From positions 1 to 64,000 of the forward strand of contig NZ_BJNF01000020.1 in assembly GCF_006539545.1 (NCBI RefSeq): 64,000 nucleotides of DNA. The letters are read 5' to 3'. The translations under genes were made by a program, and so were the position numbers. This DNA comes from Nitrobacter winogradskyi. GTDB lineage: Bacteria; Pseudomonadota; Alphaproteobacteria; Rhizobiales; Xanthobacteraceae. The notes under the pieces are model-generated. The model was not told the origin of the DNA and made no database searches. It was given only the letters and a program-made list of their open reading frames with translations. This document shows positions 1 to 64,000 of this stretch, piece by piece (within the stretch, counting starts at the first letter, position 1; every line of letters starts with the position of its first letter).

Positions 1-68
1 GAAGAAAACGCGTCAAATCAAAATCATAGAGCCCGCTTCCGATTCGACCAGAAGCGGAAAGACTCTAG
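1..68 (+). repeat. R1 composite palindromic repeat, cut by window edge
   Basis: This is the right-hand part of a dispersed repeat called R1 here: the terminal GAAGAAAACGCGTCAAA motif, a short A-rich spacer, then a hairpin module built on CCGCTTC / GAAGCGG and flanked by TAGAGC and CTCTA. The left part lies outside the window. The full element has ends GCGTTTTC and GAAAACGC in inverted orientation. Confidence 0.8.
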
Positions 69-168
69 AAAACTCCGCACCGGAAACGACCATGTATGCT
101 CGCCTGCTCCGCTGCTCGTCTATGACGCCTGCGTGCCATCACCAGGAAAATCACAAAACTACGCCTGA

Positions 169-227
169 GGCTCCCGTCGAGCGGGAGCCTTCATTTAGTT
201 TCCATACGCCCGCCGAAAGGCCGGCGT
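169..227 (-). terminator. Two hairpins downstream of carD, likely bidirectional terminator
   Basis: A perfect 8-bp stem GGCTCCCG/CGGGAGCC with a 5-nt loop lies at 169-189. A second stem built on CGCC(C)GCC / GGCCGGCG lies at 206-227 and is followed by TTTT on the plus strand. On the minus strand the first hairpin runs into GTAGTTTT. Both sit just after the carD stop codon. Termination is inferred from structure only. Confidence 0.45.
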
Positions 228-247
228 TTTATAACCACTGCTCGCCG

Positions 248-1297
248 TCAAGCGGCTTCGTCGGCAACGGCGGCATCATCACCGTCGGCTTCCAGGTCGC
301 CGTCAGCCTCGGCGCCCGCCTCCGCCTTGGCGCCGCGGCGCGGACTCTTGGCCAGTTGACCCTCGATTTCCTTGACCGCTTCGGTCTCCGTGACGTGCTG
401 AACGACCGCAATCTCACGCGACAGGCGATCAAGCGCGGCTTCATAGAGTTGACGTTCGCTGTAGGACTGCTCCGGCTGGGATTCCGATCGATAGAGGTCG
501 CGAACCACTTCGGCGATCGCAACAATATCCCCGGAGTTGATCTTCGCTTCATACTCCTGCGCCCGCCGCGACCACATGGTGCGCTTGATACGCGCGCGAC
601 CCTTCAGGGTTTCGAGCGCCCGCTTGACCAAGCTCGGTTCGGACAGCTTACGCATGCCGACATTGGCAACCTTCGCCGTCGGCACCCGCAGTGTCATCTT
701 GTCCTTGATGAAATTGATAACGAACAGCTCAAGTTTGGCACCGGCAATCTCTTGCTCTTCGATCGCCAGAATCTGGCCGACGCCGTGCGCGGGATAGACT
801 ACGAACTCGCCGGTCTTGAACCCCTGGCGCTGGGTCAGAACCTTCTTCGGCTCCTCCACGCGCGCGCCTGCCCTGGCAACCGGCTTCACCGCAGGCTTAC
901 TGGCCACAGCCACCTTCGCAGCGGGCTTTGCCGTCGGCTTGACAGAGGTCCTGGAACCTACCTTCGAGGCGGAAGCGGTCTTGGAAGCAGTCGTCCTCGA
1001 TCCGGCTTTCGAAGCAGCGGTCTTCGACGCAGACGCAACAGTTTTCGAAGCGGAGGTCTTCGACGCAGCGGTGTTTGCGGACGCTCTGGCGGTCTTGCTT
1101 GGCATTTCGCCTCTTTTATTTCTTGAGGATTTTCCGGCCGAACGCTTGGCAGCCGTCGTTCGCGTGATCGAGGCGGCAGTCCGGCCACGAGCTTTTGTTC
1201 CACCGCGGCGAGCGGTAGACGTCCTCGAACTCGTTTTTTTACGTGTTTTCTGTGACACAGCCCGCGCGTGGATACCCACGCCTTCCTGGATGTTCAC
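248..1297 (-). CDS. carD: CarD family transcriptional regulator with long basic N-terminal region
   Basis: CarD/CdnL proteins bind the RNA polymerase beta subunit and stabilise open promoter complexes. Residues 158-220 (FKTGEFVVYPAHGVGQ onward) form the RNA-polymerase-interacting domain, 225-315 the helical C-terminal domain, and about 325-349 an acidic tail. Residues 1-150 are low-complexity Lys/Ser/Thr/Ala-rich with repeated ASKT units, unusual for a family often near 160-200 aa. The start is uncertain: the GTG used here has GAAGGA seven bases upstream, while an internal ATG at 1105 has AAGAGG about six bases upstream and would give 285 aa. It is last in a run of four minus-strand genes (helicase, S4 protein, ferredoxin, carD), an order I recall from other Rhizobiales. 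Confidence 0.9.
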   Translation of the reverse strand: MNIQEGVGIHARAVSQKTRKKTSSRTSTARRGGTKARGRTAASITRTTAAKRSAGKSSRNKRGEMPSKTARASANTAASKTSASKTVASASKTAASKAGSRTTASKTASASKVGSRTSVKPTAKPAAKVAVASKPAVKPVARAGARVEEPKKVLTQRQGFKTGEFVVYPAHGVGQILAIEEQEIAGAKLELFVINFIKDKMTLRVPTAKVANVGMRKLSEPSLVKRALETLKGRARIKRTMWSRRAQEYEAKINSGDIVAIAEVVRDLYRSESQPEQSYSERQLYEAALDRLSREIAVVQHVTETEAVKEIEGQLAKSPRRGAKAEAGAEADGDLEADGDDAAVADEAA

Positions 1298-1399
1298 GCC
1301 GGAGTCCTTCCGGACTCATAAGCAGGTAAATGTACAGTCGAATTCGGAAACACGCTCAAGATAGCACATTTTCCGCAAAAATCAATGATTTATGCGCAC

Positions 1400-1415
1400 G
1401 CCAGCGCTCTGGCGG
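1400..1415 (-). terminator. Hairpin between fdxA and carD
   Basis: A perfect 6-bp stem CGCCAG/CTGGCG with a CGCT loop lies about 95 bp past the fdxA stop. On the minus strand it is followed within 20 bases by an AT-rich stretch ending in a run of T. It may end or attenuate the fdxA transcript before carD. This is inferred from structure only. Confidence 0.35.
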
Positions 1416-1507
1416 ACTTTCCATGCCTCCAGTCGTCAAAAAAGGTAAATATTGACCGGTGGACCAGAACCGCCGGAGCGCACCTCCCAAAGGCGCGCGA
1501 AAAACAA

Positions 1508-1846
1508 TCAGTCTCCCGCGCCGGGATCTGGAGAAAAATATTTCTCGAACTTGCCTTCCTGGCCCTCAAAATCCTTGGCGTCCGGCGGAGTTTCCTTCTT
1601 CTGCGTGATGTTCGGCCACTTGCCAGCGTACTCTGCATTGACCTCAAGCCATTTCTCAACGCCCGGCTCGCTGTCCGGCTTGATGGCTTCCGCCGGGCAT
1701 TCCGGTTCGCAGACACCGCAATCGATGCACTCGTCCGGATGAATGACGAGCATGTTCTCGCCTTCGTAGAAGCAATCGACAGGGCAAACTTCAACGCAAT
1801 CGGTATATTTGCATTTGATGCAGGCATCGTTGACGACGTAAGTCAT
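1508..1846 (-). CDS. fdxA: 7Fe-type ferredoxin FdxA
   Basis: Small cytoplasmic electron carrier of 112 aa. Cysteines are arranged as C9-x7-C17-x3-C21-P for one cluster and C40-x2-C43-x2-C46-x3-C50-P for the other, with extra Cys12 and Cys25. This matches the [3Fe-4S][4Fe-4S] ferredoxin pattern (Azotobacter FdI type). The C-terminal half carries no further cysteines and is rich in Glu, Asp and Pro. The chosen ATG has GGAG six bases upstream; a longer open frame to 1996 lacks support. It lies between the S4-domain gene and carD on the same strand. Its redox partner cannot be told from the sequence. Confidence 0.95.
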
Positions 1847-2058
1847 CCAAGGCTCCGGGAGGCTCGATTTTGCAGGTTGGGTAGCGCAGGAATAGCGCTG
1901 CCGCAAGCCGGGGAACCACCCGCCCGGCGCAAGTGGTCCCTCAAGCCGGGTGTCCAATTCAACTGCGTTGGATCGAACTCTTCTTATTCCCTTCAACGGA
2001 GCATGATGCTGCCCGAAAACCCGCTCCCACCTTGCGGTGGCGACCCCTCGGGTTCGGA

Positions 2059-2397
2059 TCAGGCTCCAGTTCCACCGGAAACATCCGACAGATCGTCATA
2101 GAGAGCCCGCGCCACGGTCGAGCCACCTCGCCGTTCGGCAAATCCGGTAATCTTCAGGATACGAATGCCACCATCCAGTCTGATCGTGAGCACGTCGGCA
2201 ATCCTGAGGGGGTGGCCGGGAGACGTTTGCCGTAGTCCGTTGACACGAACATAGCCGGCCTCGACCAGCGCCGCGGCCTGGGCGCGGGCCCTGACCACCC
2301 GCGCGTGCCACAACCATTTGTCGAGACGCTGGCGCTCCAGGACATCCAACGGGGCCACTCCGATCGCGAACCACGCCGACGACGACAATGCCCTCAA
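2059..2397 (-). CDS. S4-domain RNA-binding protein (Hsp15/RqcP-like)
   Basis: A 112-aa protein whose centre ([19 protein letters not shown], then [13 protein letters not shown]) is a canonical S4 RNA-binding fold, as in Hsp15 (HslR) and RqcP. Those relatives bind the large ribosomal subunit carrying stalled peptidyl-tRNA. It lies 67 bp downstream of the Suv3-like helicase gene on the same strand, which fits an RNA-metabolism pair. The first 15 or so residues are poorly conserved in type, so the real start may be nearer the [12 protein letters not shown] segment. Confidence 0.88.
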
Positions 2398-2464
2398 TCA
2401 ATAACTATCCTGATCGCAAACCCGGCATCAACCCTTGCTGAATATGCGTCTGAGGACCGGCCAT

Positions 2465-5400
2465 TCAATCCTTGCGGCCGGAAAGCTGATCCTTGAGGGC
2501 GGCCAGTTTGGCAAACGGCGAGTCCGGATCGATCGATGGCTCGCGCTCGCGCGGCGCGCTGCTGGCGTAGGGCCGATGCGAAGGTCCGGTATCGGAACGC
2601 CCCTCGCGACCACCCTTGCGGAAGCCCTGAACCCGGCCCTTGTCCTGATCCCTGTCTCGCCCCTTGCCCTTGAAGCGCTCGCGCGGCGGGCGCCCCTTAC
2701 CTTCGCGCGACTCGCTCTCACGGCCTGCGGACGTGCTTTCGGCCGGTGCGCCGGTCGGCTGCCGCCGTCTGCCCCGCCCGTAGCGCTCGCGTCCCTGCGC
2801 TCCCTCGGACCCCTCGCCGTCCGCGAGCGCCGCCTGCGGGCCATCCGTCTTCGGCTGCTGCCGGCGATACCGATTGCGATCGTGGCGTGGACGTCGATCG
2901 ACGGCTCGCCCGCCCGGCCGCCAGACCTCGACCGTCGCCGGCTCACCGTCCGCCTCCGGCGGCGAAGCGTCAGTCGCGGTCATCGCGGCGGAAGCCGCGT
3001 CTCCTTCGACCGCGCCCCCGGCAACGACGAGCGCGGAATCATCCGGCGCAGCATCGTTGGCCGCCGTCTCCTCGACGTCGGAGCCCTCCGAAACCTCAAC
3101 GGCTGGCGAAGATGGCTCCTCGACCCTTTCGGCCGCCGCTTCGACGATTGGGGCAGAAACTCCGGATAAATCCGCATCCGGCGCGGTCTCCGGTTCAACA
3201 GAGCCGGTATCAGCCGTATCCGCGAGGTCGGAAGCAGGCCCCTCGTCCGGGGGCACGACATCACTCGTCGCCGCCGGCTGCGGCGCGCTTTCCGGCGCTC
3301 CGGCAGCAGCCGCTTCCACGGCGGCATCCGCCACGGCGCCGCTCTCCGTTGCGGATGGCGGTGCCGGGCACCGTTCCATGCGATAGCCGAGGGCGCGTAG
3401 AATGGAGGCGAAATCCTCACCCGCAGTGCCCGCGAGCGAGGTCATGGCCTGCGTCACGACAAACCCGCGCCCATCGAACGCGCCGGCCGGCTTCTCGCCG
3501 GGCGCCCCTTCCCGCCACGACAGCGCCGGACGGATCAGGTCCGCAAGCCTTTCCAGAATATCGACGCGGACGGCGCGCTCGCTGCATTGCCGATAACCGA
3601 GGGCGCGGTAGGCGTCGCGATCGAGCAGCTTGTCCGCCGGGAACGACGTGCGGCCGCTGCTGGCGAGATGCTGCGCGCTCGACAGCGCCGAGAGATCGAC
3701 ATTGTCCTGCTTCAGCGCCCACAACAGCGAGGCCAGCGACCGCGCAGCCGGCTTCAAAAGCAGGGGAAAATAGATATGGTAAGCGCCGAAACGCACCCCG
3801 TACTTGCGCAGGGAAGCGCGCGACGACTGATCGAGATCCTTCAACTCCGCAGCGATCCTCGAACGCTCCAGCACGCCGAGCGATTCGACCAGCTGGAAGG
3901 CGATGCCTCGCGCAATCCCGGTGACGTCCTCCGCTTTCGACAACTCAAACAGCGGCCCGAGAAGCTTCTCGATATGGGTCTTCAGCCATAGATCGAGCCT
4001 GGCCTGCACCGCCTCGCGCGGCGCCCCGGTCAGCCGTTCGTCGGAAATGATCCGCAGCCGCGGATGCAGCGCGTCGTCCGCCGCCACCAATCGCGCCACC
4101 GCGTCGCCCGTCCAGCGGATGGTGCCGTCCGAGGTCAGCACGAACTGGTCGTCGGGCGCTCCCGACAATTTCTCCGCGCGCGCCTCGATTTCGCCGGCCA
4201 GCGCCTTTTGCGCGATAGCCTGCAATGCCTTGGCTTCGGAGCCCGCCTCCGCCGCATCCGGCGCGAACGTAAATCCGTCGAGACGGCCGATCACATGGCC
4301 CTCAACGATCACCTCACCCGTCTTGCCGATTTCCGTATCCAGCATCGTGTTTTCCCGCAAGCGGCGCATCAATACACTGGTCCGGCGGTCAACGAAACGC
4401 TCCGTGAGCCTTTGGTGCAGCGCGTCGGACAATTTATTTTCGGCCTCGCGCGAAATTCCACGCCAATGCTCGGGATCGGCCAGCCAGTCCGGACGATTCG
4501 CCACGAAAGTCCAGGTCCGGATCTGCGCGATCCGCGCCGACAGGGTATCGATATCCCCGTCGGAACGATCGGCCTGAGCGATCTGAGCCGCGAACCAGTG
4601 GTCAGGAACCCTGCCCTGGCGCATCAGAAAGCCGAACAGCGTCGTCACCAGTTCGGCGTGAGCCGCCGGCGCGATCTTGCGATAATCCGGGATCTGGCAG
4701 GCGTCCCACAGCCGCTCCACCGCAGCCGCGGTCTGCGCCATGGCGCGGACCTCGACGTCGCGCGCCGCATGATCGAGCACCCGCAGGTCCTCGGCGATCG
4801 GCGCGCGAGTCAGCGCCTCGTGCGAGGGTGTCAGCGCCAGCGAGGCCTGCAAGGCGCCGAGCGAGGAAAAATCGAGATCGGAATTGCGCCACTGCAGGGT
4901 TCTGACCGCCTCGAAGGTGTGATTTTGCAGCGCATCCACGAGTTCGGGCTCGAACGGCGCGCAGCGCCCTGTGGTGCCGAAGGTGCCGTTGCGGGTAGCG
5001 CGGCCGGCGCGGCCGGCGATCTGCGCGAATTCAGCCGGGGTGAGCCTGCGAAACTGGTAGCCGTCATACTTGCGGTCCGAGGCGAAGGCCACGTGATCGA
5101 CATCAAGATTGAGGCCCATGCCGACCGCATCGGTGGCGACCAGATAATCGACGTCACCGGACTGGAACATCTCGACCTGCGCATTGCGGGTGCGCGGGCT
5201 GAGCGATCCCAGCACCACGGCCGCCCCGCCGCGCTGGCGCCGGATCAGTTCGGCGATGGCATAGACCTCGTCCGCCGAGAAGGCGACGATCGCGGTGCGG
5301 CGAGGTTGCCGGGTGATCTTGCGGTCGCCCGCGAATTCAAGCTGGGACAGCCGCGGGCGCGTGACGATGCTCGCGCCCGGCAGTAGCCGCTCGACGATCG

Positions 5401-5830
5401 GGCGCATGGTGGCGGCGCCGAGCAGCAAGGTCTCGTCGCGGCCACGGCGATGGAGAATGCGATCGGTGAAAACATGGCCGCGTTCAAGATCGGCGGCGAT
5501 CTGGATTTCATCGATGGCGAGGAACGACACGTCGAGATCGCGCGGCATCGCTTCGACCGTCGAAACCCAGAAGCGCGGGCGCGGCGGCTTGATCTTCTCC
5601 TCGCCGGTGACCAGGGCGACGGAGTCCACCCCGGCGCGGTCGACGATCTTGTCGTAGAGTTCGCGGGCGAGCAGCCGCAGCGGCAGGCCGATAATGCCGG
5701 AGGAATGCGCCAGCATCCGCTCGATGGCCAGATGGGTCTTGCCGGTGTTGGTCGGACCGAGCACCGCCGTCACGCCCGCACCGGGCGCGCGACCATTGCC
5801 GGGCGGAAACATCGAGGATGAGAAGGCCAT
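2465..5830 (-). CDS. Suv3-like ATP-dependent RNA helicase with disordered C-terminal tail
   Basis: Superfamily 2 helicase related to mitochondrial SUV3. With this start, Walker A GPTNTGKT is at 25-32, the motif II variant DEIQ (typical of SUV3) at 107-110 and motif VI QIAGRAGR at 270-277. After the helicase core comes a long middle region, then about 270 residues rich in Ala/Glu/Pro and finally Arg/Gly/Asp repeats (GRDRDQDKGR type), probably disordered and RNA-binding. The open frame extends nine codons further to 5857, but that ATG directly abuts a repeat and lacks a ribosome site, whereas the ATG at 5830 follows CGGAGACT. It heads the helicase-S4-ferredoxin-carD run. Confidence 0.92.
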   Translation of the reverse strand: MAFSSSMFPPGNGRAPGAGVTAVLGPTNTGKTHLAIERMLAHSSGIIGLPLRLLARELYDKIVDRAGVDSVALVTGEEKIKPPRPRFWVSTVEAMPRDLDVSFLAIDEIQIAADLERGHVFTDRILHRRGRDETLLLGAATMRPIVERLLPGASIVTRPRLSQLEFAGDRKITRQPRRTAIVAFSADEVYAIAELIRRQRGGAAVVLGSLSPRTRNAQVEMFQSGDVDYLVATDAVGMGLNLDVDHVAFASDRKYDGYQFRRLTPAEFAQIAGRAGRATRNGTFGTTGRCAPFEPELVDALQNHTFEAVRTLQWRNSDLDFSSLGALQASLALTPSHEALTRAPIAEDLRVLDHAARDVEVRAMAQTAAAVERLWDACQIPDYRKIAPAAHAELVTTLFGFLMRQGRVPDHWFAAQIAQADRSDGDIDTLSARIAQIRTWTFVANRPDWLADPEHWRGISREAENKLSDALHQRLTERFVDRRTSVLMRRLRENTMLDTEIGKTGEVIVEGHVIGRLDGFTFAPDAAEAGSEAKALQAIAQKALAGEIEARAEKLSGAPDDQFVLTSDGTIRWTGDAVARLVAADDALHPRLRIISDERLTGAPREAVQARLDLWLKTHIEKLLGPLFELSKAEDVTGIARGIAFQLVESLGVLERSRIAAELKDLDQSSRASLRKYGVRFGAYHIYFPLLLKPAARSLASLLWALKQDNVDLSALSSAQHLASSGRTSFPADKLLDRDAYRALGYRQCSERAVRVDILERLADLIRPALSWREGAPGEKPAGAFDGRGFVVTQAMTSLAGTAGEDFASILRALGYRMERCPAPPSATESGAVADAAVEAAAAGAPESAPQPAATSDVVPPDEGPASDLADTADTGSVEPETAPDADLSGVSAPIVEAAAERVEEPSSPAVEVSEGSDVEETAANDAAPDDSALVVAGGAVEGDAASAAMTATDASPPEADGEPATVEVWRPGGRAVDRRPRHDRNRYRRQQPKTDGPQAALADGEGSEGAQGRERYGRGRRRQPTGAPAESTSAGRESESREGKGRPPRERFKGKGRDRDQDKGRVQGFRKGGREGRSDTGPSHRPYASSAPREREPSIDPDSPFAKLAALKDQLSGRKD

Positions 5831-5857
5831 AGTCTCCGAGGGCTTTCGCGGCGCCAT

Positions 5858-5926
5858 AGCGTTTTCGAGCGGAGCACGTCCCGGACATTTAGCCGGGGAT
5901 GAATGCCCGCTCGCGTGAAGAAATCC
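5858..5926 (+). repeat. R1 repeat copy abutting helicase gene start
   Basis: It begins AGCGTTTTCGAGCGGAGC and ends CTCGCGTGAAGAAA, matching R1 at both ends. The inner stem is degenerate (CCCGGAC...AGCCGGGG). The copy touches the upstream candidate start codon of the helicase gene, so it forms its 5' flank. Confidence 0.75.
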
Positions 5927-6346
5927 ACTTTTGCTGAATACGCGCTAGTGGAGCGGGGAGGCGAGTGTCAAATCCGGAATGGCTATCGACCTGACCGTGT
6001 CGATCCCAACCCCTGCGCAGACACCTCTGTTTCGAGCGGGACGCAAGTATTTCGATCGGATCCACAGGTTCGGATGTGTTTCACAATGCGACGCTTATGG
6101 GGTCGCAGCTTAAGCTTTGGAACGAGTCCGGAACGAATCGCGCCCGAATCGCTGACTCCTGATCTGTCCGGCTTCGTTCACCACAACATATCGTGTTTGA
6201 AAGGAGATGTTGAAACCAGATCAAGTTCTAAGCGCCCGACAAGAGCAGCAAATTTCATTCCGTTCATGAATTTCTGGTCGCATGAATTCAGCCGCAGGAG
6301 TCAACAGGATTCGCTCCAAGCAAATGGTTCCCCTGTCGCCGCGTGG
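5927..6346. other. Intergenic, no gene recognised
   Basis: About 420 bp between the helicase start and the DUF3108 stop, with visibly lower G+C than its surroundings. I see no tRNA, no repeat beyond the adjacent R1, and no convincing reading frame. An AAGGAG at 6200 precedes a 20-codon frame that I do not regard as a gene. Confidence 0.5.
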
Positions 6347-7216
6347 CTACCGCGTTTTAACCGGCGGCTGCGCAGGCATGGCGGTGGTGTTGAACTCGGT
6401 CGCCTCCAGCTTGCCTGTGCCGAGCGGCGTCGGAATCGTCACGCGATAGGGGACCAAGACCCGCGTTCCGGCGATCGGCGCGAGCCAGACCTCCATGTCG
6501 CGCTGGGCCGCCAGATACTTGATCGCATAGCGGTCCGGGACGTAGCCGGCGATCGGCGAGAAATAGATCGCACAGACCACGACCGGCCCCTGATAGCCTT
6601 TTTCCGACTTCACGGTGTCCATGCGCTTGAATTCGAGGCGCAGGTCGTAGCGCATGCGCCCGTCGAAAATTCCCGTCGAGGAATGACAGGCGTCCCGGCC
6701 AAGCAGGTCGGCGGCGCCGGGAACCAGCAGCAGCGTGGCGCTCATGGGATCGGAGACGCCTCGCTTGTGCGCGTCGTTAACGGGAATGCGCTTGGGGTCG
6801 ACCGGCGGGCTCGGCTCGATGACGAAACCCTTTACATTGCCGCCCGCCAGCGACATGCGAATAGTCTCGGATTTCCTTGAAGACGAGATGGTCGCGGTAT
6901 AGCTCGCCGGACTCAACGCGCCATTGACGATGCGGCCCTGCGAGGAGCCGGTGCCGGTGCCATGAGCGAGCGCCTTGAGAAGTCCCGTGGCGCCCCCGCT
7001 TGCCGCGGCCGAATACTGATTGTCGAGAATATCGACCGCCCAGGCGCCGGTGCCGACGAGAATCCCAGCCAGGGTGACGTCATAGCGAGCCTCTAACTTA
7101 CCCTGCGCTTGCGCCTGCGCGGTCAACATCCCGGCCAGCATGGCGATCGACAGGCCGGCCGGTCTTAAGACCGAACAAAGTATCCATCGGAACAACAGCG
7201 TTCGGCATAAGCTCAC
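6347..7216 (-). CDS. DUF3108 domain-containing exported protein
   Basis: A 289-aa protein with an N-terminal hydrophobic signal segment (about residues 8-38, ending AQAQAQ, a likely signal peptidase I site), then a DUF3108 domain beginning KLEARYDVTLAGILVG. The family is periplasmic or outer-membrane associated, of unknown function, and resembles lipoprotein-handling beta folds. It has Cys residues in DACHSS and VVCAIY that might pair in the periplasm. It stands alone, divergent from rpmB. Product role is unknown. Confidence 0.85.
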   Translation of the reverse strand: MSLCRTLLFRWILCSVLRPAGLSIAMLAGMLTAQAQAQGKLEARYDVTLAGILVGTGAWAVDILDNQYSAAASGGATGLLKALAHGTGTGSSQGRIVNGALSPASYTATISSSRKSETIRMSLAGGNVKGFVIEPSPPVDPKRIPVNDAHKRGVSDPMSATLLLVPGAADLLGRDACHSSTGIFDGRMRYDLRLEFKRMDTVKSEKGYQGPVVVCAIYFSPIAGYVPDRYAIKYLAAQRDMEVWLAPIAGTRVLVPYRVTIPTPLGTGKLEATEFNTTAMPAQPPVKTR

Positions 7217-7351
7217 GACAAGTGGTCCTGCTTACTTTTATCCGGCCTCATATACGCTAACAGACTTGTACGTTAACAGGCCTGGCTTTCCCAGGCTGCT
7301 GCCGTTTTCCTGGCTGTGACGACATTCTGCCGGAAAATGCACCTGAGTCTT

Positions 7352-7408
7352 TATGTTTTAACGCGTTTTCTTCACGCGAACCGGTCCCCACTTCGCTCGA
7401 AAACGCTA
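7352..7408 (-). repeat. R1 repeat copy, short form
   Basis: Reverse-orientation R1 without the inner CCTCGGG stem: ACGCGTTTTCTTCACGCGAA, a short middle, then CTCGAAAACGCT. It lies between the DUF3108 gene and rpmB, upstream of the rpmB ribosome site. No hairpin module is attached. Confidence 0.8.
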
Positions 7409-7528
7409 TCGCGGCTTGACGCCCCGCCGCTGTCCACTTATACGTCCGCCGTTCCTGAAATGGACGCGATTTCGAACCCCGAGCCCGCCTCGCAGGCTGA
7501 TGCCCGGGGACGACAGAGGATTTTCGCC

Positions 7529-7822
7529 ATGTCCCGGCGCTGCGAACTGACGGCCAAGGCCCCATTGGTGGGCCACAAGGTCAGCCATTCCAACATCAAG
7601 ACCAAGCGGCGCTTCCTGCCGAACCTGGTGAACGTGACCTTCGTGTCGGAAGCCCTTTCCAGTTCGGTCCGGTTCCGGGTGTCGACCCATGCCCTGCGGA
7701 GCGTGGACCATCGCGGCGGCTTCGATGCCTTTCTGTTGAAGGCAAGGGATTCGGAGCTTTCACCGAAAGCGATCGAGCTCAAGCGCCAGATCCAGAAGAA
7801 ACAGGCTGCCAAGGCCGGCTAG
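7529..7822 (+). CDS. rpmB: 50S ribosomal protein L28
   Basis: A component of the large ribosomal subunit, 97 aa, with the family signature [12 protein letters not shown] then [19 protein letters not shown], and a basic C-terminal helix (KRQIQKKQ). The ATG chosen follows AGAGGA eight bases upstream and gives the usual length; a frame extension to 7316 runs back through an R1 repeat and is not coding. The TAG stop is the first three bases of the TAGAGC border of the next R1 element, so that element supplies the stop codon. Confidence 0.97.
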
Positions 7823-7923
7823 AGCATGTTCGCTTCTGATTGAATCAGAAGCGAGGCTCTAGATTATTGTTTTGACGCGTTTTCTTCACGCGAACCGGTT
7901 TCCGCTTCACTCGAAAACGCTAT
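7820..7923 (-). repeat. R1 composite repeat: hairpin module plus short palindrome
   Basis: It starts TAGAGC, carries a near-perfect 23-bp palindrome CGCTTCTGATT-G-AATCAGAAGCG closed by GAGC/GCTC, then a short-form R1 in reverse (ACGCGTTTTCTTCACGCGAA to CTCGAAAACGCTATA). It overlaps the rpmB stop and could act as its terminator. Confidence 0.88.
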
Positions 7924-7973
7924 AAAATATTTCCTTCCCGGTTTTCGGTGCCAGCACGGGGCTTTCCCGTGCT

Positions 7974-9044
7974 TCAATGCTCGGCCAGCGTGAACTGCAT
8001 CAGCAGCGTGCGTTGGAACAACGAAAAGTTGTCGTCGGACACCAGCGTCAGAACGATTTCGCCATCGTCGTTCACGAACGCACTCAGACCTTCGTAATTG
8101 TCGATCTCCTGTCCAAGTCCCGCGTCGAAAATCGACGGGCCATCCACCAGCGCGCCAGGTGCGATCGCATCGATCCCGATGCGACGGATACGAATGCCGA
8201 TACCGCCGGTCAGCGAGAATTTGCGCTCGAGGATCAATATATCCCCCGAAGGCAGCAAGCAGGCATCGCTGATATCGTAGTTCTCGGTCCGGCGGATGGT
8301 GAACCGGCCGGGCGAGGGTCCGCCGATCAGGAATGCGAGGATATTGCGTTCCGTATCGAGCCCCCGTTCTGAGATCGCGATCAGCGTGCCGCCCAGCGGC
8401 CGATCGCGCGGAACGATCACCATCGCCTCAAGGCCGCGGTTGAACGGCAGCCTGCGGATCGCCGCCGGCACCTCGACCTCTTCTCCGCGCGCGCGGGTGT
8501 ATCCCTTGGCAAAATCGAACCGCATGATCCGGTTAGCCCGCTCGATTCCGACATAGACCAGCGACCCATCGCGCGCGATCGATTCCGTATCGAACCAGCC
8601 GCGCTCGGTGATCGGCCTGCCATCGCGGCCCAGCATCGGCGCCGCCTCGACGTCCGCAAGCCCGACCATCTCGCCGGACGCCGCATAGACGATGCGGCCG
8701 GTGAACCAGGAGCCCTTGTCGCTCGCCGAGATGAATTGCCGGCCTTTCGAATCAAGCCGCAGGCTCGACAGTCCTCCGAAGCCGCGAAACGCCGAGGTCA
8801 GGATCAACCCGCCGCGAAAGGTAAGCGATCCGAAGCGGGTGCGCGAGCGATCGCGCAGATCGAAGGCCGCGACAGGACGGGCGTTCACGGTGATCGAAAC
8901 CGGCGCGGGCGGCGTCAGTTCATCGGGCGGCGGCTGTTCCGGCGCGTGCGTTGCGAATTGCGCGGAGGCGACGGTAGAACCGGTCAACAGCAGGCAGGAT
9001 GCCGTCAGAAAAAGCAGGCGGCGGCGATCGATCGATGATGCCAT
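7974..9044 (-). CDS. Esterase-like activity of phytase family protein, exported
   Basis: About 356 aa. The start at MASSIDRRR gives a twin-arginine-like or Sec signal (RRRLLFLTASCLLLTG, cleavage near ASAQ). The body matches the phytase-like beta-propeller family (Pfam PF13449 type): FGGLSSLRLDSKGRQF, then SDKGSWFTGRI, GWFDTESIARDG, RGLEAMVI and DNYEGLSAF. Substrate is unknown; the family name overstates what is established. The frame is open to 9176 but would then nearly reach cobT, so the internal ATG is preferred although its ribosome site is weak. It follows cobT by 82 bp on the same strand and could be cotranscribed. Confidence 0.82.
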   Translation of the reverse strand: MASSIDRRRLLFLTASCLLLTGSTVASAQFATHAPEQPPPDELTPPAPVSITVNARPVAAFDLRDRSRTRFGSLTFRGGLILTSAFRGFGGLSSLRLDSKGRQFISASDKGSWFTGRIVYAASGEMVGLADVEAAPMLGRDGRPITERGWFDTESIARDGSLVYVGIERANRIMRFDFAKGYTRARGEEVEVPAAIRRLPFNRGLEAMVIVPRDRPLGGTLIAISERGLDTERNILAFLIGGPSPGRFTIRRTENYDISDACLLPSGDILILERKFSLTGGIGIRIRRIGIDAIAPGALVDGPSIFDAGLGQEIDNYEGLSAFVNDDGEIVLTLVSDDNFSLFQRTLLMQFTLAEH

Positions 9045-9126
9045 CTTGCGGAGAAACCAATCTGTCGGCGATGCGTCCCATACGCAGGACGGTATCCCGC
9101 CCGGAATGCAACCAGGGTGCCGCCGT

Positions 9127-11034
9127 CTACGAATGCAGCTTGCGTGGCCGCCGGACCGGACCCGGCGGCGGCTCATGGGTCTCGCTGAACAGTTCGGCGA
9201 GCTGTTCGGTCATGGCGCCGCCGAGTTCCTCGGCATCCACGATAGTCACCGCGCGGCGATAGTAGCGCGTCACATCGTGACCGATACCGATGGCTATCAG
9301 TTCGACCGGGGATCGGGTTTCGATTTCCTCGATCACCCACCGCAGGTGACGCTCCAGATAATTTCCCGGATTGACCGACAGGGTCGAATCGTCGACCGGC
9401 GCACCGTCCGAGATCATCATCAGGATCTTGCGCTGCTCGGAACGGCCCAGCAGCCGCTTATGCGCCCAGTCGAGCGCCTCGCCGTCGATGTTTTCCTTGA
9501 GCAGGCCCTCGCGCATCATCAGCCCGAGGTTTTTCCGCGATCGCCGCCAGGGGGCATCGGCCGCCTTGTAGATGATATGGCGGAGATCGTTGAGCCGCCC
9601 CGGCGTGACCGGCTTGCCGGCGGCGAGCCACGCCTCGCGCGACTGCCCGCCCTTCCAGGCCCGCGTCGTGAATCCGAGAATTTCGACCTTGACCCCGCAG
9701 CGCTCCAGCGTGCGCGCCAGAATGTCGGCGCAGGTCGCCGCCACCGTGATCGGCCGGCCCCGCATCGAACCGGAATTGTCGAGCAGCAGCGTCACGACGG
9801 TATCGCGGAACGTCGCCTCCTTCTCATGCTTGAACGAGAGCGGCTGATAAGGATCGATCACCACGCGCGACAGCCGCGCCGGATCGAGAATGCCTTCTTC
9901 CAGATCGAACTCCCAGGCGCGATTCTGTTGCGCCATCAGGCGGCGCTGAAGACGATTGGCGAGCCGCGCCACGATGCCCTGCAAGTGAGCAAGCTGCTTG
10001 TCGAGGTAGCTGCGCAGCCGCTCCAGTTCATCGTGGTCGCAGAGATCCTCGGCGGCGATCACCTCATCGAACTTCGGCGCGAACGCATGATACTCCGGAC
10101 CGCGCGGCTCATTGGCGCCGCCCGCATTGGGCCGCGTCGCCTCGCCAGGCATCTCCTCCTCGGCAAGATCGCCATCGTCGAACGTGTCGCTCACGGAGGC
10201 CTGCGCGCTTTCCATGGCGCCATCAGGCATGTCCTCCGTGGTGTCATGCGCCTGATCCGCGCTCATCTCCTGGGCGGCCTCGCTGTCGGGCGAGCCTTCC
10301 GTACCGGACTGATCGTTCTCGCCCTCGCGGTTGTCGTCCTCGTTCTCCTCCTTCTCCGTCTCGGCGCGAGTGTCGTCACCAAGATCAAGTTCCGACAGCA
10401 GATCGTGCACAAGATCGCCGAACTTCGCCTGATCCTCGGTAAAATGGCTGAGCTGGTCCAGCCGGGCGCCGATCTTGTCCTCCAGGAACGGACGCCACAG
10501 ATCGACCAGCCTGGACGCGGCGGCGGGCGGCGGCAGGCCGGTCAGCCGCTCGCGCACCATCATCGCCAGCGCATCCGACAGCGGCGCGTCGGCCCGGTCG
10601 GTGATCTCGTCATACTTGCCGCGATGGAAGTGATCATCGAGCATCGCGGTGAGATTCCTCGCGACGCCCGTCATCCGGCGGGAGCCGATGGCCTCGACCC
10701 GGGCCTGCTCGACCGCGTCGAAGACGCCGCGCGCCTGCGGATTGCCCGGCACGAGCTTGCGATGCACTTTCGGATCGTGGCAGGCGAGCTTCAGCGCGAT
10801 GGAATCCGCATGCCCGCGCACGATCGCGGCGTCCCGCCTGCTCATCTTGCGCCCGGGCTCGGGCAGCCGCGCCTTGCCTGGCGACAGGCCGGGCCGCTCG
10901 ATGGCGAAGGTTACCTCAAGCTCCGGCCGCCGGGAGATCGCGCGCAGGCAGGACGTGACCGCGCGCTTGAACGGCTCGGTCGGCGCCTCCTTCGGCGAGG
11001 CACGGAACCTGTTGCTGGGCGATGCGGTGCTCAT
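9127..11034 (-). CDS. cobT: Aerobic cobaltochelatase subunit CobT
   Basis: A 635-aa subunit of the CobNST complex that inserts cobalt into hydrogenobyrinic acid a,c-diamide in the oxygen-dependent B12 pathway. The N-terminal half is helical, a central stretch (about 215-300) is strongly acidic ([12 protein letters not shown]), and the C-terminal von Willebrand A domain carries the metal-site motif DNSGSMRG near residue 418. Not to be confused with CobT of the nicotinate-nucleotide pathway. It lies downstream of cobS with about 130 bp between, containing a GC-rich hairpin. cobN is not in the window. Confidence 0.97.
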
Positions 11035-11078
11035 GAAAACCTGTACGATGGTCCCGTATGCGCGGGAGCAGCCAGAAT

Positions 11079-11162
11079 AAACCCCTCACCCGGCTCGCTC
11101 ACGCGCGCTGGAGCGCCGCCGGGCTTGCCGACCTCTCCCTGATCGCCGGGAGAGGTGAAACG
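11079..11162 (-). repeat. GC-rich CTCCC/GGGAG hairpin repeat (R3) between cobS and cobT
   Basis: It contains a perfect 9-bp stem ACCTCTCCC/GGGAGAGGT (11131-11139 with 11148-11156) preceded by CCCCTCACCCGGC. Related CTCCC...GGGAG hairpins occur before prfA, before prmC and inside hrpB. On the minus strand it lies in the cobS-cobT spacer, where it may attenuate readthrough or protect the cobS message. Confidence 0.6.
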
Positions 11163-11164
11163 TC

Positions 11165-12163
11165 TCAACTCAACGCGACGTTGACCGCGGACTCGCTCAG
11201 TTCGACGTTGAAGCAGCGCTGGTAGAATTCAGCAACCAGCGGCCGCTCGAGTTCGTCGCATTTGTTGAGGAACGTGACTCGAAAGGCGAAGCCCAGATCG
11301 TCGAATATCTCGGTGTTCTCCGCCCAGGTGATCACCGTGCGCGGGCTCATCACCGTGGAGAGATCGCCGTTGGCGAAAGCGTTGCGCGTGAGATCCGCCA
11401 GCCGCACCATCTTGCCGACGGTGTCGCGGCCTTCCGGCGTGCGATAATGCTTGGCCTTGGCCAGCACGATCTCGACCTCGTTGTCGTGCGGCAGATAATT
11501 CAGCGTGGTGACGATGTTCCAGCGGTCCATCTGCGCCTGATTGATCTGCTGGGTGCCGTGATAAAGACCCGACGTGTCCCCGAGGCCGATGGTGTTCGCG
11601 GTCGCGAACAGGCGGAACGCCGGATGCGGCTTGATGACCCGGCTCTGGTCCAGCAGCGTCAGGCGGCCTGAGGATTCCAACACGCGCTGGATCACGAACA
11701 TCACATCCGGACGGCCAGCATCGTATTCGTCGAAGCACAATGCGACGTTGTTCTGGTAGGCCCAGGGCAGGATGCCATCGCGGAATTCGGTGACCTGCTT
11801 GCCGTCCTTGAGCACGATCGCGTCCTTGCCGACGAGATCGATCCGGCTGATGTGACTGTCGAGGTTGACGCGCACGCAAGGCCAGTTCAACCGCGCCGCC
11901 ACCTGCTCGATATGCGTTGATTTGCCGGTGCCATGATAGCCGGTCACCATGACGCGGCGGTTCTTGGCGAAGCCGGCGAGAATGGCCAGCGTGGTCGCGC
12001 GATCGAACCGGTAGTCGGGATCAACATCCGGCACATGCGGATCGGTCCCGGAATAAGCGGGGACTTCGAGATCGCTGTCGATCCCGAACACCTGCCGCAC
12101 CGACACCTTCATGTCGGGAAGGCCGGTGGGAGTCTCGGTATTGGTTATGGCGGCGGTCGTCAT
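11165..12163 (-). CDS. cobS: Aerobic cobaltochelatase subunit CobS
   Basis: A 332-aa MoxR-type AAA+ ATPase that drives the cobaltochelatase with CobT and CobN. Walker [10 protein letters not shown] is at 75-83 and the Walker B region [12 protein letters not shown] near 140. The N-terminal segment [20 protein letters not shown] is typical of CobS. The first in-frame codon of the open frame is a TTG immediately before the ATG; I use the ATG, with GGAGG four bases upstream. It is first of a cobS-cobT pair, next to dnaJ and bolA as in other Rhizobiales. Confidence 0.97.
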
Positions 12164-12510
12164 CAATCCTCCGAGGTTCGGGCGCGCTCCCGAAACCAGG
12201 ACTGCGCATGGCTGCGGACGAGGGGCTCGCGAAATTTAGCAGAGAGCGGCAGCCGGCAGAAGCCCGTCGCCAGATCAAAGTTCCATTGGAATATCATCGA
12301 GATAAGCACCATATGCAGATTTTGGAGGGCTCTTTTGCGAATCAAGGTCCCATTCGGCCAAATTTGCCGGGAAAACTTTTGAACCAGGGATATCGTGACC
12401 GATTCATCGCGCATTCGAACAGCCGGGGGATCGCCGATACCGGGTTCGTCTGTTTCGCCGTCCTGACTTGCCGCGCGGCCCAAGGCCATCCGGCAGACGA
12501 GCGAGCCGGC
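12164..12510. other. Intergenic upstream of cobS, no gene recognised
   Basis: About 350 bp between the cobS start and an R1 copy. A minus-strand open frame of 125 codons crosses the region, but its composition is not protein-like and it runs into the repeat. The cobS promoter should lie here. I saw no cobalamin-riboswitch B12 box. Confidence 0.45.
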
Positions 12511-12577
12511 TAGACTGTTGTTTTGACGCGTTTTCTTCATGCGAACAGGTCATCCACCTCGCTCGAAAACGCTGTAG
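12511..12577 (-). repeat. R1 repeat copy, short form
   Basis: Reverse-orientation R1: TTTTGACGCGTTTTCTTCAT, then GCGAACAGGTCATCCACC, then CTCGAAAACGCTGTAG. It lies just upstream of the PHA-granule-region gene. The hairpin module is missing. Confidence 0.8.
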
Positions 12578-12594
12578 CCATCATTGGAGTGATC

Positions 12595-12918
12595 ATGACC
12601 AGACCTCTCGTGGTTTCCATTCCGCACCGTCTCGGCAAGGATGAAGCGCTGCGCCGGATGAAAGCGGGGCTCGGCAGCGCCCGAACGCAATACGCCCAGT
12701 TGATCCAGGTCAATGAAGAGGTGTGGAGCGGCGACCGCCTGGTCTTTTCCGTCACGGCCCTGAAGCAGCAGGTATCAGGAATTCTGGACGTGTCCGAAGA
12801 GCACGTTCGTCTCGAAGTGACTTTGCCATGGCTGCTCAGCCGCCTGGCTCAAGGGATTCAGGGCGTCATTCAGAAAAAAGGGACGCTGATGCTCGAGAAG
12901 AAGACGGATAAAAGCTGA
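12595..12918 (+). CDS. Polyhydroxyalkanoic acid system family protein
   Basis: A 107-aa protein of the PHA-granule-region family (PF09650 type): the N-terminus TRPLVVSIPHRLGKDEALRRM, then WSGDRLVFSVTALKQQVSG, and a C-terminal helical segment (LAQGIQGVIQKKG). In other bacteria the family lies near polyhydroxyalkanoate genes; no pha gene is visible here, so its link to storage granules is family knowledge only. The ATG has GGAG six bases upstream. A longer frame to 12523 passes through R1 and is rejected. Confidence 0.85.
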   Translation: MTRPLVVSIPHRLGKDEALRRMKAGLGSARTQYAQLIQVNEEVWSGDRLVFSVTALKQQVSGILDVSEEHVRLEVTLPWLLSRLAQGIQGVIQKKGTLMLEKKTDKS

Positions 12919-12963
12919 GAGGTTGCGCCAAAGCGCGACAGCAACCGGCGCGGGGCGGCGGCC

Positions 12964-13611
12964 TTACGCGCCGCGCACGACCGTCTTCAGGTAATTATAC
13001 GCCTTGATGATCTCGATCAAGCGATCTTCCGTCGACCGGTCGCCGCCGTTGGCATCTGGGTGATGCTGCTTGACCAGCGCCTTGTATTTCGCCTTGACGG
13101 TTTCGAGGGTGGCGTCGGCGCCGAGCCCCAACACCTGCAGCGCCTTGCGCTCCGCATTGAAGATCTTGCGGGTCTCGGGTTTGGATTCGAACTGCGGGCC
13201 GGAGCGCCATTTCCCACGGCCATTGAGTTCGCCGAACACACTGAAGGGATCAGCGACGCCCTCGGCATCGATGGCATCGGCCCTGCCTTTGCCCTTGGCG
13301 CCGTTCGCGCCCATCTTCCAGGTCGGGCGATGGCCGGTCAGCGCATCCTTCTGATAGCGCGCGACCGCTTCCGCATTCATGCCCTGGAAAAAATTGTAGG
13401 ACTGATTGTAGGCCCGGACATGGTCGAGGCAAAAATGAAAATACCCGCCTTCGTTGCCGCGACCTTTCGGCGCGCGGTGTGATCCCCTGCTCTGACAGTC
13501 CGGCCATTCGCAGGCGACCACTTCCTCGCGCTCGCGCATGCGCGGTTGCTTCGCACCGGCCCTTGGCTTGATGCGGATGCTATCGAAGAATTTCGACGTG
13601 TCTATCGGCAT
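12964..13611 (-). CDS. J-domain (DnaJ-family) protein
   Basis: A 215-aa protein with the J domain at its C-terminal end rather than the N-terminus: KALQVLGLGADATLETVKAK, then the invariant HPD in KQHHPDANGGD near residue 193. The N-terminal part holds CEWPDCQ and a CLDH motif with nearby His residues, possibly a small metal site. J proteins stimulate Hsp70 ATPase; partner and client are unknown. The start at MPIDTSKF is chosen by conservation; an in-frame extension to 13662 exists. It is convergent with the PHA-type gene and divergent from bolA. Confidence 0.9.
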   Translation of the reverse strand: MPIDTSKFFDSIRIKPRAGAKQPRMREREEVVACEWPDCQSRGSHRAPKGRGNEGGYFHFCLDHVRAYNQSYNFFQGMNAEAVARYQKDALTGHRPTWKMGANGAKGKGRADAIDAEGVADPFSVFGELNGRGKWRSGPQFESKPETRKIFNAERKALQVLGLGADATLETVKAKYKALVKQHHPDANGGDRSTEDRLIEIIKAYNYLKTVVRGA

Positions 13612-13721
13612 GATCTGTCTTTGACACCGCAATGCTCCAGGCTTCAAGTCTTGACATCGCATTTATTCCGGACGGCGGCCGCCATTGACGGAAAGAAACG
13701 ATAAGCGTTAAGTCGCCCGCC

Positions 13722-13997
13722 ATGAGCGTCAAGGATAACATCTCAAAGAAACTCAGCGAAGCTTTCGCGCCCGAAAGCCTCGATGTCGCCGACGAGTCAT
13801 ATCTTCATGAAGGTCACGCCGGCCATCGGCCGGGCGGCGAGACACATTTCCGTATTCATATTGTATCGCAGGCGTTCGAAGGAAAGAGCCGGGTCGAGCG
13901 TCATCGCATGATCAATACGCTGCTCGCCGCGGAACTGGCCGGCCCCATTCACGCGCTGGCGATTCGGGCGATGGCGCCGGGCGAACAGCAGCGCTGA
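13722..13997 (+). CDS. bolA: BolA family protein
   Basis: A 91-aa BolA/IbaG-fold protein: N-terminal helix (DNISKKLSEAFAPESLDV), conserved ETHFRIHIVSQAFEGKSRVERHR split by short turns, and the C-terminal LLAAELAGPIHALAIRA. The family pairs with monothiol glutaredoxins in iron-sulfur and redox control. It is divergent from the J-domain gene with 110 bp between. No glutaredoxin gene was found in this window. Confidence 0.95.
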   Translation: MSVKDNISKKLSEAFAPESLDVADESYLHEGHAGHRPGGETHFRIHIVSQAFEGKSRVERHRMINTLLAAELAGPIHALAIRAMAPGEQQR

Positions 13998-14226
13998 ACG
14001 GCGATCATCGGCCGGCATCGGTCGTCGCCCTATCCGGTCCGTCCGCCAAGAGCCGCTTCAAAGCAGCGTGTCGCCGGCCGCGTCCGCCTCGCTCAAAATT
14101 CAGATGCCGCTTTTATCGGAAATTAACCCGCTTTTCAGTACATCAGCACAGACTACCTTCGTGTTACGGTAAAACGCGAACGCAGTAGGACGTAACGCAT
14201 TCGGATCCGACTCGCTGGAATCATCC

Positions 14227-15360
14227 ATGGCCGAAGCAGCCTCGACGGCGCTCATCGCGGAACTGGAAAGTGCGGTGAAGGGCGGCTCGTCCGAGCGGCG
14301 GGTCCAGATGCTTCGCCGTGTCACCGATCTGTTTCTGTCCGACGCTGACCGGCTCAACGAAAACCAGATCAGCGTCTTCGATGACGTTCTGGTCCGCCTG
14401 ATGGAGCAGATGGAGGCGCGCGCGCTGGCGCAGCTCAGCACGAACCTGTCAGGCTCAAGCCTCGCGCCGAAGGAGACCGTCCGGCAACTCGCGTATCATC
14501 AGGATGCGTCGGTCGCGGTGCCGGTTCTGGCACGATCAGCCCGGCTGTCCGAAGGCGACCTCATTGAAATCGCGAGCCTGCGCGGGCCGCAGCATTTGCT
14601 CGCCATTTCCCACCGCGAAACCCTGAGCGAAGGGGTGACCGACGCGCTGCTCAAACGCGGCGACGCCCGGGTCTCCCATACGCTGGCCAGGAATACCGGC
14701 GCGCGCTTTTCCGAAAGCGGCTACGCGGTCCTGGTTGAAAGCTCCGAAAAGGACGATGCGCTCGCCGAGAAGCTCGGGCTGCGACTGGACTTCCCGATCA
14801 AGGTGCTCCGTGAACTCCTTTCCCGAGCCAGCGCGGCGGTGCGCGAACGTCTGCTCAAGGTCGCGCCCCCTGAAATGCGCGCAAGGATTCAAGCGGCGAT
14901 CCAGTCAGTAGTCGAGCAGATCGCCTCTCCAAGCCTGGCGCCGGTCAACTACGCGGAATCGGAATCGATGGTGCTCGCCCTGAACCGCGCCGGAAAGCTG
15001 GGCGACCAGACCATCAACCGGTTTGCGATACAGGGCGAATATACCCACATCATCGCCGCGCTCTCGCTTCTGAACTCGGTGAGAATCGAAGCGATCGAGC
15101 CTCTGCTCGCCAACCCTCGCCCCGACGGGTTGATCGTTGCCTGCAAGGCCGCGCGGCTGAACTGGTCAACGACCCATATGATCCTTCGCAATCGCCCGCA
15201 TTGCCGTCCCCTGACGGCGCAGGAATTCGAGAGCGGCCGCGAAGTATTCGACGCGCTCTCTTTGTCATCGGCGCAACGCACCATCCGCTTCTGGTCCGCT
15301 CGCGGCTCGGCGAGGAAGGCCGACGCGCCGGACACGGCGATCGCCATTTCGGATATCTGA
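14227..15360 (+). CDS. DUF2336 domain-containing protein
   Basis: A 377-aa, largely helical protein of the alphaproteobacterial DUF2336 family, with repeated HEAT-like helical pairs: VRQLAYHQDASVAVPVLARS, then LSEGDLIEIASLRGPQHLLAIS. Some family members act in motility and cell-cycle signalling; no enzymatic motif is visible. A PilZ-domain gene follows after 3 bp, which suggests translational coupling and a shared c-di-GMP or motility context. Confidence 0.85.
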   Translation: MAEAASTALIAELESAVKGGSSERRVQMLRRVTDLFLSDADRLNENQISVFDDVLVRLMEQMEARALAQLSTNLSGSSLAPKETVRQLAYHQDASVAVPVLARSARLSEGDLIEIASLRGPQHLLAISHRETLSEGVTDALLKRGDARVSHTLARNTGARFSESGYAVLVESSEKDDALAEKLGLRLDFPIKVLRELLSRASAAVRERLLKVAPPEMRARIQAAIQSVVEQIASPSLAPVNYAESESMVLALNRAGKLGDQTINRFAIQGEYTHIIAALSLLNSVRIEAIEPLLANPRPDGLIVACKAARLNWSTTHMILRNRPHCRPLTAQEFESGREVFDALSLSSAQRTIRFWSARGSARKADAPDTAIAISDI

Positions 15361-15363
15361 GCC

Positions 15364-15681
15364 ATGAGCTGGGGCAACCGAAAAGCGGATCGGGTGACCT
15401 TCGCCACCGGCTATTCCGTCCTGATGATGGGAATCGACGGAACCTGGCAACGGCCATGCACCATGCTGGACATCTCCAACAACGGCGCGCGGCTTCAGGT
15501 GAAGGACTCGATCGAGGGGCTGAACCTCAAGGAATTCTTTCTGGTGCTGTCGTCGACCGGTCTCGCCTTTCGTCGCTGTGAACTGGTCCGCGTCAACGGC
15601 GACGAGATCGGCGTCAAGTTCGTTGAGGACAAGGTTCCGGGCAAGAAGAAAGGCCGGGCCCTTGCCAAATCCGATTCGTGA
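15364..15681 (+). CDS. PilZ domain-containing protein
   Basis: A 105-aa single-domain PilZ protein. PilZ domains usually bind cyclic di-GMP through an N-terminal RxxxR and a D/NxSxxG motif. Here the second motif is DISNNGARLQV and the N-terminal basic stretch is NRKADRVTF. It is coupled to the DUF2336 gene (3 bp gap). Whether it binds c-di-GMP cannot be decided from sequence, since the RxxxR is imperfect. Confidence 0.85.
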   Translation: MSWGNRKADRVTFATGYSVLMMGIDGTWQRPCTMLDISNNGARLQVKDSIEGLNLKEFFLVLSSTGLAFRRCELVRVNGDEIGVKFVEDKVPGKKKGRALAKSDS

Positions 15682-15717
15682 CAAATCCGCGTGATAAGGC
15701 CGGCGCGCTGATCCGCG

Positions 15718-15783
15718 ATCGCGTTCGCTTGAAAACGCCATAGCGCCCGCGCTACTGATCGAGTCAGAAACGCACAGCCTCCA
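15718..15783. repeat. Degenerate R1 remnant
   Basis: GCGTTCGCTTGAAAACGCCATAG resembles the reverse end of R1 (split here as GCGTTCGCTTGAA and AACGCCATAG), followed by CTACTGATCGAGTCAGAAACG, a decayed hairpin module. It lies in the short convergent gap between the PilZ and CNNM genes. Confidence 0.4.
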
Positions 15784-15825
15784 GCGCTCGCGAAACACCC
15801 TCGCCCGCGCCCTTCAGGACAACAT

Positions 15826-17163
15826 TCACGTCCGCTTCGGCCTGTTCTCGATCGCCTCCCCGCCACGCGGCACCGGCTGAATGCGCAGCGCCGTGATGCG
15901 GTTGCGCTCGCGCCGCAAAACCCTGAAGCGGAAACCATAAAAGGTAAAATTCTGACCCCGCTCGGGGATCGAACGCGCCTCATGAATCACGAGGCCCGCG
16001 ATGGTGGTCGCCTCCTCGTCCGGAAGATGCCAGTCCATGGCGCGATTGAGATCGCGGATCGGCACCGAACCATCCACCACCACCGAACCGTCGGCCTGTT
16101 GCCGAACGCCAGCGACGACCACGTCGTGCTCGTCGGAGATATCGCCGACGATCTCCTCGAGAACGTCCTCCAGCGTCACCATGCCCTCGACTTCACCATA
16201 TTCGTCGACCACCAGCGCGAAGTGAGTCTTGCGGCGGCGAAACGCCTTGAGCTGATCGGAAACGGGGCGCATCTCCGGAACGAACCAGGGCGGCAACGCG
16301 ATCGCGTTGACGTTGATGCGGGCTATATCGCCCTCCGAGGCATGAATCGCCCGCAACAGATCCTTGGCATGGAGCACGCCGACAATGTTCTCCGGCTTGT
16401 CGCGCCAGAGCGGGATGCGGGTGTATTCGCTGGCCAGCACCTCGCGCACCAGATCTTCCGGAGGCAAATCGGCATTGATCGTCACCATCGCGGTGCGATG
16501 AACCATCACGTCCGACACCGCGAGGTCACCGAAGCGGAACACATTCTGGATGTATTCGGCCTCACCGCTTTCGATTCCGCCGTGCTCGGCGGATTCACCG
16601 ATCAGCCCTTCGATTTCCGCGCCGGTCAACACGTCATGTTGCGAGACCTCCTTGACGCGAAGCGCGCGCAGGATGGCGCGCGAGGCCGAATTGAGCAGCC
16701 AGTTCAGCGGATAAAACAGGACATAGGAGGCATGGAGCGGATAGACGATCCACTGCGACACCGGCTCCGGCTGCCGGATCGCCAGCGTTTTCGGCACCTG
16801 CTCGCCGATCACGATGTGCAGCGACGAGAATACAAGAAATCCGGTCAGGAACGCGGTCAAATGCAGCGCCGGTTCCGGCATGCCGAGCGGCCGCAGCAGA
16901 GGAGCGAGCAGCGCCTCCACCGTTGGCTCGCCGACCCAGCCGAGACCGAGCGACGCCATGGTGATGCCGAGCTGGCAGCAGGCGAGATAGGCCTCGATGT
17001 TGCCCATGATGTCTCGCATCAGCCGCGCGCCGAACTGACCGCGCTCCACCATCGCCTTGACGCGGTAGCCGCGGCTTTTCACCAGCGCGAACTCCGCCGC
17101 GACGAAGAACCCGTTGGCGGCAAGCAGCAGCACGGCGAGCAGTATCTGGAGAGTTGAACTCAT
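15826..17163 (-). CDS. Hemolysin-family CNNM/CorC-type membrane protein
   Basis: A 445-aa protein with an N-terminal DUF21 (CNNM) transmembrane domain (about 1-190, starting LQILLAVLLLAANGFFVAAEFALVK in pieces), a CBS-domain pair (about 205-330; VMVHRTAMVTI, TRIPLWRDKPENIVG, FALVVDEYGEVEGMVTLEDV) and a C-terminal CorC_HlyC domain (about 345-430). Relatives export or sense Mg2+/Co2+; the name hemolysin is historical. Its ATG lies 3 bp beyond the aroB stop, so it is very likely cotranscribed with aroK-aroB. Confidence 0.93.
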   Translation of the reverse strand: MSSTLQILLAVLLLAANGFFVAAEFALVKSRGYRVKAMVERGQFGARLMRDIMGNIEAYLACCQLGITMASLGLGWVGEPTVEALLAPLLRPLGMPEPALHLTAFLTGFLVFSSLHIVIGEQVPKTLAIRQPEPVSQWIVYPLHASYVLFYPLNWLLNSASRAILRALRVKEVSQHDVLTGAEIEGLIGESAEHGGIESGEAEYIQNVFRFGDLAVSDVMVHRTAMVTINADLPPEDLVREVLASEYTRIPLWRDKPENIVGVLHAKDLLRAIHASEGDIARINVNAIALPPWFVPEMRPVSDQLKAFRRRKTHFALVVDEYGEVEGMVTLEDVLEEIVGDISDEHDVVVAGVRQQADGSVVVDGSVPIRDLNRAMDWHLPDEEATTIAGLVIHEARSIPERGQNFTFYGFRFRVLRRERNRITALRIQPVPRGGEAIENRPKRT

Positions 17164-17166
17164 CGT

Positions 17167-18318
17167 CTAGGCCGGCGCGTCCGCCAGCTTGCGGGCGAGA
17201 AAATCCCGAACCATCGAGGGCTCGACATCCGTTGACACCACCGCCTGACCGATCGCCTTCAGCAGGATGAAGGTCAGCCGGCCGCGCTTGACCTTCTTGT
17301 CCTGCGCCATCAGCGTCATCAGCGCATCCGCATCGGCCAGCCCCTCCTGCCTGAAGCCGGCGATGTCCTGCAAGCGCGTCGGCAGACCCGCCGCCGCCAG
17401 ATGTCTCTCGATACGGGACACGTCGGCGGCTGCGATCATTCCGAGTTGCGCCGAGAGTTCGGCGGCCAGCACCATGCCGATCGAGACGCCCTCGCCGTGA
17501 TAAAGACGCCCGCAAAATCCGGTCGCCGCTTCCAGCGCGTGGCCGAAGGTATGGCCGAGATTGAGCAACGCACGCTCGCCGCTCTCGCGCTCGTCGCGGG
17601 CGACGATGGCGGCCTTGGCGCAGCAACTGGTGGCGACCGCGTGCTCGCGCGCCGCATCACCCTTGACGATATCGGCATGGTGGGCTTCCAGCCACGCGAA
17701 GAACGCCTCATCGCCGATCAGTCCGTATTTGGCGACTTCAGCATAGCCGGCGCGAAACTGACGCGGCGACAAGGTATCCAGCACGGCGGTGTCCGCGACC
17801 ACCAGGATCGGCTGGTGAAAGGCGCCGACCAGGTTCTTGCCCTGCGGCGAGTTGATGCCGGTCTTGCCGCCCACGGACGAATCCACCTGCGCCAGCAGCG
17901 ACGTCGGCACCTGCACGAAATCGACGCCACGGCGTACGATCGCGGCGGCGAAGCCCGCGAGATCACCGACCACGCCGCCACCAAGCGCGACGACAAGATC
18001 GTTGCGCTCGATCCTGGCCTTGATCAGTTCCTCACAGACAAATTCGACGCCTGCGTAACTCTTCGAAACCTCGCCTTCGTCGACGACGATCCGCGAGGTT
18101 GTGAGACCGGCGCCGGTCAGCGATGCCTCGGCTCGCTGAAGCCAATGAGTGGCGACACAGGCGTCGGTGACGACGGCGACGCGCGCGCCGGGACGCAATG
18201 CGGCGATCCGCTCGCCCAGCGACGGCAGGATGCCCCGGCCGATGACAATGTCATAGGAACGCTCACCGAGCGCGACATCGACCGTGATCGGGTCTGATTT
18301 TTTCAACGGAATGGTCAT
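17167..18318 (-). CDS. aroB: 3-dehydroquinate synthase
   Basis: Second enzyme of the shikimate pathway, converting DAHP to 3-dehydroquinate with NAD+ and a divalent metal. At 383 aa it is standard length. The NAD-binding glycine-rich motif GGGVVGDLAGFAAA, PTSLLAQVDSSVGGKTGIN and the metal-ligand stretch NLGHTFGHALEA are all present. It sits between aroK (31 bp upstream) and the CNNM gene, in what looks like one operon. Confidence 0.97.
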   Translation of the reverse strand: MTIPLKKSDPITVDVALGERSYDIVIGRGILPSLGERIAALRPGARVAVVTDACVATHWLQRAEASLTGAGLTTSRIVVDEGEVSKSYAGVEFVCEELIKARIERNDLVVALGGGVVGDLAGFAAAIVRRGVDFVQVPTSLLAQVDSSVGGKTGINSPQGKNLVGAFHQPILVVADTAVLDTLSPRQFRAGYAEVAKYGLIGDEAFFAWLEAHHADIVKGDAAREHAVATSCCAKAAIVARDERESGERALLNLGHTFGHALEAATGFCGRLYHGEGVSIGMVLAAELSAQLGMIAAADVSRIERHLAAAGLPTRLQDIAGFRQEGLADADALMTLMAQDKKVKRGRLTFILLKAIGQAVVSTDVEPSMVRDFLARKLADAPA

Positions 18319-18349
18319 TGCGTGGTGTCAAATCCCTCGTCAGGGTCTC

Positions 18350-18973
18350 TCATCGCGTTTCGCCTGGTTTCGGAGCGGTCGTTTCGCCGCGGCAAAGCCT
18401 GCGGTGAAGCAGGCCGATGCATTCATCGACGATCCATTCGTATGGCACGTCGCGCGAGGCGACGGTGATATCCGCCTGTTGGTAGATGGGCTCGCGCTCG
18501 GCGATGAGGCGCTTGATCGTCGCGGCGGGATCGGCCGTTTGCAGCAAGGGCCTGTCGGCGCGGCGCCTGACCCGGCGCAGGATCACCTCGGCGTCCGCCT
18601 TCAGCCAGATCGAGACCGCCCGTTCGGAGAGGCGTGCCCGGGTCTCCTCGCGCAGCACGGCGCCGCCGCCGGTTGCGAGCACGATCGGGCCGCCATTCAG
18701 CAACCGCGCGATCACGCGCGCCTCGCCATCCCGGAAATGGGGCTCGCCGTGGGTTTCGAAAATTTCGGGTATCGGCATTCCGGCCGCAAGCTCGATCTCG
18801 GCGTCGGCATCGACGAATCGCATCCTGAGGCGCGCCGCCAGTCGCCGCCCAATGGTGGACTTGCCGGCTCCCATCATGCCGACAAGCGCCAGCGACCGCC
18901 CCGCGAGCGCCGCGACAACGGCGGTCTCGGGGGATGCTCCGAAGCTGGCCGATGAAACGGTTTCGGACGTCAA
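18350..18973 (-). CDS. aroK: Shikimate kinase
   Basis: Phosphorylates shikimate at O3. 207 aa, with a P-loop GMMGAGKSTIGR near residues 36-47, the shikimate-binding DADAEIE and the GGGAV motif. The N-terminus is about 25 residues longer than E. coli AroK. The start is a TTG with AGGTG five bases upstream; no in-frame ATG precedes the P-loop closely enough to keep strand 1. It lies upstream of aroB on the same strand. Confidence 0.95.
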   Translation of the reverse strand: MTSETVSSASFGASPETAVVAALAGRSLALVGMMGAGKSTIGRRLAARLRMRFVDADAEIELAAGMPIPEIFETHGEPHFRDGEARVIARLLNGGPIVLATGGGAVLREETRARLSERAVSIWLKADAEVILRRVRRRADRPLLQTADPAATIKRLIAEREPIYQQADITVASRDVPYEWIVDECIGLLHRRLCRGETTAPKPGETR

Positions 18974-19263
18974 GGGACACCTGCCGGAACATGGCTGCGC
19001 GCCCGAAACGGATTCGACATTCGGACCTTCCGCGATTTCTGACGGAGAATGTCAGATCCAAAGCTCACGACGACCTTCCTGATCCTGATATCCGGTTGAG
19101 AACATTCGCTGGACGGCGGACGTTGCCGGGCTGGAACCACCGTCTCCGGGCCAGCTATACTACTCTCGTCGAGGGCGTTGCCAGAGACTCTTGCACCTGA
19201 CTTGCGAACATGTTGGTACTTGCGGCATTCGCCTGAAGGTCAATATCGTGCTCGGGACCGTAA

Positions 19264-19410
19264 ATGCCCAGCCTGTTCCGCTTCCTGACCATCGTCGCCG
19301 CGCTCGGTGCGATCGCTTACGGCGTGATTCTCGGGCTGGCGAATTTCGTCGAACCGACGCCGCGGGACATGACGGTCACCGTCCACCCGGACAAGTTTCT
19401 CAAGAAATAG
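19264..19410 (+). CDS. 48-aa single-pass membrane microprotein
   Basis: A short frame reading MPSLFRFLTIVAALGAIAYG, then a continuation of the hydrophobic helix, NFVEPTPRDMTVTV and HPDKFLKK. It has one predicted membrane helix (about residues 5-27) and a polar tail. It is too short for common ORF cut-offs, but it has a protein-like composition and lies at a conserved spot between divergent aroK and xerD, where I recall similar small proteins in Rhizobiales. The ribosome site is weak (CGGGACC). Function unknown. Confidence 0.7.
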   Translation: MPSLFRFLTIVAALGAIAYGVILGLANFVEPTPRDMTVTVHPDKFLKK

Positions 19411-19414
19411 CTGC

Positions 19415-19543
19415 TAGAGCTATTCCGGCTTGACGGAATCAGGGTCGGGCTCGAGCTTTTTATTTTACGCGTTTTCTTTACGCGAACAGGTCATCCATCC
19501 TCGGGTCAAGCCCGAGGTCATGCTTCGCTCGAAAACGTTATAG
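19415..19543 (-). repeat. R1 composite repeat, long form
   Basis: It starts TAGAGC with a variant hairpin module (ATTCCGGCTTGACGGAAT), then the reverse-orientation R1 with its inner stem CCTCGGGTCAAGCCCGAGG intact, ending CTCGAAAACGTTATAG. It lies 5-10 bp from both the microprotein stop and the xerD start. Confidence 0.88.
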
Positions 19544-19551
19544 GCCGCCGC

Positions 19552-20511
19552 ATGAGATCCAATAACTCCTCCGACGCGAAGCTGGTCGCCCTGTTCCTCG
19601 ACATGCTGGCGGCCGAGCAAGGCGCCGGCGAGAACACGCTCGACGCCTACCGCCGGGATCTCGAGGATTTATCCGCGTTCCTCGCCCGTGCGCGGCGGAA
19701 TTTCGTCATCGCCGAGACGCAGACGCTAAGAGACTATCTCAACGACCTCGACCTCAGGGGCTTCAAGTCATCGAGCGTCGCACGACGCCTGTCGGCGATG
19801 CGCCACCTGTTTCGTTTCCTGCTGAGCGAGCGCGTCAGGAGCGACGATCCCGCGGCCATCCTTTCAGGGCCAAAGCGGGGACGCAGCCTGCCCAAAGTCC
19901 TGTCGATAGCGGATGTCGACCGCCTGCTCGCTCACGCGAAGGCGGACGCCGAATCTCCGGACGCCCCACCTGCCCGGCGATTGCGCGCGGCGCGGCTCTA
20001 TTGCCTGCTGGAAGTGCTTTACGCCACCGGCCTGCGCGTTTCCGAACTGGTCTCCCTGCCGCTGTCGGCGGCGCGGCGCGATGCTCGCATGATCGTGGTG
20101 CGCGGCAAGGGCGACAAGGAACGGCTGGTGCCGCTGAACAATGCCTCGCGACAGGCGATGGCCGACTATCTCCAGGCGATGGCGGATCAGCGCGGCGCAG
20201 GGAAAGCCGCGTCGCCGCGACAGAGCTGGCTGTTTCCGTCGTTCGGCGAAAGCGGCCACCTGACACGCCAGCACTTTGCCCGCGAGCTGAAGGAACTCGC
20301 GGCGGCGGCCGGCCTCGCGCCCCGGCTGGTCTCGCCGCACGTGCTGCGCCATGCCTTCGCGAGCCATCTGCTGCACAACGGCGCGGACCTGCGGATCGTG
20401 CAGACCCTGCTCGGCCATACCGACATCTCGACCACGCAAATCTACACGCACGTCGTGGAAGAGCGCCTGAAAAGCCTGGTGCGCGATCTGCACCCGCTGG
20501 CCGAAGCCTGA
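19552..20511 (+). CDS. xerD: Tyrosine recombinase XerD
   Basis: Site-specific recombinase that resolves chromosome dimers at dif with XerC. 319 aa: an N-terminal SAM-like DNA-binding domain (GENTLDAYRRDLEDLSAFL) and a C-terminal catalytic domain with Arg in TGLRVSELVSLPL (about residue 162), HVLRHAFASHLL, LGHTDISTTQIYTHV with the nucleophilic Tyr. Assignment to XerD rather than XerC rests on its place beside aroK and accA, as in other Rhizobiales. No dif-like 28-mer was recognised here. Confidence 0.92.
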   Translation: MRSNNSSDAKLVALFLDMLAAEQGAGENTLDAYRRDLEDLSAFLARARRNFVIAETQTLRDYLNDLDLRGFKSSSVARRLSAMRHLFRFLLSERVRSDDPAAILSGPKRGRSLPKVLSIADVDRLLAHAKADAESPDAPPARRLRAARLYCLLEVLYATGLRVSELVSLPLSAARRDARMIVVRGKGDKERLVPLNNASRQAMADYLQAMADQRGAGKAASPRQSWLFPSFGESGHLTRQHFARELKELAAAAGLAPRLVSPHVLRHAFASHLLHNGADLRIVQTLLGHTDISTTQIYTHVVEERLKSLVRDLHPLAEA

Positions 20512-20749
20512 CCGGCGCTCATCACGAACGCCATTCAGCGGCGACGCCGCCGAAGGCCTCAACTTCCGCGCCTCCGCTTCGCCCTTGACTCGACGCTGAT
20601 CAGCCGCGAAAGAGCGCTCGCACCCGACCGCACTTGACCCGCCCTCCAAGACACGTTTTACCTACCTCCTAAATATTTGAATAAAAGGACCTTTCTCTCT
20701 CTTATCGACAGATTTCCCCTCCACGCGCCTTCGTCTCTATACTGCTGGA

Positions 20750-21712
20750 ATGCCCGATCCCATGCGCAGCTACCTCGATTTTGAAAAACCCGTCGCCGAG
20801 CTCGATTCCAAGATCGACGAACTGCGTGCGCTCGCCGCCTCCGGCAGCGACATCAGCGAGGAAATTTCCAGCATCGAGGAGAAAGCCGCGCAGGCCCTGA
20901 AGGATCTCTACGCCAACCTGACGCCCTGGCAGAAAACCCAGGTGGCGCGGCACCCGCAGCGCCCGCACTTCTCTGATTTCGTCAAGGGCCTGATCACCGA
21001 GTTCACGCCGCTGGCCGGAGACCGCAAGTTCGGCGAGGACGACGCGCTGATCGGCGGCTTCGGCCGCTTCCGCGGCGAAAGCATCTGCGTCATCGGACAG
21101 GAAAAGGGCGCAACCACTGAAAGCCGGCTGAAGCACAATTTCGGGATGGCGCGCCCCGAAGGCTACCGCAAGGCGGTCCGGCTGATGGATATGGCCGACC
21201 GTTTCGACATTCCCGTGCTGTCGCTGGTCGATTCCGCCGGCGCCTATCCCGGCATCGGCGCCGAGGAACGCGGCCAGGCCGAGGCGATCGCCCGCTCCAC
21301 CGACGCGTGTCTCTCGCTCGGCGTCGCCAATGTCGCGGTGATCATCGGCGAGGGCGGCTCCGGCGGCGCGATCGCGATCGCGACCGCCAACCGCGTGCTG
21401 ATGCTGGAGCATGCGATCTATAGCGTGATCTCGCCGGAAGCGGCGTCGTCGATTCTCTGGCGCGACAGCAGCAAGGCACAGGAAGCCGCGACCAACATGA
21501 AAATCACCGCGCAGGATCTGCTGCGGTTCGGCGTGATCGACGCCATCCTCAAGGAACCGGCGGGCGGCGCGCACCGTGATCCCGCCGCCGTTATCGCGCT
21601 GACCGGGGACGCCATCGCCGGCGCGTTGAACGATCTGCGCACCCTCGACCGTGATTCGCTTCGTCAGCAGCGTCGTCAGAAGTTTATCGATATCGGGCGT
21701 AAACTGGGCTGA
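20750..21712 (+). CDS. accA: Acetyl-CoA carboxylase carboxyltransferase subunit alpha
   Basis: Alpha subunit of the carboxyltransferase that transfers CO2 from biotin to acetyl-CoA in fatty acid synthesis. 320 aa, starting at MPDPMRSYLDFEKP. Family motifs include FGRFRGESICVIGQEKG, SLVDSAGAYPGIGAEERGQ in two parts, and EGGSGGAIAIATANRV. It lies downstream of xerD with about 240 bp between, including an AT-rich stretch (20661-20700) that probably holds its promoter. accD is not in the window. Confidence 0.97.
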   Translation: MPDPMRSYLDFEKPVAELDSKIDELRALAASGSDISEEISSIEEKAAQALKDLYANLTPWQKTQVARHPQRPHFSDFVKGLITEFTPLAGDRKFGEDDALIGGFGRFRGESICVIGQEKGATTESRLKHNFGMARPEGYRKAVRLMDMADRFDIPVLSLVDSAGAYPGIGAEERGQAEAIARSTDACLSLGVANVAVIIGEGGSGGAIAIATANRVLMLEHAIYSVISPEAASSILWRDSSKAQEAATNMKITAQDLLRFGVIDAILKEPAGGAHRDPAAVIALTGDAIAGALNDLRTLDRDSLRQQRRQKFIDIGRKLG

Positions 21713-22031
21713 GCGCACGCTCCGCTTCTTCGGGCGAGACGCATTCCGTGCCTCTTCCGGATCGCCGGTGAACGTTTCAGCCGGAAACCCATGGCCCTTC
21801 CCGGTTTGCTCCATTCCAGAATATGGCTTTTCCGGAAGCCGCCGAACCGCCCTAATTCAGCCCCGTCCGGAATATTTAGTCTCCATTCACCATCGAGGTC
21901 GGAGTTCACCTCGTTCGGTTCCGCTCAGCTTGCGGGCACAGATGCTTAAGGATATTATTTTATTCAATGGCTTGGGGCACGACGCCATGAATTCGGGGTG
22001 GAGGCTTGCCCGTCCCTAGCGGAGCTTTGCT
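21713..22031. other. Intergenic, no gene recognised
   Basis: About 320 bp between accA and the L,D-transpeptidase gene. It holds an AT-rich patch near 21940-21965 (GATATTATTTTATTC) that could be a promoter. No repeat or reading frame of interest was seen. Confidence 0.4.
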
Positions 22032-23510
22032 TTGATCAATCGTTCGATCGCTCGCACGATCATGACCTCCGCCGTGCTGATGGGCAGTGCGCTTCTGGCC
22101 GGCTGCAACACCGACGACGCCTCGCTCGCGAGCAACGCCAAGGCCAACCGGCCGGTCTCGCCCAAGCTCGTCGCGGCCATGACCGCGAAGGACATGGAGC
22201 TGCAATCGCCCATCCTGATTCGGCTGTTCAAACAGGAAGCCGAACTGGAAGTCTGGAAGCAGGACCGATCCGGCAAGTTCGCCCTGCTCAAGAGCTACCC
22301 GATCTGCCGCTGGTCCGGCGATCTCGGCCCCAAGACGCGCGAGGGAGACCGTCAGGCTCCGGAGGGCTTCTACAGCATCACGCCCGCGCAGATGAACCCA
22401 CGCTCTTCCTATTATCTCTCGTTCAACACCGGCTACCCCAATGAGTTCGACAAGTCATTGGGACGCACCGGTTCCCAATTGATGGTGCACGGCGACTGTT
22501 CCTCCCGCGGGTGCTACGCCATGACCGACGAGCAGATCGCCGAGATCTACGCTGTCGGACGGGAATCATTCTTCGGCGGTCAGCGCGCCTTCCAGTTCCA
22601 GGCCTATCCATTCCGCATGACGGCTGCGAATCTGGCGAAGCACCGCAACAATCCGAACATGCCGTTCTGGAAAATGATCAAGGAAGGCAACGATCATTTC
22701 GAGGTAACGCGTCAAGAGCCGAAGGTCGCATTCTGCGAGCACAAGTACGTGTTCGATCCGGCGCCACCGCCCGGCTCAACCCGGCCGCTCGAGTTCAACG
22801 CCTCGGCGAGATGTCCCGCCTACGCGGTGCCCGACGACATCGCAAGCGCCGTACGCGACAAACAGCAGCGCGACAACACCGAAATAGCCAAGCTGATCTC
22901 GAAAGGGACGCCGGTCGCCAGACTCAACACCGGGATCGATGGCGGCATGAACCGGGTGTTCGCAGCCAAGCTGCCGGGCGGCCAGACGGGGCTTTCAGAC
23001 CCCGGCGAATCCGACATCAAGGCCACGGCGTTTTCGTCGGCGCCCGGCACCATTCCACCGACGGTGAACCCGCCTCGCAATTCGGCGCCAGCGACAACCG
23101 CGGCCTCCTATGAGCCGGAGACTGACGTACGGCCGTCATCGGCTCTGCTTGCTCCCTCCAAGCCGAGCAACATCTTCACCAATCTTGCGCACAAGATGGG
23201 TTTTGGAGACGCCGACACCACCGCCACGACCAATGCAACCGCTTCGGCCACGTCCGGCGAGTCTGGCTCGGCCAGGCCGAAGACGGCAACTCCGGCGCGC
23301 AGCGTTTCTTCTCGCCCGGTCGCAGCGAAGCGCGCGGCGCCCAAAACGACAGAGAAGACGGCCGAAAAAACAGCCAGGCCTGAACACGTCGCAACCGCGC
23401 GTCCGCAATCGGGATCTCCGAATGCGTCGGCGTCGCCGGCCCCGATTCAGAGCACGACGCCGGCAGCGTCATCGAACTCGTTCGACAGCCGCTTCTCGGT
23501 AACCCCGTAA
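22032..23510 (+). CDS. Lipoprotein L,D-transpeptidase (YafK/YkuD type)
   Basis: A 492-aa protein with a lipoprotein signal ending LLAGC (lipobox Cys near residue 25) and a YkuD catalytic domain (about 55-190) whose active-site motif is HGDCSSRGCYAM, with the nucleophilic Cys in SRGC. It resembles E. coli YafK/DpaA, which trims Braun lipoprotein cross-links. The C-terminal 200 residues are Pro/Ala/Ser/Thr-rich and probably disordered. The start is TTG with GGAG seven bases upstream; an in-frame ATG ten codons later would shorten the signal. Activity (transpeptidase or hydrolase) is not decidable here. Confidence 0.88.
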   Translation: MINRSIARTIMTSAVLMGSALLAGCNTDDASLASNAKANRPVSPKLVAAMTAKDMELQSPILIRLFKQEAELEVWKQDRSGKFALLKSYPICRWSGDLGPKTREGDRQAPEGFYSITPAQMNPRSSYYLSFNTGYPNEFDKSLGRTGSQLMVHGDCSSRGCYAMTDEQIAEIYAVGRESFFGGQRAFQFQAYPFRMTAANLAKHRNNPNMPFWKMIKEGNDHFEVTRQEPKVAFCEHKYVFDPAPPPGSTRPLEFNASARCPAYAVPDDIASAVRDKQQRDNTEIAKLISKGTPVARLNTGIDGGMNRVFAAKLPGGQTGLSDPGESDIKATAFSSAPGTIPPTVNPPRNSAPATTAASYEPETDVRPSSALLAPSKPSNIFTNLAHKMGFGDADTTATTNATASATSGESGSARPKTATPARSVSSRPVAAKRAAPKTTEKTAEKTARPEHVATARPQSGSPNASASPAPIQSTTPAASSNSFDSRFSVTP

Positions 23511-23567
23511 AGCTCTCCGCGCCTTAGTTAATATTCACGCAAGCAGCCGCACGGTACGCTCAACTCT

Positions 23568-23696
23568 ATAGCGTTTTCGGGCGAAGCATGTCCTCGGGCT
23601 CTACCCGAGGATGGATGACCGGTTCGCGTGAAGAAAACGCGTCAATCAAGGTTATGGAGCCTCGCTTCTGATTCCATCAGAAGCGAAAGGCTCTAA
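23568..23696 (+). repeat. R1 composite repeat, long form
   Basis: A full-length copy: AGCGTTTTCGGGCGAAGCAT, inner stem CCTCGGG/CCCGAGG, ACCGGTTCGCGTGAAG, AAAACGCGTC, then the hairpin module CGCTTCTGAT/ATCAGAAGCG closed by GGAGCCT/AGGCTCT. It lies between convergent genes and could terminate both the L,D-transpeptidase and secA transcripts. Confidence 0.9.
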
Positions 23697-23740
23697 GTTG
23701 CTTCTGAGAGGGGGCATCTTAAGCGACCACGATGCGCACT

Positions 23741-26602
23741 TCAGGCGTAGCGGCCGTGGCAATGCTTGTACTTCTTGCCCGAACCGCAGGGACAATCCTC
23801 ATTGCGGCCGATCTTGCCCCAACTCGCGGGATCATTCGGGTCACGGCGGGAATGGTCCTCACCTCCCGCCGACGCCAGTGACGCTCTGGCAAAACTGCTT
23901 TGCGCGAGCGCCATCTCGTCCTCGCCGGTGGTGGGATCGAACTTATGGGCCTCCATCTCAGGCAGCGCCGGCTGCTCCTCCTCGGGCGGCACGATCTCGA
24001 CGCGCATCAATTGCCCCGTCACCGCCTCGCGCAGATGAGCGATCAGGCTTTCGAACAGGGAGAAGGCCTCCGACTTGTATTCCTGCAGCGGATCGCGCTG
24101 GCCATAGCCGCGCAGGCCGATGACCTGGCGCAGATGATCGAGCATCACCAGGTGTTCGCGCCAGAGATGATCCAGGGTTTGCAGCAGGATGGTCTTCTCG
24201 ACATAGCGCATGACGTCGGGGCCCCATTGCCCGACCTTGGCCGCCATATGCTCGTCGACGCGGCTTTCGATGCGCGACAGCAACTCCTCGCCCGCGATGC
24301 CCTCTTCCGCGGCCCATTCATCGACCGGCAACTCGATGTCGAGCACGCGCTTCAGCTCTTCTTTCAGGCCGGCGACATCCCACTGCTCAGGATACTGATT
24401 CTCCGGAACATGCTTGGCGACGAGATCCTCGACGAACGCATGGCGCATGTCGGCGACGGTTTCCGCGACGCTTTCGTTCTTCATCAGATCGACGCGCTGC
24501 TCGAAGATCACCTTGCGCTGATCGTTCTGTACGTCGTCGTACTTCAGCAGGTTCTTGCGGATGTCGAAGTTGCGCGCCTCGACCTTCTGCTGCGCCTTCT
24601 CCAGCGCCTTGTTGATCCAAGGGTGGGTGATGGCCTCGCCTTCCTTGAGGCCAAGCCGCTGCAGCATGGTGTCGAGCCGATTCGATCCGAAGATCCGCAT
24701 CAGGTCGTCATCCAGCGACAGGAAGAATTTCGAGCGGCCGGGATCGCCCTGACGGCCGGCGCGGCCGCGCAACTGATTGTCGATACGCCGCGACTCGTGG
24801 CGTTCGGAGCCCATGATATAGAGCCCACCGGGGTGGGTCACGGTCTTGGCCGGCTTTGAGCCCTTGGCCGGCTCGATCTCGACGACTTCCTCCGCCTTGA
24901 GCACCATGTCGCGGAAGCGCTCGATATCGGCCTTGATCTCCGCGATTTTCGCCTGCTTCTCGGCTTCGTCGGCGATGTCGGCCGTCTCGAACTGGGCGCG
25001 CATCTCCAGCGAGCCGCCGAGTTTGATATCGGTGCCGCGACCGGCCATGTTGGTGGCGATGGTGATCGCGCCGGGCACGCCTGCCTCGGCGACGATATAG
25101 GCTTCCTGCTCATGGAAGCGGGCGTTCAGCACCGCGAACAGCTTCGCCGGTTTGCCGGCGCGAGCCGCGGCGTACAGCTTCCGCATCGATTTCGGGTCGC
25201 CGAAGTCGATCAGCTTGTAGCCATGCTTCTTCAGATAGTCGGCGAGCACTTCCGATTTTTCGATCGAGGCGGTGCCGACCAGCACCGGCTGCATCCGCGC
25301 ATTGGCGCGTTCGACCTCGGCCAGGATCGCGGCGTATTTCTCGTTCTGGGTCCGGTAGACCTCGTCGTCCTCGTCGAGACGCGCGATCGGCAGGTTGGTC
25401 GGAATTTCCACGACCTCGAGCTTGTAGATGTCGGCCAGTTCGTCAGCTTCCGTCGCCGCGGTGCCGGTCATGCCCGCGAGCTTCTTGTACATCCGGAAGT
25501 AGTTCTGGAACGTGATCGAGGCGAGTGTCTGGTTCTCCGGCTGCACCGGCTGATGCTCTTTGGCTTCCAGCGCCTGATGCAGTCCTTCCGAGTAACGGCG
25601 GCCCGGCATCATGCGGCCGGTGAATTCGTCGATGATGACGACCTCGCCTCCGCGAACGATATAGTCCTTGTCGCGGGTGAACAGCGAATGCGCGCGCAGC
25701 GCCTGGTTGATGTGGTGGACGACGGAGACGTTCTCGACATCGTAGAGCGAGTCGCCCTTGAGCAGGCCAGCGTCGCGCAACAGCGTCTCGATCTTCTCCA
25801 TGCCGGCCTCGGTGAGTGCGACCGTGCGCTGCTTCTCGTCGATCTCGTAGTCAGCGACCTTTTCGAGATTCGGCATGAAGGTATCGATGGTGTTGTAGAA
25901 CTCGGAGCGATCGTCGAGTGGGCCGGAAATGATCAGCGGCGTCCGCGCCTCGTCGATCAGAATCGAGTCGACCTCGTCGACGATCGCGAAGAAGTGCTCG
26001 CGCTGGACCATGTCCTCCAGGCGATACTTCATGTTGTCGCGGAGATAATCGAAGCCGTATTCGTTATTGGTGCCGTAGGTGATGTCGCAGGCATAGGCCG
26101 CCTTGCGCTCGACGTCGTCCAGGCCATGCACGATCACGCCGGTGGTGAGGCCGAGGAAAGAGTAGACCTGCGACATCCAGCCCGCGTCGCGGCTTGCGAG
26201 ATAATCGTTGACGGTGACGACGTGAACGCCGTTGCCGGCGAGCGCGTTGAGATAAACGGCAAGCGTGGCGACCAGCGTCTTGCCTTCGCCGGTCTTCATC
26301 TCGGCGATGTCGCCCTCGTGGAGCACCATGCCGCCGACCAACTGCACGTCGAAATGCCGCTGGCCGAGGGCTCGCTTGGCAGCCTCGCGCACCGTGGCGA
26401 AGGCGGGAACGAGGAGGTCGTCGAGGGTCTTGCCGTTCGCGAGCTGCTGCCTGAACTCGGCGGTGCGCGCCCGCAGCGCCTCGTCCGACAGCGCGGCGAT
26501 TTCGGGCTCCAGGGCGTTGATGGCTTTGACGCGGGATTGATATCCCTTGACCCGCCGATCGTTGGCGGAACCGAAAAACTTGCGGGCAAACGCGCCGATC
26601 AT
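23741..26602 (-). CDS. secA: Preprotein translocase ATPase SecA
   Basis: Motor ATPase that drives proteins through SecYEG. At 953 aa it is full length. The Walker A motif is MKTGEGKT, the DEAD-like motif lies in [16 protein letters not shown], and helicase-like motif VI is in [13 protein letters not shown]. The C-terminal zinc-binding tail [14 protein letters not shown], which binds SecB and lipid, is intact. The ATG has AGGAAT seven bases upstream. It is divergent from a parvulin gene, and argJ follows on that side, a typical Rhizobiales arrangement. Confidence 0.98.
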
Positions 26603-26658
26603 CCCAAATTCCTGTCTTCGCGATTCGCCGTTGCAGCCATGTGGTCGTCTCCTGGGCC

Positions 26659-26731
26659 CTCCGCTTCTGAATTCAGAAGCGGCAACGAGTTTGCTTCACG
26701 CGAACCGGCAATCCCGCTCAAAAACGCTCTA
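26659..26731 (-). repeat. R1 repeat, short degenerate form
   Basis: A perfect 22-bp palindrome CCGCTTCTGAATTCAGAAGCGG (two halves CCGCTTCTGAA/TTCAGAAGCGG) is followed by TTTGCTTCACGCGAACCGG and CTCAAAAACGCTCTAG. It lies about 55 bp upstream of secA and is joined directly to an R2 element. Confidence 0.75.
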
Positions 26732-26831
26732 GGGCATGATCCCGAAATAGTGGAAACCGGTTTTCGGAAAAGATCATGCTCCAACAAAAAGATAAGCGAC
26801 GAGTCTGATTCAACGCCGTTGAAGCAGACTC
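26732..26831 (+). repeat. R2 palindromic repeat
   Basis: A second repeat family: GGCATGATCCCGAAA, then AACCGGTTTTCGG and AAAAGATCATGCTC form nested inverted repeats, followed by AAACAAAAAGATAAGCGACG type spacer and a hairpin GAGTCTG..TTCAAC/GTTGAA..CAGACTC. A close copy lies at 42251. Similar sequences are, as I recall, common in Bradyrhizobium-group genomes. Confidence 0.8.
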
Positions 26832-26927
26832 TCGTGTCCTGAACCGAAGCTCGCTCTGCAGCGCCTTCCCTAGCGAACTTCGGAACCACCGCACGAACCG
26901 CCTATCAACTCAACTCATCGTGACGCA

Positions 26928-27222
26928 TCAGGGCTGAAAGTCCCGAAAGCCGAGCGTCCGCATCATGGGTTGAAATTCGGCGACCCAGGGTTCAATCGCA
27001 AAAGGATAGCCAGAACCAGCCTTTGCTGTCGACCGTCCGGCAGAAATATGGCCGGCCCCGTGGGTTGTCAACGGTGGCGGGAGCGCGGATCCGGAAAGTC
27101 CCCGCGGCGGAAACGGCGATGTCCGCCTGTCCGGGGTTCATGATTTTGACAGAGTTTTCGCGTTGCCAAGACCCCGCGATTGAGCGAGTGTCCGCCGCCC
27201 ACATCCTCCTCCTGGAGATCAA
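26928..27222 (-). pseudogene. Small frame-broken reading frame between secA and ppi
   Basis: A minus-strand frame from 27222 reads GQADIAVSAAGTFRIRAPAT, NPRGRPYFCRTVDSKGWFWL and then SFCD-stop at 26992. If one T is removed from the TTTT run at 27000-27003, the frame continues AIEPWVAEFQPMMRTLGFRD and FQP-stop at 26928. Codons such as TTT, AAA and TGG are used as in real genes, and the joined product looks protein-like. I do not recognise the family. It may be a decayed gene or a sequencing indel; the start is unknown. It occupies the secA-ppi divergent spacer. Confidence 0.35.
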
Positions 27223-27231
27223 GGACTTCCC

Positions 27232-28155
27232 ATGACCATCTCATTGCCCGCAACGAAACACTTTCTGCGCGTTCGCCTGGTCTCGTCCGTTCTCGGCGGC
27301 TGCCTGGCCGCGGTTCTGCTCGCCGGCACGCCGGTCCACGCGGATGATGCGAATCCCGTGCTGGCGAAAGTGAACGGCTCCGAGATTCGCCAGAGCGACG
27401 TCAATCTCGCCGCGGAAGAGATGGGTCCGAGCCTTGCGCAAATGGAGCCGGCGGCCAGGCAGGAGAACGTGCTGGCGTTCCTGATCGACATGAAGATCAT
27501 CGCCAAGGCCGCCGAAGAAAAGAAGGTCGGAAACAGCGAGGATTTCAAGAAAAGGCTCGCCTTCGCCCGCGACCGGCTGTTGATGGACAGGCTGCTGGTG
27601 TCCGAGGGCAAGGCCGCGCTCACCGACAGCGCCATGAAGACCGTGTATACGGATGCCTCCAAGCAGATCACCAGCGAACAGGAGGTTCATGCCCGCCACA
27701 TCCTGGTTCCGACCGAGGAAGAAGCCAAGAAGGTCGAGGAGGAACTGAAGAAGGGCGCGGACTTCGCCGAGCTCGCCAAGAAGGAATCCAAGGATCCCGG
27801 CGCCTCCGACGGCGGCGACCTCGGCTTCTTCACCAAGGAGCAGATGGTGCCGGACTTCTCGAAAGTCGCCTTCGCGCTGGAGCCGGGCAAGATTTCCGAT
27901 CCGGTCAAAACCCAGTTCGGCTGGCATATCATCAAGGTCGAGGAAAAGCGCGACCGCAAGGCCCCGGACTTCGATCAGGTGAAGCCCCAGATCGAGCAGT
28001 TCGTGACACGAAAGGCGCAGGCGGAGTATGTCGCCAAGCTGCGCGAGACAGCCAAGATCGAGCGTTTGAACAAGCCCGCCGAACCGGCAAGCGCCGACGG
28101 GGACAAAACAAGCCCCGCCAAACCCGCCGACAACAAAACGCCGGCGAAGAAGTAA
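27232..28155 (+). CDS. Parvulin-type peptidylprolyl isomerase, exported
   Basis: A 307-aa periplasmic PpiC/SurA-like foldase. An N-terminal signal (about residues 17-36, LGGCLAAVLLAGTPVHADD) precedes a SurA_N-like helical region. The rotamase domain (about 145-245) has HARHILVPTEEEAKKV, GGDLGFFTKEQMVPDF and FGWHIIKVEE. The tail is Lys/Pro/Ala-rich. It is divergent from secA, so export and folding factors lie side by side, and argJ follows downstream beyond a repeat and a decayed gene. Confidence 0.93.
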   Translation: MTISLPATKHFLRVRLVSSVLGGCLAAVLLAGTPVHADDANPVLAKVNGSEIRQSDVNLAAEEMGPSLAQMEPAARQENVLAFLIDMKIIAKAAEEKKVGNSEDFKKRLAFARDRLLMDRLLVSEGKAALTDSAMKTVYTDASKQITSEQEVHARHILVPTEEEAKKVEEELKKGADFAELAKKESKDPGASDGGDLGFFTKEQMVPDFSKVAFALEPGKISDPVKTQFGWHIIKVEEKRDRKAPDFDQVKPQIEQFVTRKAQAEYVAKLRETAKIERLNKPAEPASADGDKTSPAKPADNKTPAKK

Positions 28156-28222
28156 ATCTGCGATCTCGTCCTGCGTGGGCCGGTTTTGACCGAAACCGGC
28201 CCGATCGCCGACTCGAGATTAC

Positions 28223-28351
28223 AGCGTTTTCCGGCGAAATATGTCCTCAGGCCTGACCCGAGGATGGATGACCGGTTCGCGTGAAGAAAACGCGTCAAAA
28301 CAACAATCCAGAGCTTCGCTTCTGATTTAATCAGAAGCAATAATGCTCTGG
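28223..28351 (+). repeat. R1 composite repeat, long form
   Basis: Full copy: AGCGTTTTCCGGCGAAATATG, CCTCAGG/CCCGAGG inner stem, ACCGGTTCGCGTGAAG, AAAACGCGTCAAAACAACAA, then GCTTCTGATT/AATCAGAAGC closed by CAGAGC/GCTCTG. It lies about 70 bp past the isomerase stop and may act as its terminator. Confidence 0.9.
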
Positions 28352-28448
28352 AAGCTGCGGGATTTGAAGCTGGCAGCCTTTCGGGTGCGTCGGGACAGTA
28401 GTCTTTAGCCTCGGTCTCGAACCTCAGCGCTCGCCTCGGTCTCGCATG

Positions 28449-28920
28449 TTATTTTACATGAGAAGGGGGTCGGATCACCCCGGACGTATGCCTTCTGCTG
28501 TTCGATGCGCCAGGGACATCAGACTTGAGATGGCAGTTCCGTGATTCGGTATTGAAGACCCAGGATCTGCAAACGCTGTGGTCTGCCTCACAGGCACGCC
28601 GGCATACTCGGGCATCCCTGACCTTGCGCGTCGAAATAAACGTGCCTCCTCCCCGCGCGGTGTTGAGCTGGAATTCTCGCTCGACGACGCCCGACGTACT
28701 GTCTGTCCTTGTTTTCTTGCTTGGGATTCGCGCGTTCAAACGACAGAGCCTGCGATCCGGTGCGAGTGTCCAGGAATTGCATGCGGCGGTCTGGATGCAG
28801 TGGCTCTGGCAGAGGTCCGTAGCGCTGATAGGGAAACGTCCCAGGCGTAGAAACGGCATTTACTTCCAAGGATTTGATGACTGTGCGTCCCGCAAGTCGT
28901 TCCGTGTTTCTCTCGATCAC
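28449..28920 (-). pseudogene. PAN/Apple-domain protein, frame-disrupted
   Basis: The intact frame (28859 to 28449, 136 codons) has two Cys-patterned PAN/Apple units: DLCQSHCIQTAACNSWTL..LCRL and VCRRACEADHSVCRSWVF..NCHL. The second unit is complete (REFQLNTARGGGTFISTRKV precedes it). The matching first strand of unit 1 (ERNTERLAGRTVIKSLEV) is present upstream but in another frame, so the gene is broken between about 28857 and 28826 by an indel. A signal-like segment lies further upstream in a third frame. PAN domains bind protein or carbohydrate; this copy is probably dead. Confidence 0.6.
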
Positions 28921-29296
28921 CGGCAGGTGGACCTCGTCCGCCTGTCCGCGACGGCACAGCCTTCGGCAGGGTTTCCGGGGCCGGACCCGTGACCGCGAGC
29001 CACCAAGCCAACAACCACGAGCCAACAATTGACCCTCGCTCTTCCAGTTTGCCCGGTCCCGGCCAAATCGGGACTTGACCCGCGCCTCCATCTCATTTGA
29101 TGGATTGCCGGATCAAGCTCGTGGCGTGAGTTTGACATCCGCCTCCCGGCCGGGATGTTTCGCAGCGTATGTCCAATTCGAAATCCCTCGAGAAACTGAC
29201 TCCGCCCGCAGTCCTTCCAATTCCAACAATCGCAAGATGTCCGCCGAATGGGACGCGAATGTTGGACTCGGACCACAAGGCAATGATGAGAAAGCC

Positions 29297-30550
29297 ATGT
29301 CCACCGCCATATCTCCCCTCGCCCCGACCGATGTCCCGGACATGCCTGAGATCGCAGGTGTTCGCCTCGCGACCGCCGCCGCCGGCATCCGCTACAAGGG
29401 CCGCACCGACGTGCTGCTTGCGCTGCTGGACGCAGGCACCACGGTGGCCGGCGTATTCACCAGATCCCGATGTCCGTCGGCGCCGGTCGAATGGTGCCGG
29501 GCGCGCCTGAAAGACGCTCATTCATCCAGGGCGGGACTGGCGCTGGTAGTGAATTCCGGCAACGCCAACGCCTTCACCGGCAAGACCGGCCGACAGGCCG
29601 CCAAACTGACCGCCGATATCACCGCGAAAGCGGCCGGCTGCAAGGCGTCGGATATCTATCTCGCCTCGACCGGCGTGATCGGCGAACCGCTCGACGCCAC
29701 GAAGTTCAACGGCGTGCTGGAGACCTTGGTGAGTAATGCCGCCCCGCACCGCTGGATGGACGCGGCGCACGCCATCATGACCACCGACACCTTTCCGAAA
29801 GTGGCGACGGCGAGCGTGAAGCTCGGCAAGACCGCCGTCACCATCAACGGCATCGCCAAGGGCGCCGGCATGATCGCGCCCGACATGGCGACCATGCTCT
29901 CGTTCGTCTTCACCGATGCGCCGATTACGGCAACGGCGCTGCAATCGCTTTTGAAAAGCGGGGTCGAGGACACCTTCAACGCCGTCACCATCGACAGCGA
30001 CACCTCCACCTCCGATACGCTGCTGGCCTTCGCGACCGGAGCCGCAGGCGCTCGCGGCGCGCCAAAAATTTCGCGCGCCAGCGATCCGCGCCTCAAAGCG
30101 TTCGTGAAAGCCTTTCGCGGCGTGCTGGCCGATCTCGCCGAGCAGGTGGCGCGCGACGGCGAAGGCGCGCGCAAGCTGGTCGAGGTCATCGTCGAGGGCG
30201 CGACCTCGAAGGCTTCGGCGCGAAAAATCGCCAAATCGATCGCCAACTCACCGCTGGTGAAAACCGCGATCGCCGGCGAGGACGCCAACTGGGGCCGCGT
30301 GGTCATGGCGGTCGGCAAGGCCGGCGAGCCGGCCGACCGCGACAAGCTGTCGATCTACTTCAACGGCATTCGCGTCGCCAAAAGCGGCGCGCGGGATCCG
30401 TCCTACGACGAGGCGGAAGTCTCGAAAGCCATGAAGAACGACAGGATTCAGATCAAGACGACGCTCGGCCTCGGCAAGGGACGCGACCGTGTGCTGACCT
30501 GCGACCTCACCAAGGAGTATGTCGCGATCAACGGCGATTACCGGTCGTGA
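29297..30550 (+). CDS. argJ: Bifunctional glutamate N-acetyltransferase / amino-acid acetyltransferase
   Basis: Recycles the acetyl group in arginine biosynthesis (ornithine acetyltransferase) and can use acetyl-CoA. 417 aa from [15 protein letters not shown]. The self-cleavage site and Thr nucleophile are in [16 protein letters not shown] (cleavage before the Thr of ATML). Other motifs are [15 protein letters not shown] and [16 protein letters not shown]. An upstream open frame to 29075 is poorly conserved in type and is excluded. It overlaps the downstream mutT start by 4 bp, so the two are cotranslated. Confidence 0.97.
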
Positions 30551-30948
30551 AGCTCACTTTGGTCGTCGCCTGTGCCCTGATCGACGCCGACAACCGGGTG
30601 CTGATCGCGCAGCGGCCGGAAGGCAAGCAGCTTGCCGGCCTGTGGGAGTTTCCCGGCGGCAAGCTCGAGCCGGGCGAGCGTCCCGAAGAGGCGCTGATTC
30701 GTGAACTGCGCGAGGAGCTCGGCATCGTGACGCAGGAGGGTTGCCTGGCGCCGCTGACCTTCGCGAGCCACGCCTACGAGAGCTTCCATCTGCTGATGCC
30801 GCTCTACGTCTGCCGGCGCTGGGAAGGCACGGTGACCTCGAACGAGGGGCAGACGCTGAAGTGGGTCCGGGCCAACAGGCTTCGCGACTATCCGATGCCG
30901 CCCGCGGATATCCCTCTGATTCCGCCGCTGGTCGAGTTGTTGATGTAG
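30547..30948 (+). CDS. mutT: MutT-type (deoxy)nucleoside triphosphate pyrophosphohydrolase
   Basis: A 133-aa Nudix hydrolase that cleans oxidised nucleotides such as 8-oxo-dGTP. The Nudix box is complete: [20 protein letters not shown] then ELGI. It starts at GTG overlapping the argJ TGA by 4 bp (GTGA), a sign of translational coupling. The C-terminus keeps the MutT stretch [18 protein letters not shown]. Confidence 0.93.
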
Positions 30949-30993
30949 CCAGAACCTCGTCATGCCCGGCGTTGTGCCGGCCATGACGAAACC

Positions 30994-31860
30994 TTATTCC
31001 CGGCCCGGCTTTTCTTTTGAAGTGTTCCTCACCGCTTCCTCCAGACTCGCTTTCGCCGAACCCGGCTGCAACGGCTTCTGCTGGCTCTCATGCGGCGACC
31101 ATCCCGAGAGCCATACGATATCGAAGGTCGCGCGGATGCGGCCGTCGGAATCAGAAAAGCGCTCATGATAGATCTGCGCCATTCGCAACAGGGTTGCGCG
31201 GCGTAACGGCCTGCGGTGACGCTCGGTCAGCACATTCGTCGCGCCCATGCCGCGCAGATCATGCATCAGCGCAAAAGCATCATCATAGCGCACCACGACG
31301 CGGTCGACGTCCGTCACCGGCAGCGCGAAGCCCGCGCGTTGCAGCAGCGAACCGATATCGCGAAGGTCGGCGAACGGCGCGACGCGCGGCGAGATGCCTC
31401 CCTCACACTCCGCCTCAGCCATCGCGAACGCCTGACGCAATTCGGTCAGCGTCTCGCCGCCGATCGTGGCCGCCAGCAGCAACCCGTCCGGCTTCAGAGC
31501 CCGGCGGATCTGCACCAGCAGGCCGGGAAGATCGTTGACGAACTGGAAGGCAAGTCCGGAGACGGCGAGATCGAGAGAGTCAGGCGACAGCCTCACCGCT
31601 TCGCTCTCGTCAACCGGGAGTTTGACGCGCGCAGGCTCCCGAATCCGGACGGAGAGAGCATCGCGCACCTGATCGCCGGGCGTGCCGATATCCGCCGCGT
31701 GCTGAAGATCGCGCAACACGGCGTTCAGCCGCTCCGCCATATCCTCCGCGACGCGATCCAGTAGAAACGGCACGGCTCCCGCTTTGGCCGCGCGTTCCTG
31801 TCGCGCGCGCAGCAAAGCGCGGTCGAACAGAACGGGCGGAGATGAGGGGTCCGGAGCCAT
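30994..31860 (-). CDS. SAM-dependent methyltransferase (BioC/NDUFAF5-like)
   Basis: A 288-aa class I methyltransferase. Its N-terminus DPSSPPVLFDRALLRARQERA is the hallmark of the alphaproteobacterial relatives of mitochondrial NDUFAF5. Then come DLAVSGLAFQFVNDLPGLL (post-IV motif) and LKPDGLLLAATIGGETLTEL. Motif I is poorly conserved (ADIGTPGDQVRDA). NDUFAF5 hydroxylates a complex I subunit; the bacterial substrate is not established. It is divergent from comF. A longer antisense frame running to 33678 is an artefact of G+C-rich sequence. Confidence 0.9.
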   Translation of the reverse strand: MAPDPSSPPVLFDRALLRARQERAAKAGAVPFLLDRVAEDMAERLNAVLRDLQHAADIGTPGDQVRDALSVRIREPARVKLPVDESEAVRLSPDSLDLAVSGLAFQFVNDLPGLLVQIRRALKPDGLLLAATIGGETLTELRQAFAMAEAECEGGISPRVAPFADLRDIGSLLQRAGFALPVTDVDRVVVRYDDAFALMHDLRGMGATNVLTERHRRPLRRATLLRMAQIYHERFSDSDGRIRATFDIVWLSGWSPHESQQKPLQPGSAKASLEEAVRNTSKEKPGRE

Positions 31861-31947
31861 GCGGCTTGGTACGCTTTTCGCTCGCCATCCAAAAGGGGCG
31901 ATGCAAGTTCGCTTGAGCCCCATCCGCGCTGGCGCTAGCTTCGGGGC

Positions 31948-32763
31948 GTGGAACTCTCGACGGACAATCTGGTTTCGCCGCACCGAGCCAACCCGCTGCG
32001 CGGCGCATGGCGCGCGTGCCGCGAGACCATGTCCTATGCGGCGCGCATGGCGCTCGACATCGCGCTGCCGACGCTGTGCGTGGCCTGCCGCGAACCGGTC
32101 GCCGGTGTCGGCGTCTGCGCCGATTGCTGGGCCAAACTGTCGTTCATCGAACGGCCTTATTGTCCTCGCCTCGGCACGCCCTTTGTTTATGATCCGGGTT
32201 CCGACATGCTGTCGATGGAGGCGATCGCCAACCCGCCAGCCTATCAGCGCGCCCGCGCCGCCGTGCGCTATGACGACGTCGCCAAGGTGCTGGTCCATGC
32301 ATTGAAGTATCAGGACCGCACCGATCTCGCGCCCGTGATGGGCCGCTGGATGGCCCGCGCGGGATCCGGGTTGCTCGACGGCGCCGACCTCCTGATCCCG
32401 GTGCCGCTGCACTGGCGGCGCGGCTGGAGCCGCCGCTTCAACCAATCGGGGATGCTGGCGCATGTCATCGCCCGGCAATCCGGCGTGCCGGTCGCACCGG
32501 ACACGCTGCGGCGCATCCGTCCGACCCGGCAACAGGTCGGGCTGTCGCGAAATGACCGCGCACGCAATGTACAGGGCGCGTTCAAGGTGGCGGCGGAACG
32601 CGCCGGCCACGTTCAGGGTCGCCGCGTCATCCTGATCGACGATGTCCTGACCTCCGGCGCCACGGTGGATGCCTGCGCGCGCGTCCTGCTGCGCGCGAAG
32701 GCCGCCCAGGTCGACGTGCTGGTCTTCGCGCGGGTTGTCGACACCATGAAAGCCCCCATATAA
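31948..32763 (+). CDS. comF: ComF family phosphoribosyltransferase-like protein
   Basis: A 271-aa protein with an N-terminal zinc-finger-like motif (CVACREPVAGVGVCADCW) and a C-terminal phosphoribosyltransferase fold, PRPP loop VILIDDVLTSGATVDACARV. ComF acts in DNA uptake in competent bacteria; in non-competent ones its role is unclear. The start is GTG; the first 30 residues are variable. It is divergent from the methyltransferase gene and 54 bp upstream of the nitrilase gene. Confidence 0.9.
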   Translation: MELSTDNLVSPHRANPLRGAWRACRETMSYAARMALDIALPTLCVACREPVAGVGVCADCWAKLSFIERPYCPRLGTPFVYDPGSDMLSMEAIANPPAYQRARAAVRYDDVAKVLVHALKYQDRTDLAPVMGRWMARAGSGLLDGADLLIPVPLHWRRGWSRRFNQSGMLAHVIARQSGVPVAPDTLRRIRPTRQQVGLSRNDRARNVQGAFKVAAERAGHVQGRRVILIDDVLTSGATVDACARVLLRAKAAQVDVLVFARVVDTMKAPI

Positions 32764-32817
32764 TCGAGCCTCGACCCGCAAGCCTTGCTCTGTTTTCGCG
32801 GGGCGAAAGGCAAGGAC

Positions 32818-33699
32818 ATGAACACCCAGCCCACTTTCGTCGCCGCGATGATCCAGATGCGGAGCGGTCTCCTTCCCGAGCCGAACTTCGAGCAAGGCTC
32901 CAGGCTGATCCGCGAGGCGGCGGGGCGGGGCGCCGACTTCGTGCAGACTCCCGAAGTCAGCAACATCATGCAGGCGGATCGCGCCGCGCTGTTCGAGCAT
33001 CTTCGCACCGAGGATGAGGACCGTTCGCTCAGCGGTTATCGCGATCTTGCGCGCGAACTGAAAATTCACCTCAACGTCGGCTCGCTGGCATTGCGGCTCA
33101 CGAAAGAGAAAGCGGTCAACCGTTCGTTCCTGATCGGGCCGTCCGGCGACATCCTCGCGCGCTACGACAAGATCCACATGTTCGATATCGACCTCGATGG
33201 CGGCGAAAGCTATCGGGAGTCCGCCAATTACCAGCCGGGCGAGACGGCCGTGATAGCGGACCTGCCGTGGGGCAGGCTGGGCATGACCATCTGCTACGAC
33301 GTCCGTTTTCCGGCGCTGTATCGCGCGCTGGCCGAAGCTGGCGCGTCTTTCCTCACGGCGCCGGCGGCCTTCACCAGGAAGACCGGCGAGGCGCACTGGC
33401 ATACCCTGCTGCGCGCCCGCGCGATCGAGAATAGCTGCTTCGTGTTCGCCGCCGCCCAGGGCGGGATGCACGAGAACAACCGCGAAACATTCGGCCATTC
33501 GCTGATCGTCGATCCCTGGGGCACGGTTCTGGCTGACGCGGGCGGCGCCGAACCGGGCATCGTGCTGGCGACGATTGATCCGGGTAAAGTCGTGGCCGTG
33601 CGCAAGGCCGTGCCCTCCTTGCAGCATAGGCGGCGTTTTTCGCTCGCCGATCATAAGCCGGCCAGCGACCACCTGCATCTTGTGCGAGGCTCGGCATGA
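32818..33699 (+). CDS. Carbon-nitrogen hydrolase (Nit1/Nit2-like)
   Basis: A 293-aa nitrilase-superfamily amidase from MNTQPTFVAAMIQMRSG. The Glu-Lys-Cys triad is visible: Glu in VQTPEVSN, Lys in ARYDKIHMFDIDL and Cys in GMTICYDVRFPALYR. Close relatives repair deaminated glutathione. It overlaps the first DUF1178 gene by ATGA. In relatives I recall a glutaredoxin gene (grxC) between comF and this gene; it is absent here. Confidence 0.93.
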   Translation: MNTQPTFVAAMIQMRSGLLPEPNFEQGSRLIREAAGRGADFVQTPEVSNIMQADRAALFEHLRTEDEDRSLSGYRDLARELKIHLNVGSLALRLTKEKAVNRSFLIGPSGDILARYDKIHMFDIDLDGGESYRESANYQPGETAVIADLPWGRLGMTICYDVRFPALYRALAEAGASFLTAPAAFTRKTGEAHWHTLLRARAIENSCFVFAAAQGGMHENNRETFGHSLIVDPWGTVLADAGGAEPGIVLATIDPGKVVAVRKAVPSLQHRRRFSLADHKPASDHLHLVRGSA

Positions 33700-33941
33700 T
33701 CCGCTACAATCTGCGCTGCGAGCAGGGCCACACTTTCGAGAGCTGGTTTCAGAGTTCCTCGTCCTATGATTCGCAGGTCAAACGAAAGCTCGTGACCTGC
33801 GCGGTCTGCGGTTCGGCCAAGGTCGAGAAGGCGATCATGGCGCCGCAGATTGCCGGATCCAAAAAGCGCCGCACGCCGAGGCTCGCAGCCGCTCCCGCAT
33901 TCACGATCGACGAGCCTCCCGAACGCGGAGGTTCGGCATGA
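33696..33941 (+). CDS. DUF1178 N-terminal domain, truncated duplicate
   Basis: An 81-aa copy of the DUF1178 zinc-ribbon-like N-terminus: MIRYNLRCEQGHTFESWF, VKRKLVTCAVCGSAKVEKAI and MAPQIAGSKKR, then a 24-residue linker ending PPERGGSA. It is nearly identical to the start of the next gene. It lacks the C-terminal helical part found in the full protein. It starts by ATGA overlap with the nitrilase gene and ends by ATGA overlap with the full DUF1178 gene, so the coupling pattern was copied with the unit. It may be expressed but is probably a duplication product. Confidence 0.75.
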   Translation: MIRYNLRCEQGHTFESWFQSSSSYDSQVKRKLVTCAVCGSAKVEKAIMAPQIAGSKKRRTPRLAAAPAFTIDEPPERGGSA

Positions 33942-34381
33942 TCCGCTACAACCTGCGTTGCGACCGCGACCACACTTTCGAGAGCTGGTTCCAGAGTTCG
34001 TCGGCCTATGACTCGCAAGTGAAGCGCAAGCTCGTGAGCTGCGCGATCTGCGGCTCGACCAAGGTCGAAAAGGCGATCATGGCGCCGCGGATCGCCGGCT
34101 CCAAGAAGCGCCCATCGCGCGCGTCCGCAGACTCATCCATGTCGGCGACGGTGGCGGAGGAACGGGAGCTGCGCGCCGAGCTCAGACAATTGCATGATCA
34201 TCTCGTCAAGAACGCCGACAATGTCGGCGCGCGGTTTCCCAACGAAGCCCGCAAGATGCATTACGGCGACATCGAACATCGCCCCATCTACGGCGAGGCC
34301 TCGCCCGAGGAAGCGAAATCGCTGATCGAGGAAGGCGTCGAGGTCGGTTCGCTGCCAGTGCCGCCGGACGACCGGAATTAG
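33938..34381 (+). CDS. DUF1178 family protein
   Basis: A full-length 147-aa member: Cys pairs in RCDRDH and SCAICG (a zinc-ribbon-like N-terminus) and a C-terminal region including NVGARFPNEARKMHYGDIEH and IYGEASPEEAKSLIEEG. Function unknown; the family is widespread in Proteobacteria, usually after a nitrilase gene. It begins inside the last codons of the truncated copy (ATGA). Its TAG stop is the start of a TAGAGCATTTTCCGG repeat border. Confidence 0.93.
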   Translation: MIRYNLRCDRDHTFESWFQSSSAYDSQVKRKLVSCAICGSTKVEKAIMAPRIAGSKKRPSRASADSSMSATVAEERELRAELRQLHDHLVKNADNVGARFPNEARKMHYGDIEHRPIYGEASPEEAKSLIEEGVEVGSLPVPPDDRN

Positions 34382-34410
34382 AGCATTTTCCGGCGATGAC
34401 ACGAGCAGCC

Positions 34411-35196
34411 TCATCCAACCGCTTCCGCCACCACCATGTAGTTGACGTCCATATCGGAAGACAGGCTCCATTTGTCCGCGAGCGGGTTGTAGACCACGCC
34501 GGACTGTTCGGTGATGCCGAGCCCGTTGCGCTCGAAGTGGCGCGCCAGTTCGTCCGGGGTGACGAACTTGTCCCACTGATGCGTGCCGCGCGGCAGCCAG
34601 CGCAACACGTATTCGGCCGCGACGATGCCCAAAGCGAAGCTCTTCCAGTTGCGGTTGAGGGTGGACGCCGCCATCATCCCGCCCGGTTTCAGGATCGCCG
34701 CGCAGCGATCGAGGAACAGCCCGACATCGGCGACATGCTCCACCACCTCCATCGCGAGGATGATGTCGAAGCGTTCCCGGACGTCCATCTCTTCCACGGT
34801 GGTGCAGCGATAATCGATCGACAGATGGGCTTTCTCGGCGTGGAGCTTCGCCGCGGCGATATTGGACGCGGAGGGATCGACCCCGATCACCTGCGCGCCA
34901 AGCCGCGTGAACGGCTCGCAAAGAAGGCCCGCGCCGCAGCCGATGTCGAGCAGCCGCAGGTCCGCCAGACAGTTCAGGCTGCGGGCGTTGCGATCGAACT
35001 TGCGGCAGGCGGCGTCGCGGATGAACTGAAGCCGCAGCGGGTTGATCCTGTGCAGCGGCGCCATCTTGCCGGTGGGATCCCACCACTCCTGCGACAATTT
35101 CGAGAATTTTTCGATCTCGGCGCGATCGACGGTCGTTCCGGATGCGGCCGAAAACGCGGCTGAAGAATTCGCGGAAGGGTTGACTTGCGTGGTCAT
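34411..35196 (-). CDS. ubiG: Ubiquinone biosynthesis O-methyltransferase UbiG
   Basis: A 261-aa SAM-dependent methyltransferase performing both O-methylations of ubiquinone synthesis. Motif I is LLDIGCGAGLLCEP; FSKLSQEWWDPTGKMAPLHR is the diagnostic UbiG N-terminal block; MEVVEHVADV follows. AGGAG lies about eleven bases before the ATG. It is convergent with the DUF1178 gene and divergent from lysC. Confidence 0.96.
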   Translation of the reverse strand: MTTQVNPSANSSAAFSAASGTTVDRAEIEKFSKLSQEWWDPTGKMAPLHRINPLRLQFIRDAACRKFDRNARSLNCLADLRLLDIGCGAGLLCEPFTRLGAQVIGVDPSASNIAAAKLHAEKAHLSIDYRCTTVEEMDVRERFDIILAMEVVEHVADVGLFLDRCAAILKPGGMMAASTLNRNWKSFALGIVAAEYVLRWLPRGTHQWDKFVTPDELARHFERNGLGITEQSGVVYNPLADKWSLSSDMDVNYMVVAEAVG

Positions 35197-35560
35197 TGCC
35201 GCGCGGCTCCTGTAGCGAGATGACGGGGTCGTGGAACAGTATCAGCGGTCACGGTCACGAACATCCTCGAAATAGATATAGATTAAGGTAGTCGCGAGGA
35301 TCAGAGCCGCGATCGCGTCGCAACGCGGATACAGGCATATGACTCGCATACACCATGGTCGGGACCGGCTGCGGAATCGCTGACATGGCACCCTGATCGC
35401 CCCGCTTCACGCCGTTTCCCGGATCATTCGGCCGCCCGCGGCACGACCGAAAGCCGGTTGCCTGCCCGCATCCGCGCCGTTATGTATACGCGCCTTCTCG
35501 CCCGTGCGCCCCGCTTTTCGCACCCATCGAGTTGGCCTTGTCGTCAGCGAGCTTTTTCTG
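35197..35560. other. ubiG-lysC divergent spacer, no gene recognised
   Basis: About 360 bp between divergent ubiG and lysC before a short tandem repeat begins. It should hold both promoters. I saw no repeat of the R1 or R2 type and no protein-like frame. Confidence 0.4.
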
Positions 35561-35612
35561 TTCGGCGAGCCCTAACATTCAGCGAGCCTTAATATTCAAG
35601 CGAGTCTTGGGA
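35561..35612 (+). repeat. Three imperfect 17-bp tandem repeats upstream of lysC
   Basis: Units TTCGGCGAGCCCTAACA, TTCAGCGAGCCTTAATA and TTCAAGCGAGTCTTGGGA follow one another; GTCAGCGAGCTTTTTCTG just before is a possible fourth. They end 15 bp before the lysC start, in the expected leader or operator position. A regulatory role is inference. Confidence 0.55.
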
Positions 35613-35626
35613 ACGCACCATCCGTC

Positions 35627-36880
35627 ATGAGCCGGCTTGTGATGAAATTTGGCGGCACCTCCGTCGCCAATCTGGACCGCATCCGCAACGTCGCGCGGCA
35701 TGTCAAACGCGAGGTCGATGCCGGCCATGACGTCGCCGTGGTGGTGTCGGCGATGGCGGGCAAAACCAATGAACTGGTGGCCTGGTGCAGAGACGCCTCG
35801 TCGATGCACGACGCGCGCGAATATGACGCCGTGGTGGCTTCCGGCGAGCAGATCACCTCGGGGCTTCTGGCGATCGCGCTGCAGGCGCTCGGCATTCAGG
35901 CGCGCTCATGGCAGGGCTGGCAGATCCCGATCCGGACCAGCGACGCCCATGCCTCGGCCCGCATTCTCGAAATCGACGGCAGCGAACTCATCAGCCGCTT
36001 CACGGAGCGCAAGGAAGTTGCCGTGATCGCCGGTTTCCAGGGCATCAGTCCGCAGACCGGCCGGATCACCACGCTGGGCCGCGGCGGCTCCGACACGTCG
36101 GCGGTGGCGATCGCCGCCGCCATCCGCGCGGACCGCTGCGACATCTACACCGATGTCGACGGCGTCTATACCACCGATCCGCGGGTGGTTCCGAAAGCGC
36201 GCCGGCTCGACAGGATCGCGTTCGAAGACATGCTGGAACTGGCCTCGCAAGGCGCCAAGGTCTTGCAGGTTCGGTCCGTGGAACTCGGCATGACCCAGAA
36301 TATGCCGATTTTCGTCCGCTCCAGTTTCGATGCGCCCGAGGACATCGACCCCCATGGCACGCCGCCGGGTACGCTGATCTGCGGCGAGGAGGACATCATG
36401 GAAAGCCACGTCGTCACCGGCATCGCCTTCTCCAAGGACGAGGCCCAGATCTCGGTCCGCCAGATCGAGGACAAGCCGGGCGTCGCCGCCTCGATCTTCG
36501 TCCCGCTCGCCGACGCCAATATCAACGTCGACATGATCGTCCAGAACGTGTCCGAAGACGGCAAGACCACCGACCTGACGTTCACGGTGCCGGCTTCCGA
36601 CCATGCCCGCGCAAGGGAAACCATCACCCGCGCCAAGGACATGATCGGCTATGCGCGCCTCGACAGCGCCACCGACGTCGCCAAGATCTCGGTGATCGGG
36701 TCAGGGATGCGCAGCCATGCGGGCGTCGCGGCGCAGGCATTCAAGGCGCTGTCGGACAAAGGCATCAATATCCGCGCCATCACGACCTCGGAGATCAAGT
36801 TCTCCCTGCTGATCGATACCGCCTATACCGAGCTCGCGGTCAGAACCCTGCATACGCTCTACGGGCTCGATCAGACCTGA
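35627..36880 (+). CDS. lysC: Aspartate kinase
   Basis: First step of the aspartate pathway to lysine, threonine and methionine. 417 aa from MSRLVMKFGGTSVAN. The kinase domain has GRGGSDTSAVAIAAA and TDVDGVYTTDPRVV; two ACT domains follow (about 265-410; VTGIAFSKDEAQISV, ISVIGSGMRSHAGVAAQAF), giving feedback control by Lys/Thr. No clear ribosome site precedes the ATG. Three short tandem repeats lie just upstream. Confidence 0.97.
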   Translation: MSRLVMKFGGTSVANLDRIRNVARHVKREVDAGHDVAVVVSAMAGKTNELVAWCRDASSMHDAREYDAVVASGEQITSGLLAIALQALGIQARSWQGWQIPIRTSDAHASARILEIDGSELISRFTERKEVAVIAGFQGISPQTGRITTLGRGGSDTSAVAIAAAIRADRCDIYTDVDGVYTTDPRVVPKARRLDRIAFEDMLELASQGAKVLQVRSVELGMTQNMPIFVRSSFDAPEDIDPHGTPPGTLICGEEDIMESHVVTGIAFSKDEAQISVRQIEDKPGVAASIFVPLADANINVDMIVQNVSEDGKTTDLTFTVPASDHARARETITRAKDMIGYARLDSATDVAKISVIGSGMRSHAGVAAQAFKALSDKGINIRAITTSEIKFSLLIDTAYTELAVRTLHTLYGLDQT

Positions 36881-36944
36881 GACCGAGGCTCACCGCCGCC
36901 GTCCTCGGCTGACGCGGTGCGCCGTCGTCCCCGCAAGGTCCATG

Positions 36945-37036
36945 AGAGCGTTTTCGAGCGGAGCATGTCCTCGGGCTTGACCCGCGGATGGACACCGGTT
37001 CGTGGGAAGAAAGCGCGTCAAACCAATAATCTCGAG
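36945..37036 (+). repeat. R1 repeat copy, long form
   Basis: AGAGCGTTTTCGAGCGGAGC, inner stem CCTCGGG/CCCGCGG, ACACCGGTTCGTGGGAAG, AAAGCGCGTCAAACCAATAA. The hairpin module at its right end is missing. It faces a second R1 of opposite orientation 150 bp further on, between lysC and ptsP. Confidence 0.85.
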
Positions 37037-37187
37037 CAAGCACCATCGCCGTTTTTCCGGACCGTGTGTTCCCTGATGGCGGGCGTTTTGCTTGGCAAGA
37101 TGGACGTCGATTGGTTATACGGCGAATGACATGGCTGTTGCGGCCGGGGCCATGGCTTCAGACAAGCGCACCGCGCTTCTGCCACGC

Positions 37188-37303
37188 TAGAGTCTTTGAA
37201 GAGTCTTTCCCCGCTTCATGGAAACGGTGAAAGACTCTATCCTTATGTTTTGACGCGTTTTCTTCCCGCGAACCGGATTCCACTTCGCTCGAAAACGCTA
37301 TAA
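37188..37303 (-). repeat. R1 composite repeat with variant hairpin module
   Basis: TAGAGTCTTTGAA then a hairpin GAGTCTTTC...GAAAGACTC (9-bp stem, sequence unlike the usual module), then short-form R1 in reverse: GACGCGTTTTCTTCCCGCGA to CTCGAAAACGCTATAAG. It lies 50 bp upstream of ptsP. Confidence 0.85.
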
Positions 37304-37356
37304 GTCATTGTTTAGGCTTACCCAAAGACAGGTTCGCAAGGGGGAGGGACCGGGAT

Positions 37357-39624
37357 ATGCGGAGCGCGTCGAGCGGCCCCCGCGTTTTGTTGAGACGCCT
37401 CCGCGAAGTCATGGCGGAGCCGGTCAGCGCGCAGGAGCGTCTCGACAAGATCGTGGTGCTGATCGCCGCCAACATGGTGGCGGAAGTCTGCTCGACCTAT
37501 GTGCTGCGCGTCGACAATACGCTGGAACTCTACGCGACCGAGGGCCTCAATCGCGACGCCGTGCACCGCACCGTGCTGACCGCGCATGAAGGCCTGGTCG
37601 GCCTGGTCGCCAGCGAAGCGACGCCGCTCAACCTGTCGGACGCACGCAGCCACCCGGCATTCTCGTTCCGTCCGGAAACCGGCGAAGAAATCTACAACTC
37701 GTTCCTCGGCGTGCCGATCCTGCGCGCGGGCAATACGCTAGGCGTGCTCGTGGTGCAGAATCGCGCCCGGCGCACCTATGTCGAGGAAGAGGTAGAGGCG
37801 CTTCAGACCACGGCGATGGTCCTCGCCGAGATGATCGCTTCCGGCGAACTGTCCGCGCTCGCGCAGCCCGGTCTCGAACCCGCCGCCCGCCACACCATCC
37901 ACCAGATCGGCTCGATCCTGTCCGACGGCATCGCGCTCGGCCATGTCGTGCTGCACGAACCGCGCATCGTCATCACCAACTACATCGCCGACGATGTGCC
38001 AAGGGAAATCCGGCGGCTGGAAACGGCGCTCTCCAAGCTGCGCACAGATCTCGACCGCCTGCTGGAGCGCGGCGACGTTGCCGAGGGCGGCGAGCATCGC
38101 GACGTGCTCGAAGCCTACCGGATGTTCGCCAACGATCACGGCTGGTCGCACAAGCTGCAGGAGGCGGCCGCGACCGGATTGACCGCCGAGGCCGCCGTCG
38201 AGCGCGTGCAATCCGACACCCGCGCGCGAATGTTGCGCTCGACCGATCCGTATCTGCGCGATCGCCTTCATGACCTTGAGGACCTCGGCCACCGCCTGAT
38301 GCGGCAACTGGTCGGACAGGATCACGCGCCTTCCCGCGAACAGCTCCCGGACAACGCGATCCTGATCGCGCGCGCCATGGGACCGGCGGCCCTGCTGGAC
38401 TATGACCGCAGGCGGCTGCGCGGACTGGTGCTGGAGGAAGGCACGGCGACCTCGCATGTCGCCATCGTCGCGCGCGCGCTAGGCATTCCCGCCGTCGGCG
38501 AGGTGCCGAACGCGGTTGGAATCGCCGATCCCGGCGACGCCATCATCGTCGACGGCACCTCCGGCTCGATTTACCTGCGGCCGTCGCCGGAAATTGAATC
38601 CGCCTATGCCGAGCGCGTGCGCTTTCGCGCCCGGCGGCAGGCGCAGTATATCGCATTGCGCGACAAGCCCTGCGTCACCAGGGACGGCGAGCCGGTCGAT
38701 CTCATGATCAACGCGGGCCTCGTGATCGACCTGCCGCATCTGGAGGACACCAATTGCTCCGGCATCGGCCTATTCCGGACCGAACTGCAATTCATGCTCG
38801 GACAGAGCCTGCCGCGCGCAAGCGAACAGCTGGCGCTGTACCGCAAGGTGCTGGACGCCGCCGGCGACAAGCCGGTGACTTTCCGCACCCTCGATATCGG
38901 CGGCGACAAGGCGCTTCCCTATATGGAAGCGGTGGCTGAGGAAAATCCCGCGCTGGGGTGGCGCGCCATCAGGCTTGGGCTCGATCGTCCCGGCCTGCTG
39001 CGCGGCCAGATCCGCGCGCTGCTGCGCGCCGGAAGCGGCCGCGCGCTACGCATCATGTTCCCTATGATCTCGGAAGTCGCCGAATTCGATCAGGCCAAGG
39101 CCATCGTCGAACGCGAACTCACTTATCTGCGCCAGCATGACCACACGCTGCCGGAGCGGGTGGACATCGGCACCATGGTGGAAGTCCCCTCCCTGTTGTA
39201 CCAGCTCGACGAATTGTTCGCGAAGGTCGATTTCGTCTCCGTCGGATCGAACGACCTGTTTCAATTCATGTTTGCGGTCGATCGCGGCAACAGCAAGGTA
39301 TCGAGCCGTTTCGATACGCTCTCCGCGCCGATGCTGCGGGCGCTGCGCGACATCGTGGTCAAGGCCCGGGCGGCCGGCAGAAGCGCTTCGCTGTGCGGGG
39401 AAATGGCGTCGCAGCCGCTGGGCGCGCTGGCTCTGATCGCGCTCGGCTACCGCTCGCTCTCGCTCTCGGCCACCGCGCACGGTCCCGTCAAGGCCATGAT
39501 CCTTGATCTCGATACGAAAAAGGCCGAGGCGGCCATCCTGCCGTTGCTCGAGGCGCCCTCCGGCAGCATTTCCGTCCGCGACAGGCTCAAGGACTTCGCC
39601 GACGCCGAGGGGCTGTCGCTATGA
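37357..39624 (+). CDS. ptsP: Phosphoenolpyruvate-protein phosphotransferase PtsP (enzyme I-Ntr)
   Basis: A 755-aa first enzyme of the nitrogen-type PTS, passing phosphate from PEP to NPr. An N-terminal GAF domain (about 20-165), the PEP-utiliser N-terminal and swivelling domain with the phospho-His in GTATSHVAIVARALGIP (about 365-380), and the PEP-binding TIM barrel with GIGLFRTELQFM, FRTLDIGGDKALPYM and SLCGEMASQPLGALAL. The ATG follows a purine-rich GGGGGAGGGACCGGG stretch. It precedes prfA by 84 bp. Confidence 0.96.
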   Translation: MRSASSGPRVLLRRLREVMAEPVSAQERLDKIVVLIAANMVAEVCSTYVLRVDNTLELYATEGLNRDAVHRTVLTAHEGLVGLVASEATPLNLSDARSHPAFSFRPETGEEIYNSFLGVPILRAGNTLGVLVVQNRARRTYVEEEVEALQTTAMVLAEMIASGELSALAQPGLEPAARHTIHQIGSILSDGIALGHVVLHEPRIVITNYIADDVPREIRRLETALSKLRTDLDRLLERGDVAEGGEHRDVLEAYRMFANDHGWSHKLQEAAATGLTAEAAVERVQSDTRARMLRSTDPYLRDRLHDLEDLGHRLMRQLVGQDHAPSREQLPDNAILIARAMGPAALLDYDRRRLRGLVLEEGTATSHVAIVARALGIPAVGEVPNAVGIADPGDAIIVDGTSGSIYLRPSPEIESAYAERVRFRARRQAQYIALRDKPCVTRDGEPVDLMINAGLVIDLPHLEDTNCSGIGLFRTELQFMLGQSLPRASEQLALYRKVLDAAGDKPVTFRTLDIGGDKALPYMEAVAEENPALGWRAIRLGLDRPGLLRGQIRALLRAGSGRALRIMFPMISEVAEFDQAKAIVERELTYLRQHDHTLPERVDIGTMVEVPSLLYQLDELFAKVDFVSVGSNDLFQFMFAVDRGNSKVSSRFDTLSAPMLRALRDIVVKARAAGRSASLCGEMASQPLGALALIALGYRSLSLSATAHGPVKAMILDLDTKKAEAAILPLLEAPSGSISVRDRLKDFADAEGLSL

Positions 39625-39664
39625 GCATGCGCTTATCGCCTTATCTCCGTCCGCAACGAACACG

Positions 39665-39697
39665 GATTTACCCCCTCCCCCGGCGGGAGCGGGCAAG
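39665..39697. repeat. R3-type GC-rich hairpin between ptsP and prfA
   Basis: CCCCCTCCCCCGGCGGGAGCGGG folds into a stem of CCCCTCCC against GGGAGCGGG. It belongs to the same loose family as the hairpins in the cobS-cobT spacer, before prmC and inside hrpB. Confidence 0.5.
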
Positions 39698-39708
39698 AAG
39701 ACAGTCTG

Positions 39709-40785
39709 ATGCTGCCTGAAGCCAAACTCGACCTGCTGCTGGCCCGCCATGCCGCGCTCGAAAGCGAGCTGCTGAGCCATGTCAGCGCTGACCGTTACGT
39801 CCAGATGACGCGCGAGTTGGCCGAACTCAATCCCATCGTGGATGCCGTGAAGAACTGGCGCGCTGTCACGGCTGAAATCGCGGGGATCGACGCCATGATC
39901 GCCGATCCCGCCACGGACGCCGAGATGCGCGCGATGGCGGAGGCCGAGCGCCCGGCGCTGGAGGCGCGCAACGACGAACTCATGCAGAATATCCGGGTCG
40001 CGCTGCTGCCTAAGGATGCGATGGACGAACGCAACGTGATGCTCGAAGTCCGCGCCGGCACCGGCGGCGACGAGGCGTCGTTGTTCGCGGGCGATCTGTT
40101 TCGGATGTATGAGCGCTTCGCCGCCTTGCAGGGATGGAAGGTGGAGGTGATCTCGGCCAGCGAGGGCACCATGGGCGGCTACAAGGAGATCGTCGCCCAG
40201 GTGCAGGGACGCGGCGCCTACGCCAAGATGAAGTTCGAATCCGGCGTGCATCGGGTGCAGCGCGTGCCGGATACCGAAGCGCAGGGACGCGTTCATACCT
40301 CGGCGGCCACGGTGGCCGTGCTGCCGGAGGCCGAAGAGGTCGATGTGGATATCAAGCCCGATGACCTGCGCATCGAAACCATGCGCGCCCAGGGCGCGGG
40401 AGGCCAGCACGTCAACAAGACGGAATCGGCGATCCGCATCACCCACATCCCGACCGGCATCGTCGTCAACATGCAGGACAGCCGTTCGCAGCATAAGAAC
40501 CGCGCCTCTGCGATGAATATCCTGCGCTCCCGCATCTACGACGCCGAGCGGCAGCGCATCAATGCCGCGCGCTCGGCCGACCGTAAGGATCAGGTCGGAT
40601 CGGGCGACCGTTCCGAGCGCATCCGCACCTACAATTTTCCGCAAGGCCGCGTCACGGATCACCGCATCAACCTGACGCTTTACAAGCTGCCGCAGGTGGT
40701 CGCCGGCGACGCGCTGCACGAACTGATCGACGCCCTGACCACGGAGCATCAGGCCGCGCAGCTCGCAGCCGAAGGCGGCAAGTGA
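39709..40785 (+). CDS. prfA: Peptide chain release factor 1
   Basis: Reads UAA and UAG and triggers peptidyl-tRNA hydrolysis. 358 aa, standard length. The GGQ motif that PrmC methylates is in [12 protein letters not shown] at residues 231-233. Other motifs: [20 protein letters not shown] and [15 protein letters not shown]. It is followed 74 bp later by prmC, its methyltransferase gene. Confidence 0.98.
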
Positions 40786-40819
40786 CTGACGCCAAAGCCT
40801 CATCCCGGTGAACGTCTTT

Positions 40820-40849
40820 ACTCCCTCTCCCGCAAGGGAGAAGGAAAGG
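40820..40849. repeat. R3-type hairpin before prmC
   Basis: CTCCCTCTCCCGCAAGGGAG with following AAGG folds into an imperfect stem (CCTCTCCC with GGGAGAAGG). It lies 11 bp before the prmC GTG, so the right arm (GGGAGAAGGAAAGGA) also contains its ribosome site. It could therefore hide that site in the mRNA. Confidence 0.5.
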
Positions 40850-40859
40850 AATCAACCCT

Positions 40860-41756
40860 GTGGCCGACTCATTCGCCGCACAGACAATAGAGAGCATCCG
40901 CCGCGCGCTGACGGCGCGCTTTGAAGCCGCCGGAATCGACAGCGCCGCGCTCGAAGCCCGCATACTCACCGGCACGGTGCTGGGCCTCGATTTGACCGGT
41001 CTGATCGCGCAAGGCTTGCAACAACTCGGCGAGGATGACGCGGCGCGCCTTGATGCCTTGGCGCAACGCCGGCTTGCGGGCGAGCCCCTGGCGCGCATTC
41101 TTGGAACGAAGGAGTTCTGGGGACTGCCACTGAAGTTGTCGGCGGATACGCTGGTGCCGCGGGCCGACACCGAAACCGTGGTCGAGGCCGCGCTCGGCGT
41201 CCTCCGCGCTGAAGGCAGGATGCAGGAGCCGCTTCGCATCGCGGATCTCGGCACCGGCAGCGGCGCGATCCTGCTGGCGTTGCTGACCGAATTGTCGGCG
41301 GCCGCCGGCGTCGGCACGGACCTCAGCGCAGCGGCGCTAGACACGGCCAGAGCCAATGCGCGAAGCGCCGGCCTCGCGGCGCGCGCGCAATTCCTGGTCA
41401 GCGATTATGCGGATGGTCTGTCAGGCCCATTCGACCTGATCGTCTCGAACCCGCCCTACATCCGCTCAGCCGACATCCCGATGCTGGCGCCGGAGGTGCG
41501 CGATCACGATCCGCATCTTGCACTGGACGGCGGCCTCGACGGGCTCGACGCCTATCACCGGATCGCGCCGCAGGCGGCGGCGCTGCTTGCGGACGGCGGC
41601 CTCCTGGTGCTGGAGATCGGGCAAGGCCAGGGCGGCGCCGTCAGCCGGCTGGTGACCGCCGCGGGATTAACGGTCATGGGATCTGTGAGGGCTGACCTCG
41701 CGGGTATCGGCCGCGCCGTCGTGGCCGGCAAGACTGCCCTTGGAAAGCCGGATTGA
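40860..41756 (+). CDS. prmC: Release factor glutamine methyltransferase PrmC
   Basis: Methylates the glutamine of the GGQ motif in release factors. 298 aa, GTG start preceded by AAGGAAAGGA. SAM motif I is IADLGTGSGAILLALL; the catalytic NPPY is in LIVSNPPYIRSADI. The N-terminal helical substrate domain (about 1-75) is present. It lies directly after prfA, as in many bacteria. Confidence 0.96.
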   Translation: MADSFAAQTIESIRRALTARFEAAGIDSAALEARILTGTVLGLDLTGLIAQGLQQLGEDDAARLDALAQRRLAGEPLARILGTKEFWGLPLKLSADTLVPRADTETVVEAALGVLRAEGRMQEPLRIADLGTGSGAILLALLTELSAAAGVGTDLSAAALDTARANARSAGLAARAQFLVSDYADGLSGPFDLIVSNPPYIRSADIPMLAPEVRDHDPHLALDGGLDGLDAYHRIAPQAAALLADGGLLVLEIGQGQGGAVSRLVTAAGLTVMGSVRADLAGIGRAVVAGKTALGKPD

Positions 41757-41781
41757 GCCCCAAAAAAACCACTTGGAATAT

Positions 41782-41930
41782 CCCTCGGGAGCGATTACGT
41801 TTTATGCACAACCATCGGTCCCGGGTTTGGCCCCGCAGCCTTGCTGCAGGTGAGTCGGGTTCTCGGACGAGAACCGACCCGGGTGAACGGTCCCTTGAAG
41901 GCAGGTCATATCGAGCGCGATGGCCGAGAG
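41782..41930 (+). ncRNA. Candidate structured RNA downstream of prmC
   Basis: A non-coding stretch with nested complementary arms: CTCGG (41784-41788) with CCGAG (41924-41928), CCATCG (41812-41817) with CGATGG (41918-41923), CCCGGGT (41820-41826) with ACCCGGG (41877-41883), and two inner hairpins GCAGC/GCTGC (41835-41847) and GGTTCTC/GAGAACC (41858-41875). Such nesting over 150 bases is unlikely by chance. The strand is a guess from arm order. It might be a trans-acting small RNA or a 6S-like RNA; I could not identify the family. No protein-like frame is present. Confidence 0.4.
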
Positions 41931-42115
41931 CTGCGCCGCTTGCGACCGCGAAGCGAACGAAAGCCTGATACTGCGCTTGAGGACTCACGCAAGAAAACCT
42001 GAGTTTGATGTCTCTAGCTGAATGATCTGGCCGGGCTGGCGCCATGCGCCCGCCGGCGACCCCGGGAACGCGTCTTTAACTATGGAAATGAATGGCGCCG
42101 ATGCGCGCTTGGCCG
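41931..42115. other. Remainder of prmC-DUF4167 spacer
   Basis: This stretch lies between the candidate RNA and an R1 element. I saw nothing further in it. Confidence 0.3.
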
Positions 42116-42250
42116 GGAGCGTTGTCGAGCGAAGTACGCCCTCGGGCTTATCCCAGGGATGGATACCAGTTCGCGTGAAGAAAGCGCGTCAGATCAAGGT
42201 CCGAGAGTAAGAGTGTCGCTTCTGAATTCTGTTCAAAAGCGGAAGCTCTG
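42116..42250 (+). repeat. R1 composite repeat, long form
   Basis: GAGCGTTGTCGAGCGAAGTA, inner stem CCTCGGG/CCCAGGG, ACCAGTTCGCGTGAAG, AAAGCGCGTC, then a decayed hairpin module TCGCTTCTGAATTC..CAAAAGCGG closed by GCTCTGG. It is joined directly to an R2 element, the same order as near secA but in the opposite orientation. Confidence 0.85.
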
Positions 42251-42349
42251 GAGCATGATCGCGGAAAGTGAAAACGGGTTTTCGGAAAAAATCATGCTCA
42301 AACAGAAAGATAAGCGACGAGTCTGATTTAACGCGGTTGAATCAAACTC
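42251..42349 (+). repeat. R2 palindromic repeat
   Basis: GAGCATGATCGCGGAAAG, then ACGGGTTTTCGGAAAAAATC and ATGCTC give nested inverted repeats; AAACAGAAAGATAAGCGACG follows, then a hairpin GAGTCTGATTTAAC/GTTGAATCAAACTC. It is about 75 bp upstream of the DUF4167 start. Confidence 0.85.
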
Positions 42350-42423
42350 GAGGGGTGTCGTGGGCGGAAATTTTCGCCAGAACGACAAGCGAGAACTTCA
42401 AGGCTGATAACCGAAGGCGGGAC

Positions 42424-43128
42424 ATGAGAAACGGTCAGAACAACAACAAGCGGATGCGCAACCGGAATAATAATAACAATAACAATAACAACCGGCGCGG
42501 CCAGAACCCGATGACGCGGGTGTTCGAATCCAATGGTCCCGACATCAAGATCCGCGGCACGGCCTCTCACGTCGCCGAAAAATACCTCCAGCTCGCCCGC
42601 GATGCTCGCTCATCCGGCGATCCCGTGGCCGCCGAAAACTACTATCAGCACGCGGAGCATTATTTTCGGCTGATCGCCGCGGCGCAGGAACAGTTCCGCC
42701 AGAGCCAGCCGCAACAACAGCCGCGGATCGACGTCGAAGCCACGGATGAGGCGGGTGAGGACGACAGCGAGAACTTCTCGAATTTTGGAGCGGAGCCGGG
42801 ATTCGTCCCGGTTCAGCAACCGCGCGACCACCATCAACGCGAGGCGCAACCCTACCAGCGCGATCAGCAGCAGCCCCGGGAATACCGTCAGCCGCAGCCG
42901 GCGTTACAGCCCGCCGACAATGGCGGCGTCGACCGCCTCCCGTCCTTCATCACGGGATCGCAGCCGCAGTTGAACGGCGGCGGCAGGTCGGAAAGCAACG
43001 GCCATCAGGGCGGCGAGCGCAGCGACCGCTTCCCGCCACGCCGCCGCCGCCGCCCGCATGGCCCGCGTCCTGAAAGCATGGCGCAGCCGCCGGCTCCGAG
43101 CGAGGACTTCAATCCCGGCAACGAGTAG
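42424..43128 (+). CDS. DUF4167 domain-containing protein
   Basis: A 234-aa protein with a polar N-terminus (MRNGQNNNKRMRNRN, then a run of nine Asn), the conserved DUF4167 core at about 28-85 (ESNGPDIKIRGTASHVAEKY, DARSSGDPVAAENYYQHAEH, YFRLIAAAQEQ) and a long Gln/Pro/Arg-rich tail. Likely RNA- or nucleoid-associated by composition; function unknown. The poly-Asn tract is coded by AAT/AAC repeats prone to slippage. The upstream frame to 42268 runs through R2 and is rejected. Confidence 0.9.
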   Translation: MRNGQNNNKRMRNRNNNNNNNNNRRGQNPMTRVFESNGPDIKIRGTASHVAEKYLQLARDARSSGDPVAAENYYQHAEHYFRLIAAAQEQFRQSQPQQQPRIDVEATDEAGEDDSENFSNFGAEPGFVPVQQPRDHHQREAQPYQRDQQQPREYRQPQPALQPADNGGVDRLPSFITGSQPQLNGGGRSESNGHQGGERSDRFPPRRRRRPHGPRPESMAQPPAPSEDFNPGNE

Positions 43129-43175
43129 CCCCTCACTTCGTCCTTCCTTCGCGGGTGAAAACACCGATCCTGATT

Positions 43176-43916
43176 TCACTCCTCGGCGTTATAGGAGGAC
43201 GGTGCGAGCGTGGGCTGCAATACCGGGATCAGCCGGCTGTGCTCCCGCTTCGCGGCAATGGGCCGATAAACCTGCTTGGTGGCCTCGACGAGGTGAACGC
43301 CCGCGAACGGCAGGGACAGCGCCGCGCCGATACGCTCCCAAACAGCGGCGGAGCGCAGGAACCAGCCACCATTGATCGGCGGCACGAACAGCGCCTCGCC
43401 CCAGGCGGACGGGGTGAACCATGTCTGCCGCAGCAGTTGAGTGATCTGGGAGCGTGAGTAAGGCTGGCCGTGGCCGAACGGCGTTACATCGGTTCGGGTC
43501 CAGATGCCGCGGCGATTGGGAACGATCACCATCATCCGGCCCGATGGCGAGAGAACGCGCCACACCTCGCGCAACAGACTTTCCGGATCGTCCGACATCT
43601 CCAGCGCATGAACCAGCAGGATCCGGTCTGCAACCGCATCCCGCAGCGGCAATGAAAATTCGTCGACCAGCGTCGCCAGCGCCGGCCTCGCGGTCGGCCA
43701 TTTCAGGACCCCCTGAGCCGCCGGCATCAAGGCGATACAACGCTCGCACTCCTCGCGGAACAGACCGAGGTAAGGGGTCGGATAGCCAAGGCCGGCGACG
43801 CACTGCCCCTTCATGTTCGGCCAGTGCGCATGAATGGCGCGACTGATCAGCCGCCGGGCCACGACGCCGAGACGCTGCGAGTAGAAGTCACGAAGGTCGA
43901 TGACGTCGATCGCCAT
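43176..43916 (-). CDS. SAM-dependent methyltransferase
   Basis: A 246-aa class I methyltransferase: MAIDVIDLRDFYSQRLGVVA, a weak motif I (VAGLGYPTPYLGLF), RILLVHALEMSDDPESLLRE and WRVLSPSGRMMVIVPNRRG. This type is usually encoded next to gloB in Rhizobiales; its substrate is unknown. A GTG two codons upstream is an alternative start. It is divergent from gloB and convergent with the DUF4167 gene. Confidence 0.9.
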   Translation of the reverse strand: MAIDVIDLRDFYSQRLGVVARRLISRAIHAHWPNMKGQCVAGLGYPTPYLGLFREECERCIALMPAAQGVLKWPTARPALATLVDEFSLPLRDAVADRILLVHALEMSDDPESLLREVWRVLSPSGRMMVIVPNRRGIWTRTDVTPFGHGQPYSRSQITQLLRQTWFTPSAWGEALFVPPINGGWFLRSAAVWERIGAALSLPFAGVHLVEATKQVYRPIAAKREHSRLIPVLQPTLAPSSYNAEE

Positions 43917-44022
43917 GTCCACAATCTACCATGTCGCCGGCAACTCAGGCACCCCTGCCCGGCCTGATTTGCGCCATCGTAACCGGCGTTAACGGCTTGT
44001 TTCACCACGAAATCGCCTATGC

Positions 44023-44097
44023 TATAGCGATTCCGAGCGAGGATATCCTCGGGGCCTTCCGGAGAATCGCGGGCGTCTGCGGCAGGATAACGCGTCA
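44023..44097 (+). repeat. Degenerate R1 repeat
   Basis: TATAGCGATTCCGAGCGAGG, ATCCTCGGGG, then GGATAACGCGTCAG keep the ends and half the inner stem of R1, with many substitutions. It lies in the methyltransferase-gloB divergent spacer. An upstream open frame of the gloB strand runs through it. Confidence 0.6.
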
Positions 44098-44245
44098 GAC
44101 AAAGCCCGGACCGGCTCGATTCCGTCAAAGCCGGAGAGTTTCTAATCTTTGTTTCCCGGGGGTTCGCGTCATTTTTCCCGCAAGGTCCGACCAGCGAACT
44201 TCGCAGCCGGGACACTCGCGCCGACCCCGGACCCACGGAGACGAC

Positions 44246-45013
44246 ATGACCGCCGATATCCGCCTGTTCACCTGCCTCACCGATAATTTCGGCGCCCTGA
44301 TTCACGATCCCGCAACCGGCGCGACCGCCGCGATCGACGCGCCCGAGGCCGAGCCGATCATCCAGGCGCTGGATCGCGAAGGCTGGGTGCTGACCGACAT
44401 TCTGATCACCCATCATCACAGCGATCATGTCGGCGGCGTGGCGGGACTGAAACAGAAGTACACCTGCCGGGTGGTCGCGCCGCATGACAAAAGCGCCGAG
44501 ATCGCCAACGTCGACCTGCGGGTTGGCCAGGGCGACATCATCAAGGTTGGAACGCTGCTGGGACGCGTGCTGGAAACGCCCGGGCACACGCTGGACCACG
44601 TCAGTTACGTGTTCGACGATGAGAAAGTGGTATTCGCCGCCGATACCCTGTTCTCGATCGGCTGCGGACGGGTGTTCGAGGGCACCTATCCGATGATGTG
44701 GGACTCGCTCTTGAAGCTGCGCGCGCTGCCGGACAGTTTCCGGCTCTATTGCGGCCACGAGTATACCGACTCAAACATAAAATTCGCCCTGACCATCGAG
44801 CCCAACAATCCGGTTCTCAAGGCGCGCGCCGAGGAGGTGACGCGGCTGCGCGCCGAAGGCAAGCCGACGGTGCCGACCCTGATGGGCGAGGAGAAGAAAG
44901 CCAACGTCTTCCTGCGCGCCGACGATCCGGCGGTGGCGGCCGGGGTTCACATGAAAGGAGCCAGCGGGGTCGAGGTTTTCGCCGAGCTGCGCGAACGCAA
45001 GAACAAGTCGTGA
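44246..45013 (+). CDS. gloB: Hydroxyacylglutathione hydrolase (glyoxalase II)
   Basis: Hydrolyses S-lactoylglutathione in methylglyoxal detoxification. 255 aa; the metal-binding THHHSDH is at 55-61, further His ligands are in ETPGHTLDHVSYV and YCGHEYTDSN. GGAG lies five bases before the ATG. A cupin gene follows after 15 bp and is probably cotranscribed. Confidence 0.96.
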   Translation: MTADIRLFTCLTDNFGALIHDPATGATAAIDAPEAEPIIQALDREGWVLTDILITHHHSDHVGGVAGLKQKYTCRVVAPHDKSAEIANVDLRVGQGDIIKVGTLLGRVLETPGHTLDHVSYVFDDEKVVFAADTLFSIGCGRVFEGTYPMMWDSLLKLRALPDSFRLYCGHEYTDSNIKFALTIEPNNPVLKARAEEVTRLRAEGKPTVPTLMGEEKKANVFLRADDPAVAAGVHMKGASGVEVFAELRERKNKS

Positions 45014-45028
45014 GTTGACGGCACGCTG

Positions 45029-45436
45029 ATGGACATGGCGCTTTCCGCAACCGACATCATCGAACGGCTTGATCTTCAGCCGCACCCGGAAGGCGGCCAC
45101 TATCGAGAGACGTTCCGCGACACCCGTACCGACGGGCATGGCCGCGCCGCGTCCACCGCGATCTACTTTCTTCTGGCGCGCGGTGAGCGTTCGCAACGGC
45201 ATCGCATCGACGCGGTAGAGGTCTGGCACTATTATGCCGGCAGTCCGCTGCTGCTGCGAATCGAAGACGGCGCCCTCACGCGCACCCTGCGTCTCGGCGC
45301 GGATCTCGCGGCGGGCGAAACACCGCAGGCGCTGGTACCCGCTTTTGCCTGGCAGAGTGCGGAAAGCACGGGTGACTGGACGTTGGTGGGGTGCACGGTT
45401 GCGCCGGGGTTCGAATTTTCCGGCTTTGAATTGTAG
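45029..45436 (+). CDS. Cupin_5 (DUF985) domain protein
   Basis: A 135-aa single-domain cupin: LDLQPHPEGGHYRETFRD, STAIYFLLARGERSQRHRI, DAVEVWHYYAGSPLLLRI, LVGCTVAPGFEFSGFEL. The family is of unknown function, possibly a sugar or small-molecule isomerase-like enzyme. It follows gloB closely. Its stop codon TAG is the first three bases of the TAGAGC border of an R1 element. Confidence 0.92.
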   Translation: MDMALSATDIIERLDLQPHPEGGHYRETFRDTRTDGHGRAASTAIYFLLARGERSQRHRIDAVEVWHYYAGSPLLLRIEDGALTRTLRLGADLAAGETPQALVPAFAWQSAESTGDWTLVGCTVAPGFEFSGFEL

Positions 45437-45566
45437 AGCGTTTTCAAGCGAAGCATGTCCGCGGGACTGAGCCCTAAGGATGGACACCGGTTCGCGTGAA
45501 GAAAACGTGTCAAAACAACAATCTTGAGCCTCGCTCCGGATTCAATCAGAAGCGATAATGCTCTAG
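45434..45566 (+). repeat. R1 composite repeat, long form
   Basis: TAGAGCGTTTTCAAGCGAAG, an eroded inner stem, ACACCGGTTCGCGTGAAG, AAAACGTGTCAAAACAACAA, then GCTCCGGATT/AATCAGAAGC and GCTCTAG. It overlaps the cupin stop, and its other end CTCTAG touches the recR stop (CTA at 45563-45565), so it fills the whole convergent gap. Confidence 0.9.
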
Positions 45567-46168
45567 AACAGCGTGCGCTGCCGCATCGCGGCCGACAGCG
45601 TCCCTTCATCGAGATAATCCAGTTCGCCTCCGACCGGAACGCCGTGGGCAAGCCGCGTGACCTTCACGTTGGCTTCGCCCAGCAGGTCGGTGATGTAGTG
45701 CGCGGTGGTCTGGCCGTCGACTGTTGCATTCAGCGCAAGCACGATTTCCGTCACGCGCGAATCGTGCGCCCGCGCCACCAGCGCATCGATGGTGAGATCC
45801 TGCGGGCCGACGCCATCGAGCGGTGACAGCGTCGCGCCAAGCACATGATAGAATCCATTGGTGGCGCCGGCGCGCTCCAGCGCCCAGAGGTCCGCCACAT
45901 CGGCCACCACGACGATGATAGACGGATCGCGTCGGACATCCGTGCATATCGTGCATGGGCTGCGGGTGTCGATGTTACCGCAGGTTTCGCAAACCCTGAT
46001 CCTGTCGATCGCAACTTGCAGCGCGCTTGCCAGAGGCGCCATCAACGCCTCGCGCTTCTTGATCAGATGCAGCGCGGCCCGCCGCGCCGAGCGCGGACCA
46101 AGCCCCGGCAGCCGCGCAAGCAACTGGATCAACCGCTCGATCTCGGGTCCGGTGACGGCGGTCGGCAT
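45563..46168 (-). CDS. recR: Recombination mediator RecR
   Basis: Acts with RecO/RecF to load RecA at gaps. 201 aa: an N-terminal helix-hairpin-helix ([19 protein letters not shown]), a C4 zinc finger [16 protein letters not shown] (last pair CTIC), and a Toprim domain with [17 protein letters not shown]. It is the last gene of the dnaX-ybaB-recR group, with a repeat remnant in the ybaB-recR gap. Confidence 0.96.
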
Positions 46169-46241
46169 CTTCTCGTGTCCCGAATTCGAAGTTCGCCAAA
46201 CTGCGCTGCGCCCCTTCGCGAACTTCGATTCGAAAGGACGC

Positions 46242-46316
46242 CAGAGCCTTCCCGCGTCTGACGCGATCAGAAGCGAGGCTCACAGATTCTGACCTGACGC
46301 GTTTTCCTCACGCGCG
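46242..46316 (-). repeat. R1 composite repeat, degenerate
   Basis: AGAGCCTTCCCGCGTCTGACGC, then GATCAGAAGCGAGGCTC (decayed hairpin module), then GACGCGTTTTCCTCACGCG, the right end of reverse R1. It lies between the ybaB stop and the recR start, inside the presumed operon. Confidence 0.65.
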
Positions 46317-46318
46317 GA

Positions 46319-46639
46319 TCATGAGAACCCGAGGCCGGGCGGCAAGCCAAGCCCGCCCGTCAATGCCTGCATCTTCTCCTGCATCGCGACCTCCGCCTTG
46401 CGGCGCGCGTCGGCAAGTGCGGTCACGACAAGATCCTCGAGAATTTCACGTTCGTCCGGCTTGATCAGGGACGGATCGATCGAGATCCCCTTGACTTCCA
46501 TCTTGGCTGTCATCCGCACGGTCACAAGGCCGCCGCCGGACGCGCCATCGACCTCGATCTGGTCGAGTTCGTCCTGCATGGCCTTCATCTTGGATTGAAA
46601 TTGAGCCGCCTGCTTCATCATGCCGAGAAAATCAGCCAT
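46319..46639 (-). CDS. ybaB: YbaB/EbfC family nucleoid-associated protein
   Basis: A 106-aa DNA-binding dimer: MADFLGMMKQAAQFQSKMKA, then EVDGASGGGLVTVRMTAKME and DEREILEDLVVTALADARRK. It has the usual Met/Gly-rich tail. The ATG follows GGAAGG four bases upstream. It sits between dnaX and recR, its nearly universal context. Confidence 0.96.
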   Translation of the reverse strand: MADFLGMMKQAAQFQSKMKAMQDELDQIEVDGASGGGLVTVRMTAKMEVKGISIDPSLIKPDEREILEDLVVTALADARRKAEVAMQEKMQALTGGLGLPPGLGFS

Positions 46640-46659
46640 CAAACCTTCCTTTTTTTTGC

Positions 46660-46703
46660 TGGAGCCTTCCGATTCTGACTCCGTCGGAGCCCGAGAGGCT
46701 CTA
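46660..46703. repeat. R1 hairpin module alone
   Basis: GGAGCCTTCCGATTCTGACT, CCGTCGGAGCCCGAG, AGGCTCTAG: outer arms GGAGCCT/AGGCTCT match the hairpin module of R1 without the palindrome. On the minus strand its CTAGAGCC end contains the TAG stop of dnaX. Confidence 0.65.
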
Positions 46704-48539
46704 GTCGCCGCTGTCCGGATCATCGGTCAGTTCGTCAGGAGCGGCATCGGAATCCGGCGACGACAACGCGAACTTTCTCACCTCGACCACCTTGGCGCCA
46801 GGAAAACGCGCCAGCACGTCCTGAACGCGCGGATCAGCCTCGGCCGCGCGCTCCCGCTCGCTTTTCTGCAACAGCGCCTGCGAACGCAGTGTCGGCTGGC
46901 ACGGCTCGTTGGAAACGATCACCGTCCAGCGCCGGCCGGTCCATTGTTCCAGCTTGCGCCCAAGATCGTTCACCAGCGTACGCGCCGCGCTGCGCTCCAG
47001 CGCCACCTCAAGCCGGCCGTTCTCGATGCGGACCAGCCGAATGTCGGCCTCCAGCGCGGCCTTGATGATCAGATCGCGCTTTTCGCCGGCAAGCGCCACG
47101 AGTTCGGTCAGGCTCTCGATCCGCATCGCCGGAATCGCGCCCGCTGTGTCGGCCATCGGCGCGGCAGCCTGCGGACGGGCCGGCTCCGCGGCGGCGCGCG
47201 GCGACAATGACCGCGCAGCCGACGACGGAACGGATGACACTGATCCCGAGGTCGATCTGTGCGGCGCGGCATGGGTGGTGGCGCCCGGCGATTCGCCGCC
47301 ATTCCGATCCAGCAGCCGGATCGCCTCATCGGGCGTCGGCAGGTCCGCAACATAGGCAATGCGGACCAGCACCATCTCGGCCGCGGCCGCCGGCCGCGTC
47401 GCGCCCTGAACTTCCGCGATTCCTTTCAGCAGCATTTGCCACATCCGCGACAGCACGCGGATCGACAGTTTCACGGCGAAATCGCGAGCGCGCAGGCGCT
47501 CCGTTTCACCGAATGCGACGTTGTCGGCGATCGCCGGAACGATCTTGATGCGCGTCACGAAGTTGACGAACTCGGCCAGGTCGCTGAGCACGACGACCGG
47601 GTCGGCGCCGGTCTCGTATTGAGAGCGAAACTCACCGAATGCGCTCGCGATGTCGCCCCGCGCCAGCGCCTCGAACAGATCGATGACGCGCGTGCGATCC
47701 GCAAGTCCCAGCATCTGCCGCACCGCATCGGCCCGGACCACGCCAGCCGCATGGGCGATGGCCTGATCGAGCAACGACAGGGAATCTCGCACCGAGCCTT
47801 CGGCCGCCCTCGCCAGGATGCCAAGCGCCTCCGGCTCCACCTCGACATTCTCTTTCGCCGCGATAGCGGCAAGGTGCGCCATCAGCACCTCGGCTTCGAC
47901 GCGCCGGAGGTCGAACCGCTGGCAGCGCGACAGCACCGTCACCGGAACTTTGCGGATCTCGGTGGTCGCGAACACGAACTTCGCGTGCTCCGGCGGCTCC
48001 TCCAGCGTCTTCAGGAACGCGTTGAAGGCCGCCGTCGACAGCATGTGAACTTCGTCGATGATGTAGACCTTGTAGCGCGCGCTCGACGGCGCATAGCGCA
48101 CGCTGTCGTTGATCTGCCTGACATCGTCGACACCGGTGTGAGAAGCGGCGTCCATCTCCAGCACGTCGATATGCCGGCTTTCCATAATGGCCCGGCAATG
48201 AACGCCGAGTTGCGGCATCCGGATGGTCGGTCCCTGCACAGAGCCGTCCGCAAGCTCGTAGTTCAGTGCGCGGGCAAGAATGCGCGCGGTGGTGGTTTTT
48301 CCCACACCGCGCACGCCGGTCAGGATCCAGGCCTGCGGAATCCGCCCCGTTTCGAACGCATTGGACACCGTGCGCACCAGCGCCTCCTGTCCGATGAGAT
48401 CGTCAAAGCTTGCCGGACGGTATTTGCGCGCCAGCACGCGGTACTGCGCGCTCGATCCGGATGGCGTCACGCCGAGGTCGAGACCGGTTTGGCCGGCTGC
48501 GTCATCGGGGAGCGTCGAGGGATGGCCAGCATCGGTCAT
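46701..48539 (-). CDS. dnaX: DNA polymerase III subunits gamma/tau
   Basis: Clamp-loader ATPase, 612 aa from MTDAGHPSTLP. Walker A is GVRGVGKTTTARI; the Walker B region is VYIIDEVHMLSTAAFN; the sensor is FVFATTEIRKVPVTV. The zinc module that in E. coli has four Cys is reduced here to a single Cys (MPQLGVHCRAIMESRH). C-terminal domains III and V (about 380-612) are present, so this encodes tau; no obvious slippery A6-G heptamer was seen. The TAG stop lies in a repeat border. The SRP RNA gene is about 120 bp upstream on the same strand. Confidence 0.95.
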   Translation of the reverse strand: MTDAGHPSTLPDDAAGQTGLDLGVTPSGSSAQYRVLARKYRPASFDDLIGQEALVRTVSNAFETGRIPQAWILTGVRGVGKTTTARILARALNYELADGSVQGPTIRMPQLGVHCRAIMESRHIDVLEMDAASHTGVDDVRQINDSVRYAPSSARYKVYIIDEVHMLSTAAFNAFLKTLEEPPEHAKFVFATTEIRKVPVTVLSRCQRFDLRRVEAEVLMAHLAAIAAKENVEVEPEALGILARAAEGSVRDSLSLLDQAIAHAAGVVRADAVRQMLGLADRTRVIDLFEALARGDIASAFGEFRSQYETGADPVVVLSDLAEFVNFVTRIKIVPAIADNVAFGETERLRARDFAVKLSIRVLSRMWQMLLKGIAEVQGATRPAAAAEMVLVRIAYVADLPTPDEAIRLLDRNGGESPGATTHAAPHRSTSGSVSSVPSSAARSLSPRAAAEPARPQAAAPMADTAGAIPAMRIESLTELVALAGEKRDLIIKAALEADIRLVRIENGRLEVALERSAARTLVNDLGRKLEQWTGRRWTVIVSNEPCQPTLRSQALLQKSERERAAEADPRVQDVLARFPGAKVVEVRKFALSSPDSDAAPDELTDDPDSGD

Positions 48540-48659
48540 TGAGCGATCCGCAATTTTCTCTCTCGAAGCCGGCTTGCGGAACAAGGGGAGCGAGCCTTCG
48601 GGCCGCGCGCGTCCGGCGCTGGCAAGATCTCCGAAAAGCACGGCTCGCCCGACAAGAGG

Positions 48660-48757
48660 TAGGAGACTGACGAGCGACCCGATCCGGACCTCGTTAGGGC
48701 TGCTTCCTTCCGGACCTGACCCGGTTGGCGAGTGGCTCGTCCACCGCCAATCTCCCG
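48660..48757 (-). ncRNA. ffs: Signal recognition particle RNA, small bacterial type
   Basis: On the minus strand the highly conserved SRP domain IV reads GGGUCAGGUCCGGAAGGAAG then CAGCCC, the Ffh-binding asymmetric loop and GGAA tetraloop. Outer arms GGGAGAUUGGCG.. and GACGAGC (5' side) pair with GCUCGUCAGUCUCC (3' side). The length of about 98 nt is the 4.5S size. It lies upstream of dnaX, its common place in alphaproteobacteria. Ends are set by the base of the helix and may be off by a few bases. Confidence 0.94.
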
Positions 48758-48893
48758 CCTCCTATTTGGGGCCAAAAGCACGGGAAAGCAAGCAGCGAGG
48801 ACGGCTCCGGAAACGTACCGGTTCCGAACCATTGATTTCGGCGGACCGCTGCGCCAGTCTGCATCGGCATTCCTCAGAAAATATCCGCGAACG

Positions 48894-49310
48894 ATGTCCG
48901 AAACCTGGTCGCTTCACCCGCAACTCGACAACGACACGGTCGGCATCGGCGACCTGCCGCTCAGCCGGCTCCTGCTCAGCAAGGACGCCACCTATCCCTG
49001 GCTCATTCTGGCGCCAAGACGGGCTGGCGCGATCGAGATCATCGATCTTGATCATGACGACCGCTCGCGTCTGATGACGGAGATCGCTCGCGCGTCCGAA
49101 GTGCTCAAGGGCATCACGGGCTGCGACAAGCTCAACGTGGCCGCGCTTGGCAACCAGGTGCCGCAGCTTCATGTCCATGTCATCGCGCGCCGCATAAGCG
49201 ACGCCGCGTGGCCCGCTCCGGTCTGGGGCGCGGCGCCCGCGCGCGAATACGATCCGGCAGAACTCGAGACACTCATTGAAGCAATTCGGCGCGGGATAGG
49301 GCTCGGTTAG
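48894..49310 (+). CDS. HIT domain-containing protein
   Basis: A 138-aa histidine-triad family protein: LHPQLDNDTVGIGDLPLSRL, ATYPWLILAPRRAGAIEI, NVAALGNQVPQLHVHVIARR. The triad reads Q-L-H-V-H-V-I, so the first His is replaced by Gln while the catalytic middle His and the third remain, as far as alignment by eye allows. Substrate unknown (HIT proteins act on nucleotide derivatives). It is divergent from the SRP RNA and dnaX. Confidence 0.92.
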   Translation: MSETWSLHPQLDNDTVGIGDLPLSRLLLSKDATYPWLILAPRRAGAIEIIDLDHDDRSRLMTEIARASEVLKGITGCDKLNVAALGNQVPQLHVHVIARRISDAAWPAPVWGAAPAREYDPAELETLIEAIRRGIGLG

Positions 49311-49326
49311 GCTGACCGTCAGGATC

Positions 49327-49446
49327 TGGAGCATTTTCCGGCCAAGCGGGATGACTGTTGGCCGCAAGAAAAAGCGATCAGACAATAATTTCCAGAGCAT
49401 GTTTCCGGAGCACGGCCCGATCCAACTTGATCGAATCATGCTCCAG
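49327..49446 (+). repeat. Divergent R1/R2-like composite
   Basis: GGAGCATTTTCCGGCCAAGC, then GCAAGAAAAAGCGATCAGAC, AATAATTTCCAGAGC resembles a diverged R1; AGAGCATGTTTCCGGAGC to GATCGAATCATGCTCC resembles a diverged R2 with outer arms GAGCATG/CATGCTC. The same opening (GAGCATTTTCCGG) follows the DUF1178 gene at 34380. Confidence 0.55.
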
Positions 49447-49622
49447 GCCCGCAGCAGAACGCGCCGATTTCAACGTATCGGACTTTCCCCTCCCGTACTT
49501 GACCTTTCCGCGGGCGGAATCTGCCAGCACTTGGCGGCGCTTTTGCCAGCCCGCAACGCACTGAAATGGAAACCTTTTTGGCAAGGACGGATTCGCGCCC
49601 GCCCGATCCCGAATGATAACTC

Positions 49623-49662
49623 TTGCACTGGAATATTTTTCTATATATGAGGTTTAACAACC
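49623..49662 (+). promoter_or_regulatory. Putative promoter and dyad upstream of Lrp-type gene
   Basis: TTGCAC (49623-49628) and TATGAG (49646-49651) are 17 bp apart, a weak sigma-70-like match. It is followed by the small dyad GGTTTAACAACC. GAATATT (49631) and AATATTC (49676) form a wider inverted pair. The strong AT-richness here contrasts with the flanks. Autoregulation by the Lrp protein is inference. Confidence 0.35.
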
Positions 49663-49686
49663 TAAACATTGGAACAATATTCTACC

Positions 49687-50196
49687 ATGAACGATCTCAC
49701 CCCTCAAATCATTGAGACCGGTCGTCGCCTCGACGCCATCGACCGCAAGATCCTGACCGTGCTGCAGGAAGACGCATCGCTTTCCGTGGCCGAGATCGGC
49801 GACCGCGTCGGATTGTCCTCGACACCTTGCTGGAAACGGATTCAGCGGCTCGAAGCCGACGGCATCATCCTGCGCCGGGTGGCGCTGGTTGATCAGAACA
49901 AGATCGGGCTCGGCATTTCGGTGTTCGTGTCGGTGGAGAGCGGAGACCATTCCGACGTCTGGCTGAAAAAATTCGCCGATGCGATCAGCGCGATGCCCGA
50001 GGTGATGGAACTCTACCGCATGGCGGGCGACGTCGATTACATGCTGCGCGTCGTGGTCGCCGACATGGCGAGCTACGACCTCTTCTATAAAAAGCTGATC
50101 AGTTCGGTCGCGCTGAAAAACGTCACCTCGCGATTCGCGATGGAAAAGATCAAGTCAGTGACGGCTTTGCCGGTGCCTGCCCTGAGCGCGGCGTAG
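49687..50196 (+). CDS. Lrp/AsnC family transcriptional regulator
   Basis: A 169-aa one-component regulator: an N-terminal helix-turn-helix (DAIDRKILTVLQEDASLSVA, VGLSSTPCWKRIQRLEADGI) and a C-terminal RAM ligand-binding domain (about 75-150; VMELYRMAGDVDYMLRVVV). Ligand unknown, likely an amino acid. The ATG lacks a clear ribosome site; a TTG six codons upstream is the alternative. An AT-rich region with dyads lies upstream. Confidence 0.93.
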   Translation: MNDLTPQIIETGRRLDAIDRKILTVLQEDASLSVAEIGDRVGLSSTPCWKRIQRLEADGIILRRVALVDQNKIGLGISVFVSVESGDHSDVWLKKFADAISAMPEVMELYRMAGDVDYMLRVVVADMASYDLFYKKLISSVALKNVTSRFAMEKIKSVTALPVPALSAA

Positions 50197-50242
50197 CGAT
50201 TCCAATCGTTACGCCGCCGGCTTCACCGTTCATGCGGGACCA

Positions 50243-51742
50243 TCAAATCTTCTGATTGTACTCGCCGACCTCGGGATGGGTACGCAGCACGCTATCCATC
50301 GCCTCGAACATGTCGCGCATCCGCTGCTCGGAGACCGGGCTTTCCACCACGACCACCAGTTCAGGCTTGTTGGATGAGGCCCGCACCAGCCCCCAGCTTC
50401 CGTCCTGCGCCGTCACCCTGATGCCATTGACGGTGACGAGATCACGAATCGGCTGGCCCGCCACCTTGTCGCCGTTGGCCCTGGCGGCCTCGAAATGCTT
50501 CACTACGCTGTCAACAATGCCGTATTTGGCCTCGTCGGCGCAATGCGGCGACATCGTCGGCGACGACCAGGTTTTGGGCAAGGCGTTCTTCAGATCGGCC
50601 AGCGATTTGCCGGCGGCGCGATCGAGCATCTCGCAAACGGCGATCGCCGAGATCAACCCGTCATCGTAACCGCGGCCCATCGGCGCGTTGAAGAAGAAGT
50701 GGCCTGACTTCTCGAAACCGGCGAGCGCGCCAAGCTCATGGGTGCGCCGCTTCATGTAGGAATGGCCGGTTTTCCAGTAGGTCGCCCGCGCGCCCTGCTG
50801 CTGCAACACCGGATCGGTGACGAACAATCCCGTCGACTTCACATCGACCACGAAATGCGCATCCTTGTGGATCGCCGACATGTCGCGCGCCAGCATCACG
50901 CCGACCTTATCGGCGAAGATTTCCTCGCCGGTGCTGTCGACCACGCCGCAGCGGTCACCGTCGCCATCGAAGCCAAGACCGAGATCGGCCTTGTTTTCGA
51001 GCACCGCATCGCGGATCGCGTGCAGCATCTTCATGTCTTCGGGATTCGGATTGTACTTCGGGAAGCTGTGGTCGAGCTCGGTATCCAGCGGGATGACCTC
51101 GCAGCCGATCGCCTCCATCACCTGAGGCGCGAACGCGCCGGCGGTGCCGTTGCCGCAGGCCACCACAGCCTTCAGCTTGCGCTTCAGCTTCGGCCGTTTC
51201 GTCAGATCCGCGATGTAGCGCGCCGGGAAATTGTCGTGAAATTCATAGGAACCGCCTCCCCTGGTGGCAAAGGCGGCGTCGAGTACGATCTCCTTGAGCC
51301 GCGTCATCTCATCGGGCCCGAACGTCAGCGGCCGGTTGGCGCCCATCTTGACGCCGGTCCAGCCGTTGTCGTTATGCGAGGCCGTCACCATGGCGACGCA
51401 GGGGACATCGAGCTCGAACTGCGCGAAATACGCCATCGGCGTCATGCACAGTCCGATGTCGTGAACCTTGCAGCCCGACGCCAGCAGGCCGGAGATCAGC
51501 GCGTACTTGATGGACGACGAATAGCTGCGGAAATCATGACCGGTGACGATCTCCTTCTTCTGGCCGAGTTCGCCGATCAGCGTGCCCAGCCCCATGCCCA
51601 GCGCCTGAATGCCCATCAGGTTGATTTCCTTGCCGAACAGCCATCGCGCGTCATATTCGCGAAATCCGGTCGCCTTCACCATCGGCTCGGATTCATAGGC
51701 ATAGGTGTTCGGCGCCAGAACGGACTTCGGCTTCGGAAACAT
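50243..51742 (-). CDS. Phosphomannomutase/phosphoglucomutase
   Basis: A 499-aa alpha-D-phosphohexomutase that interconverts hexose 1- and 6-phosphates, feeding sugar-nucleotide and polysaccharide synthesis. The phosphoserine loop is VTASHNDNGWTGVK, the metal loop GFDGDGDRCGVVD, the sugar loop KSGHFFFNAPM and the C-terminal phosphate loop RASSNKPELVVV. The ATG at MFPKPKS has GAGG nine bases upstream; an ATG nine codons earlier lacks a ribosome site. It is convergent with the Lrp-type gene. Confidence 0.93.
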   Translation of the reverse strand: MFPKPKSVLAPNTYAYESEPMVKATGFREYDARWLFGKEINLMGIQALGMGLGTLIGELGQKKEIVTGHDFRSYSSSIKYALISGLLASGCKVHDIGLCMTPMAYFAQFELDVPCVAMVTASHNDNGWTGVKMGANRPLTFGPDEMTRLKEIVLDAAFATRGGGSYEFHDNFPARYIADLTKRPKLKRKLKAVVACGNGTAGAFAPQVMEAIGCEVIPLDTELDHSFPKYNPNPEDMKMLHAIRDAVLENKADLGLGFDGDGDRCGVVDSTGEEIFADKVGVMLARDMSAIHKDAHFVVDVKSTGLFVTDPVLQQQGARATYWKTGHSYMKRRTHELGALAGFEKSGHFFFNAPMGRGYDDGLISAIAVCEMLDRAAGKSLADLKNALPKTWSSPTMSPHCADEAKYGIVDSVVKHFEAARANGDKVAGQPIRDLVTVNGIRVTAQDGSWGLVRASSNKPELVVVVESPVSEQRMRDMFEAMDSVLRTHPEVGEYNQKI

Positions 51743-51826
51743 GCAGACGGCCTCGCAAGGAAAGGACATGACGTAAGGAAATACAGCCGGACGATGCCAC
51801 GGCTGCTGGAAATGCGGGAGCTGGAA

Positions 51827-51923
51827 TTGTTACGGCTTTGACGGAATCAAAGCCGGGCTCAAACTTTATTCTAACGCGTTGTCTGGACGCGAACCGGGAC
51901 CCGCTTCGCTCGAAAACGCTACA
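51827..51923 (-). repeat. R1 composite repeat with variant hairpin module
   Basis: A hairpin GGCTTTGA/TCAAAGCC (8-bp stem, sequence unlike the usual module) is followed by short-form reverse R1: AACGCGTTGTCTGGACGCGA to CTCGAAAACGCTACAGG. It lies between the mutase and protease genes. Confidence 0.8.
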
Positions 51924-51996
51924 GGTCTGTGAACGGGAATTGCGGCATAATTCGCGACGGCAGGACAGCGCGCATCAGGACGAGCGGCGCGGCAGG

Positions 51997-52518
51997 CTAT
52001 TGCTCCAGAACCATCCGCCCGTTCGCGAATTCGAAGCGCCTGAGCTTGGATAAAAAAGACAGACCCAGCAGATTTTCAGACAGGGCCTCGTCGGGCAGCA
52101 CCATGGCATCGACATCGCGGACGATGAGACCGCCGATGTCAACCATGGCGAGCCGGGTGCGGGCGGCCTTGAGCTTGCCGTTAGCCGTCGTCACGGTCGT
52201 CGTGTAGTCGTTCCGCGAGGGCCGCAAGCCGACCCGCGCGGCGGAGCTTTCGTTGAGCGCGACCACGGAGGCCCCGGTATCCACCATGAAGCCGATGCGC
52301 GCGCCATCGATCCGGCCTTCCGTCTGGAAGTGACCCCGGCCGTCGCGCGCAATGCTGACGCTGCGGATGCCATCGCGATCCTGAATCGCCTCCAATGCTG
52401 CCGGCTGCATCGACGTGGTGGGCCCCGCGGCTGCGGTCGTGGTCATCTCGTCAGCCAGTTGCGCCATATAGGTGCCGGCACCTATCAGAAGCGCGGCAAA
52501 AATCATCAGGTTACGCAT
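51997..52518 (-). CDS. Membrane-anchored clan AA aspartic protease (TIGR02281 type)
   Basis: A 173-aa retropepsin-like protein with an N-terminal membrane anchor (MRNLMIFAALLIGAGTYMAQ) and a single aspartic protease domain: the active-site motif is MVDTGASVVALNES near residue 79, with LLGLSFLSKLRRFEF as the C-terminal hydrophobic-Gly motif. A single DTG means it must dimerise. Target unknown. It stands alone between two intergenic stretches. Confidence 0.92.
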   Translation of the reverse strand: MRNLMIFAALLIGAGTYMAQLADEMTTTAAAGPTTSMQPAALEAIQDRDGIRSVSIARDGRGHFQTEGRIDGARIGFMVDTGASVVALNESSAARVGLRPSRNDYTTTVTTANGKLKAARTRLAMVDIGGLIVRDVDAMVLPDEALSENLLGLSFLSKLRRFEFANGRMVLEQ

Positions 52519-52728
52519 GGCACATACTCACTGACCGACCGGAACGGTCGTCACGATCTTACGCGCGGCCGTCAGCCCGCCATAACTTACGACAGGCTAC
52601 GCGCTTCTTTATTTGAGAAAAGCATGAGCGAAGCGTTAACGGAGATCTGTGAAGCGTTGACGCGAGACGTATTCAACACCTCGCTATTTGAAGATCTGGC
52701 TGCTTGAAGAGCTGGGTCATGCCACCTT

Positions 52729-55371
52729 TCAGGTCCCGCGCGGCTTCACCCGCCGTGTCGGCATCGCATTGGCCGGATCGTCCGGCCAGGGATGGCGGGG
52801 ATAGCGTCCGCGCAGATCCGAGCGAACGGCGGCATAGCTGCCACGCCAGAAGCCCGGCAGATCACGCGTCACCTGAACCGGACGATGCGCCGGCGACAGC
52901 AATTCCAGAACCAGCGGCACCTTGCCCTGCGCGATCGACGGATGCGCCGTCAGGCCGAACAATTCCTGCAACCGGACAGCGATGGTCGGCCCCTGCCCGG
53001 CTTCGTAGTCGATCGCAAGCATGCTGCCGGTCGGCGCCTCGAAATGGGTCGGCGCCTCACGCTCCAGCCGCGCGCGCAAATTCCACGGCAGCAGCGCCAT
53101 CAGCGCTTCCGACAGATCGCCGGCTGAAAATTCCTTCAACGCGGTCTTGTCGGACAGCGCGGGCGACAGCCACGTTTCGGCCGTGGCCGCGAGCCCGGCA
53201 TCGGACAGGTCCGGCCACTCCCCGCCTTCCGCTGCGCGGAGAAACATGACGCGATCGCGCCACTGCTTCAGCGGCTTCGACCACGGCAAGCGATCCAGCC
53301 CCGCATCAATCAGTCCTTCCGCCAGGATGCGCGCCGTCGCGATCGACGGCGCGACCGCCACCGGCGCTTCGGCAAGCGTGATCGCGCGCAACCGCTTGCG
53401 CCGCCGCCCTCGCAGGCTCATCGCCGCGCGATCGAACGAGATGTCCTCGTCGGTCTCGATCTGGCCGGCAAAGCGCGTTTCGATCTGGTCCTGCGCGATC
53501 GGCGCAGCCAGCAGGATACGGCCGCTCGCCGCCGTGCCGGTCAGTTCGGCGACCGCGATGAAGGGCTCCCGCGCCAGCCTTGAGGCCGGATCGACCGACG
53601 CGCCCCGACCGTTGGCGAGCACGAACGACCCGTTGCCCCGATTGCGCGCGACGCGATCGGGAAACGCGAGAGCGAGCATTTCGCCAGTACTGAGTTCACC
53701 TTCGCCTTGTGGCGCCGAGACGGGCAAGGACTCCCGCCCGGAAGGGTTAGGGGTGGGGGTTAAATTCCGAGCCCGCCCAGCAGACCCTCGTCCCCGACCC
53801 TCCCCCGCAAGGGGGGAGGGAAAAGAGGCCGCCACCTGCGACGCCCACCGCTCCGCCAACTGCCTTGCGCCGGCGGCGCGTGGCGCGCGGTCACGGCGAA
53901 AATGATCGAGTCGCGCGTCGAGATCGACGCTGTCGCCGCCCAGGCCGCGCTCGGTCAGCACCGCCGCGATGTCGGCGGCCTCCCGGCCCGAACAGAGACG
54001 ATGCGCGCCAACGATCATGCGCGCGAGTCGCGGGGGCAGAGCCAGCGCGCGCAGGCCTTTTCCTTCGTCCGTGATCCGCCCGTCGGCGTCGAGCGCGCCA
54101 AGCTCGCGCAGCAGGCTTCGCGCCTCATTCAACGCGGGCGCGGGCGGCGGATCGAGAAACGTCAGGGTGGCGGGATCGCGCACGCCCCATTGCGCCAGAT
54201 CGAGCACCAGGGATGACAGATCGGCGCTAAGGATCTCGGGCTGGGTATAGGCGGACAGCGAGGCGGTCTGCGGCTCGTCCCATAGCCGATAACAGACACC
54301 GGGCTCGGTGCGCCCGGCGCGGCCCCGGCGCTGGTCCACGGCGGCACGCGAGGCGCGCATGGTTTCGAGCCGCGTCAGGCCGATGTCAGGCTCAAAGCGT
54401 GGCACCCGCGCCAGGCCGGAATCCACCACGATGCGAACCCCCTCGATGGTCAGCGAGGTCTCGGCGATCGAGGTGGCCAGCACCACCTTACGACGCCCCT
54501 GCGGCGCGGGCGCGATGGCGCGATCCTGCACCGCCGCGTCCAGCGCGCCGAACAGCGGCACGATCTCGATCGACGCATCATGGATTCTTTCGGCGAGCAT
54601 GGTCTGGGTGCGCCGGATTTCGGCGGCACCCGGCAGAAACGCCAGCAGCGAACCGGCCTCCGCACGCAACGCCATGGCGATCGCGTCGGCCATCTGCCGC
54701 TCCATGGGTGAATCAGGTTTGCGGCCGAGATACCGCGTCTCCACCGGGAAGGCGCGCCCCTCGCTTTCGATCACCGGCGCGCTACCGAGCAGCTTCGCCA
54801 CCCGCGCGCCGTCGATGGTTGCTGACATCACCAGGATGCGCAGATCCTCCCGCAAACCGCTCTGCACGTCGCGCGCCAGCGCAAGCCCCATGTCCGCATC
54901 GAGCGAGCGTTCATGAAACTCGTCAAACAAGATCACGGCAACGCCGTTCAGTTCGGGATCGTCGAGGATCTGCCGCGAAAAAATCCCTTCGGTGACGACC
55001 TCGATACGCGTTTTGCGCGAGATCTTTGAACCGAAGCGCACGCGATAGCCCACGGTCTCGCCGACGCGCTCACCCAGGGTCTGCGCCATCCGTTCCGCGC
55101 TGGCGCGCGCCGCGATCCGGCGCGGCTCCAGAACGACGATCTTCCTTCCCTCGATCCAGGGCGCATCGAGCAGCGCCAGCGGCACCCGCGTCGTCTTGCC
55201 GGCGCCCGGCGGCGCCACCAGCACCGCGGCGGCGTGCGCAACAAGCTTGCGTCCGAGTTCGCCGAGCACGGCGTCGATCGGAAGCGGATTGGCAAATGGT
55301 TCCTTCAAGGATCGGTCCGGGCGCAGGGCATGGTTAACGGCTTTACCGCCCTGTCTCATAACGCACCGCAA
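52729..55371 (-). CDS. hrpB: ATP-dependent helicase HrpB with in-frame repeat insertion
   Basis: An 880-aa DEAH/DEFH-box helicase. Walker A is VAPPGAGKTTRVPLAL, motif II ILFDEFHERSLDADMG, motif VI DQRRGRAGRTEPG, and the HrpB C-terminal domain ends SDLRGRYPRHPWPDDP. Between RWASQVAA and GEMLALAFPDRVARNR lies about 48 residues of low complexity (PSPLAGEGRGRG, NLTPTPNPSGRE) coded by a GC-rich palindromic repeat, near residues 513-561, in frame. The biological role of HrpB is unclear. Confidence 0.93.
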   Translation of the reverse strand: MRCVMRQGGKAVNHALRPDRSLKEPFANPLPIDAVLGELGRKLVAHAAAVLVAPPGAGKTTRVPLALLDAPWIEGRKIVVLEPRRIAARASAERMAQTLGERVGETVGYRVRFGSKISRKTRIEVVTEGIFSRQILDDPELNGVAVILFDEFHERSLDADMGLALARDVQSGLREDLRILVMSATIDGARVAKLLGSAPVIESEGRAFPVETRYLGRKPDSPMERQMADAIAMALRAEAGSLLAFLPGAAEIRRTQTMLAERIHDASIEIVPLFGALDAAVQDRAIAPAPQGRRKVVLATSIAETSLTIEGVRIVVDSGLARVPRFEPDIGLTRLETMRASRAAVDQRRGRAGRTEPGVCYRLWDEPQTASLSAYTQPEILSADLSSLVLDLAQWGVRDPATLTFLDPPPAPALNEARSLLRELGALDADGRITDEGKGLRALALPPRLARMIVGAHRLCSGREAADIAAVLTERGLGGDSVDLDARLDHFRRDRAPRAAGARQLAERWASQVAASFPSPLAGEGRGRGSAGRARNLTPTPNPSGRESLPVSAPQGEGELSTGEMLALAFPDRVARNRGNGSFVLANGRGASVDPASRLAREPFIAVAELTGTAASGRILLAAPIAQDQIETRFAGQIETDEDISFDRAAMSLRGRRRKRLRAITLAEAPVAVAPSIATARILAEGLIDAGLDRLPWSKPLKQWRDRVMFLRAAEGGEWPDLSDAGLAATAETWLSPALSDKTALKEFSAGDLSEALMALLPWNLRARLEREAPTHFEAPTGSMLAIDYEAGQGPTIAVRLQELFGLTAHPSIAQGKVPLVLELLSPAHRPVQVTRDLPGFWRGSYAAVRSDLRGRYPRHPWPDDPANAMPTRRVKPRGT
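53707..53826. repeat. R3-type palindromic repeat inside hrpB
   Basis: GGCAAGGACTCCCGCCCGGA, AGGGTTAGGGGTGGGGG and a CCCTCCCCC-GCAA-GGGGGGAGGG hairpin lie within the hrpB frame. The sequence is typical of dispersed proteobacterial palindromes rather than of helicase coding sequence, and the translation becomes repetitive here and returns to HrpB sequence after it. Confidence 0.7.
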
Positions 55372-55526
55372 GGACGCGGGCCAAACCGAAGCCTTTCCGC
55401 GTCCAATAAAACGCGATGGCTCCGTCCTATCACTTTCCGGAAACCCGGCACATTATTTGATTGATGAAAGGAGAACGCAACCGATCTTCGTGTAAACATG
55501 CCGAAGCGCGCCGAAAAGGGACATCC

Positions 55527-56576
55527 ATGACCGGAAACGGCACAGCCGCACAGACGAAAGAGCGGGTCGACTGGGTCGACTATGCCAAAGGCATCTGCAT
55601 CATCATGGTGGTGATGATGCATTCAGTGCTGGGCGTCGAGGCCGCGGCCGGTGAGACCGGCTTCATGCACTACGTCGTCGAGTTCGCAAAGCCGTTCCGG
55701 ATGCCGGACTTCTTCCTGCTTTCGGGCCTGTTCCTGCCGCTCGTCATCAATCGCGACTGGCGCACCTATCTCGACCGCAAGGTGGTGCACTTCGCTTACT
55801 TCTACGTGCTGTGGGTCACGATCCAGTTCGGCTTCAAGGCCCCGGCCTTCGCAGCCGAATTCGGATGGCCGGGCGTGGTCAGGCTCTGGCTGATGTCGTT
55901 CATCGACCCGTTCGGCACGCTGTGGTTCATCTATCTGCTGCCGGTCTTCTTCGTGGTCATCAAGGCCACCCGCCGCATCCCGCCCTGGGCGGTCTGGGGA
56001 ACCGCAGCGGCGCTCGAGATGGCGCACATCTCCACCGGCTGGACGCTGATCGACGAATTCGCCGCCCGCTTCGTCTACATCTATTCGGGCTACCTGTTCG
56101 CAAGCTACGTATTCGCGTGGTCGAACCGCGCCCGCGCCTATCCGGGGTGGACGCTGGCGGTGATCGCGCTGTGGGCTGTCGTCAACGGCGCACTGGTCCA
56201 CGCCGGAATCAGCGAATGGCCGATCGTCTCGCTCGCGCTCGGTCTCGCGGGCGCGGGCGCCATCATCGCCGCCGGCACCCTGCTGGCGAAAATGCGCTGG
56301 CTGGACACCTTGCGCTATTGCGGCGAGCACTCGATCGTCATCTATCTCGCATTCTTCCTGCCGATGGCCGCCTCTCGCACGATCCTGCTGAAGTCAGGTC
56401 TTATCCAGGATATCGGCCTGGTCTCCCTGATCGTCACCATCGCCGGCGTGGCCGGCGCGGTGCTGATCTGGTGGGCCTGCCGCAACACGCGGGCGAATTT
56501 CCTGTTCGAGCGTCCTGACGCCTTCTGGATCGCGCCGAAAAAACGCGCGCCCACGATCCAGGCTGCGGCCGAATAG
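55527..56576 (+). CDS. Acyltransferase family membrane protein
   Basis: A 349-aa acyltransferase_3 protein with about ten membrane helices. Start VDWVDYAKGICIIMVVMMHS carries the conserved His of the family; MPDFFLLSGLFLPLV and DRKVVHFAYFYVLW follow. Such enzymes acylate sugars or polyols at the membrane; the substrate is unknown. The ATG follows AAGGGACATCC. An ATG 22 codons upstream is in frame but less likely. It lies between divergent hrpB and polA. Confidence 0.9.
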   Translation: MTGNGTAAQTKERVDWVDYAKGICIIMVVMMHSVLGVEAAAGETGFMHYVVEFAKPFRMPDFFLLSGLFLPLVINRDWRTYLDRKVVHFAYFYVLWVTIQFGFKAPAFAAEFGWPGVVRLWLMSFIDPFGTLWFIYLLPVFFVVIKATRRIPPWAVWGTAAALEMAHISTGWTLIDEFAARFVYIYSGYLFASYVFAWSNRARAYPGWTLAVIALWAVVNGALVHAGISEWPIVSLALGLAGAGAIIAAGTLLAKMRWLDTLRYCGEHSIVIYLAFFLPMAASRTILLKSGLIQDIGLVSLIVTIAGVAGAVLIWWACRNTRANFLFERPDAFWIAPKKRAPTIQAAAE

Positions 56577-56678
56577 CCCAGCCCGAAGCCGTAGCCCAGT
56601 AGAAAGTCCTGGCGATTTTGTCGGTCATGAGAGCGCCGCGGGGGTGCCATTTGGCGGGAAACTCCTTAAGTTGCGGCC

Positions 56679-59600
56679 ATGTCGAAGAAGCCCGCCGCAG
56701 CCGAGATCCCGGCCACCGCCCCCGCGACGATTCCCCCGGTGAAAGCGGCCGGGACCACTTTGCAGGGCAAGCACGTCTTTCTGGTGGATGGCTCCTCCTA
56801 CATCTTCCGCGCCTATCACGCGCTGCCGCCGCTGACCCGCAAATCCGACGGTTTGCAGGTCAACGCGGTGCTCGGCTTCTGCAACATGCTGTGGAAGCTG
56901 CTGCGCGACATGCCGAAAGACGACAGGCCGACGCACCTCGCGATCATCTTCGACAAGTCCGAGGTGACGTTCCGCAACAAGCTCTATCCCGCTTACAAGG
57001 CGCACCGGCCGCCCGCGCCCGATGACCTGATTCCGCAATTCGCACTGATCCGCGAGGCGGTGAAGGCGTTCGACCTGCCCTGCCTCGAGCAGATCGGCTT
57101 CGAGGCCGACGACCTGATCGCGACGTACGTGCGGCAAGCGTGCGAGCGCGGCGCCACCGCGACCATCGTCTCCTCGGACAAGGATCTGATGCAGCTCATC
57201 AACGGCTGCGTCACCATGTACGACACCATGAAGGATCGCCGCCTCGGCATCCCCGAGGTGATCGAGAAATTCGGCGTGCCGCCCGACAAGGTCGTCGAGG
57301 TGCAGGCGTTGGCCGGCGACAGCGTCGACAACGTTCCGGGCGTGCCGGGCATCGGCGTCAAGACCGCTGCGCAACTCATCACCGAATACGGCGACCTCGA
57401 CACGTTGCTGGCCCGCGCCACCGAGATCAGGCAGCCGAAGCGCCGCGAGGCGCTGATCGATAACGCGGAGAAGGCGCGCATCTCGCGGCAACTCGTGCTG
57501 CTCGACGATCACGTCGCGCTCGATGTGCCGCTGGACGACCTCGCGGTGCAGGAGCCCGACGCCCGCAAGCTGATCGCTTTCCTCAAGGCCATGGAATTCA
57601 CCACGCTGACGAAGCGCGTCGCGGATTATTCCGAGGTCAACGCGGCCGAGATCGAGCCGGACGCGAAAAACGCCAGCGGCCTTTCGGCGACGGGAGCCAA
57701 TGCGTCCGCAGCCGCCGTCAACGGCGATCTGTTCGGCAGCAGCGATAGCGTCGCGAGGGGCACGCCGGCCAGCAGGGCAAAGGCGACGAGCGGGGCGGAA
57801 ATCAAAACGCCTGCGGCCCTTGCCGCCGCACGCCTTGAAGCGGTGCGCGCGTTGCCGGTCCGGCCCGACGCCTACGAAACCATCCGCACGCTCGACCGGC
57901 TGCGCGACTGGATCGCCCGCATCGATGACAACGGCAGCTTCGCCTTCGAAGCGCTGGCGCCGACCATCGATCCCATGCAGACCGAGCTGTCCGGTATCGC
58001 GCTGGCGCTCGCCCCGAACCATGCGTGTTACATTCCGCTCAGCCACAAGCAGTCCGGCGACAGCGCGGGACTGTTCGCCGCCGGGCTTGCGCCCGATCAG
58101 ATCGCGATTCGCGATGCGCTGGAGCTCCTGAAGCCGATCCTGGAATCCCCTGGCCACCTGAAGATCGGCCTCAACGTCAAGTTCAGCGCCGTGCTGCTGG
58201 CACAGCATGGCATCGTCATGCAGAATCACGACGACATCGAACTGATCTCCTACGCGCTTGATGCCGGGCGCGGTTCCCATGATCTTGCGTCGCTGGCGGA
58301 GCGCTGGCTCGGCCACACCACACTGAGCCATGGCGAGCTGACGGGCAGCGGCAGGAACAGGCTTGCCTTCGATCAGGTGGCGATCGAGCGCGCCACGGCT
58401 TACGCGGCGGAATATGCCGATGTGACCTTGCGGCTGTGGCAGGTGCTAAAGCCGCGGCTGGCCGCCGAACGCATGAATACGGTCTACGAGACGCTGGAGC
58501 GGCCGATGATCGCGACGCTGGCGCAAATGGAGCGGCGCGGCATCACCATCGACCGGCAGGTGCTGTCGCGCTTGTCGGGCGAGTTCGCGCAGACCGCGGC
58601 CCGGCTGGAAGCCGAGATCCAGCAACTCGCCGGCGAGCCGATCAATGTCGGCAGCCCGAAGCAGATCGGCGACATCATGTTCGGAAAGATGGGCCTGCCG
58701 GGCGGCAGCAAGACCAAGACCGGCGCATGGTCGACCTCGGCGCAGATCCTCGACGAACTCGCCGAGCAGGGCCACGACTTCCCGCGCAAGATCCTGGACT
58801 GGCGGCAGGTTTCCAAACTGAAATCCACCTACACTGACGCGCTGCCGCAATACGTTCATCCCCAGACCAGACGCGTGCACACGACCTATGCGCTCGCCGC
58901 CACCACCACGGGCCGGTTGTCGTCGAACGAGCCGAACCTGCAGAACATCCCGGTGCGCAACGAGGAGGGCCGAAAGATTCGCCGCGCCTTCATCGCCGCT
59001 CCCGGACACAAACTGGTCTCCGCCGATTACTCGCAGATCGAATTGCGGCTGCTCGCCGAGATCGCCGATATCCCGGTGCTGAAACAGGCGTTCCGCGACG
59101 GCCTCGACATCCACGCCATGACCGCCTCGGAAATGTTCGGCGTGCCGGTGCAGGGAATGCCCGGCGAAATCCGCCGCCGGGCCAAGGCCATCAACTTCGG
59201 CATCATTTACGGCATCTCGGCATTCGGCCTCGCCAACCAGCTCGGCATCCCGCGCGAAGAAGCAGCCGCCTATATCAAGAAGTATTTCGAGCGTTTTCCC
59301 GGCATACGCGCCTACATGGACGCGACCCGCGAATTCTGCCGCGAGCACGGCTATGTCACGACCCTGTTCGGCCGCAAATGCCATTACCCCGACATCAAGT
59401 CGCCGAACCCGTCGCATCGCGCCTTCAACGAGCGCGCCGCGATCAATGCGCGTTTGCAAGGATCGGCCGCCGATATCATCCGCCGCGCCATGGCGCGGAT
59501 GGATGATGCCCTCGCGGCGAAGAGGCTATCCGCGCGGATGCTGCTTCAGGTCCATGACGAGCTGATTTTTGAAGTGCCGGACGATGAGGTCGCGGCGACG

Positions 59601-59711
59601 CTGCCTGTGGTGCGGCACGTAATGCAGGACGCGCCCTTCCCGGCGGTGTTGCTGTCGGTGCCGTTGCAGGTCGACGCCCGCGCCGCCGACAACTGGGACG
59701 AAGCCCATTAG
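56679..59711 (+). CDS. polA: DNA polymerase I with degenerate proofreading domain
   Basis: Removes primers and fills gaps. 1010 aa: a 5'-3' exonuclease (about 30-320), a 3'-5' exonuclease-like domain (about 400-600) and a polymerase domain with SADYSQIELRLLAE, RRRAKAINFGIIYG and QVHDELIFEVPDDE. The proofreading motifs look dead: exo I is FEALAPT with Glu424/Leu426 instead of Asp/Glu, exo II is NVKFS with Ser503 instead of Asp, exo III is YAAEY with Tyr579 instead of Asp. The 5' exonuclease and polymerase residues look intact. A LysE gene follows closely. Confidence 0.97.
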   Translation: MSKKPAAAEIPATAPATIPPVKAAGTTLQGKHVFLVDGSSYIFRAYHALPPLTRKSDGLQVNAVLGFCNMLWKLLRDMPKDDRPTHLAIIFDKSEVTFRNKLYPAYKAHRPPAPDDLIPQFALIREAVKAFDLPCLEQIGFEADDLIATYVRQACERGATATIVSSDKDLMQLINGCVTMYDTMKDRRLGIPEVIEKFGVPPDKVVEVQALAGDSVDNVPGVPGIGVKTAAQLITEYGDLDTLLARATEIRQPKRREALIDNAEKARISRQLVLLDDHVALDVPLDDLAVQEPDARKLIAFLKAMEFTTLTKRVADYSEVNAAEIEPDAKNASGLSATGANASAAAVNGDLFGSSDSVARGTPASRAKATSGAEIKTPAALAAARLEAVRALPVRPDAYETIRTLDRLRDWIARIDDNGSFAFEALAPTIDPMQTELSGIALALAPNHACYIPLSHKQSGDSAGLFAAGLAPDQIAIRDALELLKPILESPGHLKIGLNVKFSAVLLAQHGIVMQNHDDIELISYALDAGRGSHDLASLAERWLGHTTLSHGELTGSGRNRLAFDQVAIERATAYAAEYADVTLRLWQVLKPRLAAERMNTVYETLERPMIATLAQMERRGITIDRQVLSRLSGEFAQTAARLEAEIQQLAGEPINVGSPKQIGDIMFGKMGLPGGSKTKTGAWSTSAQILDELAEQGHDFPRKILDWRQVSKLKSTYTDALPQYVHPQTRRVHTTYALAATTTGRLSSNEPNLQNIPVRNEEGRKIRRAFIAAPGHKLVSADYSQIELRLLAEIADIPVLKQAFRDGLDIHAMTASEMFGVPVQGMPGEIRRRAKAINFGIIYGISAFGLANQLGIPREEAAAYIKKYFERFPGIRAYMDATREFCREHGYVTTLFGRKCHYPDIKSPNPSHRAFNERAAINARLQGSAADIIRRAMARMDDALAAKRLSARMLLQVHDELIFEVPDDEVAATLPVVRHVMQDAPFPAVLLSVPLQVDARAADNWDEAH

Positions 59712-59751
59712 CGCGTTTTCGAGCGGCCTCTTTGGCGATAACCTTCCCGGA

Positions 59752-60363
59752 TTGCTCGCGTTCGCGCTGACCTCGCTCGTCATCGAGATGACGCCGGGTC
59801 CGAACATGGCCTATCTTGCCGCGCTGTCGCTGTCACAAGGCATCCGCGCCGGCCTCGCGGCCGTTGGCGGCGTCGCTCTCGGCCTCGCCGTTTATGGACT
59901 GGTTGCGGCGCTCGGTCTCAGCGCGGCGATCGACAACTCACCGCTGCTCTACGAGGTGCTGCGCTGGGGCGGTGTCGTCTACCTGCTGTGGCTGGCGTGG
60001 GAGGCATGGGCTCGCGAAACGGAGACTGCCGCGAGCAGCACCGGCGATCCCGACATCCGGGCCGCGCAGGCGTTTCGCCGCGGCCTCATCACCAACCTTC
60101 TGAATCCCAAGGCGGCGGTGTTCTATGTCGCGGTACTGCCGGACTTCATCCAGGTCGGCAAGGGATCGATCGCGATGCAGACGCTGACGCTCTCGGCTGT
60201 CTATGTCGGCATCGCCACGCTGGTCCATCTCGCCATCGTGCTGCTGGCCTCGCGCCTGCAAAGCGCGATCCAGACGCCGGACAAGCGAAGGACCATCCGC
60301 CGCGCGCTGGCGTTGGCGCTCGCTGCCATCGCCGTCTGGTTCGCCTTCAGCACCACCCGCTGA
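59752..60363 (+). CDS. LysE family translocator
   Basis: A 203-aa, six-helix amino-acid exporter of the LysE/RhtB superfamily: SLVIEMTPGPNMAYLAALSL is the family N-terminal motif and RRGLITNLLNPKAAVFYVAV the central one. No ATG precedes it in frame; TTG at 59752 is used, but the frame is open back to polA through FSSGLFGDNLPG, part of which is coded by an R1-like GCGTTTTCGAGCGG. The original start may have been lost or moved. Substrate unknown. Confidence 0.85.
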   Translation: MLAFALTSLVIEMTPGPNMAYLAALSLSQGIRAGLAAVGGVALGLAVYGLVAALGLSAAIDNSPLLYEVLRWGGVVYLLWLAWEAWARETETAASSTGDPDIRAAQAFRRGLITNLLNPKAAVFYVAVLPDFIQVGKGSIAMQTLTLSAVYVGIATLVHLAIVLLASRLQSAIQTPDKRRTIRRALALALAAIAVWFAFSTTR

Positions 60364-60494
60364 TTGTTCGTCGCCGCAAGGAACAAAGAAGAAACAAAGC
60401 GCGCTGGCGACATCAATCCCGCAGGCGCCGCCGGTACTGCGCGGAACGTTTCACGCGCCGCAGGATTAACGTGTCTTGCGTATGGAGTTTTCCG

Positions 60495-61478
60495 ATGGCC
60501 CCGCGTGCGAACTGGAAGGGCTTTCTTCGCCTGTCTCTCGTGACGTGTCCCGTAGCCCTTTTCCCCGCGACGTCGGAGTCCGAGAAGGTCAGCTTCAACC
60601 AGATCAATCGCAAGACCGGGCATCGCATCAAGTATCAAAAGATCGATGCCGAAACCGGTGAGGAGGTCGACAACGACGATATCGTCAAGGGGTACAAGAT
60701 CGACACCGACGCCTATCTCGAAGTGACCAAGGACGAACTCGACAACATCGCGCTGGAATCCACCCACACCATCGATATCGACCGGTTCGTGCCACGCGCG
60801 GAGATCGACGATCTCTATATCGTCAGGCCGTATTATCTGGTGCCGGACGGCAAGGTCGGCCACGACGCCTATGCCGTGATCCGCGACACCATCAAGGCGA
60901 CGGGCAAGGTCGCGCTGGCCAGGGTGGTGCTGACCAACCGTGAGCACGTCATCGCGCTCCAGGCGCGCGACAACGGGTTGGTCGGTCTGCTGTTGCGCTA
61001 CGCTTACGAGGTGCGCGAGGCATCCGACTATTTCGACGACATCAAGGAGGTGAAGATCACCAGAGACATGCTCGATCTCGCCGCGCATATCGTCGAGCAG
61101 AAGTCCGGCCGCTTCGAACCAACCGCCTTCGAGGATCATTATGAGGCCGCGCTGCTGGAGTTGATCGAGCATAAGAAGGCGGGCCACCCGATCGCGAAAG
61201 CCAGGGCCAGGACCGAAGGCAATGTCATCAACCTGATGGACGCCTTGCGGCAGAGCCTGAGGGGCGGCAAGGCCGAGCGGAAAGAAACCACTGTTGCTCC
61301 CGCGAAGGGCAAGCGGTCCAACAAGAGGTCAAAGAAGCGCGTCGAAGGTCAACGCGAAATGCTGTTTCCGATCGAAGGCAAAAAAGCCGCCAAGGAGCCC
61401 AAGCGCGAGCCCGCGAAGCGACCGGCGAAAGCGCGCGCCGCAAGAAAGTCGCCCGCGGCAAAGCGCAAGGCCGGATAG
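60495..61478 (+). CDS. ku: Non-homologous end-joining protein Ku
   Basis: A 327-aa bacterial Ku that binds broken DNA ends and recruits LigD. MAPRANWKGFLRLSLVTCPV is the signature N-terminus; the core beta-barrel spans to about residue 255 (HTIDIDRFVPRAEIDDLY, RDNGLVGLLLRYAYEVRE). The C-terminal 70 residues are Lys/Arg/Ala-rich (KRSNKRSKKR, KRPAKARAARK), a tail type that helps DNA binding. GGAG lies eight bases before the ATG. ligD follows beyond a small gene. Confidence 0.97.
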   Translation: MAPRANWKGFLRLSLVTCPVALFPATSESEKVSFNQINRKTGHRIKYQKIDAETGEEVDNDDIVKGYKIDTDAYLEVTKDELDNIALESTHTIDIDRFVPRAEIDDLYIVRPYYLVPDGKVGHDAYAVIRDTIKATGKVALARVVLTNREHVIALQARDNGLVGLLLRYAYEVREASDYFDDIKEVKITRDMLDLAAHIVEQKSGRFEPTAFEDHYEAALLELIEHKKAGHPIAKARARTEGNVINLMDALRQSLRGGKAERKETTVAPAKGKRSNKRSKKRVEGQREMLFPIEGKKAAKEPKREPAKRPAKARAARKSPAAKRKAG

Positions 61479-61502
61479 GAGGCCGGATAGCCGGACGCTG
61501 AC

Positions 61503-61691
61503 ATGCGCAAGCTGATCGCCTTCGACGACGAGACCATGACCGCGCTGACGCAACTTGGCCATGACCGCATGGCGACCCTTCAGGATCTGGCGGACGAGGC
61601 ATTCGCCGACCTTCTGAAAAAGCACGGCCGGCCGATCGACCTCGAGGACGCTCTGCGCAGGAGTGCGGGCGCCAGGAAGAGGAGAACATGA
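61503..61691 (+). CDS. 62-aa conserved small protein between ku and ligD
   Basis: [20 protein letters not shown], then a helical middle ([20 protein letters not shown]) and a basic tail ending AGARKRRT. It lies 24 bp after ku and about 55 bp before ligD. The amphipathic N-terminal strand followed by helices, and the 62-aa size, resemble ribbon-helix-helix DNA-binding proteins, but I cannot confirm a family. Position suggests a role or regulation linked to end joining. Confidence 0.7.
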
Positions 61692-61746
61692 TCTCAGAGT
61701 CTCACCCCTTTCCGCATTACACCCCGATCTCGGTGGAACCAACGCC

Positions 61747-64000
61747 GTGCCCTCGCGAAAACTGAGCATCTATCGCAACAAGCGTGACTTCTCAAAAACC
61801 GCGGAGCCAAGTGGCAAGGCGCGTATCGCTTCCGCCAGGCAACGGCGGTTCGTGATCCAGAAGCACGATGCCACCCGGCTGCATTACGACTTCCGCCTCG
61901 AATACGACGGCGTGTTCAAGTCCTGGGCGGTGACGCGCGGTCCCTCGCTGGATCCGGCCGAGAAACGGCTGGCCGTCGAGGTCGAGGATCATCCGCTCGA
62001 CTACGGCGACTTCGAGGGCACGATCCCGAAAGGCCAGTACGGCGGCGGCACCGTGGAAATCTGGGACCGCGGCTACTGGTATGCAGAACACCCCGCGAAG
62101 GGTCTCGCCAAGGGCGACCTCAAATTCGCGCTGATGGGCGAGAAGCTCAGAGGCGAATGGGTGCTGGTGCGCATGAAGCACGATCGCAGCGGCGGAAAGC
62201 GAACCAACTGGCTGCTGATCAAGCACCGCGACGATTACGCCAAACCGGGTAGTGGAGAGGACGTGCTGAAGCAGGACCGCTCGGTCGCGTCAAGCCGCAC
62301 GCTCGATCAGATCGCGCAAGGCAGGGGCAAGGCGCCGGAGCCTTTCATGATGACGGCGCGGATCGCCGGCTCTGATGCGGTGTGGAATTCGAACAAGGGC
62401 GTTGCAGCCGAGGCGCGCGCGACAAAGACCAACGCCAAACCTGCATCAGCCCGCAAGCAAGCGCCGAAGAAGGCCGAGACACCAGCGACCAAGACACGAG
62501 CAAGCAAGACACAAGCAAGCGAGACGCGAACGAGCAAGGCCAGCGCGATCAAGACCGATATGCCCGACTTCGCCGGGCTTCAACTCTGCGAAGTGGCAAC
62601 GCGCCCGCCGACGGCGAAGGGCTGGGTGCATGAAATCAAGCTCGACGGCTATCGCATCCAGATGCGGATCGAGAGCGGCGCGGTCACGCTCAGAACCCGC
62701 AAGAGCCTCGACTGGACCGCCAAGTTTCCGGCCATCGCGAAGGCGGCCGCGAAGTTGCCGGACGCCATCGTCGACGGCGAAATCGCCGCGCTCAACACAA
62801 AGGGCGATCCGGATTTTTCCGCGATGCAGGCGGCGCTGTCTGATGGCAACACCGATGCACTGGTGTTCTTTGCGTTCGACCTGCTGTTCGCGGAGGGTGA
62901 GGATCTGCGCCCGCTGCCGCTGCTGGCGCGCAAGGACCGGCTTCGCAAACTGCTGGGACGCTCTGCGAAATCGAACCGCGCATCGATCCGCTACGTGGAG
63001 CATTTTGACGTGGACGGCGGACAGATGCTGGCAACGGCGCGAGAGTCCGGCTTCGAAGGCATCATTTCCAAACGCATCGACGCACCCTATCGCGCCGGCC
63101 GCAGCGGCAACTGGCTCAAAACCAAGAGCCGGCCCGGCCATGAGGTCGTGATCGGCGGCTGGAAAACGACAGGCGGCAAATTCCGTTCGCTGATGGCCGG
63201 CGTCCATAACGGTGACCGCCTCGTCTATACCGGCATCGTGGGCACCGGCTACGGCCGCGACACCGTGAAACGCATCATGCCGGCGCTGAAGGCGGCGGCG
63301 GCGTCGAAAAGCCCGTTCTCCGGCAAAAACGCGCCGGCCGGCGGCCGTGACATTCATTGGCTGAGACCCGAACTGGTCGCGGAAATCGAATTCGCCGGCT
63401 GGACCGATGACGGCATGGTCCGGCAAGCCGCCTTCAAGGGGCTGCGCGCGGACAAGCCGTCGCGTGAGGTCACGGCGGAGATGCCGACCCGAGCGGCGAT
63501 GCCCAAGCTCGCCGCAAGGGTCGCGGCCGTAGCGCGCAAGGAGACCACGACATCGCGCCAGTCGCTTGCATCTTCGGGGCGAGATCGCGCTGTGGTCATG
63601 GGCGTTGCGATCTCGCATCCTGATAAAGCGCTGTGGCCGGATGCGGGCGACAAGCAGCCGGTCACCAAGCGCGATCTTGCCGCCTACATGGAAGCCGTGG
63701 GCGGCTGGATGATCGGCCACATCCGCGGGCGGCCGTGCTCGATCGTACGTGCGCCAGATGGCATCGATGGCGAGACCTTCTTTCAGCGCCACGCCATGCC
63801 GGGCTTGTCGGACCTCGTCACCCAAGCAAAGGTGTCAGGCGACCGGAAGCCGTACGTCCAGATCGACCGCATCGAGGCGCTGGCGGCGGTGGCGCAGATC
63901 GGCGGCATCGAATTGCATCCGTGGAACTGCGCGCCTGACGAATATACGGTGCCGGGACGGCTGGTCTTCGACCTCGACCCCGCGCCGGATGTCGCATTTC
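61747..64000 (+). CDS. ligD: DNA ligase D, 5' part (runs off window)
   Basis: Multidomain NHEJ enzyme that trims, fills and seals ends with Ku. Reading from GTG ([20 protein letters not shown]): a 3'-phosphoesterase domain (about 35-160; [40 protein letters not shown]), a Lys/Ala/Thr-rich linker (about 210-270), the ATP-dependent ligase domain with catalytic Lys in [13 protein letters not shown] (about 299) and motif EGIISKR, then the start of the primase-polymerase domain ([27 protein letters not shown]). The polymerase domain is cut by the window end. No in-frame ATG was found near the start. Confidence 0.95.

Follow-up and report, generated by a model that had tools for sequence, protein, structure and literature searches.

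Locus and extent of the conserved RNA

The DNA analysed, a window of 64,000 nucleotides from Nitrobacter winogradskyi, carries prmC and, downstream on the same strand, a gene for a DUF4167 protein (Table 1). No coding signal was found between the prmC stop (41756) and the DUF4167 ATG (42424), which bears out the absence of coding signal claimed in the original prediction, where a candidate small RNA with nested stems had been placed in this spacer at 41782–41930. That box did not hold as a unit: it starts inside a promoter-like block, with 41782–41806 belonging to the promoter region, and it ends in the middle of the RNA, conservation extending to ∼42077. The predicted leader, counted to the DUF4167 ATG, is ∼620 nt long in the window, compared with the ∼400 nt usual elsewhere.

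Between the RNA and the DUF4167 gene lie two kinds of repeat (∼42117–42208 and 42243–42355), for which the same genome holds at least 46 further copies or partial copies by sequence match. The second kind scores 23.8 bits against the Rfam family BASRCI27 (RF02600; cut-off 59.8), which suggests that this family overlaps a widespread repeat.

Table 1. Features of the prmC–DUF4167 locus, in window coordinates.
Feature	Position	Strand	Evidence or description
prmC (peptide chain release factor glutamine methyltransferase), upstream neighbour	40860..41756	+	Pfam PrmC_N, 6.5e-17
-35-like element CTTGGA	41772..41777	+	Fixed-distance block in 81/86 homologues
-10-like element TTACGT	41795..41800	+	CTACGT in 65/81 homologues
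Conserved RNA, predicted 5' part of leader	41807..42077 (∼270 nt)	+	Conservation; 5' end predicted from the -10 position
5' domain, three-way junction	41820..41883	+	Outer arm 41820-41826/41877-41883
Hairpin H1	41835-41839/41843-41847	+	Within the three-way junction of the 5' domain
Hairpin H2	41858-41864/41869-41875	+	Within the three-way junction of the 5' domain
Core hairpin H3	41900..41950	+	41901-41902/41948-41949, 41904-41907/41944-41947; inner stems 41912-41919/41934-41942, 41922-41924/41930-41932
Hairpin H4 (AAGCG/CGCTT)	41951..41978	+	Surrounds the most invariant stretch, GAACGAAAGCC (41955-41965); conserved columns in alignments A1 and A4
Conserved 3' block GGGAACGCGTCTTT	42064..42077	+	Alignment A1
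Dispersed repeats between RNA and DUF4167	42117..42355	+	Shared by the window with G008, its closest relative; gap in 28 other aligned relatives
Shine-Dalgarno-like GAAGGCG ahead of DUF4167	42413..42419	+	AAGG kept at the same place in aligned relatives
DUF4167 gene	42424..43128	+	PF13763, 5.1e-34; basic Asn/Arg-rich N-terminus, 78-position domain, Arg patch near C-terminus

Conservation and distribution

Identity to eight same-genus genomes was 88.0% for the RNA, 81.9% for the prmC piece, 91.3% for the DUF4167 piece and 67.4% for the spacer at 42078–42420. In the same comparison, substitutions in the RNA were spread evenly over the codon phases (87/93/76) and 39 indels were not multiples of three, compared to phase counts of 197/178/428 with five frame-breaking indels in the prmC piece, and 17/10/200 with none in the DUF4167 piece. 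This even spread, the frame-breaking indels and the level of identity indicate that the RNA is non-coding and under purifying selection.

DNA searches gave matches in all nine same-genus genomes, counting the one from which the window comes, and the best match spanned ∼41763 to 42077 in six of the eight relatives. When the query was shortened, matches were obtained in 51 of 149 family genomes; four weak matches of this search (G011, G058, G075 and G136), in which the DUF4167 motif was absent from the 2.1 kb examined, are probably due to chance. A covariance model of the RNA core (R1; 28 sequences, E-values rough) matched 69 of 198 family genomes, representing 12 of the 47 genera sampled, and across the order it matched, under strict filters, 10 of 297 genomes, every one from the same family. 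Among the 80 of 82 stretches listed from an exact-pattern scan, the named carriers included Bradyrhizobium, Afipia, Tardiphaga, Rhodopseudomonas and Nitrobacter, which are of importance to nitrogen fixation and nitrification. DUF4167 itself was present in all 48 family genomes and in 58 of the 61 order genomes sampled. Two alignments drew on 32 loci each: A1 holds 31 of them (L054, at a contig edge, was dropped) and A2 holds 28 (L041, L044, L053 and L054 were dropped).

Promoter-like block

A block consisting of a CTTGGA-type 10-mer (at most one mismatch), a 17-base spacer and [CT]TA[CG][CG]T follows prmC in 81 of 86 homologues, a count covering 86 of the 97 model matches (L071, L087, L097, L098, L100, L102, L121, L124, L133, L136 and L213 were left out). 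Of the five misses, L125 begins at a contig end and L180 has its block further upstream, leaving L109, L110 and L181 as misses. The alphaproteobacterial housekeeping promoter has the form CTTGAC-N17-CTATAT, which the block resembles, and from the position of the -10-like element the RNA would start near 41807. The 64 kb window holds a single CTTGGA-N17-YTANNT site, compared to 0.04 expected, although this figure understates chance since the pattern was derived from that very site.

An EcfG-type promoter, as used for stress control in the manner of GsrN, has the consensus GGAAC-N16/17-CGTT. At the present locus the corresponding box reads GGAAT or GGATT at a spacing of 18, and CGTT becomes CCTT, GGTT or GCTT in relatives while YTANNT is kept. 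Given this loss of CGTT, an EcfG-type promoter was rejected.

Fold and pairing

For the 5' domain a three-way junction of -35.8 kcal/mol is predicted, a stability that none of 200 shuffles reached (z -3.66), in a sub-window picked after its arms had been seen; when all homologues were folded, the ends were set slightly wider and the domain of the window gave z -2.99. Over 48 homologues the mean z was -1.30, with 44 values negative and 13 below -2. A closed multi-branch fold was obtained in 25 homologues, not always an identical one. The complementary arms and hairpins described in the original prediction were thus recovered in part: the outer arm, H1 and H2 are present, while the box as a whole is no more stable on the + strand than dinucleotide shuffles (z -0.82; 46 of 200 as good). 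On the - strand it gave z -1.71, with 10 of 200 dinucleotide shuffles as good. Nor did stability exceed that of shuffles for the full predicted RNA (z -0.30; 84 of 200 as good) or the H3 piece alone in the window (z -0.25), and the core domain in 48 homologues had a mean z of -0.25, negative in 31 and never below -2. Thermodynamics alone is insufficient, and the finding rests on conservation.

Covariation across relatives had been named in the original prediction as a check, and the pairing is indeed kept. In a structure-blind alignment of 48 relatives (A4), the helices H2, H3 and H4 have standard pairs in 88.6% of their cells, compared to 31–47% when the partners are slid by one to three columns; A4 comprises 48 of 53 non-redundant sequences (L125, truncated, and L179, L180, L181 and L184 were left out), and its pairing percentages are favoured because three of the latter four are the weakest matches. 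Two-sided changes were found in 22 cells versus 8.5 in shuffles, and the covariation score was 0.150 versus 0.114 (0 of 500 shuffles as high in either case), with the caveat that kinship alone can beat these shuffles without structure. The number of pairs with a two-sided change was less striking (9 versus 5.8; 23 of 500 as high), and a slide of -1 also yields 23 two-sided cells, but with 31% paired.

Taken helix by helix in these 48 sequences, H2 has 74% of its cells paired and shows two-sided changes in three of its six pairs, H3 has 88.5–98.6% of cells paired per helix with two-sided changes in 6 of 17 pairs, and H4 has 93% of cells paired and no two-sided change. H4 is uncertain because a second AAGC (41961–41964) pairs equally well with the same 3' arm, 93% of cells being paired either way. 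In an earlier consensus fold covariation contributed just -1.55 kcal/mol, with two-sided changes in 8 of 32 pairs. Overall, H2 and H3 have fair to good support as paired helices; the evidence is suggestive for H1 and the outer arm and weak for H4.

Two further pairings were discarded. A closing stem between GACTACGTTCC in the promoter region and GGAACGCGTC on the 3' side was rejected because, as judged by eye on the alignments, substitutions in its 5' arm (CCTT, GGTT) have no compensating change opposite; a GGTTCC/GAAC pairing in the core, suggested by RNAalifold, is broken by a C-A mismatch in the window. As a separate observation, the two AAGC segments in AAGCGAACGAAAGCC, each able to pair with one GCTT arm, could possibly form a two-state switch.

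A leader of the DUF4167 mRNA or a free small RNA

The gene order around the core is constant. DUF4167 lies downstream on the same strand in all 93 testable core matches (four more, of 97 in total, are at contig edges), the constant same-strand downstream gene expected of an mRNA leader, and prmC lies upstream on the same strand in all 88 testable matches (nine more at contig edges); one genome enters this tally twice, as L185 and L213 denote a single genomic position. The distance from the core to the DUF4167 ATG ranges from 203 to 546 nt.

Intrinsic terminator-like sites between core and ATG were at chance level, occurring in 6 of 93 loci versus 5.4 expected from dinucleotide shuffles. Loci of other families had none (0 of 25; 1.7 expected), and family loci without the core had one (1 of 18; 1.2 expected), both expectations coming from two-base-block shuffles. 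In the 250 nt past the DUF4167 stop such sites were found in 34 of 71 loci versus 4.9 expected, and from this it follows that the scan works in these genomes, for intrinsic terminators only, Rho-dependent ends and processing sites being invisible to it. Promoter-like sites occurred in the core–DUF4167 spacer of 34 of 93 loci (35.6 expected from two-base-block shuffles, which are cruder than dinucleotide shuffles); with the threshold unchanged, 86 of 93 loci had such sites upstream of the RNA. A stricter threshold gave 11 loci in the spacer versus 10.7 expected; the known promoter was found at that threshold in 5 of 93, and the spacer scan is a weak test since it misses this promoter in most loci.

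Based on these data, the conserved stretch is most plausibly the 5' part of a long, structured, cis-acting leader of the DUF4167 mRNA, a reading to which we assign a probability of about 0.6. The original prediction had also offered a lineage-specific small RNA. The lineage restriction stands, as the core was found in one family only, whereas the gene order and the missing terminator favour an mRNA leader over a free-standing sRNA.

The alternative that survives best, although we consider it unlikely, is a trans-acting sRNA of ∼270 nt with its own promoter and a 3' end near 42080 made by Rho or by processing, the synteny with DUF4167 being positional or the sRNA being cut from the leader. Such an sRNA would fit the drop in conservation past 42077 (from 88% to 67%), the variable spacing to DUF4167, with repeats intervening in two genomes, and the conserved promoter-like block of its own. 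It fits poorly with an RNA that was never found without DUF4167 downstream in the 93 testable matches, with intrinsic terminators that do not exceed chance and, as a weak test, with a second promoter that does not exceed chance either.

Some elements of the leader reach beyond the carriers of the core. Both genes were located in 43 of 47 order and family loci, and in these 43 the untranslated gap between prmC and DUF4167 was at least 251 nt (median 431); on this basis a long DUF4167 leader looks ancient. A promoter-like block similar to that described above stands behind prmC in 8 of the 18 family loci that lack the core, compared to 0.03 expected, and in other families of the order in 9 of 25 loci, compared to 0.13 expected; an H1-type hairpin was found in 10 of the same 18 family loci (2.1 expected) and, outside the family, in 2 of 25 loci versus 2.4 expected, which is not above chance. 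The expectations for these cross-family and hairpin scans come from two-base-block shuffles, and the patterns were devised after such sites had been seen, so the expectations understate chance. In the nine loci of other families with the block (L230, L231, L233, L242, L245, L247, L248, L251 and L255), CTTGGA replaces the CTTGAC of the housekeeping promoter. The interior of the leader changes fast outside one clade, and the core is an elaboration peculiar to that clade.

The DUF4167 protein and the proposed mechanism

The first 32 residues of the DUF4167 protein include 15 Asn and 8 Lys or Arg, with no Asp or Glu, and a patch of Arg lies near the C-terminus. The domain is predicted to form a beta hairpin and two helices (pLDDT of ∼90 or more over residues 41–80; mean 60 overall). 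Sequence searches returned no solved relative, and a fold search gave no significant match, the best PDB match, sulerythrin (E 0.2), being uninformative. Going by its basic composition the protein probably binds RNA, and autogenous control, which builds on that, is inferred. DUF4167 is rarely named in the open-licence PMC literature, and the leader RNA offers a concrete handle on this barely studied protein.

In the mechanism that we propose, transcription would start at the promoter directly behind prmC, pass the RNA without a terminator, continue by read-through into DUF4167 and end past that gene. The leader would fold, with the three-way junction at its 5' end and the highly conserved core behind it, and would control DUF4167 expression in cis, with the DUF4167 protein as the likeliest trigger of an autogenous feedback. 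At the level of sequence, the proposal draws on conservation, the non-coding nature of the stretch, the promoter-like block, the gene order, the lack of terminators above chance and the pairing within H2 and H3. The promoter-like block that many of the loci carry behind prmC, together with a long, structured leader that is highly conserved in one clade, suggests control of DUF4167 expression at the RNA level. That the protein itself is the ligand of the leader is put forward tentatively, and we regard this part as possible but somewhat doubtful.

The 5' UTR of the RNase E gene (rne) and the leaders of ribosomal-protein mRNAs are autogenous leaders of RNA-binding proteins. Like them, the proposed DUF4167 leader is long, structured and encoded on the same strand directly 5' of the gene of a probable RNA-binding protein, with no intervening terminator above chance; it differs in that no Rfam relationship was found and its interior changes fast outside one clade. 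In a bolder version, which we consider improbable, a stable RNA would be set free from the leader and form a ribonucleoprotein with the DUF4167 protein, the two working together and the protein being an alphaproteobacterial RNA chaperone or condensate protein and the leader of its gene being its RNA partner. If so, the protein and its RNA partner would be made from a single transcript.

Other readings of the locus

There is a small probability that the leader senses something besides the protein, as a metabolite riboswitch or a temperature sensor would. The compact core with its invariant bases GAACGAAAGCC and the sharing of one GCTT arm by two AAGC segments, which is switch-like, are what such a sensor might show; at E≤5, however, the locus matches no Rfam riboswitch or thermosensor family, and we know of no metabolic link of DUF4167.

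It is very improbable that the stretch gives rise to no functional RNA and is conserved as a DNA element or left over from a coding sequence. Such a reading could account for the finding that the box and the full stretch are not more stable than shuffles, but it is at odds with the two-sided changes and the fixed spacing of the promoter-like block and, for coding sequence, with the lack of codon periodicity and the excess of frame-breaking indels over the flanking genes. A conserved uORF at 41920 was rejected, its possible start being ATG in only 29 of 48 relatives.

The probability of a 6S-like or other housekeeping RNA is negligible: the original prediction had noted a loose GGTGAG...CTCGG resemblance to 6S RNA, but no RF00013 match was found at E≤5 within 41300–42500, and both 6S and tmRNA genes lie elsewhere in the genome. 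The single 6S match (C54:19459–19618) scores 87.3 bits, above cut-off, and the alphaproteobacterial tmRNA (RF01849; C60:6472–6830) scores 301 bits, with none at the prmC–DUF4167 locus. What the RNA shares with 6S RNA is that it is structured, GC-rich and non-coding.

Comparison with known RNA families

A search of the Rfam 15 families gave no match to the RNA at E≤5, and the family is absent from Rfam 15. Matches nearby were the 23.8-bit BASRCI27-like one in the downstream repeat and a CrcZ fragment within the DUF4167 gene. When the loci of 40 relatives were searched against Rfam at E≤0.5, five matches were obtained in all and, of those placed, none fell in the prmC–DUF4167 spacer.

Several alphaproteobacterial sRNAs deserve comparison. 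The BjrC sRNAs, attributed to Madhugiri et al. (2012), reportedly come from the same lineage. The alpha-r45 RNA (SmrC45) of Sinorhizobium meliloti, which we take to have a prmC context, was considered as a syntenic RNA and rejected: in the portion of the source available, C45 is listed between SMc02983 and SMc02984, and the spacers gave no Rfam match. The open-licence PMC texts, as far as they were accessible, name no RNA between prmC and DUF4167; an earlier detection as an sRNA (Madhugiri 2012, del Val 2012) is possible. The Bradyrhizobium sRNAs BjsR1-10, of the same lineage, are described by genome positions in the accessible part of PMC5082802 and were neither matched to nor excluded from the prmC–DUF4167 locus. 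GsrN, the general-stress sRNA of Caulobacter, has relatives predicted near ecfG-nepR-phyR with an EcfG promoter, according to the part of PMC5869019 available. It is likewise an alphaproteobacterial RNA with a conserved promoter, but the present RNA differs in lying between prmC and DUF4167, not at ecfG-nepR-phyR, and in not keeping the CGTT box.

The window also contains a bacterial small SRP RNA at 48659–48755 on the - strand (54.4 bits, over the Rfam cut-off). In L241, a locus from another family of the order in which prmC was not found, a small SRP RNA gene occupies 918–1015 on the - strand, ∼0.5 kb upstream of DUF4167.
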